Below, one piece after another: positions 1-33,014 of a stretch of 33,014 nucleotides of DNA. Every line of letters starts with the position of its first letter. Within the stretch, counting starts at the first letter, position 1. The position numbers were made by a program, and so were the translations under genes. The stretch comes from a virus: positions 1-33,014 of IMG/VR virus record IMGVR_UViG_3300046332_000019. The stretch is one strand, 5' to 3'. The notes under the pieces are model-generated. The model ran no database searches and was not told the DNA's origin. It was given only the letters and a program-made list of their open reading frames with translations.

Positions 1-127
1 ATCATCATCTTCTGGAGCAATGCCACAAGCCGCCATCAAGGAATAACGGCGAGCATAGGTTAGCGCTGAAGCGTAGCCTTGAGGGTCTTTCTTAACGGCT
101 GGAAAGTGAACAATGCCGCACTCCAAC
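1..127. repeat. Terminal direct repeat, copy 1 (circular overlap)
   Basis: This segment is identical, base for base, to 32888-33014. It lies inside the ERF gene, whose reading frame continues correctly across the join. The plain reading is the end overlap of a circular assembly rather than a biological repeat. An exact 127-base overlap also equals a common assembler k-mer size. Unique genome length would be 32,887 bp. Confidence 0.95.
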
Positions 128-354
128 ATTTCGCCTGACTCATGGACAAAGACTGTTTCGCACATAATTCCGTCAGCGCAGTCATAGTTCTTTTGCAAAA
201 GAAAGATTCCATTGTTGTTTAAAGCGTCAATGACAGCTTCAACGCAAGCGGATAGGTCTGCGTACTTAGAACGGAAATGAGGGTTTGTAGAGGTCTTTAA
301 AGCAGGGCCAAAGGCCTTCTGTGCTTTGACCAAAGCTGATGCAATGTTTTTCAT
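1..354 (-). CDS. erf: ERF-family single-strand annealing recombinase (N-terminal part)
   Basis: This is the first 118 codons of an ERF-superfamily protein. ERF proteins anneal complementary single strands during phage recombination and genome circularisation. The start ATG is at 354 (MKNIASALVKAQKAFGPALK). The family signature ALTYARRYSLMAACGI lies at about residues 97-112, followed by an acidic EDDDGN stretch. The frame runs off the left edge and continues at 32887, giving 184 aa in the circular genome. The gene follows a small membrane protein by 2 nt, and the YqaJ exonuclease lies a little downstream, forming an exonuclease-annealase pair like lambda Exo-Beta. Family assignment is firm; the recombination role is inferred from the family. 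Confidence 0.93.
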   Translation of the reverse strand, partial: MKNIASALVKAQKAFGPALKTSTNPHFRSKYADLSACVEAVIDALNNNGIFLLQKNYDCADGIMCETVFVHESGEMLECGIVHFPAVKKDPQGYASALTYARRYSLMAACGIAPEDDD

Positions 355-356
355 GT

Positions 357-557
357 TTAACCCCAAAGTTGAGAGACTACGAATCCAGCGGCAAATGCGC
401 AGGCGATATAAACCCAGAACTCAGCTTGTTCTGCTGCGTCTGAACGATGACCTTCTAACCATTCCCAACGTTGGCGAGCTTCAATAGCATCAACCGTATT
501 TGGATAGGCTTCTTGCATTGTGCGTGGGTAGGTGCGGGTTGTGTTGTTAAGTTTCAT
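357..557 (-). CDS. Small membrane-anchored phage protein (66 aa)
   Basis: First gene of the leftward operon. I chose the ATG at 557 (MKLNNTTRTYPRTMQEAYPN) over an upstream-extended frame because an AGGAAA ribosome site lies just before it and because the extension would run through the promoter region. A polar N-terminus carrying the motif TYPRTMQEAYP is followed by a charged helix and one C-terminal membrane segment (about residues 47-64, FWVYIACAFAAGFVVSQLWG). Similar short proteins with a TYPRT motif and one membrane helix occur in other environmental phages as far as I recall, with no assigned function. Confidence 0.75.
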   Translation of the reverse strand: MKLNNTTRTYPRTMQEAYPNTVDAIEARQRWEWLEGHRSDAAEQAEFWVYIACAFAAGFVVSQLWG

Positions 558-602
558 TTTGTTTCCTAAAGTACCGTTTGCGTTGCGCTGCGGGATGTAT
601 GA

Positions 603-632
603 ACTATAACCTAGATTATGCTTACTTTGCAA
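603..632 (-). promoter_or_regulatory. Putative leftward early promoter
   Basis: On the minus strand, a TTGCAA -35 box (632 to 627) is followed after 17 bp by TTATAG (609 to 604), or after 18 bp by TATAGT (608 to 603). The pseudo-palindromic operator at 605-620 overlaps the -10. Transcription would start near 597, about 40 nt ahead of the 557 start codon, which has a good ribosome site. The prediction rests on box matches only. Confidence 0.6.
605..620. promoter_or_regulatory. Operator O1 (TATAACCTAGATTATG)
   Basis: This is a 16-bp pseudo-palindrome fitting TATAAYCTAGRTTATA with one end mismatch. Its 13-bp core (605-617) is an exact inverted copy of 673-685 beside the rightward promoter. It overlaps the leftward -10 box. 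The likely ligand is the Cro-like protein encoded at 697, by analogy with lambdoid control regions; binding itself is inferred. Confidence 0.6.
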
Positions 633-661
633 GATTTTAAGAAATATTTTGCAAATGTTGC

Positions 662-696
662 TTGACTGCAACAATCTAGGTTATATAATCTGTTTT
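662..696 (+). promoter_or_regulatory. Rightward early promoter, probably leaderless
   Basis: TTGACT (662-667), a 16-bp spacer and TATAAT (684-689) give a strong sigma-70 match. The ATG at 697 begins only 7 nt after the -10, so the message would start at or next to the start codon and there is no room for a ribosome site. Lambda cI made from pRM is the classic leaderless parallel. The operator half-site at 673-685 occupies the spacer and the start of the -10, suggesting autoregulation. Confidence 0.7.
670..685. promoter_or_regulatory. Operator O2, second copy beside the rightward promoter
   Basis: The sequence AATCTAGGTTATA (673-685) is the exact reverse complement of 605-617. In the full 16-bp frame two positions at the left end differ from the consensus, so one half-site is weaker. 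It sits between the -35 and -10 boxes of the rightward promoter, where a bound repressor would block RNA polymerase. Confidence 0.6.
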
Positions 697-858
697 ATGA
701 CTAAAGAAGAACTTATCAAACTAGCTGGAACACAAGTAGAGCTTGCAAAGTTGCTTGGCATTAGTCAAGCTGCTGTCGGCGCATGGAAAGAAGTTCCAAA
801 AGCTCGAATCTGGCAACTAAAACTGTTGAGGCCAAAATGGTTCAAGACAAAAAAGTAA
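697..858 (+). CDS. Cro/CI-like helix-turn-helix regulator (53 aa)
   Basis: A very small DNA-binding protein. Residues about 11-32 (TQVELAKLLGISQAAVGAWK) form a classic helix-turn-helix, followed by VPKARIWQLKLL as in Cro/YdaS-type phage regulators. A basic tail (RPKWFKTKK) ends it. I chose the ATG at 697 because earlier in-frame codons would lie inside the promoter. There is no ribosome site; the start lies 7 nt after the -10, so translation is probably leaderless. It is the first rightward gene and faces the leftward operon, the position of a switch regulator. It overlaps the next gene by 22 nt. Its targets are probably the three TATAAYCTAGRTTATA sites; whether it represses both directions is unknown. 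Confidence 0.8.
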   Translation: MTKEELIKLAGTQVELAKLLGISQAAVGAWKEVPKARIWQLKLLRPKWFKTKK

Positions 859-1268
859 GATTTTGCCGTGACTGTGACAATCAAATTATTGGCAGAGACT
901 TTAGGTCTTGGCTTTGTATGTCTTGTCATGAAAAATCATTAAAACCGTTTAAATACAAGGTTTGCAAAGGTTGTAGTTGCGAGATAACTGACAGAGACTT
1001 GCGAGCTAGGTTTTGCTTTCCTTGCACAAAAGTAAGACCTGTTAAAAATGGTCAGATCAAGGCTGCTTCACTTGTTGCAAAAGCAATCAAAGAAGGAAAA
1101 TTAAAGCCTGTAAAAGAATTTATGTGTGTCGACTGTGGAAAACAAGCAACAGATTACGATCACAGAGATTACAACAAACCTTTAGATGTTGTTCCAGTTT
1201 GTCGTTCATGTAATGTAAAACGTGGGCCAGCAATATCTTTAAGCAACGATTTATCAACGAAGGAGTAA
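837..1268 (+). CDS. HNH-like endonuclease-family protein with extra zinc knuckles
   Basis: The C-terminal part (about residues 97-133) has CVDCGKQATDYDHRDYNKP followed by DVVPVCRSCNVKRGPA. This is the pattern of small phage HNH/zinc proteins: two CxxC pairs, the DHRDY core, and the histidine that would serve as a catalytic base. Ahead of it are two further cysteine modules of one type, CRDC...CMSC (about 10-34) and CKGC...CFPC (about 43-66), so the protein looks like three zinc-binding units in series. I chose the ATG at 837 (MVQDKKVRFC); a longer frame from 783 would lie wholly over the regulator gene. Whether it cuts DNA is unproven. It could instead be a structural zinc-ribbon DNA binder. 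Confidence 0.7.
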   Translation: MVQDKKVRFCRDCDNQIIGRDFRSWLCMSCHEKSLKPFKYKVCKGCSCEITDRDLRARFCFPCTKVRPVKNGQIKAASLVAKAIKEGKLKPVKEFMCVDCGKQATDYDHRDYNKPLDVVPVCRSCNVKRGPAISLSNDLSTKE

Positions 1269-1270
1269 AC

Positions 1271-1423
1271 ATGAAAAAATCAATCGCAATCATCTTGGCA
1301 ACCCTGGCACTTAGCGCCAGCGCACAAATGTCAACACACACCTACATTCAAAACGGTCGCACAGTAACTTGCACAACAAGCTGCTATGGCAACGGTCAAC
1401 AATGCACAACGAGCTGTTTCTAA
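1271..1423 (+). CDS. Tiny exported Cys-rich peptide (50 aa)
   Basis: Residues 1-19 (MKKSIAIILATLALSASA) form a clear Sec signal peptide with an ASA-Q cleavage site. The mature part is about 31 residues and contains CTTSC twice (about 34-38 and 45-49), so two disulfides are possible in the periplasm. The ribosome site is strong (AAGGAG, 6 nt before ATG). The stop overlaps the next start as TAATG. I recall similar short secreted peptides in other environmental phages, without known function. It may act on the host envelope, for example in superinfection control, but that is a guess. Confidence 0.7.
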   Translation: MKKSIAIILATLALSASAQMSTHTYIQNGRTVTCTTSCYGNGQQCTTSCF

Positions 1424-1728
1424 TGAGTTACGCAGAAATTGAAATGAAAGTCGTGCAATGGTCGGAAGCACGAAAAATTATCCCAAACAGCACTCCATTT
1501 GCTCAGTCGATCAAAGCAGTTGAGGAAATCAACGAGCTAGTCGATGCCTTGCGTGACAATAACAAGGTTGATGCCATTGATGCCATTGGTGACACTGTTG
1601 TTTGCCTGATTAACGTCTGTGCTTTGCTAGATGTAAACCTGACAGACTGCCTTGCTGCTGCTTATCACCAAATCAAAGACCGCCGAGGCTACATGAACGC
1701 TGAAGGCATCTTTGTGAAGGAAGCATGA
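1423..1728 (+). CDS. MazG-like nucleotide pyrophosphohydrolase
   Basis: This 101-aa all-alpha NTP pyrophosphohydrolase would hydrolyse NTPs or dNTPs to the monophosphate and pyrophosphate, or act on alarmones, in the cytoplasm. The metal-binding pattern is visible: VEEINE at about 33-38 (EExxE) and DAIGD at about 53-57. A hydrophobic helix pair follows. I start it at the ATG at 1423, which overlaps the previous stop, rather than the upstream in-frame ATGs that lie over the secreted-peptide gene. Phage MazG proteins are thought to adjust host nucleotide or (p)ppGpp pools; the substrate here is not known. Confidence 0.8.
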   Translation: MSYAEIEMKVVQWSEARKIIPNSTPFAQSIKAVEEINELVDALRDNNKVDAIDAIGDTVVCLINVCALLDVNLTDCLAAAYHQIKDRRGYMNAEGIFVKEA

Positions 1729-1877
1729 TGGCTGGCTTCATTGGCATACTTTGCACAATCGCTTGGCTAACGCACATCTTCACTTGTTTTGCTCAAGGCT
1801 TCTGGGGTTTCCTCGTTGCTGGAGCGATTTTCTTTCCTATCGGCATACTTCACGGTTTTTATCTGTGGGTTAACTGA
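1725..1877 (+). CDS. Small two-helix membrane protein (50 aa)
   Basis: The start codon overlaps the MazG-like stop as ATGA, so translation is probably coupled. Nearly the whole protein is hydrophobic: segments at about 3-22 (AGFIGILCTIAWLTHIFTCF) and 26-48 fit two membrane helices with a short loop. A second ATG at 1728 is possible. No family is recognised. The position far from the lysis genes argues against a holin. Confidence 0.6.
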   Translation: MMAGFIGILCTIAWLTHIFTCFAQGFWGFLVAGAIFFPIGILHGFYLWVN

Positions 1878-1883
1878 TATACA
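1875..1883 (+). promoter_or_regulatory. Candidate extended -10 promoter
   Basis: TGATATACA gives a TGn extended -10 motif with TATACA at 1878-1883; no good -35 is present. It opens the 113-bp non-coding stretch before the DUF1376 gene, the longest gap among the early rightward genes, and could drive replication genes separately from the regulator promoter. The stretch 1884-1990 shows no other feature I can name. Confidence 0.35.
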
Positions 1884-1990
1884 ATGTTTTGAAACAACGG
1901 CTAGTTCGGACTAATTACCCGAGCGAAAAGAGTTACCCCTTCTCCTGCCGACTGTTTCTTCATCTAAGGGGCTTTGAAAAAGCGGGCTAT

Positions 1991-2782
1991 ATGCACTATT
2001 ACAAGAGAAATCTTGGCGACTATGCCAAGAAAGCTGGTCGCCTGACCATGCTTCAACACGGTTCGTACACGCTTCTTATTGATTCGTGCTATGACCGTGA
2101 GACTTTTCCAACATTGGAACAAGCACTAGAATGGACTTGGGCTTCAACAGAAGCTGAGATTGAAGCCGTTAAATTTGTTCTTAGTCGATTCTTTGTGCTT
2201 GATAAAGATGGTTGCTATGTGCAAGACCGCATCCTTCAAGAGTTGCTTGAATACCATGCCAAAGCAGACACAAACAAACGAATCGCTATTGAAAGAGAAA
2301 CGAAGCGTAAGCAAAAAAGCACGAACCGTGAACAAGACGTAAACGAAGCGACACCTAACCATAAACCAATAACCATTAACCAAGAACCAAAGAAGAAAGC
2401 AACTGGCGTTGCTTGCCCACCTGATGTTTCTGAAGCTGTTTGGTTGGATTGGTTGCAACTGCGTAAAGCAAAAAAAGCGCCTGTCACACAGACCGTGGTG
2501 AACTCTGCCACAAAAGAAGCTGAGAAGGCAGGAGTTAGCCTAAACGCTTTCCTGACCATCTGGTGTGCAAGAGGTTCGCAAGGGTTGCAGGCTGAATGGC
2601 TCAAATCAAACGAGCGCCAGCCTTTTGCCAACAAATACGATGTGGCTCACGTTACAACGCCACCACCGCCAAACCAAGACGCTGCTTTGCGTCAAATGGA
2701 TGAAGACCGCAAGAAGGCAGTCAAGCCAAATGCTGATGTGCAAGCCAAGATTGCAGAGTTGCTAAAAGGCAACAGGGTATGA
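1991..2782 (+). CDS. DUF1376 (YdaU-type) replication-associated protein
   Basis: The N-terminal domain (residues 1 to about 105: MHYYKRNLGDYAKKAGRLTM, GSYTLLIDSCYDRE, TEAEIEAVKFVLSRFF) is a DUF1376/YdaU winged-helix domain. In phages and prophages it takes the place of lambda O-type replication initiators. A basic, Lys/Asn-rich linker (about 110-165) follows, then a globular C-terminal part containing VWLDWLQLRKAKKAPVT, as found in the tails of many such initiators. I chose the ATG at 1991 because MHYYKRN is the usual family start; the open frame upstream to 1889 would need a TTG start. No helicase, helicase loader or polymerase is present, so the phage presumably uses the host replisome. The replication role is inferred. 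Confidence 0.82.
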   Translation: MHYYKRNLGDYAKKAGRLTMLQHGSYTLLIDSCYDRETFPTLEQALEWTWASTEAEIEAVKFVLSRFFVLDKDGCYVQDRILQELLEYHAKADTNKRIAIERETKRKQKSTNREQDVNEATPNHKPITINQEPKKKATGVACPPDVSEAVWLDWLQLRKAKKAPVTQTVVNSATKEAEKAGVSLNAFLTIWCARGSQGLQAEWLKSNERQPFANKYDVAHVTTPPPPNQDAALRQMDEDRKKAVKPNADVQAKIAELLKGNRV

Positions 2783-2997
2783 ACTATTTTCAAGCAAATC
2801 AGATTCTTGACCAAATAAAAGACAGTGAATCATATAATCTAGGTTATACTAGAGACACAATCAACAAAGCACTTGAACTGACAGGCGACTTAGATGGATT
2901 TCAACCAAGTATTCGAGCAACAAGTGGAGCATCTCACGAAGATGGCTTTGCAGAAGGGTTGGGTCGCATACGCCAAACAGAGAGCGCAAGAGCTTGA
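2779..2997 (+). CDS. Hypothetical phage protein overlapping the next gene
   Basis: Starts as an ATGA overlap with the replication gene. The first 45 residues (MNYFQANQILDQIKDSESYN, then TINKALELTGDL) look like a real small phage protein. The last 35 residues are read over the 2894 gene in another frame and look much less protein-like. The 16-bp operator consensus lies inside it at 2833-2848 and encodes the YNLGYT stretch. The gene may once have ended earlier and now reads through. Confidence 0.5.
   Translation: MNYFQANQILDQIKDSESYNLGYTRDTINKALELTGDLDGFQPSIRATSGASHEDGFAEGLGRIRQTESARA
2833..2848. promoter_or_regulatory. Operator O3 (perfect TATAATCTAGGTTATA)
   Basis: This is the reverse complement of TATAACCTAGATTATA and the best match in the window to the consensus TATAAYCTAGRTTATA. 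It carries internal TATAAT and TATACT (2845-2850) sequences that could serve as -10 boxes; TTGACC at 2807-2812 is a possible -35 but lies 20 bp from the first. It could control an internal promoter or act as a distant repressor-binding site. Confidence 0.55.
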
Positions 2998-3067
2998 AGA
3001 CAACCAGACGGGAATTTTTAAGGGATTGATTGAAGCTGTAAGAGAACGAGTAAATGAACGTAAATGA
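2894..3067 (+). CDS. Hypothetical phage protein (57 aa)
   Basis: Reads MDFNQVFEQQVEHLTKMALQ, then KGWVAYAKQRAQELE, and ends VRERVNERK. It is a helical, charged sequence with the typical look of a compact phage protein. It overlaps the preceding reading frame by 104 nt in a different frame. Its stop (3065-3067) overlaps an ATG at 3064. I judge this frame to be the real one in 2894-3000. No function is recognised. Confidence 0.6.
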   Translation: MDFNQVFEQQVEHLTKMALQKGWVAYAKQRAQELEDNQTGIFKGLIEAVRERVNERK

Positions 3068-3078
3068 AAGGCTATGTG

Positions 3079-3354
3079 ATGACACAAGATGAAATCATTG
3101 AGATGGCTAAACAGGCTGGTTTTGAAGAGCAGTTCACAAGACCTCAAGACGCAATAGTGCGTAAAGGTTTTGCTTTAAGCGGCGAATTCAAAGGTTACAA
3201 AGCCAACAATGCTGTACTTGAAGCCTTTGCCAAACTGGTAGAGGAGCGTTGCTGTTCTATTATCCGAGACAACATTCCACGAAGCGGTCACGACACTAAA
3301 GAATATGTGTTTGCTTTCAAACTGATTGATGCAATCAAGCGAGGTCAAGCATGA
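3079..3354 (+). CDS. Hypothetical phage protein, paralogue of the 6863 gene
   Basis: The N-terminus MTQDEIIEMAKQAGF and the central LEAFAKLVEE define a common small phage protein type of unknown role. I chose ATG 3079 over 3064 because AAAGG at 3068 is well placed and because the paralogue at 6863 begins at the same residue. The first 30 nt of the two genes are identical, and so is the block encoding EAFAKLV, while the parts between differ. A C-terminal helix (YVFAFKLIDAIKRGQA) is specific to this copy. Confidence 0.7.
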   Translation: MTQDEIIEMAKQAGFEEQFTRPQDAIVRKGFALSGEFKGYKANNAVLEAFAKLVEERCCSIIRDNIPRSGHDTKEYVFAFKLIDAIKRGQA

Positions 3355-3539
3355 CTCCTACACAACGATTGCGCTTTGTTGAGCGTCAACATGGATATAA
3401 ATCAGTTTACGGAAACGACACAACACCAAACATGGTTCGAATTCTTCAGCAATGGTGGGAAGATAACTCCACTGATGTGCATTGGATTGATGGAAAACCA
3501 GGCGAGTGGCGTGACGTTCCTTTGGAGAATGAAAAATGA
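3351..3539 (+). CDS. Hypothetical phage protein (62 aa)
   Basis: ATGA overlap with the previous gene. The sequence has an RLRFVER opening and a MVRILQQWWED ... GEWRDVPLE ending. I recognise it as a recurrent small phage protein without a function. The Trp-rich C-terminal half suggests a folded domain despite the small size. Confidence 0.65.
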   Translation: MTPTQRLRFVERQHGYKSVYGNDTTPNMVRILQQWWEDNSTDVHWIDGKPGEWRDVPLENEK

Positions 3540-3727
3540 TTGAACTCGACACAAAGATTGAAACGATACACAAGCGCCGTCACGTAAACGTGGATTTGTA
3601 CGATGGCAACGTTTGGCTTGGCTTGGTGACTGAGGCAGCTCGCTGCCATGTAAGTCTGACCAAGGAACAGGCCAAGGACATGATTGCCGCCTTGATTCGC
3701 ATTGTTGATGCAGAGGTGACCAAATGA
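3536..3727 (+). CDS. Hypothetical phage protein (63 aa)
   Basis: Coupled by ATGA to both neighbours. Alternating hydrophobic residues (HVNVDLYDGNVWLGLVTEA) suggest a small beta domain, followed by a helix (LTKEQAKDMIAALIRIVDAE). No family recognised. Confidence 0.6.
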   Translation: MIELDTKIETIHKRRHVNVDLYDGNVWLGLVTEAARCHVSLTKEQAKDMIAALIRIVDAEVTK

Positions 3728-3981
3728 CTTACGAAGCCAAGATTGAATTTTTCCTTGATGACGGTCAGCTTTGCCAGATTGCAGTGATTGACTATTGCAA
3801 GACAGAGCCAAACCCAAGTACATGGGACAGCGACATTGACTTCTATGGCGGTGAGGAATTTGATTACGAATTGCTTGATATGGAAGGCAAGATTATCAAG
3901 CCTGACTTGAGCGACAAAGAGATTGCAGAAATTGAAGAAGCAATTTCAGACTTCTTTGAAGGTGACAGTTATGACGATTAA
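3724..3981 (+). CDS. Acidic hypothetical phage protein (85 aa)
   Basis: Strongly acidic, especially the C-terminal half (YGGEEFDYELLD, EIEEAISDFFEGDSYDD). Small acidic phage proteins sometimes mimic DNA or inhibit host nucleases, but nothing here proves that. The start overlaps the previous stop; its own 3' end overlaps the next start at 3971. Confidence 0.6.
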   Translation: MTYEAKIEFFLDDGQLCQIAVIDYCKTEPNPSTWDSDIDFYGGEEFDYELLDMEGKIIKPDLSDKEIAEIEEAISDFFEGDSYDD

Positions 3982-4084
3982 CTTTCCATTTCCACCAGCA
4001 ACAGGCGCAGTTCCTTGGACTGCCAAACAAATCAAAGAATACGCGCAACAACAACGCGCACAACTGCCAGAGGCTCCGCTATGA
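3971..4084 (+). CDS. Very small hypothetical protein (37 aa)
   Basis: Reads MTINFPFPPATGAVPWTAKQ and then a helix ending QLPEAPL. It starts inside the acidic gene and stops in an ATGA overlap with the membrane-protein gene at 4081, so it fits the coupled array. Pro-rich head, Gln-rich helix; no function recognised. Confidence 0.5.
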   Translation: MTINFPFPPATGAVPWTAKQIKEYAQQQRAQLPEAPL

Positions 4085-4263
4085 AAGAGTATTGGATGAT
4101 TATTTTGACAATGTGGACAACGGGGTGGGTCACTTTTGCGGCGACAAAAGTTGGCGAAATGACCCAACCAAGTCAAGTCACTGAAATGCTGCCTTTTACA
4201 TTCTTTTTGATTACGGCGTTTCCAGCTTTGCTTGGCTTCCTGATTGGTAAGGAAACAAAATGA
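4081..4263 (+). CDS. Small two-helix membrane protein (60 aa)
   Basis: I chose ATG 4081 (MKEYWMIILTMWTTGWVTF), coupled to the preceding stop. Membrane segments lie at about 4-20 and 38-56, joined by a polar loop. The ending KETK is positively charged, favouring a cytoplasmic C-terminus. Role unknown; it is far from the lysis block. Confidence 0.6.
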   Translation: MKEYWMIILTMWTTGWVTFAATKVGEMTQPSQVTEMLPFTFFLITAFPALLGFLIGKETK

Positions 4264-5258
4264 CAACACAAACAGAAGCATTGAAGCTGGCGCTTGAGGC
4301 GTTGGAAAAGCTGTGGAATATTATTGATGACATTGATACCTATGGCGACATGGCAAAGGGTGATGAAAAACTATATCGCGCATTGGTTGAACGCAGACAA
4401 CGCACAAGGTTTGAAGAAACTGGCATTTCAACTGATGGGTATGAACTGAATGGTGGAGCTATTACCGCCATCAAAGAAGCCTTGGCACAAGAGAAAGCCT
4501 TACAAGCCTTGCATGACGAGAATGAACGGCTTGGGCTATACAAGGATGCTTATGCACAGCAAGAGCAGGAACCTGTTGGTTATTTCAACGCAAATAGCGA
4601 TGGGAAATGGGAGCAAAGCGATTCAAACGATGGTGTGCCTTTTTATGCTGCACTTCCACCACAACCCAAAGAGCCAGCCGTGTCGGAGACACATAAGCAA
4701 AAGTACCGCCGTGGTAACCGATTGATATGCCTTGAGACAGAGGAATACTGCGTTATTCATATTTCAGGCACAGACCGCCAGTGGGTTAAGTTTCCTGATT
4801 CACACGTTGGTGTTTATACAAACGAGCAAGTTGCAGAGTTGTTTGAGTTGTTGCCCAAAGAGACAGAGCAGGAGTTTACAAACGATTGGAGCGAATGGCG
4901 TGGCATGGTTGTGCAAAATTTAATGCGTCACGGCATCGACAAAGACTTTGCAAGACGCTTGGCGCACTTCTACCAAGATAAAGCACCACAACCAAAAGAG
5001 CCAGAGCAGGAGCCTGTGGCGTGTATCGGATACTGGAATCAAAAAACAGGTGCGTACTACAAACCAGACCAAATTTCAGCATCACATAAAAAGCTGATTG
5101 AAGATGGCATATTGCGCCGTTGCTACACCACCCCACCAAAGCGCAAGCCGCTAAGTGGTTACATCAACGGGGCTGGAATCAACGCAAATGACTCGCCTCA
5201 CATTGTTGTTGAGAAGCTTGAACGAGCCATCGAAGCCGCCCACAATATTAAGGAGTAA
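4260..5258 (+). CDS. Modular phage protein with repeated EPV-GY...PP units (332 aa)
   Basis: The N-terminus (ALKLALEALEKLW ... AITAIKEALAQEKALQALHD) is a helical ALEAL-type module common in small phage proteins. Two related units follow: QEPVGYFNANSDGKW ending PFYAALPPQPKEP (about 105-138), and QEPVACIGYWNQKTG ending RRCYTTPPKRKPL (about 250-300). Between them is a distinct domain (LICLETEEYCVIHISG ... GVYTNEQVAELFELLPKE). The C-terminus ends in a helix. This looks like a mosaic of exchangeable modules. No enzymatic motif is seen. Its ATGA overlap with the previous gene supports this start. Confidence 0.65.
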   Translation: MTTQTEALKLALEALEKLWNIIDDIDTYGDMAKGDEKLYRALVERRQRTRFEETGISTDGYELNGGAITAIKEALAQEKALQALHDENERLGLYKDAYAQQEQEPVGYFNANSDGKWEQSDSNDGVPFYAALPPQPKEPAVSETHKQKYRRGNRLICLETEEYCVIHISGTDRQWVKFPDSHVGVYTNEQVAELFELLPKETEQEFTNDWSEWRGMVVQNLMRHGIDKDFARRLAHFYQDKAPQPKEPEQEPVACIGYWNQKTGAYYKPDQISASHKKLIEDGILRRCYTTPPKRKPLSGYINGAGINANDSPHIVVEKLERAIEAAHNIKE

Positions 5259-5261
5259 GAC

Positions 5262-5486
5262 ATGGATCAATGTATGAATTGCACGGTTAGAGGCGACCTT
5301 GATGCTTGCATGGAAACACCTTGCAGTCAGCATGAATCTTGGTATGCGCAGACATTAAAAGCACAGCGCACATGGGAAGGGTTAAGTGTGTTTGAGATAA
5401 ACGACCTTGTGGAAAACACAGAGTATGAAGACTATCGCGGACTTGTTGAAGCAACAGAAGCAAAACTTAAAGAAAGAAACACATGA
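5262..5486 (+). CDS. Small Cys-rich phage protein (74 aa)
   Basis: The N-terminal half, with CMNCTVRGDLDACMETPCSQ and then HESWYA, has four cysteines and a histidine and matches a recurrent phage protein type; metal binding is likely. The second half is an acidic helix. AAGGAG lies 8 nt before the start. Function unknown. Confidence 0.65.
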   Translation: MDQCMNCTVRGDLDACMETPCSQHESWYAQTLKAQRTWEGLSVFEINDLVENTEYEDYRGLVEATEAKLKERNT

Positions 5487-5638
5487 CGAAAGATGACATG
5501 ATTGCAATGCTTCGTGGCGTTGGATGCGATGAAAACACAATTACGGCTATGTCAAACGCTTACGACCTTGGCTTTGAATACGCCAAAGAGACTATGTTGG
5601 CTTTGCCTGTTGTGACTTTGCCATTGGAGACTAAATGA
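5483..5638 (+). CDS. Small hypothetical protein (51 aa)
   Basis: Reads MTKDDMIAMLRGVGCDENTI and continues YDLGFEYAKETM. It has ATGA-type overlaps at both ends (5483 and 5635), which is why I accept so short a frame. The opening resembles the MTQDEIIEMA start of the 3079 and 6863 genes, suggesting a shortened relative. Confidence 0.6.
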   Translation: MTKDDMIAMLRGVGCDENTITAMSNAYDLGFEYAKETMLALPVVTLPLETK

Positions 5639-5781
5639 CAAAAGAAGACGCCTTAGAACTTATAAAGTTGCTTTCAGCACTTGAATCATGGTCGTTTGCA
5701 GATAAACATCTGCTGCCAGACTACCTTTACGAAAAAATTGCAAATGCAATGGAAAAGCTAGAAAAAGCGATTTTGAAATGA
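5635..5781 (+). CDS. Small hypothetical helical protein (48 aa)
   Basis: Reads MTKEDALELIKLLSALESWS and ends in a Lys/Glu helix (EKIANAMEKLEKAILK). Coupled by ATGA to both neighbours. The opening MTK(D/E)D is shared with the gene just before it. No function recognised. Confidence 0.55.
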   Translation: MTKEDALELIKLLSALESWSFADKHLLPDYLYEKIANAMEKLEKAILK

Positions 5782-6068
5782 GGATTGCAGCTAAGACAGA
5801 TGCAAATCAAACGCAAATTACATCGGCGCTACGGGCGGCTGGCGCTAAAGTTCAATCTCTGGCGGCTATTGGCAAGGGCGTACCTGACTTGCTTTGCCAA
5901 TACGAAGGCGCGTTCTATCTTATTGAGGTCAAGGACGGCAGAAAACCGCCATCGCAGAGGAAATTAACTGAAGACCAAGTGAAGTGGCATGAGGAATGGA
6001 AAAGCGCCTTCTTGGGCGTTGTAGAAAGTCCTGACGAAGCATTGAAATTTATTGGAGCAATCAAATGA
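5778..6068 (+). CDS. VRR-NUC-like PD-(D/E)XK nuclease
   Basis: The motif GVPDLLCQYEGAFYLIEVKD (about 34-53) carries D37, E50 and K52, the PD...ExK active site, followed by Q68 in LTEDQVKWHEEW. The size (96 aa) and pattern match phage VRR-NUC/Holliday-junction-resolvase-like nucleases, which cut branched DNA. The start overlaps the previous stop as ATGA. With NinB just downstream and ERF and YqaJ in the other arm, it fits a recombination or DNA-processing set. The exact substrate is not known. Confidence 0.82.
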   Translation: MRIAAKTDANQTQITSALRAAGAKVQSLAAIGKGVPDLLCQYEGAFYLIEVKDGRKPPSQRKLTEDQVKWHEEWKSAFLGVVESPDEALKFIGAIK

Positions 6069-6274
6069 CAAAAGCATTGAAAAAACAAGTTGGTGGAACG
6101 CATTACAAAGACATGGCAATTCAGCCAGCAGAATTCATTTACATGAACGACATTGGTTTTTTTGAAGGCAACGTGGTCAAGTACGTCAGCCGCTGGCGCG
6201 ATAAGGGTGGCATTGCTGACCTTGAGAAAGCCAAGCACTACATTGATATGCTGATTGAGTTTGAGAGCCGATGA
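6065..6274 (+). CDS. DUF3310 family protein
   Basis: The family pattern is clear: QVGGTHYKDMAIQPAEFIY, then GFFEGNVVKYVSRWRDKGG and DLEKAKHYIDMLIE. At 69 aa it is the usual length for the stand-alone domain. DUF3310 proteins are common in phages, often near nucleotide-metabolism genes, with no settled activity. Coupled to both neighbours by 4-nt overlaps. Confidence 0.85.
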   Translation: MTKALKKQVGGTHYKDMAIQPAEFIYMNDIGFFEGNVVKYVSRWRDKGGIADLEKAKHYIDMLIEFESR

Positions 6275-6684
6275 GATACGATTTAATCGACCAACAACAG
6301 GCTAGTGCTTTGATGCAAAGCCTGTGGCCCAAGGTCAAGGCGGCATTGGCAGCAGGGCGCAAGCTGACGCTGGAAGTCAAAGACGCAAGCAAAAGCCGTG
6401 AACAAGAAGAAAAGTATCACGCAATCATTGGTGACATTGCCAAGCAAGCCAAACACATTGGCTCCAAATGGGATGCTGAAGATTGGAAACGCTTGCTAGT
6501 TGACCAGTTTGCCCGTGACCGCATGATGTACGGTGCGCCAATCCTGCCTAACCTAGACAACACAGGAATTGTGCAACTTGGCGTTCAAACAAGGCATTTC
6601 ACCAAAGAACAAGCCAGCGAGTTTGTTGAGTTCTTGCTTGCCTGGTGCGCTAACAACGGAATTGAACTAAAGGAAACAATATGA
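6271..6684 (+). CDS. ninB: NinB-type recombination protein
   Basis: The 137-aa length and the pattern LTLEVKDASKSREQEEKYHA, then IGDIAKQ and EDWKRLLVDQFARD match NinB, the lambda Orf recombination mediator. Orf binds single-stranded DNA and SSB and helps load the annealase in the Red pathway. Here it would partner the ERF protein and the YqaJ exonuclease, although it lies in the opposite transcription unit. Start and stop both overlap neighbours by 4 nt. Confidence 0.85.
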   Translation: MRYDLIDQQQASALMQSLWPKVKAALAAGRKLTLEVKDASKSREQEEKYHAIIGDIAKQAKHIGSKWDAEDWKRLLVDQFARDRMMYGAPILPNLDNTGIVQLGVQTRHFTKEQASEFVEFLLAWCANNGIELKETI

Positions 6685-6866
6685 ATGAATACGCAAGTGA
6701 AGCAGAAACAGACGCTTTGATTGTCAAAGATACACGCACAGACAACATGAAAATGCTTGATAAGGTGCTTGATGAACGTGGCGCAAATGAGCAAGGCGTT
6801 GATTCCTACCCAATCTTGTACCAAATTGCGCTTGAACTAATTGAACACGCAAGAGGTGAGGCATGA
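6681..6866 (+). CDS. Small hypothetical phage protein (61 aa)
   Basis: Acidic N-terminus (MNEYASEAETDALIVKDTRT) and two predicted helices (MKMLDKVLDERG, YPILYQIALELIEHARGEA). ATGA-coupled at both ends. No family is recognised. Confidence 0.6.
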   Translation: MNEYASEAETDALIVKDTRTDNMKMLDKVLDERGANEQGVDSYPILYQIALELIEHARGEA

Positions 6867-7075
6867 CACAAGATGAAATCATTGAGATGGCTGTTCAAGT
6901 TGGTGCAAACAAAATGGTTAGTTGTCTGACTGCACCAAAAGGCCCGATAACTGCAATAAATTTTGATTTAGACAACAGAAGCCTAGAAGCCTTTGCCAAA
7001 CTGGTAGCAGCTAAAGAGCGTGAACGCATTAAAGAAGAACAACAGCGATGTTATGTGGTGAGAGGTGAAGCATGA
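6863..7075 (+). CDS. Hypothetical phage protein, paralogue of the 3079 gene
   Basis: Shares MTQDEIIEMA and LEAFAKLV with the 3079 gene. The first 30 nt are identical and a block of about 22 nt encoding EAFAKLV is also identical, whereas the segments between them differ. The C-terminus is different (AAKERERIKEEQQRCYVVRG), a basic coiled helix. The shared ends suggest duplication with recombination or domain shuffling. Function unknown. Confidence 0.7.
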   Translation: MTQDEIIEMAVQVGANKMVSCLTAPKGPITAINFDLDNRSLEAFAKLVAAKERERIKEEQQRCYVVRGEA

Positions 7076-7545
7076 GCAAGCCTCGCAAGAAATACAAGCC
7101 AAAAGGCATACGACCAGACCCGATTTCGTGGGTCATCTCAGGATTCAAAAAAGTCGCAGACGTTCCAGACGCAGGCACTAAGCTGTTGTTAAAAAACCAT
7201 GTTTCTTTTGACGAAATACGAGAAGGCCGTGGAGACACTGGGCACGTTGATAACCTAATTTCAATGGTGAACTGTGCTGAAGCCTTGGCAAAGCGCCAGC
7301 TTGGTCGTGATTGGCTAGAGGAAATCAGAGAAGCGCAGGATGCAATCTTTCACATGGCACAGCGCGGGGTAAGTGGTAAACCATTTATTTTTACGGGTGA
7401 GGAGCTAAAAGCCGTGGAGCTTATTCTTTCCTTACATGATGAACAGTTAAAGCAGTGTTCAGTTAGAACGCTTGAGTTAGCATTGGATGACATTTCCAAA
7501 GAGTTCAAAGGTAACAAAATGCGAAGAATTGAAGCGATTGCATGA
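7072..7545 (+). CDS. Conserved phage protein of unknown function (157 aa)
   Basis: A basic N-terminus (MSKPRKKYKPKGIRPDPISW) is followed by a mostly helical body. Segments such as DNLISMVNCAEALAKRQLG and FTGEELKAVELILSLHDEQL resemble a phage protein type I have seen near ninB and DUF1364 genes; no activity is known to me. The basic head suggests nucleic-acid contact. It is coupled by ATGA to both neighbours, with DUF1364 downstream. Confidence 0.65.
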   Translation: MSKPRKKYKPKGIRPDPISWVISGFKKVADVPDAGTKLLLKNHVSFDEIREGRGDTGHVDNLISMVNCAEALAKRQLGRDWLEEIREAQDAIFHMAQRGVSGKPFIFTGEELKAVELILSLHDEQLKQCSVRTLELALDDISKEFKGNKMRRIEAIA

Positions 7546-7883
7546 TTCAAAAACACACATACGTTAGAAGCAAGAAGCTCTTAGAAGCCGCAAGAGAGAT
7601 TCCTTGCCAACACTGTTACGCTGAAGACGGGACTGTTGTAGCTGCCCACACGAATTGGGGTGGTGGTAAAGGAATGGGGCGCAAGGCAGATGACAACATG
7701 ATTGCCAGCCTTTGCTTTACCTGTCACGCCTCTATCGACCAAGGGTCTACACTAACAAGAGAACAACGACAGGACTTATGGCAGATGGCGCACAGAAAGA
7801 CGGTGCAACGCTTGGTATCTGCAAAGCTGTGGCCTCAAGACGTACCAGTGCCTGACCTAAGACGGTATTACGAACTAGAATAA
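7542..7883 (+). CDS. DUF1364 family protein (zinc-binding, nuclease-like)
   Basis: The family signature is strong: IPCQHCYAEDGTVVAAHTNW, GGGKGMGRKADD and ASLCFTCHASIDQG, followed by WPQDVPVPDL near the end. Two CxxC pairs and conserved His residues form an HNH-like zinc site. DUF1364 proteins occur in the nin-like regions of lambdoid phages and are suspected DNA-processing proteins; cleavage is not shown here. It is the last gene of the early rightward run, before the gap with a promoter at 7914. Confidence 0.82.
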   Translation: MIQKHTYVRSKKLLEAAREIPCQHCYAEDGTVVAAHTNWGGGKGMGRKADDNMIASLCFTCHASIDQGSTLTREQRQDLWQMAHRKTVQRLVSAKLWPQDVPVPDLRRYYELE

Positions 7884-7884
7884 G

Positions 7885-7903
7885 GTGCAATTTGCAGTTG
7901 CAC
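7885..7903 (+). other. Weak hairpin after the early genes
   Basis: GTGCAA (7885-7890) and TTGCAC (7898-7903) form a perfect 6-bp stem with a 7-nt loop. There is no U-run after it, so it is at best a weak or factor-dependent terminator or pause site. It lies between the DUF1364 stop and the candidate late promoter. Confidence 0.3.
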
Positions 7904-7913
7904 TTATGGGTAG

Positions 7914-7941
7914 TTGATTCTGCCCACTTTTTTGGTAAAAT
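7914..7941 (+). promoter_or_regulatory. Candidate promoter for the structural genes
   Basis: TTGATT (7914-7919), a 16-bp spacer and TAAAAT (7936-7941) give a fair sigma-70 match in the 82-bp gap before the morphogenesis genes. The 7966 gene has an AAAGG ribosome site, so its message would have a normal short leader, unlike the regulator at 697. Confidence 0.5.
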
Positions 7942-7965
7942 CCAAGAAACACCGAAAGGCAACCA

Positions 7966-8388
7966 ATGAGCGGACTTTTAGCGCCAGCAGCGGAAATCAA
8001 GATTGAAATCGAGGAAATCGAGGCAGAAAAGCCCGTCATCGAAGGCTTGACCGCAGAATCAAACAAAAAAACCCGTGACACACTGGTTGAAACACAAATG
8101 CTTGGCCCTGTTAAGACAGGTCAGCCAAACAGCGACTACTGGCGCAGTCTAGCTAACGTCTGGCGCATCTCTCCTGACCAGGCTAAACGCAACCTGTGCG
8201 CTAATTGCGAATACTTTGATGATTCACCCGAGATGCTTGAGGCTATGGAAGTTGTGCCACAAGACGAATTTGACAAAGACGGTGGTGGTCGCGGTTATTG
8301 CAACAAATTCGAAGTGATTTGCCATAATTTGCGCACTTGCAAGGCTTGGGAAAAAGCCGAGCCGATGAAAGAAGCCGATGAAGACTAA
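7966..8388 (+). CDS. Conserved phage protein with CxxC...C...C motif (140 aa)
   Basis: A charged Glu-rich N-terminus is followed by SDYWRSLANVWRISPDQAKR and CANCEYFDDSPEML, with YCNKFEVICHNLRTCKAWE near the end. Four or more cysteines in this spacing suggest a metal or Fe-S site of the high-potential iron-sulfur type. Such proteins occur just upstream of terminase or portal genes in several phages. The start has AAAGG 7 nt upstream and follows a candidate promoter. Function unknown. Confidence 0.65.
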   Translation: MSGLLAPAAEIKIEIEEIEAEKPVIEGLTAESNKKTRDTLVETQMLGPVKTGQPNSDYWRSLANVWRISPDQAKRNLCANCEYFDDSPEMLEAMEVVPQDEFDKDGGGRGYCNKFEVICHNLRTCKAWEKAEPMKEADED

Positions 8389-8551
8389 GCTCACAAAGGC
8401 AGGCCAAGCCAAAGTTGGTCGCGTAATGTCAGAGTATAAAAAAGGCGAATTGCATTCAGGTAAGGGCGGCAAAGTCGTCACTAACCCAAAGCAAGCAATC
8501 GCAATCTCTATCTCTGAAGCCGCAAAGCTGATGAAAAAACGGATGAAGTAA
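8378..8551 (+). CDS. DUF6496-type small basic protein (57 aa)
   Basis: Reads RVMSEYKKGELHSGKGGKVV followed by NPKQAIAISISEAAKLMKK. This matches a small basic family (DUF6496-like) in which a GKLHSG motif precedes QAIAIALSEA. It is very Lys-rich and so probably binds nucleic acid. It overlaps the 7966 gene by 11 nt, and its TAA shares one base with the next ATG (8551). Confidence 0.7.
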   Translation: MKTKLTKAGQAKVGRVMSEYKKGELHSGKGGKVVTNPKQAIAISISEAAKLMKKRMK

Positions 8552-9141
8552 TGGCTGATTGGAGAGTAACCGACCCTTTGGTGGCTGCTGCTGTTAAAGC
8601 TGGCGGTCTACTTTCTAATGTGATGCCTCAAGGGATGATGACGCCTGCAAGAATCCTTGATGAAACAGTTAGTGGAAATCAAAAGTCAATCACAGAGCAA
8701 GATTTAACTCCTGAACAACTCAAATTCCTTAAAGACTTGATTGCTAATAAGGAAGAATACGCAAAAAAGACGGAAACGCCTTCAGGAACCATAAATTACG
8801 AAGACTACAAGCGTTATGCAGAGCAATTACCAGAAGGTCAGCGAGTCTTTAACAAGACGCCTGGTCTCTTAAGTGTTCTAGACCCATACGGTCAAATGCA
8901 AACAACGCTTGGTCAATTCCGATACACAAACGGAAAAGATGGCATCAACATCCGTGATGTTTACGACTTCAACAACCTACAAAGCCAAGCTGGTGCAATG
9001 GAAACAGCTTTAGGAATGTATGGCGCTGTTAGAGACTACGCTGGAAGACAAGTTCCAGAAGGCGCAGGAAGACCAGTAAACATCAACCTAATTAGTGAAA
9101 CGCCACAATCAACTAAGAAAAAGAAAAGTCTGTTAGACTAA
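8551..9141 (+). CDS. Hypothetical virion-region protein (196 aa)
   Basis: No catalytic motif seen. A recognisable segment is FRYTNGKDGINIRDVYDFNN, followed by GMYGAVRDYAGRQVPEGAGR and PVNIN, which resembles proteins encoded near terminases in other environmental phages. The Lys-rich end (STKKKKSLLD) stands out. It lies just before the mobile GIY-YIG gene, so the normal order here was probably this gene followed by the small terminase. A structural or ejection role is possible but unproven. Confidence 0.55.
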   Translation: MADWRVTDPLVAAAVKAGGLLSNVMPQGMMTPARILDETVSGNQKSITEQDLTPEQLKFLKDLIANKEEYAKKTETPSGTINYEDYKRYAEQLPEGQRVFNKTPGLLSVLDPYGQMQTTLGQFRYTNGKDGINIRDVYDFNNLQSQAGAMETALGMYGAVRDYAGRQVPEGAGRPVNINLISETPQSTKKKKSLLD

Positions 9142-9186
9142 AGTTATATCAACTAAACCAACGAGCCGTAAGGAATTGGTAAACAA

Positions 9187-9810
9187 ATGAATAAACACTA
9201 TAAATGGTATGTCTATGAACTAATCAATCCTATTGATGGAAAGACGTTCTATGTGGGCAAAGGTTCTGGTAACAGAATAGAGTATCACGAGAAAGAAGCG
9301 CTAAAAGAGGTATGCTCAAAAAAGTGCAATAAAATCAAGCACATATGGTCGCTTGGATTTGAAATTCACCGTAGAAAAAATGCCTTGTTTTGGGATGAGC
9401 AAGCTGCATACGATCATGAAACCGATCTAATTGCCGAGATTGGTTTACAAAACCTAACAAACATCATGCCTGGCGGTCAAACAGCGTTTGATCGTAGGTT
9501 GGTTGAACGTAGTTTGCGCCAGCAAAATGAGCCAAGGCCGTTTAAAGAATATTTAGCCAAGCTGCCAGCAGAAAGTGCCTTCTTTGATAGGTTTGCTGAG
9601 TGGTTTAAGGCTGGATTACACAATGGTGGAACAATCGTAGCTACTGCTAAAAACGATAAATTTAAGTTTCATGCAACTATTACAGAGGTTGCATATAACA
9701 AGATATTGCCAATGTTTTGGAGCTTGATTAAGGCTGATGACGAATCATTGCAAATCTTCACAGAAAAGATGAAATATCACAAAGTGGAGCTATGTTATGG
9801 CGGCGCGTAA
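9187..9810 (+). CDS. GIY-YIG homing-type endonuclease
   Basis: The N-terminal GIY-YIG nuclease domain is plain: YVYELINPIDGKTFYVGKGS, with GIY as YVY (8-10), YIG as YVG (22-24), R30 as the catalytic arginine and E91 (or the nearby E95) as a candidate metal-binding glutamate. The remainder (about 110-207) is probably a DNA-target-recognition region. AAGGAA lies about 9 nt before the ATG. The gene is wedged between the 8551 gene and the terminase genes, and its last 14 nt overlap the small-terminase start. It is probably a free-standing homing endonuclease; it shows no intron sequences around it. Confidence 0.8.
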   Translation: MNKHYKWYVYELINPIDGKTFYVGKGSGNRIEYHEKEALKEVCSKKCNKIKHIWSLGFEIHRRKNALFWDEQAAYDHETDLIAEIGLQNLTNIMPGGQTAFDRRLVERSLRQQNEPRPFKEYLAKLPAESAFFDRFAEWFKAGLHNGGTIVATAKNDKFKFHATITEVAYNKILPMFWSLIKADDESLQIFTEKMKYHKVELCYGGA

Positions 9811-10030
9811 AAATAAAGTAAATTTGAGCGATAACTGGAAGGATGGCATTAGAGCCTCTTTGCTTATGCGTAGGCTTTATGATAATTCGCTTGGGCAAGT
9901 TGAAATGACTAACCAACAAATTAAATCTGCACAAATCGTATTGGCAAAACTTGTCCCCGATCTTGCCCGTACCGAACACGTTGGCGACAATGACGGCCCG
10001 ATTGAGATGAAGGTTACATGGGCGAAATAG
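9797..10030 (+). CDS. terS: Putative small terminase subunit (77 aa)
   Basis: A short protein directly upstream of, and overlapping, the large terminase gene. A central helix-rich DNA-binding-like stretch (WKDGIRASLLMRRLYDNSLG, then EMTNQQIKSAQIVLAKLVPD) and a conserved LPDLAR/E-like end fit a compact small terminase, which would recognise the packaging site. It is shorter than typical TerS. The ribosome site GGAG lies within the GIY-YIG gene. The assignment rests on position and pattern. Confidence 0.65.
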   Translation: MAARKNKVNLSDNWKDGIRASLLMRRLYDNSLGQVEMTNQQIKSAQIVLAKLVPDLARTEHVGDNDGPIEMKVTWAK

Positions 10031-11277
10031 TCATTCCCTACTCGCCAAGGGAGCAACAATCTCAAATTCACGACCTGATAGACGATAAGCGTTTCTCAGT
10101 CGTTGTGGCGCATCGAAGGATGGGCAAGACTGTTTCGGCTATCAATCACCTGATTAAAGCCGCAATCCTGAATGGCAAAGAAGCGCCTCGCTATGCCTAC
10201 ATTGCTCCAACCTACGGACAAGCCAAGCGGGTAGCGTGGGACTACCTTGTGAAGTACGCAATGCCAATGGGCGGGACTGAGAATATTTCAGAGCTTCGGG
10301 TTGACTTTTGGGGTAGACGCATCCAGCTTTATGGCTCAGATAATCCTGAAAGCCTTCGCGGTCAATACTTTGACGGGGTGATTCTTGATGAAATCGGCGA
10401 CCAAAACCCAAAAATATGGACTGACATTGTTCGACCTGCACTTGCAGACAGACTTGGTTGGTGCTTATTTATCGGAACGCCTAAAGGCCACAATCACTTC
10501 AAAGAACTACGCGATAGGGCAGAAACAGAAGCCGATTGGGGTTTACTTGAGTTCAAAGCCTCAGAAACCAAGGTAATTGCTGCCTCTGAGTTGATTGCCG
10601 CTAGGTCTGAGATGGGTGACGACAAATACCTTCAGGAGTTTGAGTGTTCGTTTGATGCCGCTGTTGAGGGTTCTTACTACGGATCACTAATTAACGACCT
10701 AGAGGAAAAGAAGCATATCCAAGAGATTCCAAGGGATGACCTTTGTAAGCTAGTCACAGCTTGGGACTTGGGTATGGGAGACAGTACGGCTATTTGGGTA
10801 GCTCAAATTGCAGGCTCAGAGATTCGCTTGATTGACTATTACGAGAACAACGGTGTAGGTCTAGACAATTACGTCACCTGGTTGCGCAACAACAATTACG
10901 ACAAAGCCGAGCATATCTTGCCGCATGACGTACAGGTGAGGGAGCTTGGCACAGGTAAAAGCCGCATGGAGATGCTAACTGACGCCGGCCTAGAGATCAA
11001 AATCGCACCTCGCATGGGTGTTGATGATGGTATTCAGGCAGTTCGTCGGATATTGCCTCGATGCTGGTTTAATGTGCCAAACGTCAAAATTGGCTTGAAC
11101 GCGCTAAAGAACTATCGCCGAGCATACGATGAAAAGCGCAAAATCTACTTTGAGCGCCCACTACACGATTGGTCGTCACACGCCAGTGACGCTTTCCGTT
11201 ACCTTGCCATCGGGTTAGACGAATCCACGTCTACTTGGGGCAAATCTATTAACCAACCTCCAAAATGGGTAGTCTGA
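10018..11277 (+). CDS. terL: Large terminase subunit
   Basis: The ATPase-nuclease motor that packages DNA into the prohead. Walker A is AHRRMGKT (31-38), Walker B with the catalytic Glu is VILDE (121-125) and the coupling motif is GTPKG (153-157). The RNase-H-fold nuclease domain begins at TAWDLGMGDSTAIW (D250 as first metal ligand) and ends with HASDAFRYL (D391). The 419 aa are complete. It overlaps terS by 13 nt. The portal lies just downstream, as usual. Confidence 0.95.
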   Translation: MGEIVIPYSPREQQSQIHDLIDDKRFSVVVAHRRMGKTVSAINHLIKAAILNGKEAPRYAYIAPTYGQAKRVAWDYLVKYAMPMGGTENISELRVDFWGRRIQLYGSDNPESLRGQYFDGVILDEIGDQNPKIWTDIVRPALADRLGWCLFIGTPKGHNHFKELRDRAETEADWGLLEFKASETKVIAASELIAARSEMGDDKYLQEFECSFDAAVEGSYYGSLINDLEEKKHIQEIPRDDLCKLVTAWDLGMGDSTAIWVAQIAGSEIRLIDYYENNGVGLDNYVTWLRNNNYDKAEHILPHDVQVRELGTGKSRMEMLTDAGLEIKIAPRMGVDDGIQAVRRILPRCWFNVPNVKIGLNALKNYRRAYDEKRKIYFERPLHDWSSHASDAFRYLAIGLDESTSTWGKSINQPPKWVV

Positions 11278-11462
11278 TGCTAATTATGAAACAAGGCAAT
11301 ATTGCCGACCCTCGAAAAATCGCCGAACTAGAGCAGCGCCTGGAGGTATTGGAGAATCTAGTTAACGCGCTACAATTGGAGCAACGCCCTCGCATGGGCA
11401 GGCCACCAAAGGTATCAGATGAGCCAAGACAAACTAAAGTCGATAGTACAAGCCGAGATTGA
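11277..11462 (+). CDS. Small coiled-coil protein between terminase and portal (61 aa)
   Basis: I start it at ATG 11277, which overlaps the terminase stop, giving MLIMKQGNIADPRKIAELEQ. The helix RKIAELEQRLEVLENLVNAL is a good coiled-coil. The Arg/Pro-rich end (RPRMGRPPKVSDEPRQ) has an AT-hook-like RMGRPPK core that could touch the minor groove of DNA. The last 44 nt overlap the portal gene. It could be a packaging accessory factor; this is speculative. Confidence 0.5.
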   Translation: MLIMKQGNIADPRKIAELEQRLEVLENLVNALQLEQRPRMGRPPKVSDEPRQTKVDSTSRD

Positions 11463-13500
11463 TGGAAGTCTTGGTTTCTTAGAAACAGAAACAACACAGC
11501 AGCGCCAAGAGGCGTTGCAAGCCTACCTTCGTAATCCATACGGAAATGAGGTCGAAGGAAAGTCAAGCATCGTCACAGGTGAAGTGGCAGAAGCCATTGA
11601 TGGCGCTTTGCCGCCTTTAGTGCGAATCTTCACTGCCTCGGATGAGGTTGTTCGCTTTGACCCTCGCGGCCCTAACGATGAAGCTGGCGCTAAACAAGCC
11701 ACTGAGTACGTCAACTGGGTTTTCAACCGTGACAATGCAGGCACGATCATTCTTCACAACTGGTTCAAAGATGCGCTCTTGCAAAAGGTTGGCGTAGTCA
11801 AAGCCTATTGGGAAGACAAAGAAGATGTGCGCAAAGAAAAGTACCGCGATCTGTCTGAGGACGAGCTTGCAATGCTGTTGTCTGATAAGACAATGGAAGT
11901 TGTGGAGAAAGATGAAGTAGAGAATCCTTTACTTGACCCGCAAGGTAACGAAGTGATTGACCAAATGGGTCAGCCAGTTACTTACAAGTCTTTCAGTGTT
12001 ACTGTGGCTAAGAAATCAAAGTCAGGCCATGTGGTCGTTGAGAACGTCCCGCCAGAGGAGTTCTTGATCTCTAAACGTGCAAAGACAATTGAAGATTCGC
12101 CATTTGTTGCTCACCGCCGATTGATGACCCGCAGCGACTTGATCTCTATGGGCTTTGATGAAGACACAGTGAACGGCTTGCCTTCATCTAGTGCTTTGAC
12201 ATACACGCCAGAGCATTTGGCTCGTTTCTCCAATGGTGAATTGGCTGAAGACTTGGCAGGTGGCGACGAGACAATGACCACGATTGAGGTCTTTGAGTGC
12301 TACGTTAAGTGCGATATGGATGAAGACGGGATTGCAGAGCTTCGCCAAGTGTTCTTTGCTGGCAATGAGATTCTGAGTGATGAAGAATGTGATTACGTCC
12401 CTTTCTACTCAATCTGCCCTATTCCAGTCCCTCACAAGTTCTTTGGTCAATCATTGGCAGATCGCACAACCGACCTGCAACTGATTAAAACTACGATTAC
12501 ACGCCAGATTCTTGATAATCTATACCTGACAAATAACGCCCGTGTCACGGCTGTTGACGGTCAGGTAAACATGGATGACCTGCTTACCTCCACCGCTGGT
12601 GGTGTGATTCGCGTGAAGTCTGCTGGTGCTGTTAATCAGCTTACAGTTCAAAACGTGGCTGCCCAGGCTTTCCCAATGCTGCAATACTTGGACACAATCC
12701 AACAAAAGCGCACTGGTGTAACAGAAGCAAGCCAAGGCCTTGACCCTTCTATTCTGCAAAACGTCACTGCTGCTGCTGTTGCTTCTATGCAACAAAGCGC
12801 TGCTGGCAAGATTGAGATGATTGCTCGAATCTTTGCTGAGACTGGCGTGAAAGAGTTGTTCAAAGGAATTTTGCACCTTCTTTGTAAGTACCAAGACAAG
12901 CCTCGTATCGTTCGTATGCGTGGTAACTATGTCTCGTTTGACCCTCGTGAGTGGTCGAATCAGTACGATGTGGACATTAACGTTGGCCTTGGTGCTGGCA
13001 ACCGCCAAGAGCAAATGGCAATGTTGAACATGGTTCTTGCCAAGCAAGAGCAAGTGCTTCAGACAATGGGGCCTGCTAATCCTTTGGTGACAATGGGCCA
13101 ATACCGCAACACATTGGGCCGTATGGTTGAAGCTGCTGGTTTCAAAGACTCTGCTGAGTTCTATAAGGCAATCACGCCTGAACAAGATCAGATGATGAGC
13201 CAACCGCAACAACCTCAACAGCCACCAGTACCGCCTGAAGTCCAAGCATATATGGCTAAGACACAGGCAGACATTCAAGCCCAACAAATGAAGGCTAAAG
13301 CTGACATTGAACTTGCACAACAGAAAGCTATTGCTGAATTGCAGTTGATGCGCGAAAAGAACGCAGCTCAGATTCAGTTGGAGCGTGAGAAAGCTGCTGC
13401 AAATCTTCAACTAAAAGAAGAAGAATTTATGGCTGAAGCTCGATTAAAGGCCATGAAGGTTGGTGCTGGCATTACTTCTAACGTTGAAATTCCAAGTTAA
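11419..13500 (+). CDS. Portal protein
   Basis: The ring at the capsid vertex through which DNA enters and leaves. The 693-aa length, the start (LKSIVQAEIDGSLGFLETET), the repeated wing-region patterns (SSIVTGEVAEAIDGALPPLV, VYK-like SKSGHVVVENVPPEEFLISK) and the stem-like helix with a hydrophobic core match podovirus portals of the SU10/P22-like type. The C-terminus (about 595-690) is a long Gln/Ala/Lys coiled coil, consistent with a barrel reaching into the capsid. It overlaps the preceding small gene and is followed after a short gap by the Ala-rich 13510 gene. Confidence 0.9.
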   Translation: MSQDKLKSIVQAEIDGSLGFLETETTQQRQEALQAYLRNPYGNEVEGKSSIVTGEVAEAIDGALPPLVRIFTASDEVVRFDPRGPNDEAGAKQATEYVNWVFNRDNAGTIILHNWFKDALLQKVGVVKAYWEDKEDVRKEKYRDLSEDELAMLLSDKTMEVVEKDEVENPLLDPQGNEVIDQMGQPVTYKSFSVTVAKKSKSGHVVVENVPPEEFLISKRAKTIEDSPFVAHRRLMTRSDLISMGFDEDTVNGLPSSSALTYTPEHLARFSNGELAEDLAGGDETMTTIEVFECYVKCDMDEDGIAELRQVFFAGNEILSDEECDYVPFYSICPIPVPHKFFGQSLADRTTDLQLIKTTITRQILDNLYLTNNARVTAVDGQVNMDDLLTSTAGGVIRVKSAGAVNQLTVQNVAAQAFPMLQYLDTIQQKRTGVTEASQGLDPSILQNVTAAAVASMQQSAAGKIEMIARIFAETGVKELFKGILHLLCKYQDKPRIVRMRGNYVSFDPREWSNQYDVDINVGLGAGNRQEQMAMLNMVLAKQEQVLQTMGPANPLVTMGQYRNTLGRMVEAAGFKDSAEFYKAITPEQDQMMSQPQQPQQPPVPPEVQAYMAKTQADIQAQQMKAKADIELAQQKAIAELQLMREKNAAQIQLEREKAAANLQLKEEEFMAEARLKAMKVGAGITSNVEIPS

Positions 13501-13509
13501 GGAGCTAAT

Positions 13510-14307
13510 ATGGGATTCTTTAGTAATTTTGTAAGCAACCCAATTGGCACTATTGGAGAAGTTGGTCAAGGTGCTATTGACACAGTAAAAGATGCAGGCT
13601 CACAGCTTGACGACTTTGTAAATGAAAATGTGCCTGGTGGATGGGCTGGCGCTATTCTGATAGGCGCTGGCGTTTATTACGCCCCAGAAATCGGCGCTTA
13701 CTTTAGTTCAACTGGTGAGGCAATGACAGCAGAACAAGCTGCTGCCGCAACTGCCGAGGCTGGTGCTTCTGCTGCTGCCCCAGAACTTACTGCCGCTGAA
13801 GTAAACGCTTTGATTGCACAAGAGCAAGCTGCAAACATGACGGCTGCTGAGATTAACGCAATGATTGCAGAAGAAGCCGCTACCGCTGCTGCCGCAACAC
13901 CGTCTCAAGTAGCTGCCGCAAAAGCTGCTGGAATGTCTACTCTTGACTATTTGAGAGGCGGCCTGCTTCTTAATGCAGTAACTGGCGACCCATTAGGCTT
14001 GGCTGGTGAGCAACCAAGTGGCGGCACTGGTTCAACAGGTTTTGGCATTGTTCCAATTCCTAAAGAATGGCAAGTCCCAACTTATGCACAATCAGCCGCA
14101 CCAATTGATCTGAATACTATCTTTAGCAATCAGAATATGCTTGGCGGCACACAGTGGCAAGGACTGCAAGCACAACAACCAAATGTTTCATTCAATGATA
14201 TATTTGCCGCAGGACAACAACAAACGCCAATGGGTACACCCGTTGACATTAACCAGATCGTGAGTTCTATCCTTGGACAAGCCGCAACTAGCCAAAAACC
14301 TGCTTAA
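13510..14307 (+). CDS. Ala-rich virion-region protein with internal repeat
   Basis: The N-terminus has an amphipathic/hydrophobic segment (GWAGAILIGAGVYYAPEIG, about 43-61). An Ala-rich region contains two related units, LTAAEVNALIAQEQAAN and MTAAEINAMIAEEAAT (about 93-125). The C-terminal half is Gln/Pro/Gly-rich and looks disordered. Proteins of this kind near the portal are often internal or minor virion components. GGAG precedes the ATG. Function is inferred from place only. Confidence 0.55.
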   Translation: MGFFSNFVSNPIGTIGEVGQGAIDTVKDAGSQLDDFVNENVPGGWAGAILIGAGVYYAPEIGAYFSSTGEAMTAEQAAAATAEAGASAAAPELTAAEVNALIAQEQAANMTAAEINAMIAEEAATAAAATPSQVAAAKAAGMSTLDYLRGGLLLNAVTGDPLGLAGEQPSGGTGSTGFGIVPIPKEWQVPTYAQSAAPIDLNTIFSNQNMLGGTQWQGLQAQQPNVSFNDIFAAGQQQTPMGTPVDINQIVSSILGQAATSQKPA

Positions 14308-14503
14308 TGACGAATTTTTCAAAGGCGAGATTGAAGCCTTGAAGAACTTGGAATTGCAGACAATCGTTTACTCGCAACCTAATCAGGTTGAAGAACGAGA
14401 AGTTGCATATTCACGGATAAACGCATTACAATTAGTTATCGCGCATTTTGAATCAATTGCCGCCTCAAGCGAGATTGCCAAAAAGCGCTGGAAGATTCTG
14501 TAA
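14273..14503 (+). CDS. Small conserved phage protein before the scaffold (76 aa)
   Basis: A helical protein: QLAKNLLNDEFFKGEIEALK, then NQVEEREVAYSRINALQLVI, ending KKRWKIL. The pattern is common between portal and scaffold genes in related phages. The reading frame opens only after a TGA at 14261, so the likely start is TTG at 14273, overlapping the previous gene by 35 nt. Function unknown. Confidence 0.65.
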   Translation: MDKPQLAKNLLNDEFFKGEIEALKNLELQTIVYSQPNQVEEREVAYSRINALQLVIAHFESIAASSEIAKKRWKIL

Positions 14504-14551
14504 CGTAAGTTACCTGTGGCATCCAGTTGATGCTGACAATTTGGGTAGAAA

Positions 14552-15502
14552 ATGAGCGAAAACACGACACCTGCGGGTAGTGAATCGTTAAATGTGAATC
14601 AAGCTGCAAATGCTTTTTTCGGCATGATGGGTACTGACGAAGGCGCTGACAACAGCCAACCAGATGAAGTAACCGAAGACGAAGAAGTCATTGAAAGCGA
14701 AGTCGAATCTGAGTTGGTGGATTCTGAAGAAGATGAACAAGAGAAGCAAAGCACTTTTAAGGTCAAAGCGGCTGGCGAAGAACGTGAAGTAACTCTTGAA
14801 CAGCTTATTGAGGGCTACCAATTAGGCCAAGACTACACAAAGAAAACCCAAAAGCTCTCTGAAGATAAGCGTGTCGTTGAAGCTGAACGCACAAAGATCG
14901 CAGAAGCAAACAAATTAAGAGACCAGTACGCCCAACGTTTGCAGATGATGGAACAATTCCTTAATCAGCAAAACAAAGGTGAAAATCTTGAGGCTTTGAA
15001 AGAAGTTGACCCTATCGGTTATGCCGTGAAAGTCGCTGAACAGAACCAACGAGAGAAGCAGTTAGCAGTCCTGCAACAAGAACAGCAACGCATTGCCCAA
15101 CAGCAACAAGCCGAGCAATCTGAGCGCCTGCAAAGCCATCTCGCTGAAGAAAGTCAGAAACTGTCGTCAACTATCCCAGGTTACGGAAACCCTAAAGAGG
15201 GCGACCAAATCCGCAAAGACATTCGTGATTACGCGAAGTCAATCGGATGGAGTGACCAAGAGCTTGCAGGGTTGTACGATTCTCGTGCTGTTTTGAGTTT
15301 GTATCATGGCATGAAGTATTCCAAACTTCAGAGCAATAAGCCTTCAATCACCAAAAAGGTGGAAGCGGCTCCGAAGATGATGAAAGCTGGAACTTCAACG
15401 CCACGAAATTCAGTCTCAGAGCAGCAGAAAAACACAATGGCGCAGTTGAAGCGGACTGGTAAAGTTCGTGACGCTGCAAACGCATTTGAACGATTCTTAT
15501 AA
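14552..15502 (+). CDS. Putative capsid scaffolding protein
   Basis: Highly acidic N-terminus (about 25-68, many Glu/Asp), then a small folded segment (STFKVKAAGEEREVTLEQLI, then EGYQLGQDYTKKTQKL), and a long Gln/Glu coiled coil (about 100-215). The basic C-terminus near RNSVSEQQKNTMAQLKRTGK may contact the capsid. The order scaffold then major capsid protein is classic. 316 aa; the assignment rests on composition and position. Confidence 0.8.
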   Translation: MSENTTPAGSESLNVNQAANAFFGMMGTDEGADNSQPDEVTEDEEVIESEVESELVDSEEDEQEKQSTFKVKAAGEEREVTLEQLIEGYQLGQDYTKKTQKLSEDKRVVEAERTKIAEANKLRDQYAQRLQMMEQFLNQQNKGENLEALKEVDPIGYAVKVAEQNQREKQLAVLQQEQQRIAQQQQAEQSERLQSHLAEESQKLSSTIPGYGNPKEGDQIRKDIRDYAKSIGWSDQELAGLYDSRAVLSLYHGMKYSKLQSNKPSITKKVEAAPKMMKAGTSTPRNSVSEQQKNTMAQLKRTGKVRDAANAFERFL

Positions 15503-15515
15503 GGAAACTTGAATC

Positions 15516-16451
15516 ATGGCAACCTACCAAACCTATACCGCTATTGGTCAGCGCGAAGACCTGTCTGACGTTATCTATAACATCAGCCCCACCGACACCC
15601 CATTTATGTCGTCTATCGGCAAGGGTAAAGCTACCGCTACTTACCACGAGTGGCAAAAAGACAGCTTGGCTTCGGTGAACACATCGAACGCTGCTGTTGA
15701 AGGCGCTACCGCTTCTGACGCAACTATGTCTCCAACTGTTCGTGCTGGCAACCGCACTCAAATCAGCCAAAAGACCGTCAAAATCTCTGGCACTTTGGAG
15801 TCTGTGGACAAAGCTGGTCGCAAGTCTGAAAAGGCTTACCAATTGGCTAAAGCCTCTGCTGAAATCAAGCGCGACATGGAAGCCATCTTGTTGAGCAACC
15901 AAGCAGCTTCTGCTGGTAATGCTTCTACTGCCCGCACTTTGGGTGGCTTGCAAACTTGGTTGGCTACTAACGGCGACTTTGGCACTGACGGTGTTGCTGG
16001 CGCTTCTGGTACAACTACCCGTACTAACGGTACTGACCGCACTTTCACTGAGACAATCTTGAAGACTGTGGTCGCAGAAGTCTACACCGCTGGTGGTTCG
16101 CCAAAAGTGTTGATGGTTCGTCCTAACCACAAGCAAGTTGTGTCTGCCTTTGCTGGTATCGCCGCACAGCGCTACATGGCTCCTTCTGATGCTCCTACAA
16201 CTATCATCGGCGCTGCTGATGTTTATTTGTCTGACTTCGGTTCGATCTCTGTTGTGCCTAACCGCTTTATCACTGATACAGATGTGGCTTTCATCATTGA
16301 CCCAGACATGGCTTCTGTGAACTATCTGCGCCCATTCCAAACCAACGAGTTGGCTAAGACTGGTGACGCTGAAGTTACTCAACTCTTGGCTGAGTACACA
16401 TTGCAAGTGTCTAACGAGGCAGGTCACGGCATCATTGCCGATTTGACTTAA
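15516..16451 (+). CDS. Major capsid protein (SU10/DUF5309 type)
   Basis: The 311-aa coat protein with the HK97 fold. MATYQTYTAIGQREDLSDVI followed by YNISPTDTPFMSSIGKGKA is the family start, and FTETILKTVVAEVYTAGGSP with VLMVRPNHKQVVSAFAG is the central domain of DUF5309 (SU10 major capsid) proteins. A strong intrinsic terminator follows the stop (16472-16503), limiting transcription after this highly expressed gene. Codon use is enriched in common codons such as GCT, GGC and ACT. Confidence 0.92.
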   Translation: MATYQTYTAIGQREDLSDVIYNISPTDTPFMSSIGKGKATATYHEWQKDSLASVNTSNAAVEGATASDATMSPTVRAGNRTQISQKTVKISGTLESVDKAGRKSEKAYQLAKASAEIKRDMEAILLSNQAASAGNASTARTLGGLQTWLATNGDFGTDGVAGASGTTTRTNGTDRTFTETILKTVVAEVYTAGGSPKVLMVRPNHKQVVSAFAGIAAQRYMAPSDAPTTIIGAADVYLSDFGSISVVPNRFITDTDVAFIIDPDMASVNYLRPFQTNELAKTGDAEVTQLLAEYTLQVSNEAGHGIIADLT

Positions 16452-16471
16452 TCGTTAAATAGCAAAACAAG

Positions 16472-16503
16472 ACGCCTCTATGTTCACGCATAGGGGCGTT
16501 TTT
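16472..16503 (+). terminator. Rho-independent terminator after the capsid gene
   Basis: ACGCCTCTATG (16472-16482) pairs with CATAGGGGCGT (16489-16499) in an 11-bp stem with one G-U pair and a 6-nt loop, followed by TTTTT (16499-16503). This is the best terminator in the window. Confidence 0.85.
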
Positions 16504-16511
16504 GTTAGAAT
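16483..16511 (+). promoter_or_regulatory. Candidate promoter inside the terminator
   Basis: TTCACG (16483-16488, the terminator loop), a 17-bp spacer and TAGAAT (16506-16511) give a partial sigma-70 match. The next ATG (16518) lies only 6 nt after the -10 and has no ribosome site, as at the 697 regulator. It would restart transcription right after the terminator. Confidence 0.4.
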
Positions 16512-16517
16512 CTACAC

Positions 16518-16829
16518 ATGGACAACACACAATTTCGACAATCAACGGCACACGCTGACGGTGACGGCGGCATTATTGTTGCGACTAAGCAAGATGTTTC
16601 AGGCATCATTGAAGCGAATAAAAAAGAGTACAACTCTTACGATGAACGCGCAAAGTGGTCTGATGAACTGTTTGGCAACAAAGTGGCTTCAATTCCGTTC
16701 ACGGCTATTGATGAATTGAACAAACAAGGTGTTATGCGTGGGTTTGCCATACTTGATGAAGTGCGTTTTGCTTCTTTCTTGAATGACCCATTAAACCGCG
16801 CTTGGCGCACACGACCAGGTAAAGTATGA
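16518..16829 (+). CDS. Conserved protein after the capsid gene (103 aa)
   Basis: Reads ADGDGGIIVATKQDVSGIIE in the N-terminal half and KVASIPFTAIDELNKQGVMR, then FLNDPLNRAWRTRPGKV in the C-terminal half. This end pattern is a recurrent virion-region family of unknown role downstream of SU10-type capsid genes. There is no ribosome site before ATG 16518. It overlaps the adaptor gene by 4 nt. Confidence 0.65.
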   Translation: MDNTQFRQSTAHADGDGGIIVATKQDVSGIIEANKKEYNSYDERAKWSDELFGNKVASIPFTAIDELNKQGVMRGFAILDEVRFASFLNDPLNRAWRTRPGKV

Positions 16830-17446
16830 GCATTGCAACCTACTCTGAGTTAAAGACAGCGATTGCCAATTATTTGGCACGTACTGATTTGACCGATCAA
16901 ATTCCTGACTTCATTCGATTTGCAGAGCTTCGCTTGCGCCGTGAGTTGCGTATTCGTCAAATGCTCAAATCAGTGACTACCGCAACAACTGGTGGCGATT
17001 CCACTGTTGAACTGCCAAGTGACTTTATTGAGATTCGTGATTTTGCCGTTGTTGGCAATCCGATTCAGCCATTGACTTACTCAAGTCCTGCTGTGTTCAG
17101 TCGCAACACTCGCTCCACTGAGAGCGGAAAGCCATTGGACTACACAATCTTGGCCTCTGAGTTCCAGCTCGCTCCAATTCCTGACTCTGCCTATACATTG
17201 AAGCTGTTGTACTTTGCTGCACCAACATTCTTGGGTGACACAAATGCAAGCAACGTATTTATTGCAAACGCTCCTGATGCGCTTTTGTATGCTTCATTGC
17301 TTGAGGCAGAACCTTACATAATGAACGATGCTCGAATCAATACATGGGGCACTATGTATGACCGAGCAATCTCTACGCTCACCAAATCTGACGAATCATC
17401 TCAGTATTCTGGTGTTCCACTGTCAATGACAACCACACTGAGGTAA
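16826..17446 (+). CDS. Head-tail adaptor protein (SU10-type)
   Basis: The 206-aa protein opens SIATYSELKTAIANYLARTD, followed by IPDFIRFAELRLRRELRIRQ. This is the pattern of SU10/P22-type adaptor proteins that sit below the portal. The centre (VELPSDFIEIRDFAVVGNPI) and the helical end (DALLYASLLEAEPYI) also fit. It would join portal and tail hub. It follows the previous gene by an ATGA overlap. Confidence 0.8.
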   Translation: MSIATYSELKTAIANYLARTDLTDQIPDFIRFAELRLRRELRIRQMLKSVTTATTGGDSTVELPSDFIEIRDFAVVGNPIQPLTYSSPAVFSRNTRSTESGKPLDYTILASEFQLAPIPDSAYTLKLLYFAAPTFLGDTNASNVFIANAPDALLYASLLEAEPYIMNDARINTWGTMYDRAISTLTKSDESSQYSGVPLSMTTTLR

Positions 17447-17449
17447 TTT

Positions 17450-17836
17450 ATGTCCGAAATGTCAAACTATCTTGAGACAGCGCTGGTTAATGCCACGCTT
17501 CGCAATACAGCCTACACAAGCCCATCGGCTGTGTACTTGGCTCTTTACACTGCTGACCCAACTGATGCTGATTCAGGCACTGAAGTGTCTGGCACTTCTT
17601 ACGCCCGTCAAGCAATCACTTTTGGCGCTCCATCAAACGGCGTGACAACTAACTCTGCTGCAATTGAGTTTCCTCAAGCTGGTGGCTCATGGGGTACTGT
17701 TACACACGTTGGCATCCGTGACGCTTCTACCGCTGGCAATTTGTTGTATCACACTGCCTTGGATGCTTCTAAGACAATTGCAACTGGTGACGTGTTCCGT
17801 GTTGCCTCTGGTTCTTTGAGCGTAACCTTGGCGTGA
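17450..17836 (+). CDS. Conserved virion protein, possible fibre or decoration type (128 aa)
   Basis: Begins MSEMSNYLETALVNATLRNT and continues YTSPSAVYLALYTADPTDAD, with YARQAITFGAP, WGTVTHVGIRDA and LLYHTALDASKTIATGD near the end. I recognise this beta-rich family as common among phage tail-region proteins, sometimes labelled tail fibre. It lies between adaptor and repeat-protein genes. Family recognition is good, precise function uncertain. Confidence 0.65.
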   Translation: MSEMSNYLETALVNATLRNTAYTSPSAVYLALYTADPTDADSGTEVSGTSYARQAITFGAPSNGVTTNSAAIEFPQAGGSWGTVTHVGIRDASTAGNLLYHTALDASKTIATGDVFRVASGSLSVTLA

Positions 17837-17837
17837 T

Positions 17838-18668
17838 ATGGCTGATTTGCTCCCACCGTGGACAATTGACAGCCTAGACAATCTAAAGGCTAGTCTTGAC
17901 GATTTAACGCTGTCGCTTGACAGTGATTTATATACAACGTCTGTCACTCTGTGGGATGCTTACGGTTCAGTTAATGCGACTGCAACTGTAAGCTCTGGGT
18001 CAACTGTCACGTTTGGAGCTTCGGCTTCTGTTTTTAGTTCGGCCTCAGTATCGTGCGAAGCAATCAGGGTTGTTATTGGCTCTGGTTCAATGGAATCCTC
18101 TGCAAGCTCGTCTTGTGACGCGACTAGGGTTTGTGTTTCCAATGCTTCAATCACGGCTTCTAGCGTTGTTACAGCCATTGCGCAGCGCATTGCAGTTGCT
18201 TCTGCTGATGTTTCTTGCAGTGCAGAAGTTTCTGCTGTTGGTGGATTACTGTTAAATGGCGTTGCCTCTGTAACGTGTGACGCTACGGTAAGCGCTGATT
18301 CCGTCCGAGTTCGCCAGGCTGATGCTGCTATTTCTTCAAATGCAACATTTACAGCCTTGGGCGGTATCACTGCAAACGCTGATGCTTCTGTTGTCTGTGA
18401 GGCAATCGTTACCGCTGACGCTTATGCTGTCTTTGACTTTACAGGCTCAATTGCTTGTGAAGCAATAATTGTCTGTAATGGCGTAAGGCTCGGCGACAAT
18501 TGGGGCGATGTGACAGGCTCAGACAATACATGGTCTGATGTGTCAGTAGGTGGAAACACTTGGACAACTTCAAGTGCAAACTCAAACACTTGGGATGATG
18601 TGTCGGTTGGCTCAAACTCTTGGGTTGACACATCCACTTCAACAAATACATGGTTAAGACAAGGCTGA
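17838..18668 (+). CDS. Tandem-repeat virion protein (20-residue and 10-residue repeats)
   Basis: Two repeat systems are visible. Residues about 69-210 carry a beta-rich repeat with a core like SVSCEAIRV, VTCDATVSA or VVCEAIVTA. Cysteines (or an equivalent residue) fall at 73 and 93, then about 107, 127, 147, about 167, 187 and 207, a 20-residue period with one short step. Residues 221-272 carry NTW repeats: W222, 232, 242, 252, 262 and 272, exactly 10 apart, with D-V-S between. The N-terminus (PPWTIDSLDNLKASLDDLTL) is distinct. A beta-solenoid fibre or adhesin is the likely architecture. It is encoded between adaptor and hub genes, so a surface or tail role is inferred. Confidence 0.6.
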   Translation: MADLLPPWTIDSLDNLKASLDDLTLSLDSDLYTTSVTLWDAYGSVNATATVSSGSTVTFGASASVFSSASVSCEAIRVVIGSGSMESSASSSCDATRVCVSNASITASSVVTAIAQRIAVASADVSCSAEVSAVGGLLLNGVASVTCDATVSADSVRVRQADAAISSNATFTALGGITANADASVVCEAIVTADAYAVFDFTGSIACEAIIVCNGVRLGDNWGDVTGSDNTWSDVSVGGNTWTTSSANSNTWDDVSVGSNSWVDTSTSTNTWLRQG

Positions 18669-18669
18669 T

Positions 18670-20109
18670 ATGGCTACACAACGAATCCCCTTTGGCGAAT
18701 GGATGCCAGATCAGCCTGGCATCTCTGGCGCTTTGACTGACGCTAAGAACTGCGTTTCTCAAGCTGTTGGTTATGGCCCGTTTCCGCAAGCTGTGGTTTT
18801 CTCTGCCGCTGCTGCTGAAAACCTAACCAGTGTTTTTGCTAGTAAACAACCAGACGGGGTTACAAAGCTGTTTGCCGCTGGTCGAACAAAGATTTACACT
18901 GTTTCAGGTGTTGGCGCTGTTACTCAGGTTAATACTGGATATACAACCGCTGCAACAGAGCGATTTAGGTTCACTCAGTTTGGCGATAACGTCATTTGCA
19001 CTGATAACTCGTCAAAGTTGCAATCTTGGGTTCTTGGAACTTCAACTGCATTTGCTGACTTGTCTGCTTCTGCGCCTATTGCTAAATACATCACGGTCGT
19101 TCGTGATTTTGTTGTTGTGGCTAATACCTACGAATCTGCAAAGCAAGAGCAATATCGTGTTCGTTGGTCTGGTCTGAATGATGAGACTGCCTGGACACCT
19201 TCGTCTACAAATCAAGCTGATTTCCAAGACATTGCTGATGGCGGTCAGATAATGGGAATCCGTGGCGGCGAGTTTGGCTTGGTTCTTTTGGAGCGAAGCA
19301 TCCACCGCATGAGCTATATCGGCACGCCGCTGATTTTCCAGTTTGACAACATTAGCCGCAACAAGGGCTGCATGGTGTCAGGCTCAATTGCTCAATATCA
19401 AGGAATCACGTTTTTCTTGAGCGATGATGGTTTCTATATGTGCGATGGTCAACAAGTCATGCCAATTGGTTCTGAAAAGGTTGATCGTTGGTTCTTGGAT
19501 GATGTAAGCGAGAACGACTACTCCACAATGTCAGCCGCTGTTGACCCTGTTCGTAAGTTGATTTTGTGGAACTACAAGAGCAAAGACGGCTCACGTAAGC
19601 TGATGGCGTACAACTTCAACACAAAGAAGTGGACTTACACAGACGCTGGCACAGATTTTATTTCTGACGCTTCTAGTGCATCCTCTACGCTTGAGGAATT
19701 GGACAGCGTGAGTTCATCTATTGATGCGCTTTCTACGCCAATGGATTCGATTCTGTTTACTGGCGGCAAATACTTCTTAGGTGGAACTCTTGCAACAAAG
19801 GTGATGACCTATACAGGCACGCCAATGACAGCACGAATCCAAACAGGAGACATTGAAGCTGGCGGGCAGTCTTTGGTTACTTTGGCACGTCCTCAAGTAG
19901 ATCAAGGCTCTGCAACCGTTGCAGTGGCTTCCCGCAGGTTATTAAGCCAGGACATTACTTACAGCACAGCAGTTGCAGCAAGTGATGACAACCGCGTTCC
20001 ATTGCGAGGCTCTGGTAAATACCACCGCATTGAAGTAAACCCTACTGGCGACCGTTGGAAGTCAGCCGTTGCCGTAGATATTGACCTTGTATCGCAGGGG
20101 GTTCGCTAA
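18670..20109 (+). CDS. Putative tail hub/nozzle protein
   Basis: A 479-aa beta-rich protein. Repeated short strands with W/Y/D patterns (NVICTDNSSKLQSWVLG, WSGLNDETAWTPSS, GITFFLSDDGFYMCDG, KLILWNYKSKDGSRKLMAYN) resemble the propeller-like tail hub proteins (P22 gp10/SU10 nozzle type). IPFGEWMPDQPG and the later SIHRMSYIGTPLIFQFDNIS are typical of these proteins, often called DNA-stabilisation or hypothetical proteins. Position directly after adaptor and fibre-like genes fits. The exact family is not certain from reading alone. Confidence 0.65.
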   Translation: MATQRIPFGEWMPDQPGISGALTDAKNCVSQAVGYGPFPQAVVFSAAAAENLTSVFASKQPDGVTKLFAAGRTKIYTVSGVGAVTQVNTGYTTAATERFRFTQFGDNVICTDNSSKLQSWVLGTSTAFADLSASAPIAKYITVVRDFVVVANTYESAKQEQYRVRWSGLNDETAWTPSSTNQADFQDIADGGQIMGIRGGEFGLVLLERSIHRMSYIGTPLIFQFDNISRNKGCMVSGSIAQYQGITFFLSDDGFYMCDGQQVMPIGSEKVDRWFLDDVSENDYSTMSAAVDPVRKLILWNYKSKDGSRKLMAYNFNTKKWTYTDAGTDFISDASSASSTLEELDSVSSSIDALSTPMDSILFTGGKYFLGGTLATKVMTYTGTPMTARIQTGDIEAGGQSLVTLARPQVDQGSATVAVASRRLLSQDITYSTAVAASDDNRVPLRGSGKYHRIEVNPTGDRWKSAVAVDIDLVSQGVR

Positions 20110-20888
20110 TGTTTCGCACATTACCGCCTTTTGGTGGCGATCAACGTGCTGTGGCTGAAGTCGTCAACGGGGTAATGAACGGCAAGACCAATAACACTGG
20201 TTCCGTAACATTGACAACAGGTGGCGCTTTGACGACCACAATCACTGATGAGCGAATTGGCTACGATTCAAAGATTATCCTGATTCCAGCATCTACTGCG
20301 GCTTATGCTGATAGTACGCCCTACGGGTCTTTCCAAGATATGACAACGCAAACAATTTCATCAACTACAACTGCGTATGCGATGAAATTCGACACCGTTG
20401 ACTATTCAAGTGGTGTAAGCGTTGTAAGCAATTCAAGGCTCACAGTTCTAAATTACGGCATTTACAATATTCAATTTAGTGGGCAGTTTGCTAACTCTGA
20501 TGCTTTAATTCAAGACGTTGATATTTGGCTAAGTAAAAATGGTACAAATGTTGCACTATCAAAAGGCCAAGTTTCAATTGATGGGAAGCATGGATTTGTT
20601 GATGGGCACATCTTGCCTGCTTGGAACTACTTTATTGAATTGAATGCTGGCGACTATGTTGAATTGATGTGGCAAGCCTCTAGCACTCAAGTTTCAATGA
20701 TCTCATTGCCTACTGCTACAAGCCCAACAAGACCTGCTGCGGCTTCAATTATTGCAACTGTTCAGTATGTGGCTCCATCATCAACAACAAACGTCTATGT
20801 GAGCGCAAAAGCCAAAGGCTCTGCAACATTGACCCATTTTGCAAACTCAACAGCCAACAAAACATACGACTATGTAATTGTTGGATAA
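20109..20888 (+). CDS. Fibre-like protein with inserted jelly-roll domain
   Basis: The two ends read as one conserved small virion domain split in two: NNTGSVTLTTGGALTTTITD ... SKIILIPAS at about 28-63, and NVYVSAKAKGSATLTHFANS ... TYDYVIVG at 228-259. The middle (about 72-225) is a beta-rich block with YGIYNIQFSGQFANSD, DVDIWLSKNGTNVALSKG and LNAGDYVELMWQA, the strand pattern of C1q/TNF-like jelly rolls used by fibres and depolymerase-type tails. Such a domain could contact host polysaccharide. The start overlaps the previous stop by 1 nt. Confidence 0.65.
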   Translation: MFRTLPPFGGDQRAVAEVVNGVMNGKTNNTGSVTLTTGGALTTTITDERIGYDSKIILIPASTAAYADSTPYGSFQDMTTQTISSTTTAYAMKFDTVDYSSGVSVVSNSRLTVLNYGIYNIQFSGQFANSDALIQDVDIWLSKNGTNVALSKGQVSIDGKHGFVDGHILPAWNYFIELNAGDYVELMWQASSTQVSMISLPTATSPTRPAAASIIATVQYVAPSSTTNVYVSAKAKGSATLTHFANSTANKTYDYVIVG

Positions 20889-20892
20889 CGTA

Positions 20893-20898
20893 TATAAT
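20893..20898 (+). promoter_or_regulatory. Candidate -10 box before the ejection-type genes
   Basis: A perfect TATAAT lies 2 nt upstream of a 10-bp hairpin, in the 60-bp gap after the fibre gene. I see no good -35 at 15-18 bp, so the site may be weak or need an activator. Confidence 0.35.
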
Positions 20899-20899
20899 T

Positions 20900-20927
20900 G
20901 GCTCCGTGGATGACCCGCCATGGAGTC
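20900..20927 (+). other. 10-bp hairpin in the gap before the 20949 gene
   Basis: GGCTCCGTGG (20900-20909) pairs with CCATGGAGTC (20918-20927) with two G-U pairs and an 8-nt loop. No U-run follows. It lies just after the -10 box, so it would begin the transcript. It could protect the 5' end of the message, act as an attenuator, or be a processing site. Confidence 0.4.
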
Positions 20928-20948
20928 CTTTAAAGAAAGGTAATTGCT

Positions 20949-21818
20949 ATGGCAGTCGGAACAACAACCTCAACACAAACAACGCAGATTGACCCTGCAA
21001 TTCAACCGTATCTCACATACGGTTTGACTGAAGCCCAACGCTTGTATCAAGCTGGTGGCCCTCAGTATTACCAAGGTCAAACATACGTTGGCCCATCTGA
21101 AGCAACTCAGACAGGCATCCAAGCACTTCAAGCGCGCGCTCAAGCTGGCAGCCCTTTAACTGGCGCTGCTCAAAATCAACTGTATGGCACTATCCAAGGC
21201 GACTATCTTGGTGGCAATCCATTCTTCTCTGGCGCTTTCCAGCCTGCTGCACAAGCCGCTACAAATGCTTTCAATACGGCAATTGGTAATGTGACTTCTG
21301 CTGCTTCTAAAGCTGGACGCTACGGCTCTGGTGCAATGCAAAACTTGCAAGGCGCTGCGGCTGGTGAATTGGCTCAAAAGCTCACTGGGACTGCTGGACA
21401 ACTGGCATATCAGAATTACGCTGATGAACGCGCTCGTCAACAACAAGCCACATTCGGTGCGCCTGCAATGGCTGAAGCTGACTATGCTGACATTAATAGG
21501 CAATTGGCGGCTGGTCAGTTGGGTGAAGGCTATCAACAGCAAGCCCTGCAAGCTGATATGGCTAAGTACAACTATCAGCAACAGTTGCCACAAACTCAAC
21601 TTACCAATTACCTGTCAAACATTGGCTTGGTTCCAAAGGCTCAAACAACCACAAGCCAACAACCTTATTTCACAAACCCAACAGCTACGGCGTTGGGCAC
21701 TGGTCTGCTTGGCGTTCAACTGCTTGGCGGTCTAGATAAAATGGGCACTGGCGGCTCTGGCGGTCTGCAACAAGGCTTTAATTGGCTAACAAATTGGGGC
21801 AGTACCCCAACTGATTAA
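20949..21818 (+). CDS. Putative internal virion/ejection protein 1 (289 aa)
   Basis: Gln/Ala/Gly-rich with YxGQTYVGPS, ALQARAQAGSP, SGAFQPAAQAATNAFN and SKAGRYGSGAMQNLQG. This recurring pattern is typical of short podovirus ejection proteins. The C-terminus has LGTGLLGVQLLGGLD, a short hydrophobic segment. It begins the run of three large ejection-type genes before the tail fibre. The order and composition support the role; there is no catalytic motif. Confidence 0.65.
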   Translation: MAVGTTTSTQTTQIDPAIQPYLTYGLTEAQRLYQAGGPQYYQGQTYVGPSEATQTGIQALQARAQAGSPLTGAAQNQLYGTIQGDYLGGNPFFSGAFQPAAQAATNAFNTAIGNVTSAASKAGRYGSGAMQNLQGAAAGELAQKLTGTAGQLAYQNYADERARQQQATFGAPAMAEADYADINRQLAAGQLGEGYQQQALQADMAKYNYQQQLPQTQLTNYLSNIGLVPKAQTTTSQQPYFTNPTATALGTGLLGVQLLGGLDKMGTGGSGGLQQGFNWLTNWGSTPTD

Positions 21819-21827
21819 GAGGCAAAT

Positions 21828-23090
21828 ATGGCACTTCTAGATTCTTTCTACGGCGAAACGCCTGCGTACCTTGGTGGCCTTCTTGGTGAAGATGAGCTGA
21901 AACGCTTGCAAGGTCAAGCACAAAGCCAATCTAACTTGGGCATGGCTGCTGCTTTGCTTCAAGCTGGCGCTCCAAGCCGTACGCCTGGTGGTGGCGCTTT
22001 GGCTATTGCTCAAGGTTTACAACAAGGTCAACAACTCTACAAGCAGGCTTTGGGCCAAGGCTTGCAAGAGAAGATGGCTGCAATGCAAGTTGGCGAACAA
22101 TTGCGTAAGCAACAAGAAGCAGAGGCTGTGCGTAAGTTCTTGCCTAGTTTGATTCAGCCTGGTGCTGTTGAGCAAAACTGGTCTGGCGCTCCTGAACAGA
22201 TTGGGAACTACTTTCAAACAGGGAAGATTCCTACACAGCAAGGCCCATCAACTATTAACCGTGATGCTTTGCAACGCTTGGCTTTGGCTTCTCCTGAGAC
22301 TTATGCCAAGTACAAGCCAGAGTACAAAGAAGTAAACGGTCAATTGGTTGAGATTTCTCCATTGACAGGCGTTAGCACTGTTGCTGGCATGGCTAAAGAA
22401 GATTTGGCTGGCCCTGTTAAGCAGGCAATGCAAGTGCTTGGCATTATGAAGCCGTTTGCTCAAGTGACGCCACAAGAGCGTAGCGCAATTGGTCAATATA
22501 TTGATCGCCAAGAATCATTTAAGCAACCAAAGGTAAGCGTTGATTTGCGTGACCCCACTGCGGTTGCAAAGGCGCAAGCTGATTTGCTTAAAGATTGGCG
22601 TGGCGTTGTTAAAGACAGTGGCGCTACTGAAGTTGCTAACCGTTTCCGATCATTGGGCGCTGCAATTGGTGAAGCAGATCAAGGCAATAAAGCTGCTGAT
22701 GGAGCGATCATTTACAACATCGGTAAGATTTACGACCCATCTGGCGCTGTGCAAGAAGGTGATAAAAACACGATTCTTGGCAATCGCTCGATTCCTAACG
22801 AAGTCAAAGCCTACGCTCAAAAGGTGTTTACTGGCGGTTCGTTGTTGCCTGAAGAACGTAAAGGTCTTTACTCTGTTGCTGATGCAATGGTCAAACAACG
22901 TCAGAAGCAACTTGAATCAGATCGTCAAAACTACGTTAAATTGTCAACTCAATTTGGCGGCAATGGTGATTTCATTAAAGACCCTTATGCTGATGTTTTT
23001 AGTCCTAAGATGCCAACTGATGCAACAGGTCAAGTTGATTTGTTGAGCTTGGCTCGTCAAGAGCAGGCTCGCCGTAGAAAGGCTCAATAA
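21828..23090 (+). CDS. Putative internal virion/ejection protein 2 (420 aa)
   Basis: The N-terminus (MALLDSFYGETPAYLGGLLG) is followed by a Gln/Leu-rich amphipathic region (LGMAAALLQAGAPSRTPGGG, ALAIAQGLQQGQQLYKQALG). This organisation is common in podovirus ejection proteins. The long helical middle and C-terminus (about 190-400) lack catalytic motifs. Its last base begins the next start codon as TAATG. Assignment by context and composition. Confidence 0.65.
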   Translation: MALLDSFYGETPAYLGGLLGEDELKRLQGQAQSQSNLGMAAALLQAGAPSRTPGGGALAIAQGLQQGQQLYKQALGQGLQEKMAAMQVGEQLRKQQEAEAVRKFLPSLIQPGAVEQNWSGAPEQIGNYFQTGKIPTQQGPSTINRDALQRLALASPETYAKYKPEYKEVNGQLVEISPLTGVSTVAGMAKEDLAGPVKQAMQVLGIMKPFAQVTPQERSAIGQYIDRQESFKQPKVSVDLRDPTAVAKAQADLLKDWRGVVKDSGATEVANRFRSLGAAIGEADQGNKAADGAIIYNIGKIYDPSGAVQEGDKNTILGNRSIPNEVKAYAQKVFTGGSLLPEERKGLYSVADAMVKQRQKQLESDRQNYVKLSTQFGGNGDFIKDPYADVFSPKMPTDATGQVDLLSLARQEQARRRKAQ

Positions 23091-25003
23091 TGTCTTTAGA
23101 CCTTACAAAACTGTCAGACAAAGACTTAGATGCGTTGTTAAACAACGATCTAGGTTCTATGTCTGATGCTGGTCTTTCCATTCTTTCTGGTGAGCCTGTA
23201 AAGTTTGCTCCACCAAAGAAAATGACGGCTAAAGAGGAGTTGCAATCTGCTTTTGGTTTTGATAAGCCAAAGCAAACTACACGGACAAGTGGCGACCTAT
23301 TGCGCGACATGGGATTAACTGCCCGTGGCGCTTTAACTGGTGCTGCTTCTTTGCCAGCAATGATTGCAGACGCGCCTGTGAGCTTAATTAACATTGCCGC
23401 TGGTCGTCAGGTATACAAGCCACAAACTGAGGCGCTTGGCGACTTCTTATCTGCTATTGGTATGCCTCAAGCAAAAACAGCTCCTGAACGTTTGCTTACA
23501 GAATCTGCTGCTGCAATTGGTGGTGTTACAGCGCCTGGCGCATTGGCTCAGAAAGTCACGCAGGCTGTTGCCCCTCAATTGGCTACACGCACACAGGAAC
23601 TTGCTAAATTCTTTGGCGAGAATATGCCTGCACAGTTAGCGGCTGCTACTGGTGGCTCTATGGCTGCTGGTGCTGCACGTGAAAACGATGCAGGCCCATT
23701 GATGCAATTGATTGCAAGCATTGGTGGCGCTGCTGCTCCATCTAGCGCAATGGCTCTTGGCCCTGCTGCTGGTCGTGCGGTTAAAGAGATTGTGAGACCT
23801 GGCACTCAAGCTGGTCGCGAAGCTATCGCTGGCGGTGTGTTGCGTCAATTGTCACGCGAGTCTGAAACAGCTATTAAGGCTATGGAAGGCTATCAAGCGC
23901 CTGTCGGTGGCTATACACCTACCGCAGCACAAGCAAGCCGTGACGTTGGGCTAATCGCTGCTGAGACACCAATTCGCGCCTTGGATATGACTGGAAAGTT
24001 TGGCGCTCAGATTGGTGAGGCTAACCAAGCTCGATTGGCTATTCTTGACAGAATGGCAAAAGACAAGGCGGCTGTTGAATCTGCTGTTACTAAGCGAAAT
24101 GAAGTTACTTCTCCTTTGCGTGAAGAAGCGTTTGCCAAGTCTACGGTTAGTCCAGAGACTTTCCAATCTGCTGTTGCCTTGAACGTTAATCAAACTATTG
24201 ATGACATTCTTGCATCTGACGCTGGCGCTCGCGGAACAGTCAAAAAGACTATGAATTGGGCTAAAGAACAATTGGCTGAAGGCACAACTCCACAACGTAT
24301 GTACGAAGTCCGTAAAGACTTGCGTAGTGCTGCACAAGGTTTGCTTGATAAAGAAGGCTCGCAATACAGCTTGGCTAAAGGTCAGCTTGAGCAAGTGATT
24401 CGTTCTGTTGACGATACGATTGAAGCTGCTGCGCCTGGCTATCAAGACTATTTGAACAAATACGCAAAATCAAGCAAAGGAATTGAGCGCCTTGAGGCTG
24501 CTCAAGAGTTCAAAGGCAAAGTCTTAACAACTACGCCTGACCCATCTCGCGCTGGCGACTACATGATTTCACAGCCTGCTTTTACTCGCGCAATTCGTGC
24601 TGCTGAAAAAGACACAAACTTGTCTAAAACTCAGTTTGCAGTCTTGAAGAAGGTTGCGGAAGATTTAGATGCTGGCGTTTTGCAACGCGCAGGCAAAGTG
24701 CCTGGCTCTGACACATTCAAGAACTTGAGTACAGCTAACGTCATTGGTGCTTTTATTGGCAAGCAAATGTTTGGTGAAGTTCCTGCTGCTGTAAATAAAG
24801 TAGCAGCTCCATTGAACTGGCTTTACAACGGTACTGATGACCAGATTCGTGAGTTACTGGTTGACGCAATGCTTGATCCTAAACTTGCATCTAGATTGAT
24901 GAGCAAAGCCTCTGTGGTCTCAATTGAGCCACTTAGCAAAGAACTTCAACGCAAAGCTATTGCCGCAGGCTATGGCGCTTCATTTGGATTAACGGAGAAA
25001 TAA
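23090..25003 (+). CDS. Putative internal virion/ejection protein 3 (637 aa)
   Basis: The N-terminus has an acidic helix (LSDKDLDALLNNDLGSM). An Ala/Gly-rich hydrophobic region (about 80-240, such as GALTGAASLPAMIADAPVSL and MQLIASIGGAAAPSSAMALG) suggests membrane interaction. The remaining half is a long charged helical region. Three adjacent proteins of this kind fit the podovirus set that forms the DNA-ejection channel through the envelope. No transglycosylase or peptidase motif was seen. Confidence 0.65.
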   Translation: MSLDLTKLSDKDLDALLNNDLGSMSDAGLSILSGEPVKFAPPKKMTAKEELQSAFGFDKPKQTTRTSGDLLRDMGLTARGALTGAASLPAMIADAPVSLINIAAGRQVYKPQTEALGDFLSAIGMPQAKTAPERLLTESAAAIGGVTAPGALAQKVTQAVAPQLATRTQELAKFFGENMPAQLAAATGGSMAAGAARENDAGPLMQLIASIGGAAAPSSAMALGPAAGRAVKEIVRPGTQAGREAIAGGVLRQLSRESETAIKAMEGYQAPVGGYTPTAAQASRDVGLIAAETPIRALDMTGKFGAQIGEANQARLAILDRMAKDKAAVESAVTKRNEVTSPLREEAFAKSTVSPETFQSAVALNVNQTIDDILASDAGARGTVKKTMNWAKEQLAEGTTPQRMYEVRKDLRSAAQGLLDKEGSQYSLAKGQLEQVIRSVDDTIEAAAPGYQDYLNKYAKSSKGIERLEAAQEFKGKVLTTTPDPSRAGDYMISQPAFTRAIRAAEKDTNLSKTQFAVLKKVAEDLDAGVLQRAGKVPGSDTFKNLSTANVIGAFIGKQMFGEVPAAVNKVAAPLNWLYNGTDDQIRELLVDAMLDPKLASRLMSKASVVSIEPLSKELQRKAIAAGYGASFGLTEK

Positions 25004-26056
25004 ATGCCAAAAACCAAAATCAGTGAGTACAGCAGTACCGCTAACTCCAATACAGACGTAGCGTCTATCAACATAGATGAGAACTGCGCACCTAGCGGTA
25101 TCAATAACGCTATTCGTGCTGTTATGGGCCACTTGAAGGACTTTCAGGCTGGCACTAACGGTGATTCGTTTAACGGCCCTGTTGGTACTGGCGCTGCTGC
25201 TGCTGGCGCTTTTACTACGTTGTCTGCTTCAGGCAACGTAACGCTTGGCGATGCTTCTTCTGATACTTTGAACGTTGGTAATGGTGGCATTGTTAAAGAT
25301 GCGTCAGGTAACGTAGGTATTGGAACGAGTAGCCCAAGTAGCAAACTTCATGTTGCTGGTACTGGAACTCAATCTATTACGGTTGAAAGAACTGATGCGG
25401 CTACGGCGGGGTTGTTTCAATTAATATCAGGTAGTTCTACCAACGTAATTAGCGCATCTACTGCCAAACCTGTTTCAGTTGAGATTAACGGCTCAGAGCG
25501 TATGCGTATCGACTCCAGCGGCAACTTTCTGGTGGGAAAAACAAGCGCTAGTTATACGACACAGGGTTGTTTTGTTGATTATCGCGGTACTTTCAATAGC
25601 GCAGCTCCTTCTGGACTTGACTTTCTTAATTGTTACAGCACCACCGCTGGCGCATATCGTTTTTATGTAACTAACGCTGGAACGGTAAACGCCACAAGCA
25701 ATACCATTAGCTCAATCTCTGATATTCGTTTCAAAGAAAACGTACGAGATTTGGATAATGGTCTTGCAAGCGTCATGGCGCTTAAGCCGCGTTTGTACGA
25801 TTGGAAAGAAGGCAAGGGAGCAAATATTAAGAACGCTCGTGGCTTTATTGCACAAGAGTTTGAGGAAGTATTTCCTGACCTGATTGACGAATGGAGAGAA
25901 TCTGCGCCAGAAGGTGAAGAGCCTTACAAAGCTATTCGTCAAGACTTGATTCCTGTATTGGTTAAAGCCATCCAAGAACAACAAGCCATGATTGCTTCGC
26001 AATCTGAACTAATCACAACACTCACTGAGCGCATTGATGCGCTGGAGGCTAAATAA
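25004..26056 (+). CDS. Tail fibre with S74 self-cleaving chaperone domain
   Basis: The N-terminus (MPKTKISEYSSTANSNTDVA) is an attachment-type start. The middle has GNVGIGTSSPSSKLHVAGTG and SVEINGSERMRIDSSGNFLV, the repeats of trimeric tail fibres. The C-terminal chaperone (from about 239) has S239-D-I-R-F-K244, the Ser/Lys pair spacing of S74 (endosialidase-type) autoproteolysis, then LKPRLYDW, IAQEFEEVFPDLI, and a terminal coiled coil. The chaperone would assist trimer folding and then cut itself off. It is the likely receptor-binding fibre. Confidence 0.88.
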   Translation: MPKTKISEYSSTANSNTDVASINIDENCAPSGINNAIRAVMGHLKDFQAGTNGDSFNGPVGTGAAAAGAFTTLSASGNVTLGDASSDTLNVGNGGIVKDASGNVGIGTSSPSSKLHVAGTGTQSITVERTDAATAGLFQLISGSSTNVISASTAKPVSVEINGSERMRIDSSGNFLVGKTSASYTTQGCFVDYRGTFNSAAPSGLDFLNCYSTTAGAYRFYVTNAGTVNATSNTISSISDIRFKENVRDLDNGLASVMALKPRLYDWKEGKGANIKNARGFIAQEFEEVFPDLIDEWRESAPEGEEPYKAIRQDLIPVLVKAIQEQQAMIASQSELITTLTERIDALEAK

Positions 26057-26347
26057 ATGACTACTTGGACAATCAACCAACTTGACCGCAACACTTCTGA
26101 TGGTTTCGTCACTACTGTGCATTACACCGTCACCAAAGAAAACGGTGACTTCACAGCGTCCACCTACGGCACAGTAGGCTTTGAAGCTGGCACACCTGCT
26201 ACACCTTTTGAATCTCTGACTGAAGCTCAAGTGATTCAATGGGTAAAGACTAAGCTGGATGAGGAAGTTGTAGAGGCTGCATTGGATGCTCAGATTGAAG
26301 CGCAGCAAAATCCTGTATCAACTTCTGGTATTCCTTGGGGTGAATAA
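26057..26347 (+). CDS. Small conserved tail-fibre-associated protein (96 aa)
   Basis: Reads MTTWTINQLDRNTSDGFVTT, VHYTVTKENGDF, and SLTEAQVIQWVKTKLDEE, ending TSGIPWGE. I recognise this as a common small protein (DUF7936-like) coded just after fibre genes. Its role may be fibre assembly or attachment. It follows the tail fibre directly and overlaps the next ATG. Confidence 0.65.
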   Translation: MTTWTINQLDRNTSDGFVTTVHYTVTKENGDFTASTYGTVGFEAGTPATPFESLTEAQVIQWVKTKLDEEVVEAALDAQIEAQQNPVSTSGIPWGE

Positions 26348-26550
26348 TGGCAACGATTGATGCAACAGATGCTCGACTGTCTACGCACGAAGAAATTTGT
26401 GCGCTTAGATACGAAAAAATCAATCATTCGCTAGAAAACGGCGATAAGCGCATGAACAAAATTGAATACTTGTTATATGCGGTTATGGCTGTTGTGCTTC
26501 TTGGCCCTGGCGTTGGTGCTGAGTTTTTCAAAAAGCTAATCGGTTTGTGA
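26347..26550 (+). CDS. Small membrane protein (67 aa), possible holin
   Basis: A polar helix (about 1-37, LSTHEEICALRYEKINHSLE) is followed by one membrane helix (about 41-58, YLLYAVMAVVLLGPGVGAEF) and a short basic tail. The form resembles some class III holins or membrane-anchored cytosolic coiled coils. It is the first gene of the lysis region, but several membrane proteins compete for the holin role. Confidence 0.55.
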   Translation: MATIDATDARLSTHEEICALRYEKINHSLENGDKRMNKIEYLLYAVMAVVLLGPGVGAEFFKKLIGL

Positions 26551-26551
26551 T

Positions 26552-27238
26552 GTGCCAATTGGAACTGCGTTATTCGCGGCGACAACGGCTTTTCAGTTAG
26601 TCAAAGAAGGCTGCGCTCTTTACAAAGAAGTTAAGGGCATAGCTGGAAACGTAAAGCAAATCTACGATGAGATCAATGGTCAGTTTGCTGGTAAGAAAGT
26701 TTCTAAGGCTCAAGCTGAAAAGATTGAAGCAGAGAAGGCGCGTGTTCAAGAGGTAGCTAAGTCAAATCCTGATGAGGTAATTTTCAAGATTGGTGACGAG
26801 CTTGGGAATATGTTTGATGCCTTTGATCGTCTTGAGGCTTTGTTTTGGGAGCAAGAACGAGAAGCGAAAAAGCTGCAAGTTGAAGGCACTTCTCTTAAGC
26901 GAATGGCTTTAAAACGAATCATGGTTCGAAACAAGTTGCTTGCCATGCAGGTTGAGTTGAGAGAACAGATGGTGTATCACTCGCCGCCTGAATTGGGGGC
27001 CTTGTGGAGCCAATTTGAGGAGATGAGGGAACAGATTGAAGAAGAACAACGAGTTGCTAGAGAAAAGCAAGCAAGAGAAGATGCGGCACTGCAACGTGAG
27101 CGAAATGCTTTGATGGAAGAAGTTAGAGTGAAATCAATGGACGCAAGTCTCGCTGTGATTGGTTTGATTTTTATGGGGTGGTTGTTGTGGCAAGTAAAAA
27201 ATCAAGCGATAGCACGAGCGTCTTTCTGGCACACCTGA
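26552..27238 (+). CDS. Coiled-coil protein with C-terminal membrane helix (228 aa)
   Basis: The start is GTG at 26552, 1 nt after the preceding stop, with no clear ribosome site, so it probably depends on coupling. A hydrophobic N-terminus (MPIGTALFAATTAFQLVKEG) is followed by long charged helices (about 45-190; Glu/Lys/Arg-rich, such as EEMREQIEEEQRVAREKQAR) and one membrane segment near the end (about 198-214, LAVIGLIFMGWLLWQV). Similar proteins occur in environmental phage lysis regions; function unknown. It overlaps the next gene by 52 nt. Confidence 0.6.
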   Translation: MPIGTALFAATTAFQLVKEGCALYKEVKGIAGNVKQIYDEINGQFAGKKVSKAQAEKIEAEKARVQEVAKSNPDEVIFKIGDELGNMFDAFDRLEALFWEQEREAKKLQVEGTSLKRMALKRIMVRNKLLAMQVELREQMVYHSPPELGALWSQFEEMREQIEEEQRVAREKQAREDAALQRERNALMEEVRVKSMDASLAVIGLIFMGWLLWQVKNQAIARASFWHT

Positions 27239-27378
27239 TTGTTCTTGCTGTGCTGATTGTCGTGTTTTCTCTATCCTTCATTGCCTACGTTGAGACGTTG
27301 TGGATGAAAGATGAGATCAGAAAAGAAGCGCGTGAGTTGCGCAAATTGAAAGAGGAATTGAAGGAAAAAATAAAGTGA
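27187..27378 (+). CDS. Small membrane/coiled-coil protein (63 aa), possible holin component
   Basis: Starts at GTG 27187 (MASKKSSDSTSVFLAHLIVL), for which GGGG at 27175-27178 is a good ribosome site. One membrane helix lies at about 13-35 (FLAHLIVLAVLIVVFSLSFI). A highly charged helix (RKEARELRKLKEELKEKIK) ends it. It lies partly inside the preceding frame and shares a GTGA overlap with the next start. Confidence 0.55.
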   Translation: MASKKSSDSTSVFLAHLIVLAVLIVVFSLSFIAYVETLWMKDEIRKEARELRKLKEELKEKIK

Positions 27379-27596
27379 AATATTTACTAACAATTATTCT
27401 TTTTTCATTGGTTGGCTTGGCTGGTTGTCTTGATGATAGATACCGCTATCCATGCCAAAACCCTGACAACTTCAACCTAGCAGAGTGCCAAAAGCCTCGC
27501 TGTTTGTTTACTCAAACCTGCCCTGAATATCTTGTCGCACCTATCTTGGAGAAGAAAATTGAGCCAATCCAAACACCCGCATCGTCTGAGCGTTGA
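27375..27596 (+). CDS. Small lipoprotein (73 aa)
   Basis: Start GTG 27375, overlapping the previous stop. A lipoprotein signal is clear: MKYLLTIILFSLVGLAGC with the lipobox LAGC and Cys at 18. The mature part has five more Cys residues in CQNPDNFNLAECQKPRCLFT and QTCPEYLVAPILEKK. I recall close relatives in many aquatic phages. It is a periplasmic or outer-membrane protein of unknown role in lysis, apart from the Rz1 protein. Confidence 0.75.
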   Translation: MKYLLTIILFSLVGLAGCLDDRYRYPCQNPDNFNLAECQKPRCLFTQTCPEYLVAPILEKKIEPIQTPASSER

Positions 27597-28029
27597 ACAG
27601 ATTGAAACCCTAGTCTGGGGTTTTGTTGTAGTAGTCGTAACGCTAATCTTGGCTTTCATTGTGATCGCCTTGCTTTACTCTGTGACCTTTGTTGTCCAGC
27701 CAATCAAGTCAATGGCTCCTATTGACATGGCCTACACCAAGATGCTCAACGATATTGTTTTGCTCGTTGTTGGCGGTATCGGTGGCGTAATGAGCCGCAA
27801 AGGTATCAACGCAATGAGTGGCGGCATTAGCGCCAGCATTGAGAAGACTACCAGTGGGAGTACAACGCCCCCAAAGCCTCTTGACCCATCGGGTGCTTTG
27901 CCTGTATGGGTCAATCCTGCTTTAGATGAATCGTGGACACCTCCACCTCCACCAACAACGCCACCAGATCATCTTGAATCAGATCAAGAGCGTGAGCATT
28001 TGGCACTTGCAAGGGCTTCAAATGATTAA
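27559..28029 (+). CDS. Membrane protein with two helices and Pro-rich tail (156 aa), holin candidate
   Basis: Start TTG 27559 (read MSQSKHPHRLSVEQIETLVW), supported by GGAG 8 nt upstream. Two membrane segments lie at about 19-43 (TLVWGFVVVVVTLILAFIVI...) and about 68-84 (IVLLVVGGIGGVMSRK). The Pro-rich tail has ESWTPPPPPTTPPDH and would sit in the cytoplasm or periplasm. Position right before Rz makes this the best holin candidate, but topology does not prove it. Confidence 0.6.
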   Translation: MSQSKHPHRLSVEQIETLVWGFVVVVVTLILAFIVIALLYSVTFVVQPIKSMAPIDMAYTKMLNDIVLLVVGGIGGVMSRKGINAMSGGISASIEKTTSGSTTPPKPLDPSGALPVWVNPALDESWTPPPPPTTPPDHLESDQEREHLALARASND

Positions 28030-28477
28030 CCCGTGGATGATTATTGGTGTGATTTGTGTTGTGCTTGGCACATACAAATATGGCACTTATTCTGGTCACA
28101 AGCAACGCGATCAAGAAATGCAAATCGAGATTGCAAAGTTAAATGAAGAATCACGCGCTAAAGAGCAAAAACTTGCTGAAGACTTGAATCAAACATCTTC
28201 ACAATTGAAAGAGGCTAACGATGTTGTCACTAAAAAACAAACTGATCTTGATCTTGCCATTCGTTCTGGCAGGGTGCGCCTCAACGCCAGTTGCCCACAA
28301 GGGAGTGCAAGTTCCACCACTGCCAGCGGAGATAACCAAGCAGGAAGCGAATCTGAGCGCGAGACTTTACGACTTATTAGTGAAATCGCAGCAGAAGGTG
28401 ACAGAGCTATCAACAAGCTCAACGCCTGCATCACAGCCTACGAGCAAGTAAGATCGCAAGTAAATGAAATAAAATAG
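28022..28477 (+). CDS. Rz: Rz-like inner-membrane spanin subunit
   Basis: I start at ATG 28022 (MINPWMIIGVICVVLGTYKY), overlapping the preceding stop. An N-terminal membrane helix (about 4-19) precedes a long periplasmic coiled coil (about 30-80, IEIAKLNEESRAKEQKLAED). This is i-spanin architecture. The gene contains the Rz1 reading frame in the +1 frame, the nested arrangement known from lambda. With Rz1 it would fuse inner and outer membranes at the end of lysis. Confidence 0.85.
   Translation: MINPWMIIGVICVVLGTYKYGTYSGHKQRDQEMQIEIAKLNEESRAKEQKLAEDLNQTSSQLKEANDVVTKKQTDLDLAIRSGRVRLNASCPQGSASSTTASGDNQAGSESERETLRLISEIAAEGDRAINKLNACITAYEQVRSQVNEIK
28221..28451 (+). CDS. Rz1: Rz1-like outer-membrane spanin lipoprotein
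   Basis: Entirely embedded in Rz in the +1 frame. Signal peptide with lipobox: MLSLKNKLILILPFVLAGCA (Cys at 19). The mature part is Pro-containing (VQVPPLPAEI) and ends in a Ser/Thr-rich tail. Nesting, lipobox and partner together make the o-spanin call firm. Confidence 0.85.
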   Translation: MLSLKNKLILILPFVLAGCASTPVAHKGVQVPPLPAEITKQEANLSARLYDLLVKSQQKVTELSTSSTPASQPTSK

Positions 28478-28483
28478 CAAAAA

Positions 28484-28508
28484 GCCAAGCAGTTGCGAGC
28501 TACTTGGC
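28484..28508 (+). terminator. Possible terminator after the spanin genes
   Basis: GCCAAG (28484-28489) pairs with CTTGGC (28503-28508), flanked by AAA and a CTTTCT tract with one bulged base. The stem is short and the U-run broken, so termination would be partial. It separates the spanins from the HNH/AP2 gene. Confidence 0.4.
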
Positions 28509-28537
28509 CTTTCTAACCAACCGATGAATGAACATCT

Positions 28538-29038
28538 ATGGCTAAAGAAATTTTAACGCAAGCACGTTTACAGGAATTGTTTTCTTATGATGAGCAAACT
28601 GGCTACTTTGTAAGAAAAATAACAATAGCAAACAATGCAAAAGCTGGATACATTGCAGGAACTGTAAACAAGAAATTAGGATATGTGATTGTTTCTATTG
28701 ACAACAGTCAGTATTACGCACATAGACTTGCTTGGTTATATAAAAATGGAGTTTTCCCAGATGGTCAAATTGACCACATAAACAGGGAAAGATGCGATAA
28801 CAGAATTTCAAATTTGCGTCAGGTTACGTCAGGGCAAAACAAACAAAATACAAATGTAAGAATTGACAATAAATCTGGTGCAAAAGGAGTTTTTTGGTAT
28901 AAACAAAGAAACAAGTGGATTGCTTATATTAGAGTAAATGGCAAAAGACACTCTCTTGGATATCATGTAAATTTTGAAGATGCAGTTTTAGCAAGAAAAA
29001 GCGCAGAAGATAAATTCTTTACACATCATAAAGGTTAG
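28538..29038 (+). CDS. HNH/AP2-type homing endonuclease (166 aa)
   Basis: The HNH core is plain: YYAHRLAWLYKNGVFPDGQI, then DHINRERCDNRISNLRQVT (about 79-97). An AP2-type DNA-binding domain follows (NKSGAKGVFWYKQRNKWIAY). The N-terminus LTQARLQELFSYDEQTGYFV is shared with the minus-strand endonuclease at 31095. The DNA is visibly richer in A/T than its neighbours, as expected for a mobile gene. It is inserted between the spanin and endolysin genes. No intron flanks are seen, so it is probably free-standing. Confidence 0.88.
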   Translation: MAKEILTQARLQELFSYDEQTGYFVRKITIANNAKAGYIAGTVNKKLGYVIVSIDNSQYYAHRLAWLYKNGVFPDGQIDHINRERCDNRISNLRQVTSGQNKQNTNVRIDNKSGAKGVFWYKQRNKWIAYIRVNGKRHSLGYHVNFEDAVLARKSAEDKFFTHHKG

Positions 29039-29040
29039 AA

Positions 29041-29637
29041 ATGACATTAGATCAATTAGAAAAATTGCATATAAATGCTAAATTTCTTGACCCATTAAAC
29101 GAAACGTTTGAGCGATTCAGCATTAGCACACCACTTCAACAAGCTGCGTTTATAGGTCAAACATCGCATGAGAGTGCCAACTACACGCGCTTAGAGGAAG
29201 GTTTAAGCTATTCGGCAGATCGTTTAATGAAGATATGGCCTAAACGATTTCCTACGCTTGAATCAGCGCAACCTTACGCTCGTAACGGTAAAGCATTGGC
29301 TAACAAGGTTTACGCAAATCGTATGGGAAACCGTGACGAGGCTTCAGGTGATGGTGGCCGTTTTTTTGGCAGAGGTGCAATCCAACTCACAGGATATAGC
29401 AACTATTTTCACGCTGGCAAAGCGTTGGGCGTTGACTTTGTGATGGAGCCACATCTTGTTTCAACTCCTAAATATGCAATTTTAAGTGCTGGCTGGTTTT
29501 GGGACACTCACGACTGCAACCGCCTGGCTGCTAATGCTGATTGGGTTGGTCTTACTAAGAAGATCAATGGAGGCACTATTGGACTTGAAGACCGTGTGAA
29601 GCATATTACTCATGCCCTAGAGATTCTTCAATCTTGA
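29041..29637 (+). CDS. Endolysin, GH19 lysozyme-type
   Basis: A complete 198-aa glycoside hydrolase family 19-type enzyme that would cut peptidoglycan. AAFIGQTSHESANYTRLEEG holds the catalytic Glu pair region (E44 in SHES and E52/E53 in LEEG). GRFFGRGAIQLTGYSNY (about 106-122) is the conserved substrate-binding motif of the family. No signal peptide or membrane anchor is seen, so a holin is needed for release. The gene ends the rightward unit and overlaps the tail of the minus-strand 29628 gene. Confidence 0.9.
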   Translation: MTLDQLEKLHINAKFLDPLNETFERFSISTPLQQAAFIGQTSHESANYTRLEEGLSYSADRLMKIWPKRFPTLESAQPYARNGKALANKVYANRMGNRDEASGDGGRFFGRGAIQLTGYSNYFHAGKALGVDFVMEPHLVSTPKYAILSAGWFWDTHDCNRLAANADWVGLTKKINGGTIGLEDRVKHITHALEILQS

Positions 29638-29729
29638 GAAACTAGCAAAGCAAGAACAAAAGCAAATACGGAAAAGAATACGACAGCGCCAAGCATCAAA
29701 ATCGCTACGATGATTGCCAAGTTATCCAT
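29628..29729 (-). CDS. Tiny single-helix membrane protein (33 aa)
   Basis: Reads MDNLAIIVAILMLGAVVFFS and continues VFAFVLALLVSQD, one almost uninterrupted membrane helix. AAGGGA lies about 9 nt ahead of ATG 29729. It is the last gene of the leftward unit and converges on the endolysin, overlapping its 3' end by 10 nt. It could be an antiholin-like or host-membrane modulating peptide; this is speculation. Confidence 0.45.
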   Translation of the reverse strand: MDNLAIIVAILMLGAVVFFSVFAFVLALLVSQD

Positions 29730-29922
29730 GTTTGTGTTCCCTTGCTTCTGCTAGTGTTTGAAAATACTCATCGCATTTAAGACAACGCCAGAGCCTTTGT
29801 TCTCTGACGGTTGCAAGCCTTTGCTCTCTATTTTTCCATCCTACAATTACCCTTGAATCGCCCCGATAACTTGTCACGGGTTCGATGTGCGCTGGCAGCT
29901 TTATAGTTGTTAAGTTCTTCAT
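29722..29922 (-). CDS. Small C2H2-like zinc-finger protein (66 aa)
   Basis: I start at ATG 29922 (MKNLTTIKLPAHIEPVTSYR). The end RLWRCLKCDEYFQTLAEARE then HKH gives CxxC plus two His, the arrangement of a C2H2 zinc finger. The middle (SRVIVGWKNREQRLATVREQ) is basic. A DNA or RNA-binding role is plausible. It overlaps the 29828 frame by about 95 nt and the 33-aa gene by 8 nt. The start has only a weak ribosome site. Confidence 0.6.
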   Translation of the reverse strand: MKNLTTIKLPAHIEPVTSYRGDSRVIVGWKNREQRLATVREQRLWRCLKCDEYFQTLAEAREHKHG

Positions 29923-30082
29923 AGGTCTTTGCAAAATAGTCTAGGCTTATATTTTCTAATGCAACCCTGACATTTTTGAGGCCTGCTTTACGTTTTTTTT
30001 GAGGCTTCTTCTCCACTTGTTCCACTTTGGGCCACGGGGCGTTCGGCGCTAAGATTGTTTTGTAAACGATCAAATTCTTCAT
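29828..30082 (-). CDS. Possible overlapping reading frame (84 aa)
   Basis: Its first third overlaps the 29988 gene and its last third overlaps the zinc-finger gene, both in other frames. Only the middle (GLKNVRVALENISLDYFAKT) is free of other genes, and this stretch looks protein-like. It may be a real gene, or the continuation of the 29988 gene after a frameshift at the A8 run at 29993-30000. Confidence 0.3.
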   Translation of the reverse strand: MKNLIVYKTILAPNAPWPKVEQVEKKPQKKRKAGLKNVRVALENISLDYFAKTYEELNNYKAASAHRTRDKLSGRFKGNCRMEK

Positions 30083-30176
30083 CTTCTTCTTTTGTCCATT
30101 TAATGTTGTCGTAACCACTAGAAAACTTTGCTGTGTCTGTGGGTCGTTGTGCGTGTCCTTTGCCGCCTGCGCTCAT
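29988..30176 (-). CDS. Small hypothetical phage protein (62 aa)
   Basis: Starts MSAGGKGHAQRPTDTAKFSS, an opening I recognise from several small phage proteins. An acidic helix (KEEDEEFDRLQNN) follows. The last residues (EASKKT) are encoded by a run of eight A (minus strand), where an indel or slippage would extend the frame. Coupled by ATGA to the gene before it. Confidence 0.6.
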   Translation of the reverse strand: MSAGGKGHAQRPTDTAKFSSGYDNIKWTKEEDEEFDRLQNNLSAERPVAQSGTSGEEASKKT

Positions 30177-30406
30177 TGTTCCCTCGCTTTCAGCATGGCG
30201 TCGGCCATTTCATAGGCTTCTTTAGCCGTGTCAATGATGATTCCAGATGGAAACTTATGCGCTGTATACATCCCTTGCATCGCCTTGGCAGCGAAGTAGT
30301 CGCGCAATGTCATACCTTGCCATGGTGTTTTGTGCAAACCAGAATGTGTGCCAGCAACAATAATCTCACAAGGGAACGCTGGGCCGCCTGTTTGTTCGTT
30401 AATCAT
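30173..30406 (-). CDS. Common small phage protein, GGPAFP/GMTLRDYFAAKAMQG type
   Basis: Reads NEQTGGPAFPCEIIVAG, then GMTLRDYFAAKAMQGMYTAH and AYEMADAMLKARE. This pattern is one of the most frequent small hypothetical proteins in phages and prophages of proteobacteria; no activity is known to me. It is coupled to both neighbours by 4-nt overlaps. Confidence 0.75.
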   Translation of the reverse strand: MINEQTGGPAFPCEIIVAGTHSGLHKTPWQGMTLRDYFAAKAMQGMYTAHKFPSGIIIDTAKEAYEMADAMLKAREQ

Positions 30407-30651
30407 TTAACCCCCTTTGGCATACCTGCCCGTGAATAAATAAGAAACTCGGTTGGAGCTGTTGAATACCGTTTAGTTTTTGGAAACGCGCTAATCGTGT
30501 TTGCTGAAGTGCCAAGACTTTCACGGGTTGCACGACCTACCTTTCCAAACTTTTCTCCATTTAGTTTTGCTGCTGATTCTGATCGAATCTTTGAAAGAAA
30601 CTCTGGCATATACGTTTGAACGTAGTCAGGGCTGAAAGCGTTAATGGTCAT
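30403..30651 (-). CDS. Hypothetical phage protein (82 aa)
   Basis: I start at ATG 30651 (MTINAFSPDYVQTYMPEFLS), with GGA 6 nt upstream. The body is basic: KLNGEKFGKVGRATRESLGT and AFPKTKRYSTAPTEFLIYSR. No family recognised; the charge suggests nucleic-acid or host-protein contact. The start overlaps the 17-residue frame at 30641. Confidence 0.55.
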   Translation of the reverse strand: MTINAFSPDYVQTYMPEFLSKIRSESAAKLNGEKFGKVGRATRESLGTSANTISAFPKTKRYSTAPTEFLIYSRAGMPKGVK

Positions 30652-30694
30652 CAAGAATCCAATCAATAAAAAGTCCAATTAAAACAAGCGTCAT
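30641..30694 (-). CDS. Candidate 17-residue hydrophobic micropeptide
   Basis: MTLVLIGLFIDWILDDH follows a strong ribosome site (AGGAGA) and overlaps the previous stop as ATGA and the next start by 11 nt. Both features favour translation. It may be a leader that couples its neighbours rather than a functional peptide. Confidence 0.35.
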   Translation of the reverse strand: MTLVLIGLFIDWILDDH

Positions 30695-30993
30695 AGCAAC
30701 TTCTCCTGCACAGGCTTAAATCGCCATTCACGCTCATTCCTGCCGCTATTTGAACTAACTTGGTTGCCAGTCAACTCAATCAGATCAAGTTTCTGCAACT
30801 CGTTCATGCGCCTGGCTACTTGATTATTCTGAAGCCCTGTGGCGTTAGCAATGCCATCTTTACCCATTGGGCCAAACCTTTGTAGTGCAGCCGTAATGAC
30901 CTCTTGGTGCATCTTGGCTACGTCTTTGATTGAATCAGCCGCTTGAAAGCTGGTGATTGCGTCTGTTGCTCTTGCTCTGAAAAATTTAAACAT
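30691..30993 (-). CDS. Winged-helix DNA-binding protein (100 aa)
   Basis: Starts at ATG 30993 (MFKFFRARATDAITSFQAAD) with AGGAACG upstream. The second half has HQEVITAALQRFGPMGKDGI, ANATGLQNNQVARRMNELQK and LDLIELTGN, a MarR/ArsR-like or replication-type winged helix with a wing strand near EWRFKP. It may regulate the leftward operon or act in replication. It lies downstream of the mobile HNH/AP2 gene, which separates it from the recombination genes. Confidence 0.7.
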   Translation of the reverse strand: MFKFFRARATDAITSFQAADSIKDVAKMHQEVITAALQRFGPMGKDGIANATGLQNNQVARRMNELQKLDLIELTGNQVSSNSGRNEREWRFKPVQEKLL

Positions 30994-31012
30994 ATTCGTT
31001 CCTATGCAAAAT

Positions 31013-31084
31013 GGTGGTGGTACTCGCTGCACTATGTCCGAGTAAGCCGAGAACTCCCGACCTCACAGCATCCGCTTTCCCACC
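31013..31084. other. Structured, G/C-richer non-coding segment
   Basis: Between the winged-helix and HNH/AP2 genes, TACTCG (31021-31026) and CGAGTA (31039-31044) form a perfect 6-bp hairpin, and GGTGG (within 31013-31020) can pair with CCACC (31080-31084) around it. The base composition differs from nearby genes. It could be a leader structure of the winged-helix message or a small RNA. I could not match a known RNA class. Confidence 0.3.
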
Positions 31085-31094
31085 GAAATTGATT

Positions 31095-31577
31095 TTAAAT
31101 TGCGTCTGGGTTGTGTGTGTGGTACTTGGCTGCTGCATCGCAATAAGCCTTGTACGCATCTTCTTTGTCGTTGTATCTGCCAAGTCCAATGGTTTTGCCT
31201 TTGTGCTGTATGCAAGCAAACCATTTTTCTCTTTGTGTGTCCCAACTAACGCCTTTGTAACCAGACTTGTTGTTTGCTTGTTTTTCTTTGTTTTCTTGAT
31301 TCTGTTTTTTGCTAACAGGTCGGAGATTTACAAGTCGGTTGTCAGTTGGAATTCTGTTTACATGGTCAATGTATTCTGGCAATTCGTCATAAACATAAAG
31401 CCAAGCCAAACGATGCGTAAGGTATAGCTTTCCATTGATGTTGATTCTGAAATAACCTTGACCACAATGACCAGCGTTAGTGCCTGCTTTGCAGCGACCG
31501 CGCCTTACTTTGTTGGTAAAAATTCCAGTTTCTTTGTTGTAATCAAACAACTCATGCAAACGTTGTTGCGTAATCAT
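31095..31577 (-). CDS. HNH/AP2-type homing endonuclease (160 aa)
   Basis: I chose ATG 31577 (MITQQRLHELFDYNKETGIF), whose opening matches the 28538 endonuclease. The HNH core is LTHRLAWLYVYDELPEYIDH then VNRIPTDNRLVNLRPVSKK, with DHVN at 71-74. The AP2 domain is NKSGYKGVSWDTQREKWFAC. The A/T-rich DNA and position between the SSB-like and winged-helix genes fit insertion of a mobile gene, placed in the transcription direction of the leftward unit. AAAGG lies upstream of the start. Confidence 0.88.
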   Translation of the reverse strand: MITQQRLHELFDYNKETGIFTNKVRRGRCKAGTNAGHCGQGYFRININGKLYLTHRLAWLYVYDELPEYIDHVNRIPTDNRLVNLRPVSKKQNQENKEKQANNKSGYKGVSWDTQREKWFACIQHKGKTIGLGRYNDKEDAYKAYCDAAAKYHTHNPDAI

Positions 31578-31616
31578 GATGAACCTTTCATGCGTGAACC
31601 TGTTAAAAGTTAGCAA

Positions 31617-31645
31617 GGGGGAGGTTCAATCCCCCCTGTCCTCCG
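31617..31645 (+). other. tRNA-like T-arm and acceptor fragment
   Basis: GGTTCAATCCCCCC contains TTCAATC (31625-31631), a canonical T-loop, followed by CCCCC and TGTCCTCCG, which looks like the 3' end of a Ser-type tRNA. The 5' T-stem side has one mismatch, and I cannot find a matching 5' half (such as GGAGGAC), so it is not a whole tRNA. AGTTAGC occurs directly repeated on both sides (31608-31614 and 31649-31655). Confidence 0.3.
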
Positions 31646-31671
31646 TCGAGTTAGCTAAAAATCATTGTATG

Positions 31672-31911
31672 TTAAAACTCAACATCATCAAATTCTGTTG
31701 GCTTTGAATGTTGCTTTGGCGCATCATCTTTAGGTGTGAAAAGATAACTCCAGCCTGTCCAGCCGCCCTCAACTAATGGCACTGAATCCAGCTTCAACAT
31801 CAAACCTTTCTTGGTTTCAATGATGCTACCAATGCGCTGGTAACGCACTTTCTCTTGACCGTCTTTTTGGTATGTGCCAGCCTTGACCGTCACTTCATAA
31901 ACTATTGCCAT
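31672..31911 (-). CDS. Small protein with SSB-like acidic C-terminal tip (79 aa)
   Basis: A beta-rich protein: MAIVYEVTVKAGTYQKDGQE, RYQRIGSIIETKKGLMLKLD, VEGGWTGWSYLF. It ends TEFDDVEF, close to the DDxPF tip with which bacterial SSB recruits partners. It directly follows the YqaJ exonuclease and overlaps it by 17 nt; ERF is one gene further upstream. I infer a single-strand-binding or SSB-mimic role in recombination. The fold match is by pattern only. Confidence 0.6.
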   Translation of the reverse strand: MAIVYEVTVKAGTYQKDGQEKVRYQRIGSIIETKKGLMLKLDSVPLVEGGWTGWSYLFTPKDDAPKQHSKPTEFDDVEF

Positions 31912-32527
31912 GTTTTTCTTTCAGTTCGTTTAGTTTCATAATTTTGCCATCCAGTTCAACCAAGAACTTTTTGACTTCTTCTTCAAGCATTTGAATGTAA
32001 GCCGTGTCGCGTGGAACGCGCTTTACAAACAATTGAAGCTCTGTGGGCAACCTTGGGTCAAAGGACACAAAGTCACACCATTGGCGACCAGTGCAAGCCA
32101 TCTGCCATTGCATCTGGGTGTTGTATTTGCCTGGCACTGTTTGGCTCAAAAGTGTATCAATGTGGGTCGCTGTGTTGGGACACTTAATCTCAAGCTGTCC
32201 AACATCGCCAACAAGCCCGTCAGGAGAAGCGCCAGCGGCTTCAATCGTTGGGTGGGCAATCATGGCAACTTCATCCACTAAAACGTCAGCATGGGCTTCA
32301 TACGCTGCCCTAGCCAATGGTTCTGTTTCAGTACCCCATTGCATAGCTGAGTTTGAATAGGATTCGGCTACGGTGTTGGTCATACGTTCACAGACCAATT
32401 GAGCCATGTAGTTGTCACGGCTGGTGCTGTAACCTGTTTTAGTCTTGGCAATAACGTCAGCAACACGGCTGGCAGTTACTTTGCCAAGGCGTTGTGCAAA
32501 CCATTCGGGTGAGCCTTGTTCAATCAT
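31895..32527 (-). CDS. YqaJ/lambda-type exonuclease
   Basis: A 210-aa nuclease of the YqaJ viral recombinase family. It would chew one strand of double-stranded DNA ends to give tails for the ERF annealase. The start has QGSPEWFAQRLGKVTASRVA; E68 in WGTETEPLAR, D103 in ASPDGL, and E113/K115 in LEIKCP form the PD-(D/E)XK site, and TQMQWQMACTGRQWCDFVSF gives the conserved QxQ region. It overlaps the small membrane gene upstream by 8 nt and the SSB-like gene downstream. Confidence 0.93.
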   Translation of the reverse strand: MIEQGSPEWFAQRLGKVTASRVADVIAKTKTGYSTSRDNYMAQLVCERMTNTVAESYSNSAMQWGTETEPLARAAYEAHADVLVDEVAMIAHPTIEAAGASPDGLVGDVGQLEIKCPNTATHIDTLLSQTVPGKYNTQMQWQMACTGRQWCDFVSFDPRLPTELQLFVKRVPRDTAYIQMLEEEVKKFLVELDGKIMKLNELKEKHGNSL

Positions 32528-32690
32528 TTTTTATCCCCCAAAGTAACCATGCCATTGCTGTAAACCACATAAAGTTTTCCATATATCGAATTTCTTGTTG
32601 TGTGTAATTTACGACTATGACTGATAAAGCAAGCCCAAGATTTACAAACATTAAAGCTACAACTAACCAAGCAAAAAATAGTCTAATCAT
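32520..32690 (-). CDS. Small two-helix membrane protein (56 aa)
   Basis: MIRLFFAWLVVALMFVNLGL begins the first membrane helix (about 3-27); the second is about 40-52 (FMWFTAMAWLLWG). The start overlaps the ERF stop as ATGA, and the stop overlaps the YqaJ start by 8 nt. A membrane protein inside a recombination operon is unusual, but I see no clear role. Confidence 0.55.
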   Translation of the reverse strand: MIRLFFAWLVVALMFVNLGLALSVIVVNYTQQEIRYMENFMWFTAMAWLLWGIKND

Positions 32691-33014
32691 TTCAAACTCG
32701 CTTTCTTTTCGTCTTTAACTGCAATGATTTTCTTTTGCCAGTTGGCATCTGTGCCGCAGGCTTTGTAAGCGGCTTGATATGCGGCTTTAAGCGATGGTTC
32801 GTCTGTTGCATCTTGAATGGCTGTGATGTGGTCAGCCATCATGCTGGAATCCACAACAGTCTTTGCTGGTCGTGCTGCTGAGTTTCCATCATCATCTTCT
32901 GGAGCAATGCCACAAGCCGCCATCAAGGAATAACGGCGAGCATAGGTTAGCGCTGAAGCGTAGCCTTGAGGGTCTTTCTTAACGGCTGGAAAGTGAACAA
33001 TGCCGCACTCCAAC
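32687..33014 (-). CDS. erf: ERF-family single-strand annealing recombinase (C-terminal part)
   Basis: This is the C-terminal end of the ERF gene that begins at 354; the 127-bp terminal repeat means residues 76-118 are present twice in the window. The unique part codes the end of the protein, with TVVDSSMMADHITAIQDATD and helices up to KKIIAVKDEKKASLK. The stop at 32687-32689 overlaps the next ATG. Together the two pieces give a full 184-residue gene across the join. Confidence 0.93.
   Translation of the reverse strand, partial: LECGIVHFPAVKKDPQGYASALTYARRYSLMAACGIAPEDDDGNSAARPAKTVVDSSMMADHITAIQDATDEPSLKAAYQAAYKACGTDANWQKKIIAVKDEKKASLK
32888..33014. repeat. Terminal direct repeat, copy 2 (circular overlap)
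   Basis: Identical to 1-127. See the first copy: assembly overlap of a circular contig, inside the ERF gene. Confidence 0.95.

Follow-up and report, generated by a model that had tools for sequence, protein, structure and literature searches.

The window analysed here, the whole stretch of 33,014 nucleotides taken from a viral record of IMG/VR, contains a gene whose product is built of 20-residue units followed by a run of evenly spaced tryptophans. The question raised by this locus is what a protein of such regularity does in the phage and whether its regularity is preserved in other phages. The features considered are collected in Table 1.

Table 1. Repeat gene, its parts and the neighbouring tail genes in the window
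Feature	Coordinates	Strand	Remarks
Tail adaptor	16826..17446	+	PF24175 SU10_adaptor E 2.4e-35; PDB 7z47
Gp80-like protein (Pfam 'Podophage GP4 fiber I protein gp80')	17450..17836	+	PF23140 E 6.4e-52; PDB 8jou E 5.8e-14
Repeat protein gene	17838..18668	+	276 aa, stop included in coordinates; ATG start, TGA stop
N-terminal head, residues 1-45	17838..17972	+	near-invariant; probable virion anchor
Shaft, residues 41-220: nine 20-residue units	17958..18497	+	small odd positions of low entropy, polar even positions higher
C-terminal Trp ladder, residues 221-276, one Trp per 10 residues	18498..18665	+	
Nozzle	18670..20109	+	phrog_3287; PDB nozzle chains 8zkm, 8zkk, also 9nwi

Two repeats in one frame

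Each unit of the shaft has exactly 20 residues, with zero insertions. Self-identity at lag 20 amounts to 68 (shuffled mean 24.1) and at lag 10 to 47 (25.1). Neither value was reached in 5,000 shuffles, in agreement with the very regular double repeat that had been described from the sequence. The lag-20 signal has a z of 9.4; none of 106 genes taken from the rest of the window and from five related records exceeds a z of 4. The shaft also shows a lag-6 signal, which is only a hint; left-handed beta-helices have a hexapeptide motif of [LIV]-[GAED]-x-x-[STAV]-x hexads.

The tryptophans of the protein are residues 8, 39, 222, 232, 242, 252, 262 and 272. The exact spacing of 10 between residues 222 and 272, as first noticed, was confirmed, since no such run of six appeared in 200,000 random placements of eight Trp. 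Counting from residue 41, the ladder Trp occupy unit positions 2 and 12, and both repeats stand in one frame. The first ladder Trp comes after a whole number of units in 52 of the 68 non-redundant close relatives and one residue short of it in 12 more. The (N)TWxDVS motif ascribed to the ladder is found literally only in NTWSDVS and NTWDDVS, whereas other units read NTWTTSS, NSWVDTS and NTWLRQG.

The composition of the protein is skewed. No DNA-level tandem array beyond 22 bases was found in the gene, and the identity between units averages 28% in protein and 42% in DNA, indicating that the repeat is old and has been maintained at the protein level. Recent slippage as the source of the repeat is ruled out by the absent tandem array and the low DNA identity among units.

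The repeat gene is encoded inside a tail gene cluster

The portal, capsid and adaptor of the window belong to SU10 families, and the repeat gene is encoded inside the cluster of tail-structure genes. The order adaptor, Gp80, repeat gene, nozzle was found in 142 of 150 type-1 loci, a number that covers both scans described below and counts some contigs twice; the remaining eight loci miss one or more of the four genes in the sequence covered. The repeat protein matched no Pfam family at E 0.1, and so not PF23140, and no PHROG family. Among its relatives, 10 of 59 match phrog_6851, a family given no function (best E 0.00033).

Other ORFs of the window deserve a mention. The ORF right after the nozzle gene (20109-20888) has no Pfam match and a Gly/Thr-rich start, and to judge by where it lies it may encode a tail needle or tip protein. 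A lipoprotein-like small ORF (28221-28451), with a signal ending in LAGC, lies in another frame within a longer ORF (27926-28477), an arrangement that by eye resembles nested Rz/Rz1 spanin genes. Also by eye, the ORFs at 9187-9810, 28538-29038 and 31095-31616 (minus strand) look like GIY-YIG or HNH endonucleases and are possible homing genes.

Unit consensus, selection and fold

The unit has the consensus [AG]-S-[AG]-S-[IV]-T-[ACG]-x-A-T-V-[TS]-[AC]-x-[AG]-x-R-[VI]-x-x, derived from 68 non-redundant relatives. For this set, and likewise for the entropies and length counts given below, proteins at least 93% alike were merged, and the incomplete or truncated type-1 proteins L037, L069, L070 and L074 and three named phages were left out. 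Small or aliphatic residues fill the odd positions up to 15, which, position 7 excepted, are mostly of low variability, while the even positions are polar and more variable. Such regular alternation of small (buried-type) and polar (exposed-type) positions is found in beta-solenoids and beta-helices.

Selection follows the same division. Whole-gene dN/dS has a median of 0.23 (151 pairs of 18 same-length sequences), which denotes purifying selection, and in the shaft of these 18 sequences odd positions have 0.18 and even positions 0.41. This is the pattern that would be expected if the shaft were made of beta-strands with one face buried and the other exposed. The value is 0.04 for the first 45 residues and 0.24 for the Trp part; 38 of the 45 columns of the head are invariant in 24 sequences, and entropy is 0.15 in the N-terminal part, 1.06 in the shaft and 1.04 in the ladder. 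As in fibres, the head, a probable anchor, is conserved and the distal part varies or can be exchanged.

The cysteines had been regarded as a second series of 20-residue steps. They are residues 73, 93, 99, 127, 147, 187, 207 and 213, and nine pairs of them are separated by multiples of 20, which did not happen in any of 20,000 random placements, but they follow two phases (73/93 and 127/147/187/207, with 34 residues from 93 to 127) and not a single one. Seven of the eight occupy unit positions 7 or 13, where the relatives have mostly Ala, Cys or Gly. The Cys series is thus a by-product of the shaft and not a conserved repeat in its own right. A disulfide ladder was also considered and is ruled out, since the relatives have from one to nine Cys, often an odd number, and mostly Ala, Cys or Gly at those two sites.

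Structure prediction was poor: the AlphaFold2 monomer of the window protein (59 rows) had a pLDDT of 48.1, and that of the most regular relative, L114 (36 rows), was worse (36.4). A fold search of the PDB with the poor model gave no match at E <= 0.001, most of its weak matches being to beta-helix proteins, and a sequence search found no solved homologue in the PDB. Foldseek matched the low-confidence model to minor tail proteins of the mycobacteriophages UncleRicky and Tourach (E 2.2e-5 and 1.0e-3; TM-scores 0.18-0.41). These matches are only a lead and are not taken as proof of fold because both models are poor. A beta-solenoid or fibre had been anticipated; the adaptor, Gp80 and nozzle context is of the fibre type, but the pLDDT values and the fold search do not establish the solenoid.

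Relatives differ by whole units

The first scan of IMG/VR yielded 84 relatives in 93 candidate stretches and the second one 423 in 429. The best 80 of each were kept. There were 121 complete close relatives, 104 of them distinct. Their lengths cluster at 194-196, 216, 275-276 and 294-296 residues, and in 68 proteins the length modulo 20 is 16 in 46, 15 in 20 and 14 in 2. Only 1,368 of 2,884 internal pairwise gaps are multiples of 20, which is weak evidence for 20-residue steps because gaps become divided when repeats are aligned. The total lengths give a clearer picture, and individual close pairs show clean gaps of 20 and 60 residues. The expectation that repeat number would vary between phages is borne out, the counts differing by whole 20-residue units. 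On a tree of 65 adaptor proteins, in which near-identical adaptors with the same length class were merged, 6, 9 and 10 units are found in 11, 14 and 40 rows, respectively (the last class including one row counted with 9 and one with 4 Trp), and 7 or 8 units in none. These classes need at least 14 changes on the tree. Distant relatives have from 3 to about 21 units.

The C-terminal halves of L104 and L105 are near-identical, while their shafts differ by one 20-residue gap and many substitutions, a pattern that looks like allele exchange. The Trp lattice persists among relatives that share as little as about 50% identity. The original prediction was to be abandoned if disorder was predicted and the repeat was not conserved; on the side of conservation, the repeat is conserved.

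Other heads can stand before the same shaft and ladder, as at least three other N-termini were found there (MADVCGPF..., MFGI...F...FSxLG... and MAYADQYVEVGYYDYGYAVG...). The profiles of types 1 and 3 match with an E of 6.1e-41 over the shaft and the start of the ladder. In the distant locus L431 the gene after Gp80 encodes a protein of 493 aa, which consists of a 20-residue head and then units of 20 residues, with 10-spaced Trp at the end.

Several loci call for separate comment. The contig IMGVR_UViG_3300049844_000006 (56,925 b) has two copies of the tail locus (L106 and L110) more than 30 kb apart, whose repeat proteins share 64% and 61% identity with the window protein; these are either joined phages or a real duplication. 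The sole bacterial contig with a relative, labelled Alphaproteobacteria, may be a binning accident. In GenBank the genes at L082 8773-9549 and L083 8749-9465 are called 'serine-rich adhesin' and 'E3 ubiquitin-protein ligase HERC6', which look like misannotation. Venkman gp55 (L083 5098-7290; 730 aa), with a very strong 17-residue period (z 23.6), is a repeat fibre of another kind encoded in the same cluster. The available text of PMC8163748 describes Venkman, one of the relatives, as a siphovirus by class with a short tail in micrographs, which its authors consider a possible preparation artefact.

Gp80 and the repeat gene are present or absent together

Among 176 distinct adaptor-to-nozzle intervals, 169 have both genes, seven have neither and none has a single one, although some of these intervals had been collected by means of the repeat protein and were bound to contain its gene. 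Loci selected through the adaptor agree. In a first set of 80, the 66 that span the region from adaptor to nozzle all contain Gp80 and the repeat gene, and the other 14 do not include the two flanks together; MW202710, added to the comparison, has neither gene. A second set consisted of 80 loci and again MW202710: both genes are present in 59 and absent from eight, one of them MW202710, and 14 do not include the two flanks together. In an adaptor tree with 64 rows, one change accounts for the phages with neither gene, which are drawn among those with both (support 100/99; midpoint root), suggesting that Gp80 and the repeat gene were probably lost together once; the joint absence is a single event. 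A PF23140 search gave no match in the whole of MW202710 or in four partial contigs, though the same search also matched no control, and the repeat profile gave there only two weak matches, on the minus strand.

The association does not extend to a general rule. That Gp80 always precedes a 20-residue repeat is true within the clade of the window and fails in distant loci, where a clear 20-residue repeat is found downstream in 3 of 13; none was seen at the Gp80 loci of CRP-4, Mvi-JY20 and Lietuvens. In Sporosarcina phage Lietuvens, which has baseplate genes, ORF27 (L288 5403-6326) adjoins the Gp80-like gene and has repeat-like stretches before a DUF2313 baseplate domain (period-20 z 1.6).

Comparison with known fibres

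In short-tailed phages of the SU10 kind, fibres hang on the adaptor and the nozzle. The window resembles Escherichia coli phage SU10 in its homologous portal, capsid and adaptor families and in its nozzle-type gene. According to the available text of PMC9509320, the SU10 tail consists of the adaptor gp11, the long fibres gp12/gp13, the short fibre gp16 and the nozzle gp17, the fibre genes being numbered between adaptor and nozzle with the long fibres after the former and the short one before the latter. No solved SU10 chain matches the repeat protein by sequence, however, and the SU10 short fibre is anchored through three Trp of the nozzle dock loop and not of the fibre (same text).

The gene preceding the repeat gene is a homologue of Ralstonia phage GP4 fiber I (gp80, PDB 8jou, PF23140), whereas the repeat protein has no convincing match to any PDB chain; GP4 fiber II is ORF78 in the available text of PMC11966396. 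The Gp80 profile of the window matches 8jou only and not the chains of Anabaena phage A-1(L). The latter phage offers a likeness in its gp82-gp81-gp80 proteins, a bead-chain accessory neck fibre from neighbouring genes, but that fibre owes its length to a single bead protein present about 14 times (available text of PMC10966104) and not to 20-residue units within one gene.

Further parallels lie directly after the Gp80-like gene in four other phages: BcepIL02 gp56, JC1 gp54, phiM5 gp18 and a ctjtQ328 gene (L156 8398-9078), with 20-residue period z values of 7.8, 3.3, 3.4 and 10.8, respectively. Trp spaced by 10 are present in phiM5 gp18 and ctjtQ328, while a Trp ladder is missing from the two Burkholderia proteins, and all four differ from the window protein in heads and unit sequence. 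Mycobacteriophage Lumos gp022 lies upstream of a Gp80-like gene and has a 20-residue period (z 6.2), and no Trp ladder was seen in it. Our literature search, confined to open-access papers, found no description of such repeats or of the GP4 fibres.

A probable accessory fibre and its alternatives

The repeat protein is probably the shaft and tip of an optional neck or tail fibre of a short-tailed phage, working with the Gp80-like protein. Its position, its joint presence and absence with Gp80, the conserved head, the quantised shaft and the Trp lattice support this reading. The poor models, the missing solved homologue, the mixed virion evidence from relatives and the distant Gp80 loci with other partners count against it. 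The co-presence with Gp80 would also suit an assembly helper, serving the Gp80 fibre as a chaperone or template that is later removed and forms no permanent part of the virion, and the virion data speak on both sides of this unlikely reading. BcepIL02 gp56 is annotated as virion-associated, whereas its 53% identical homologue JC1 gp54 is absent from the virion list in the available text of PMC9144972 (Table 6), which includes the neighbours gp53 and gp55, and phiM5 gp18 lacks the 'detected' note carried by its Gp80-like neighbour. The absence of JC1 gp54 is not simply a digestion artefact, because it yields 11 tryptic peptides of 7-30 aa; the window protein and phiM5 gp18 would give only three (20% coverage) and two (17%), respectively. 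The length alleles, swappable heads and Trp ladder, on the other hand, seem to fit a displayed rod better than a helper.

A whisker-like decoration of the head or collar, placed on the capsid side instead of the tail, is improbable: PHROG labels the Gp80 family a head protein and in A-1(L) a pentadecamer bears five neck fibres (available text of PMC10966104), but the gene lies between adaptor and nozzle and no capsid-binding domain was recognised with Pfam and PHROG profiles. The low AlphaFold2 confidence and the skewed composition might be those of a disordered Ser/Ala/Thr linker of low complexity with periodicity from slippage, which we consider very improbable in view of the missing DNA tandem array, the odd/even constraint and the persistence of the Trp lattice down to about 50% identity. 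It is scarcely credible that the protein is an adhesin exported to the host surface, as the GenBank name 'serine-rich adhesin' in MW202462 and MW202481 has it, given the place of the gene within a tail operon, the absence of any Pfam family at E <= 0.1 and a near-invariant N-terminus that by eye is unlike a signal peptide.

For the accessory fibre we propose the following arrangement, in which attachment point, trimeric state, fold and host contact are what we infer. The first 45 or so residues would dock on the adaptor/Gp80 collar, and Gp80 and the repeat protein would form one accessory fibre. The Ala/Thr-rich units may fold into a narrow beta-structured rod, probably trimeric, with the small odd-position residues (Ala, Gly, Val, Cys) facing its interior. 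One unit would be one rung, and reach would then change in fixed steps. The six Trp could stack as a rigid end piece, and the variable positions between them may contact the host surface or cap the rod.

We conclude that this is a real, well-conserved and unnamed protein family, probably a variant of the phage accessory fibre and not a new kind of system. More tentatively, in this fibre family of uncultured phages reach might be a discrete and exchangeable trait, set by swapping alleles of 6, 9 or 10 rungs under a fixed head and a fixed Trp-ladder tip, and the whole Gp80-fibre cassette might be lost in a single step with the tail retained. For the gene at present called 'serine-rich adhesin' or 'E3 ubiquitin-protein ligase HERC6', a likely function is thereby provided. 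The length of a phage fibre is normally hard to read from sequence, and here it is encoded in whole units, with many natural length variants between fixed ends and a cassette-less clade that is a natural knock-out, so that the relation between reach and adsorption can be tested by comparing natural isolates.
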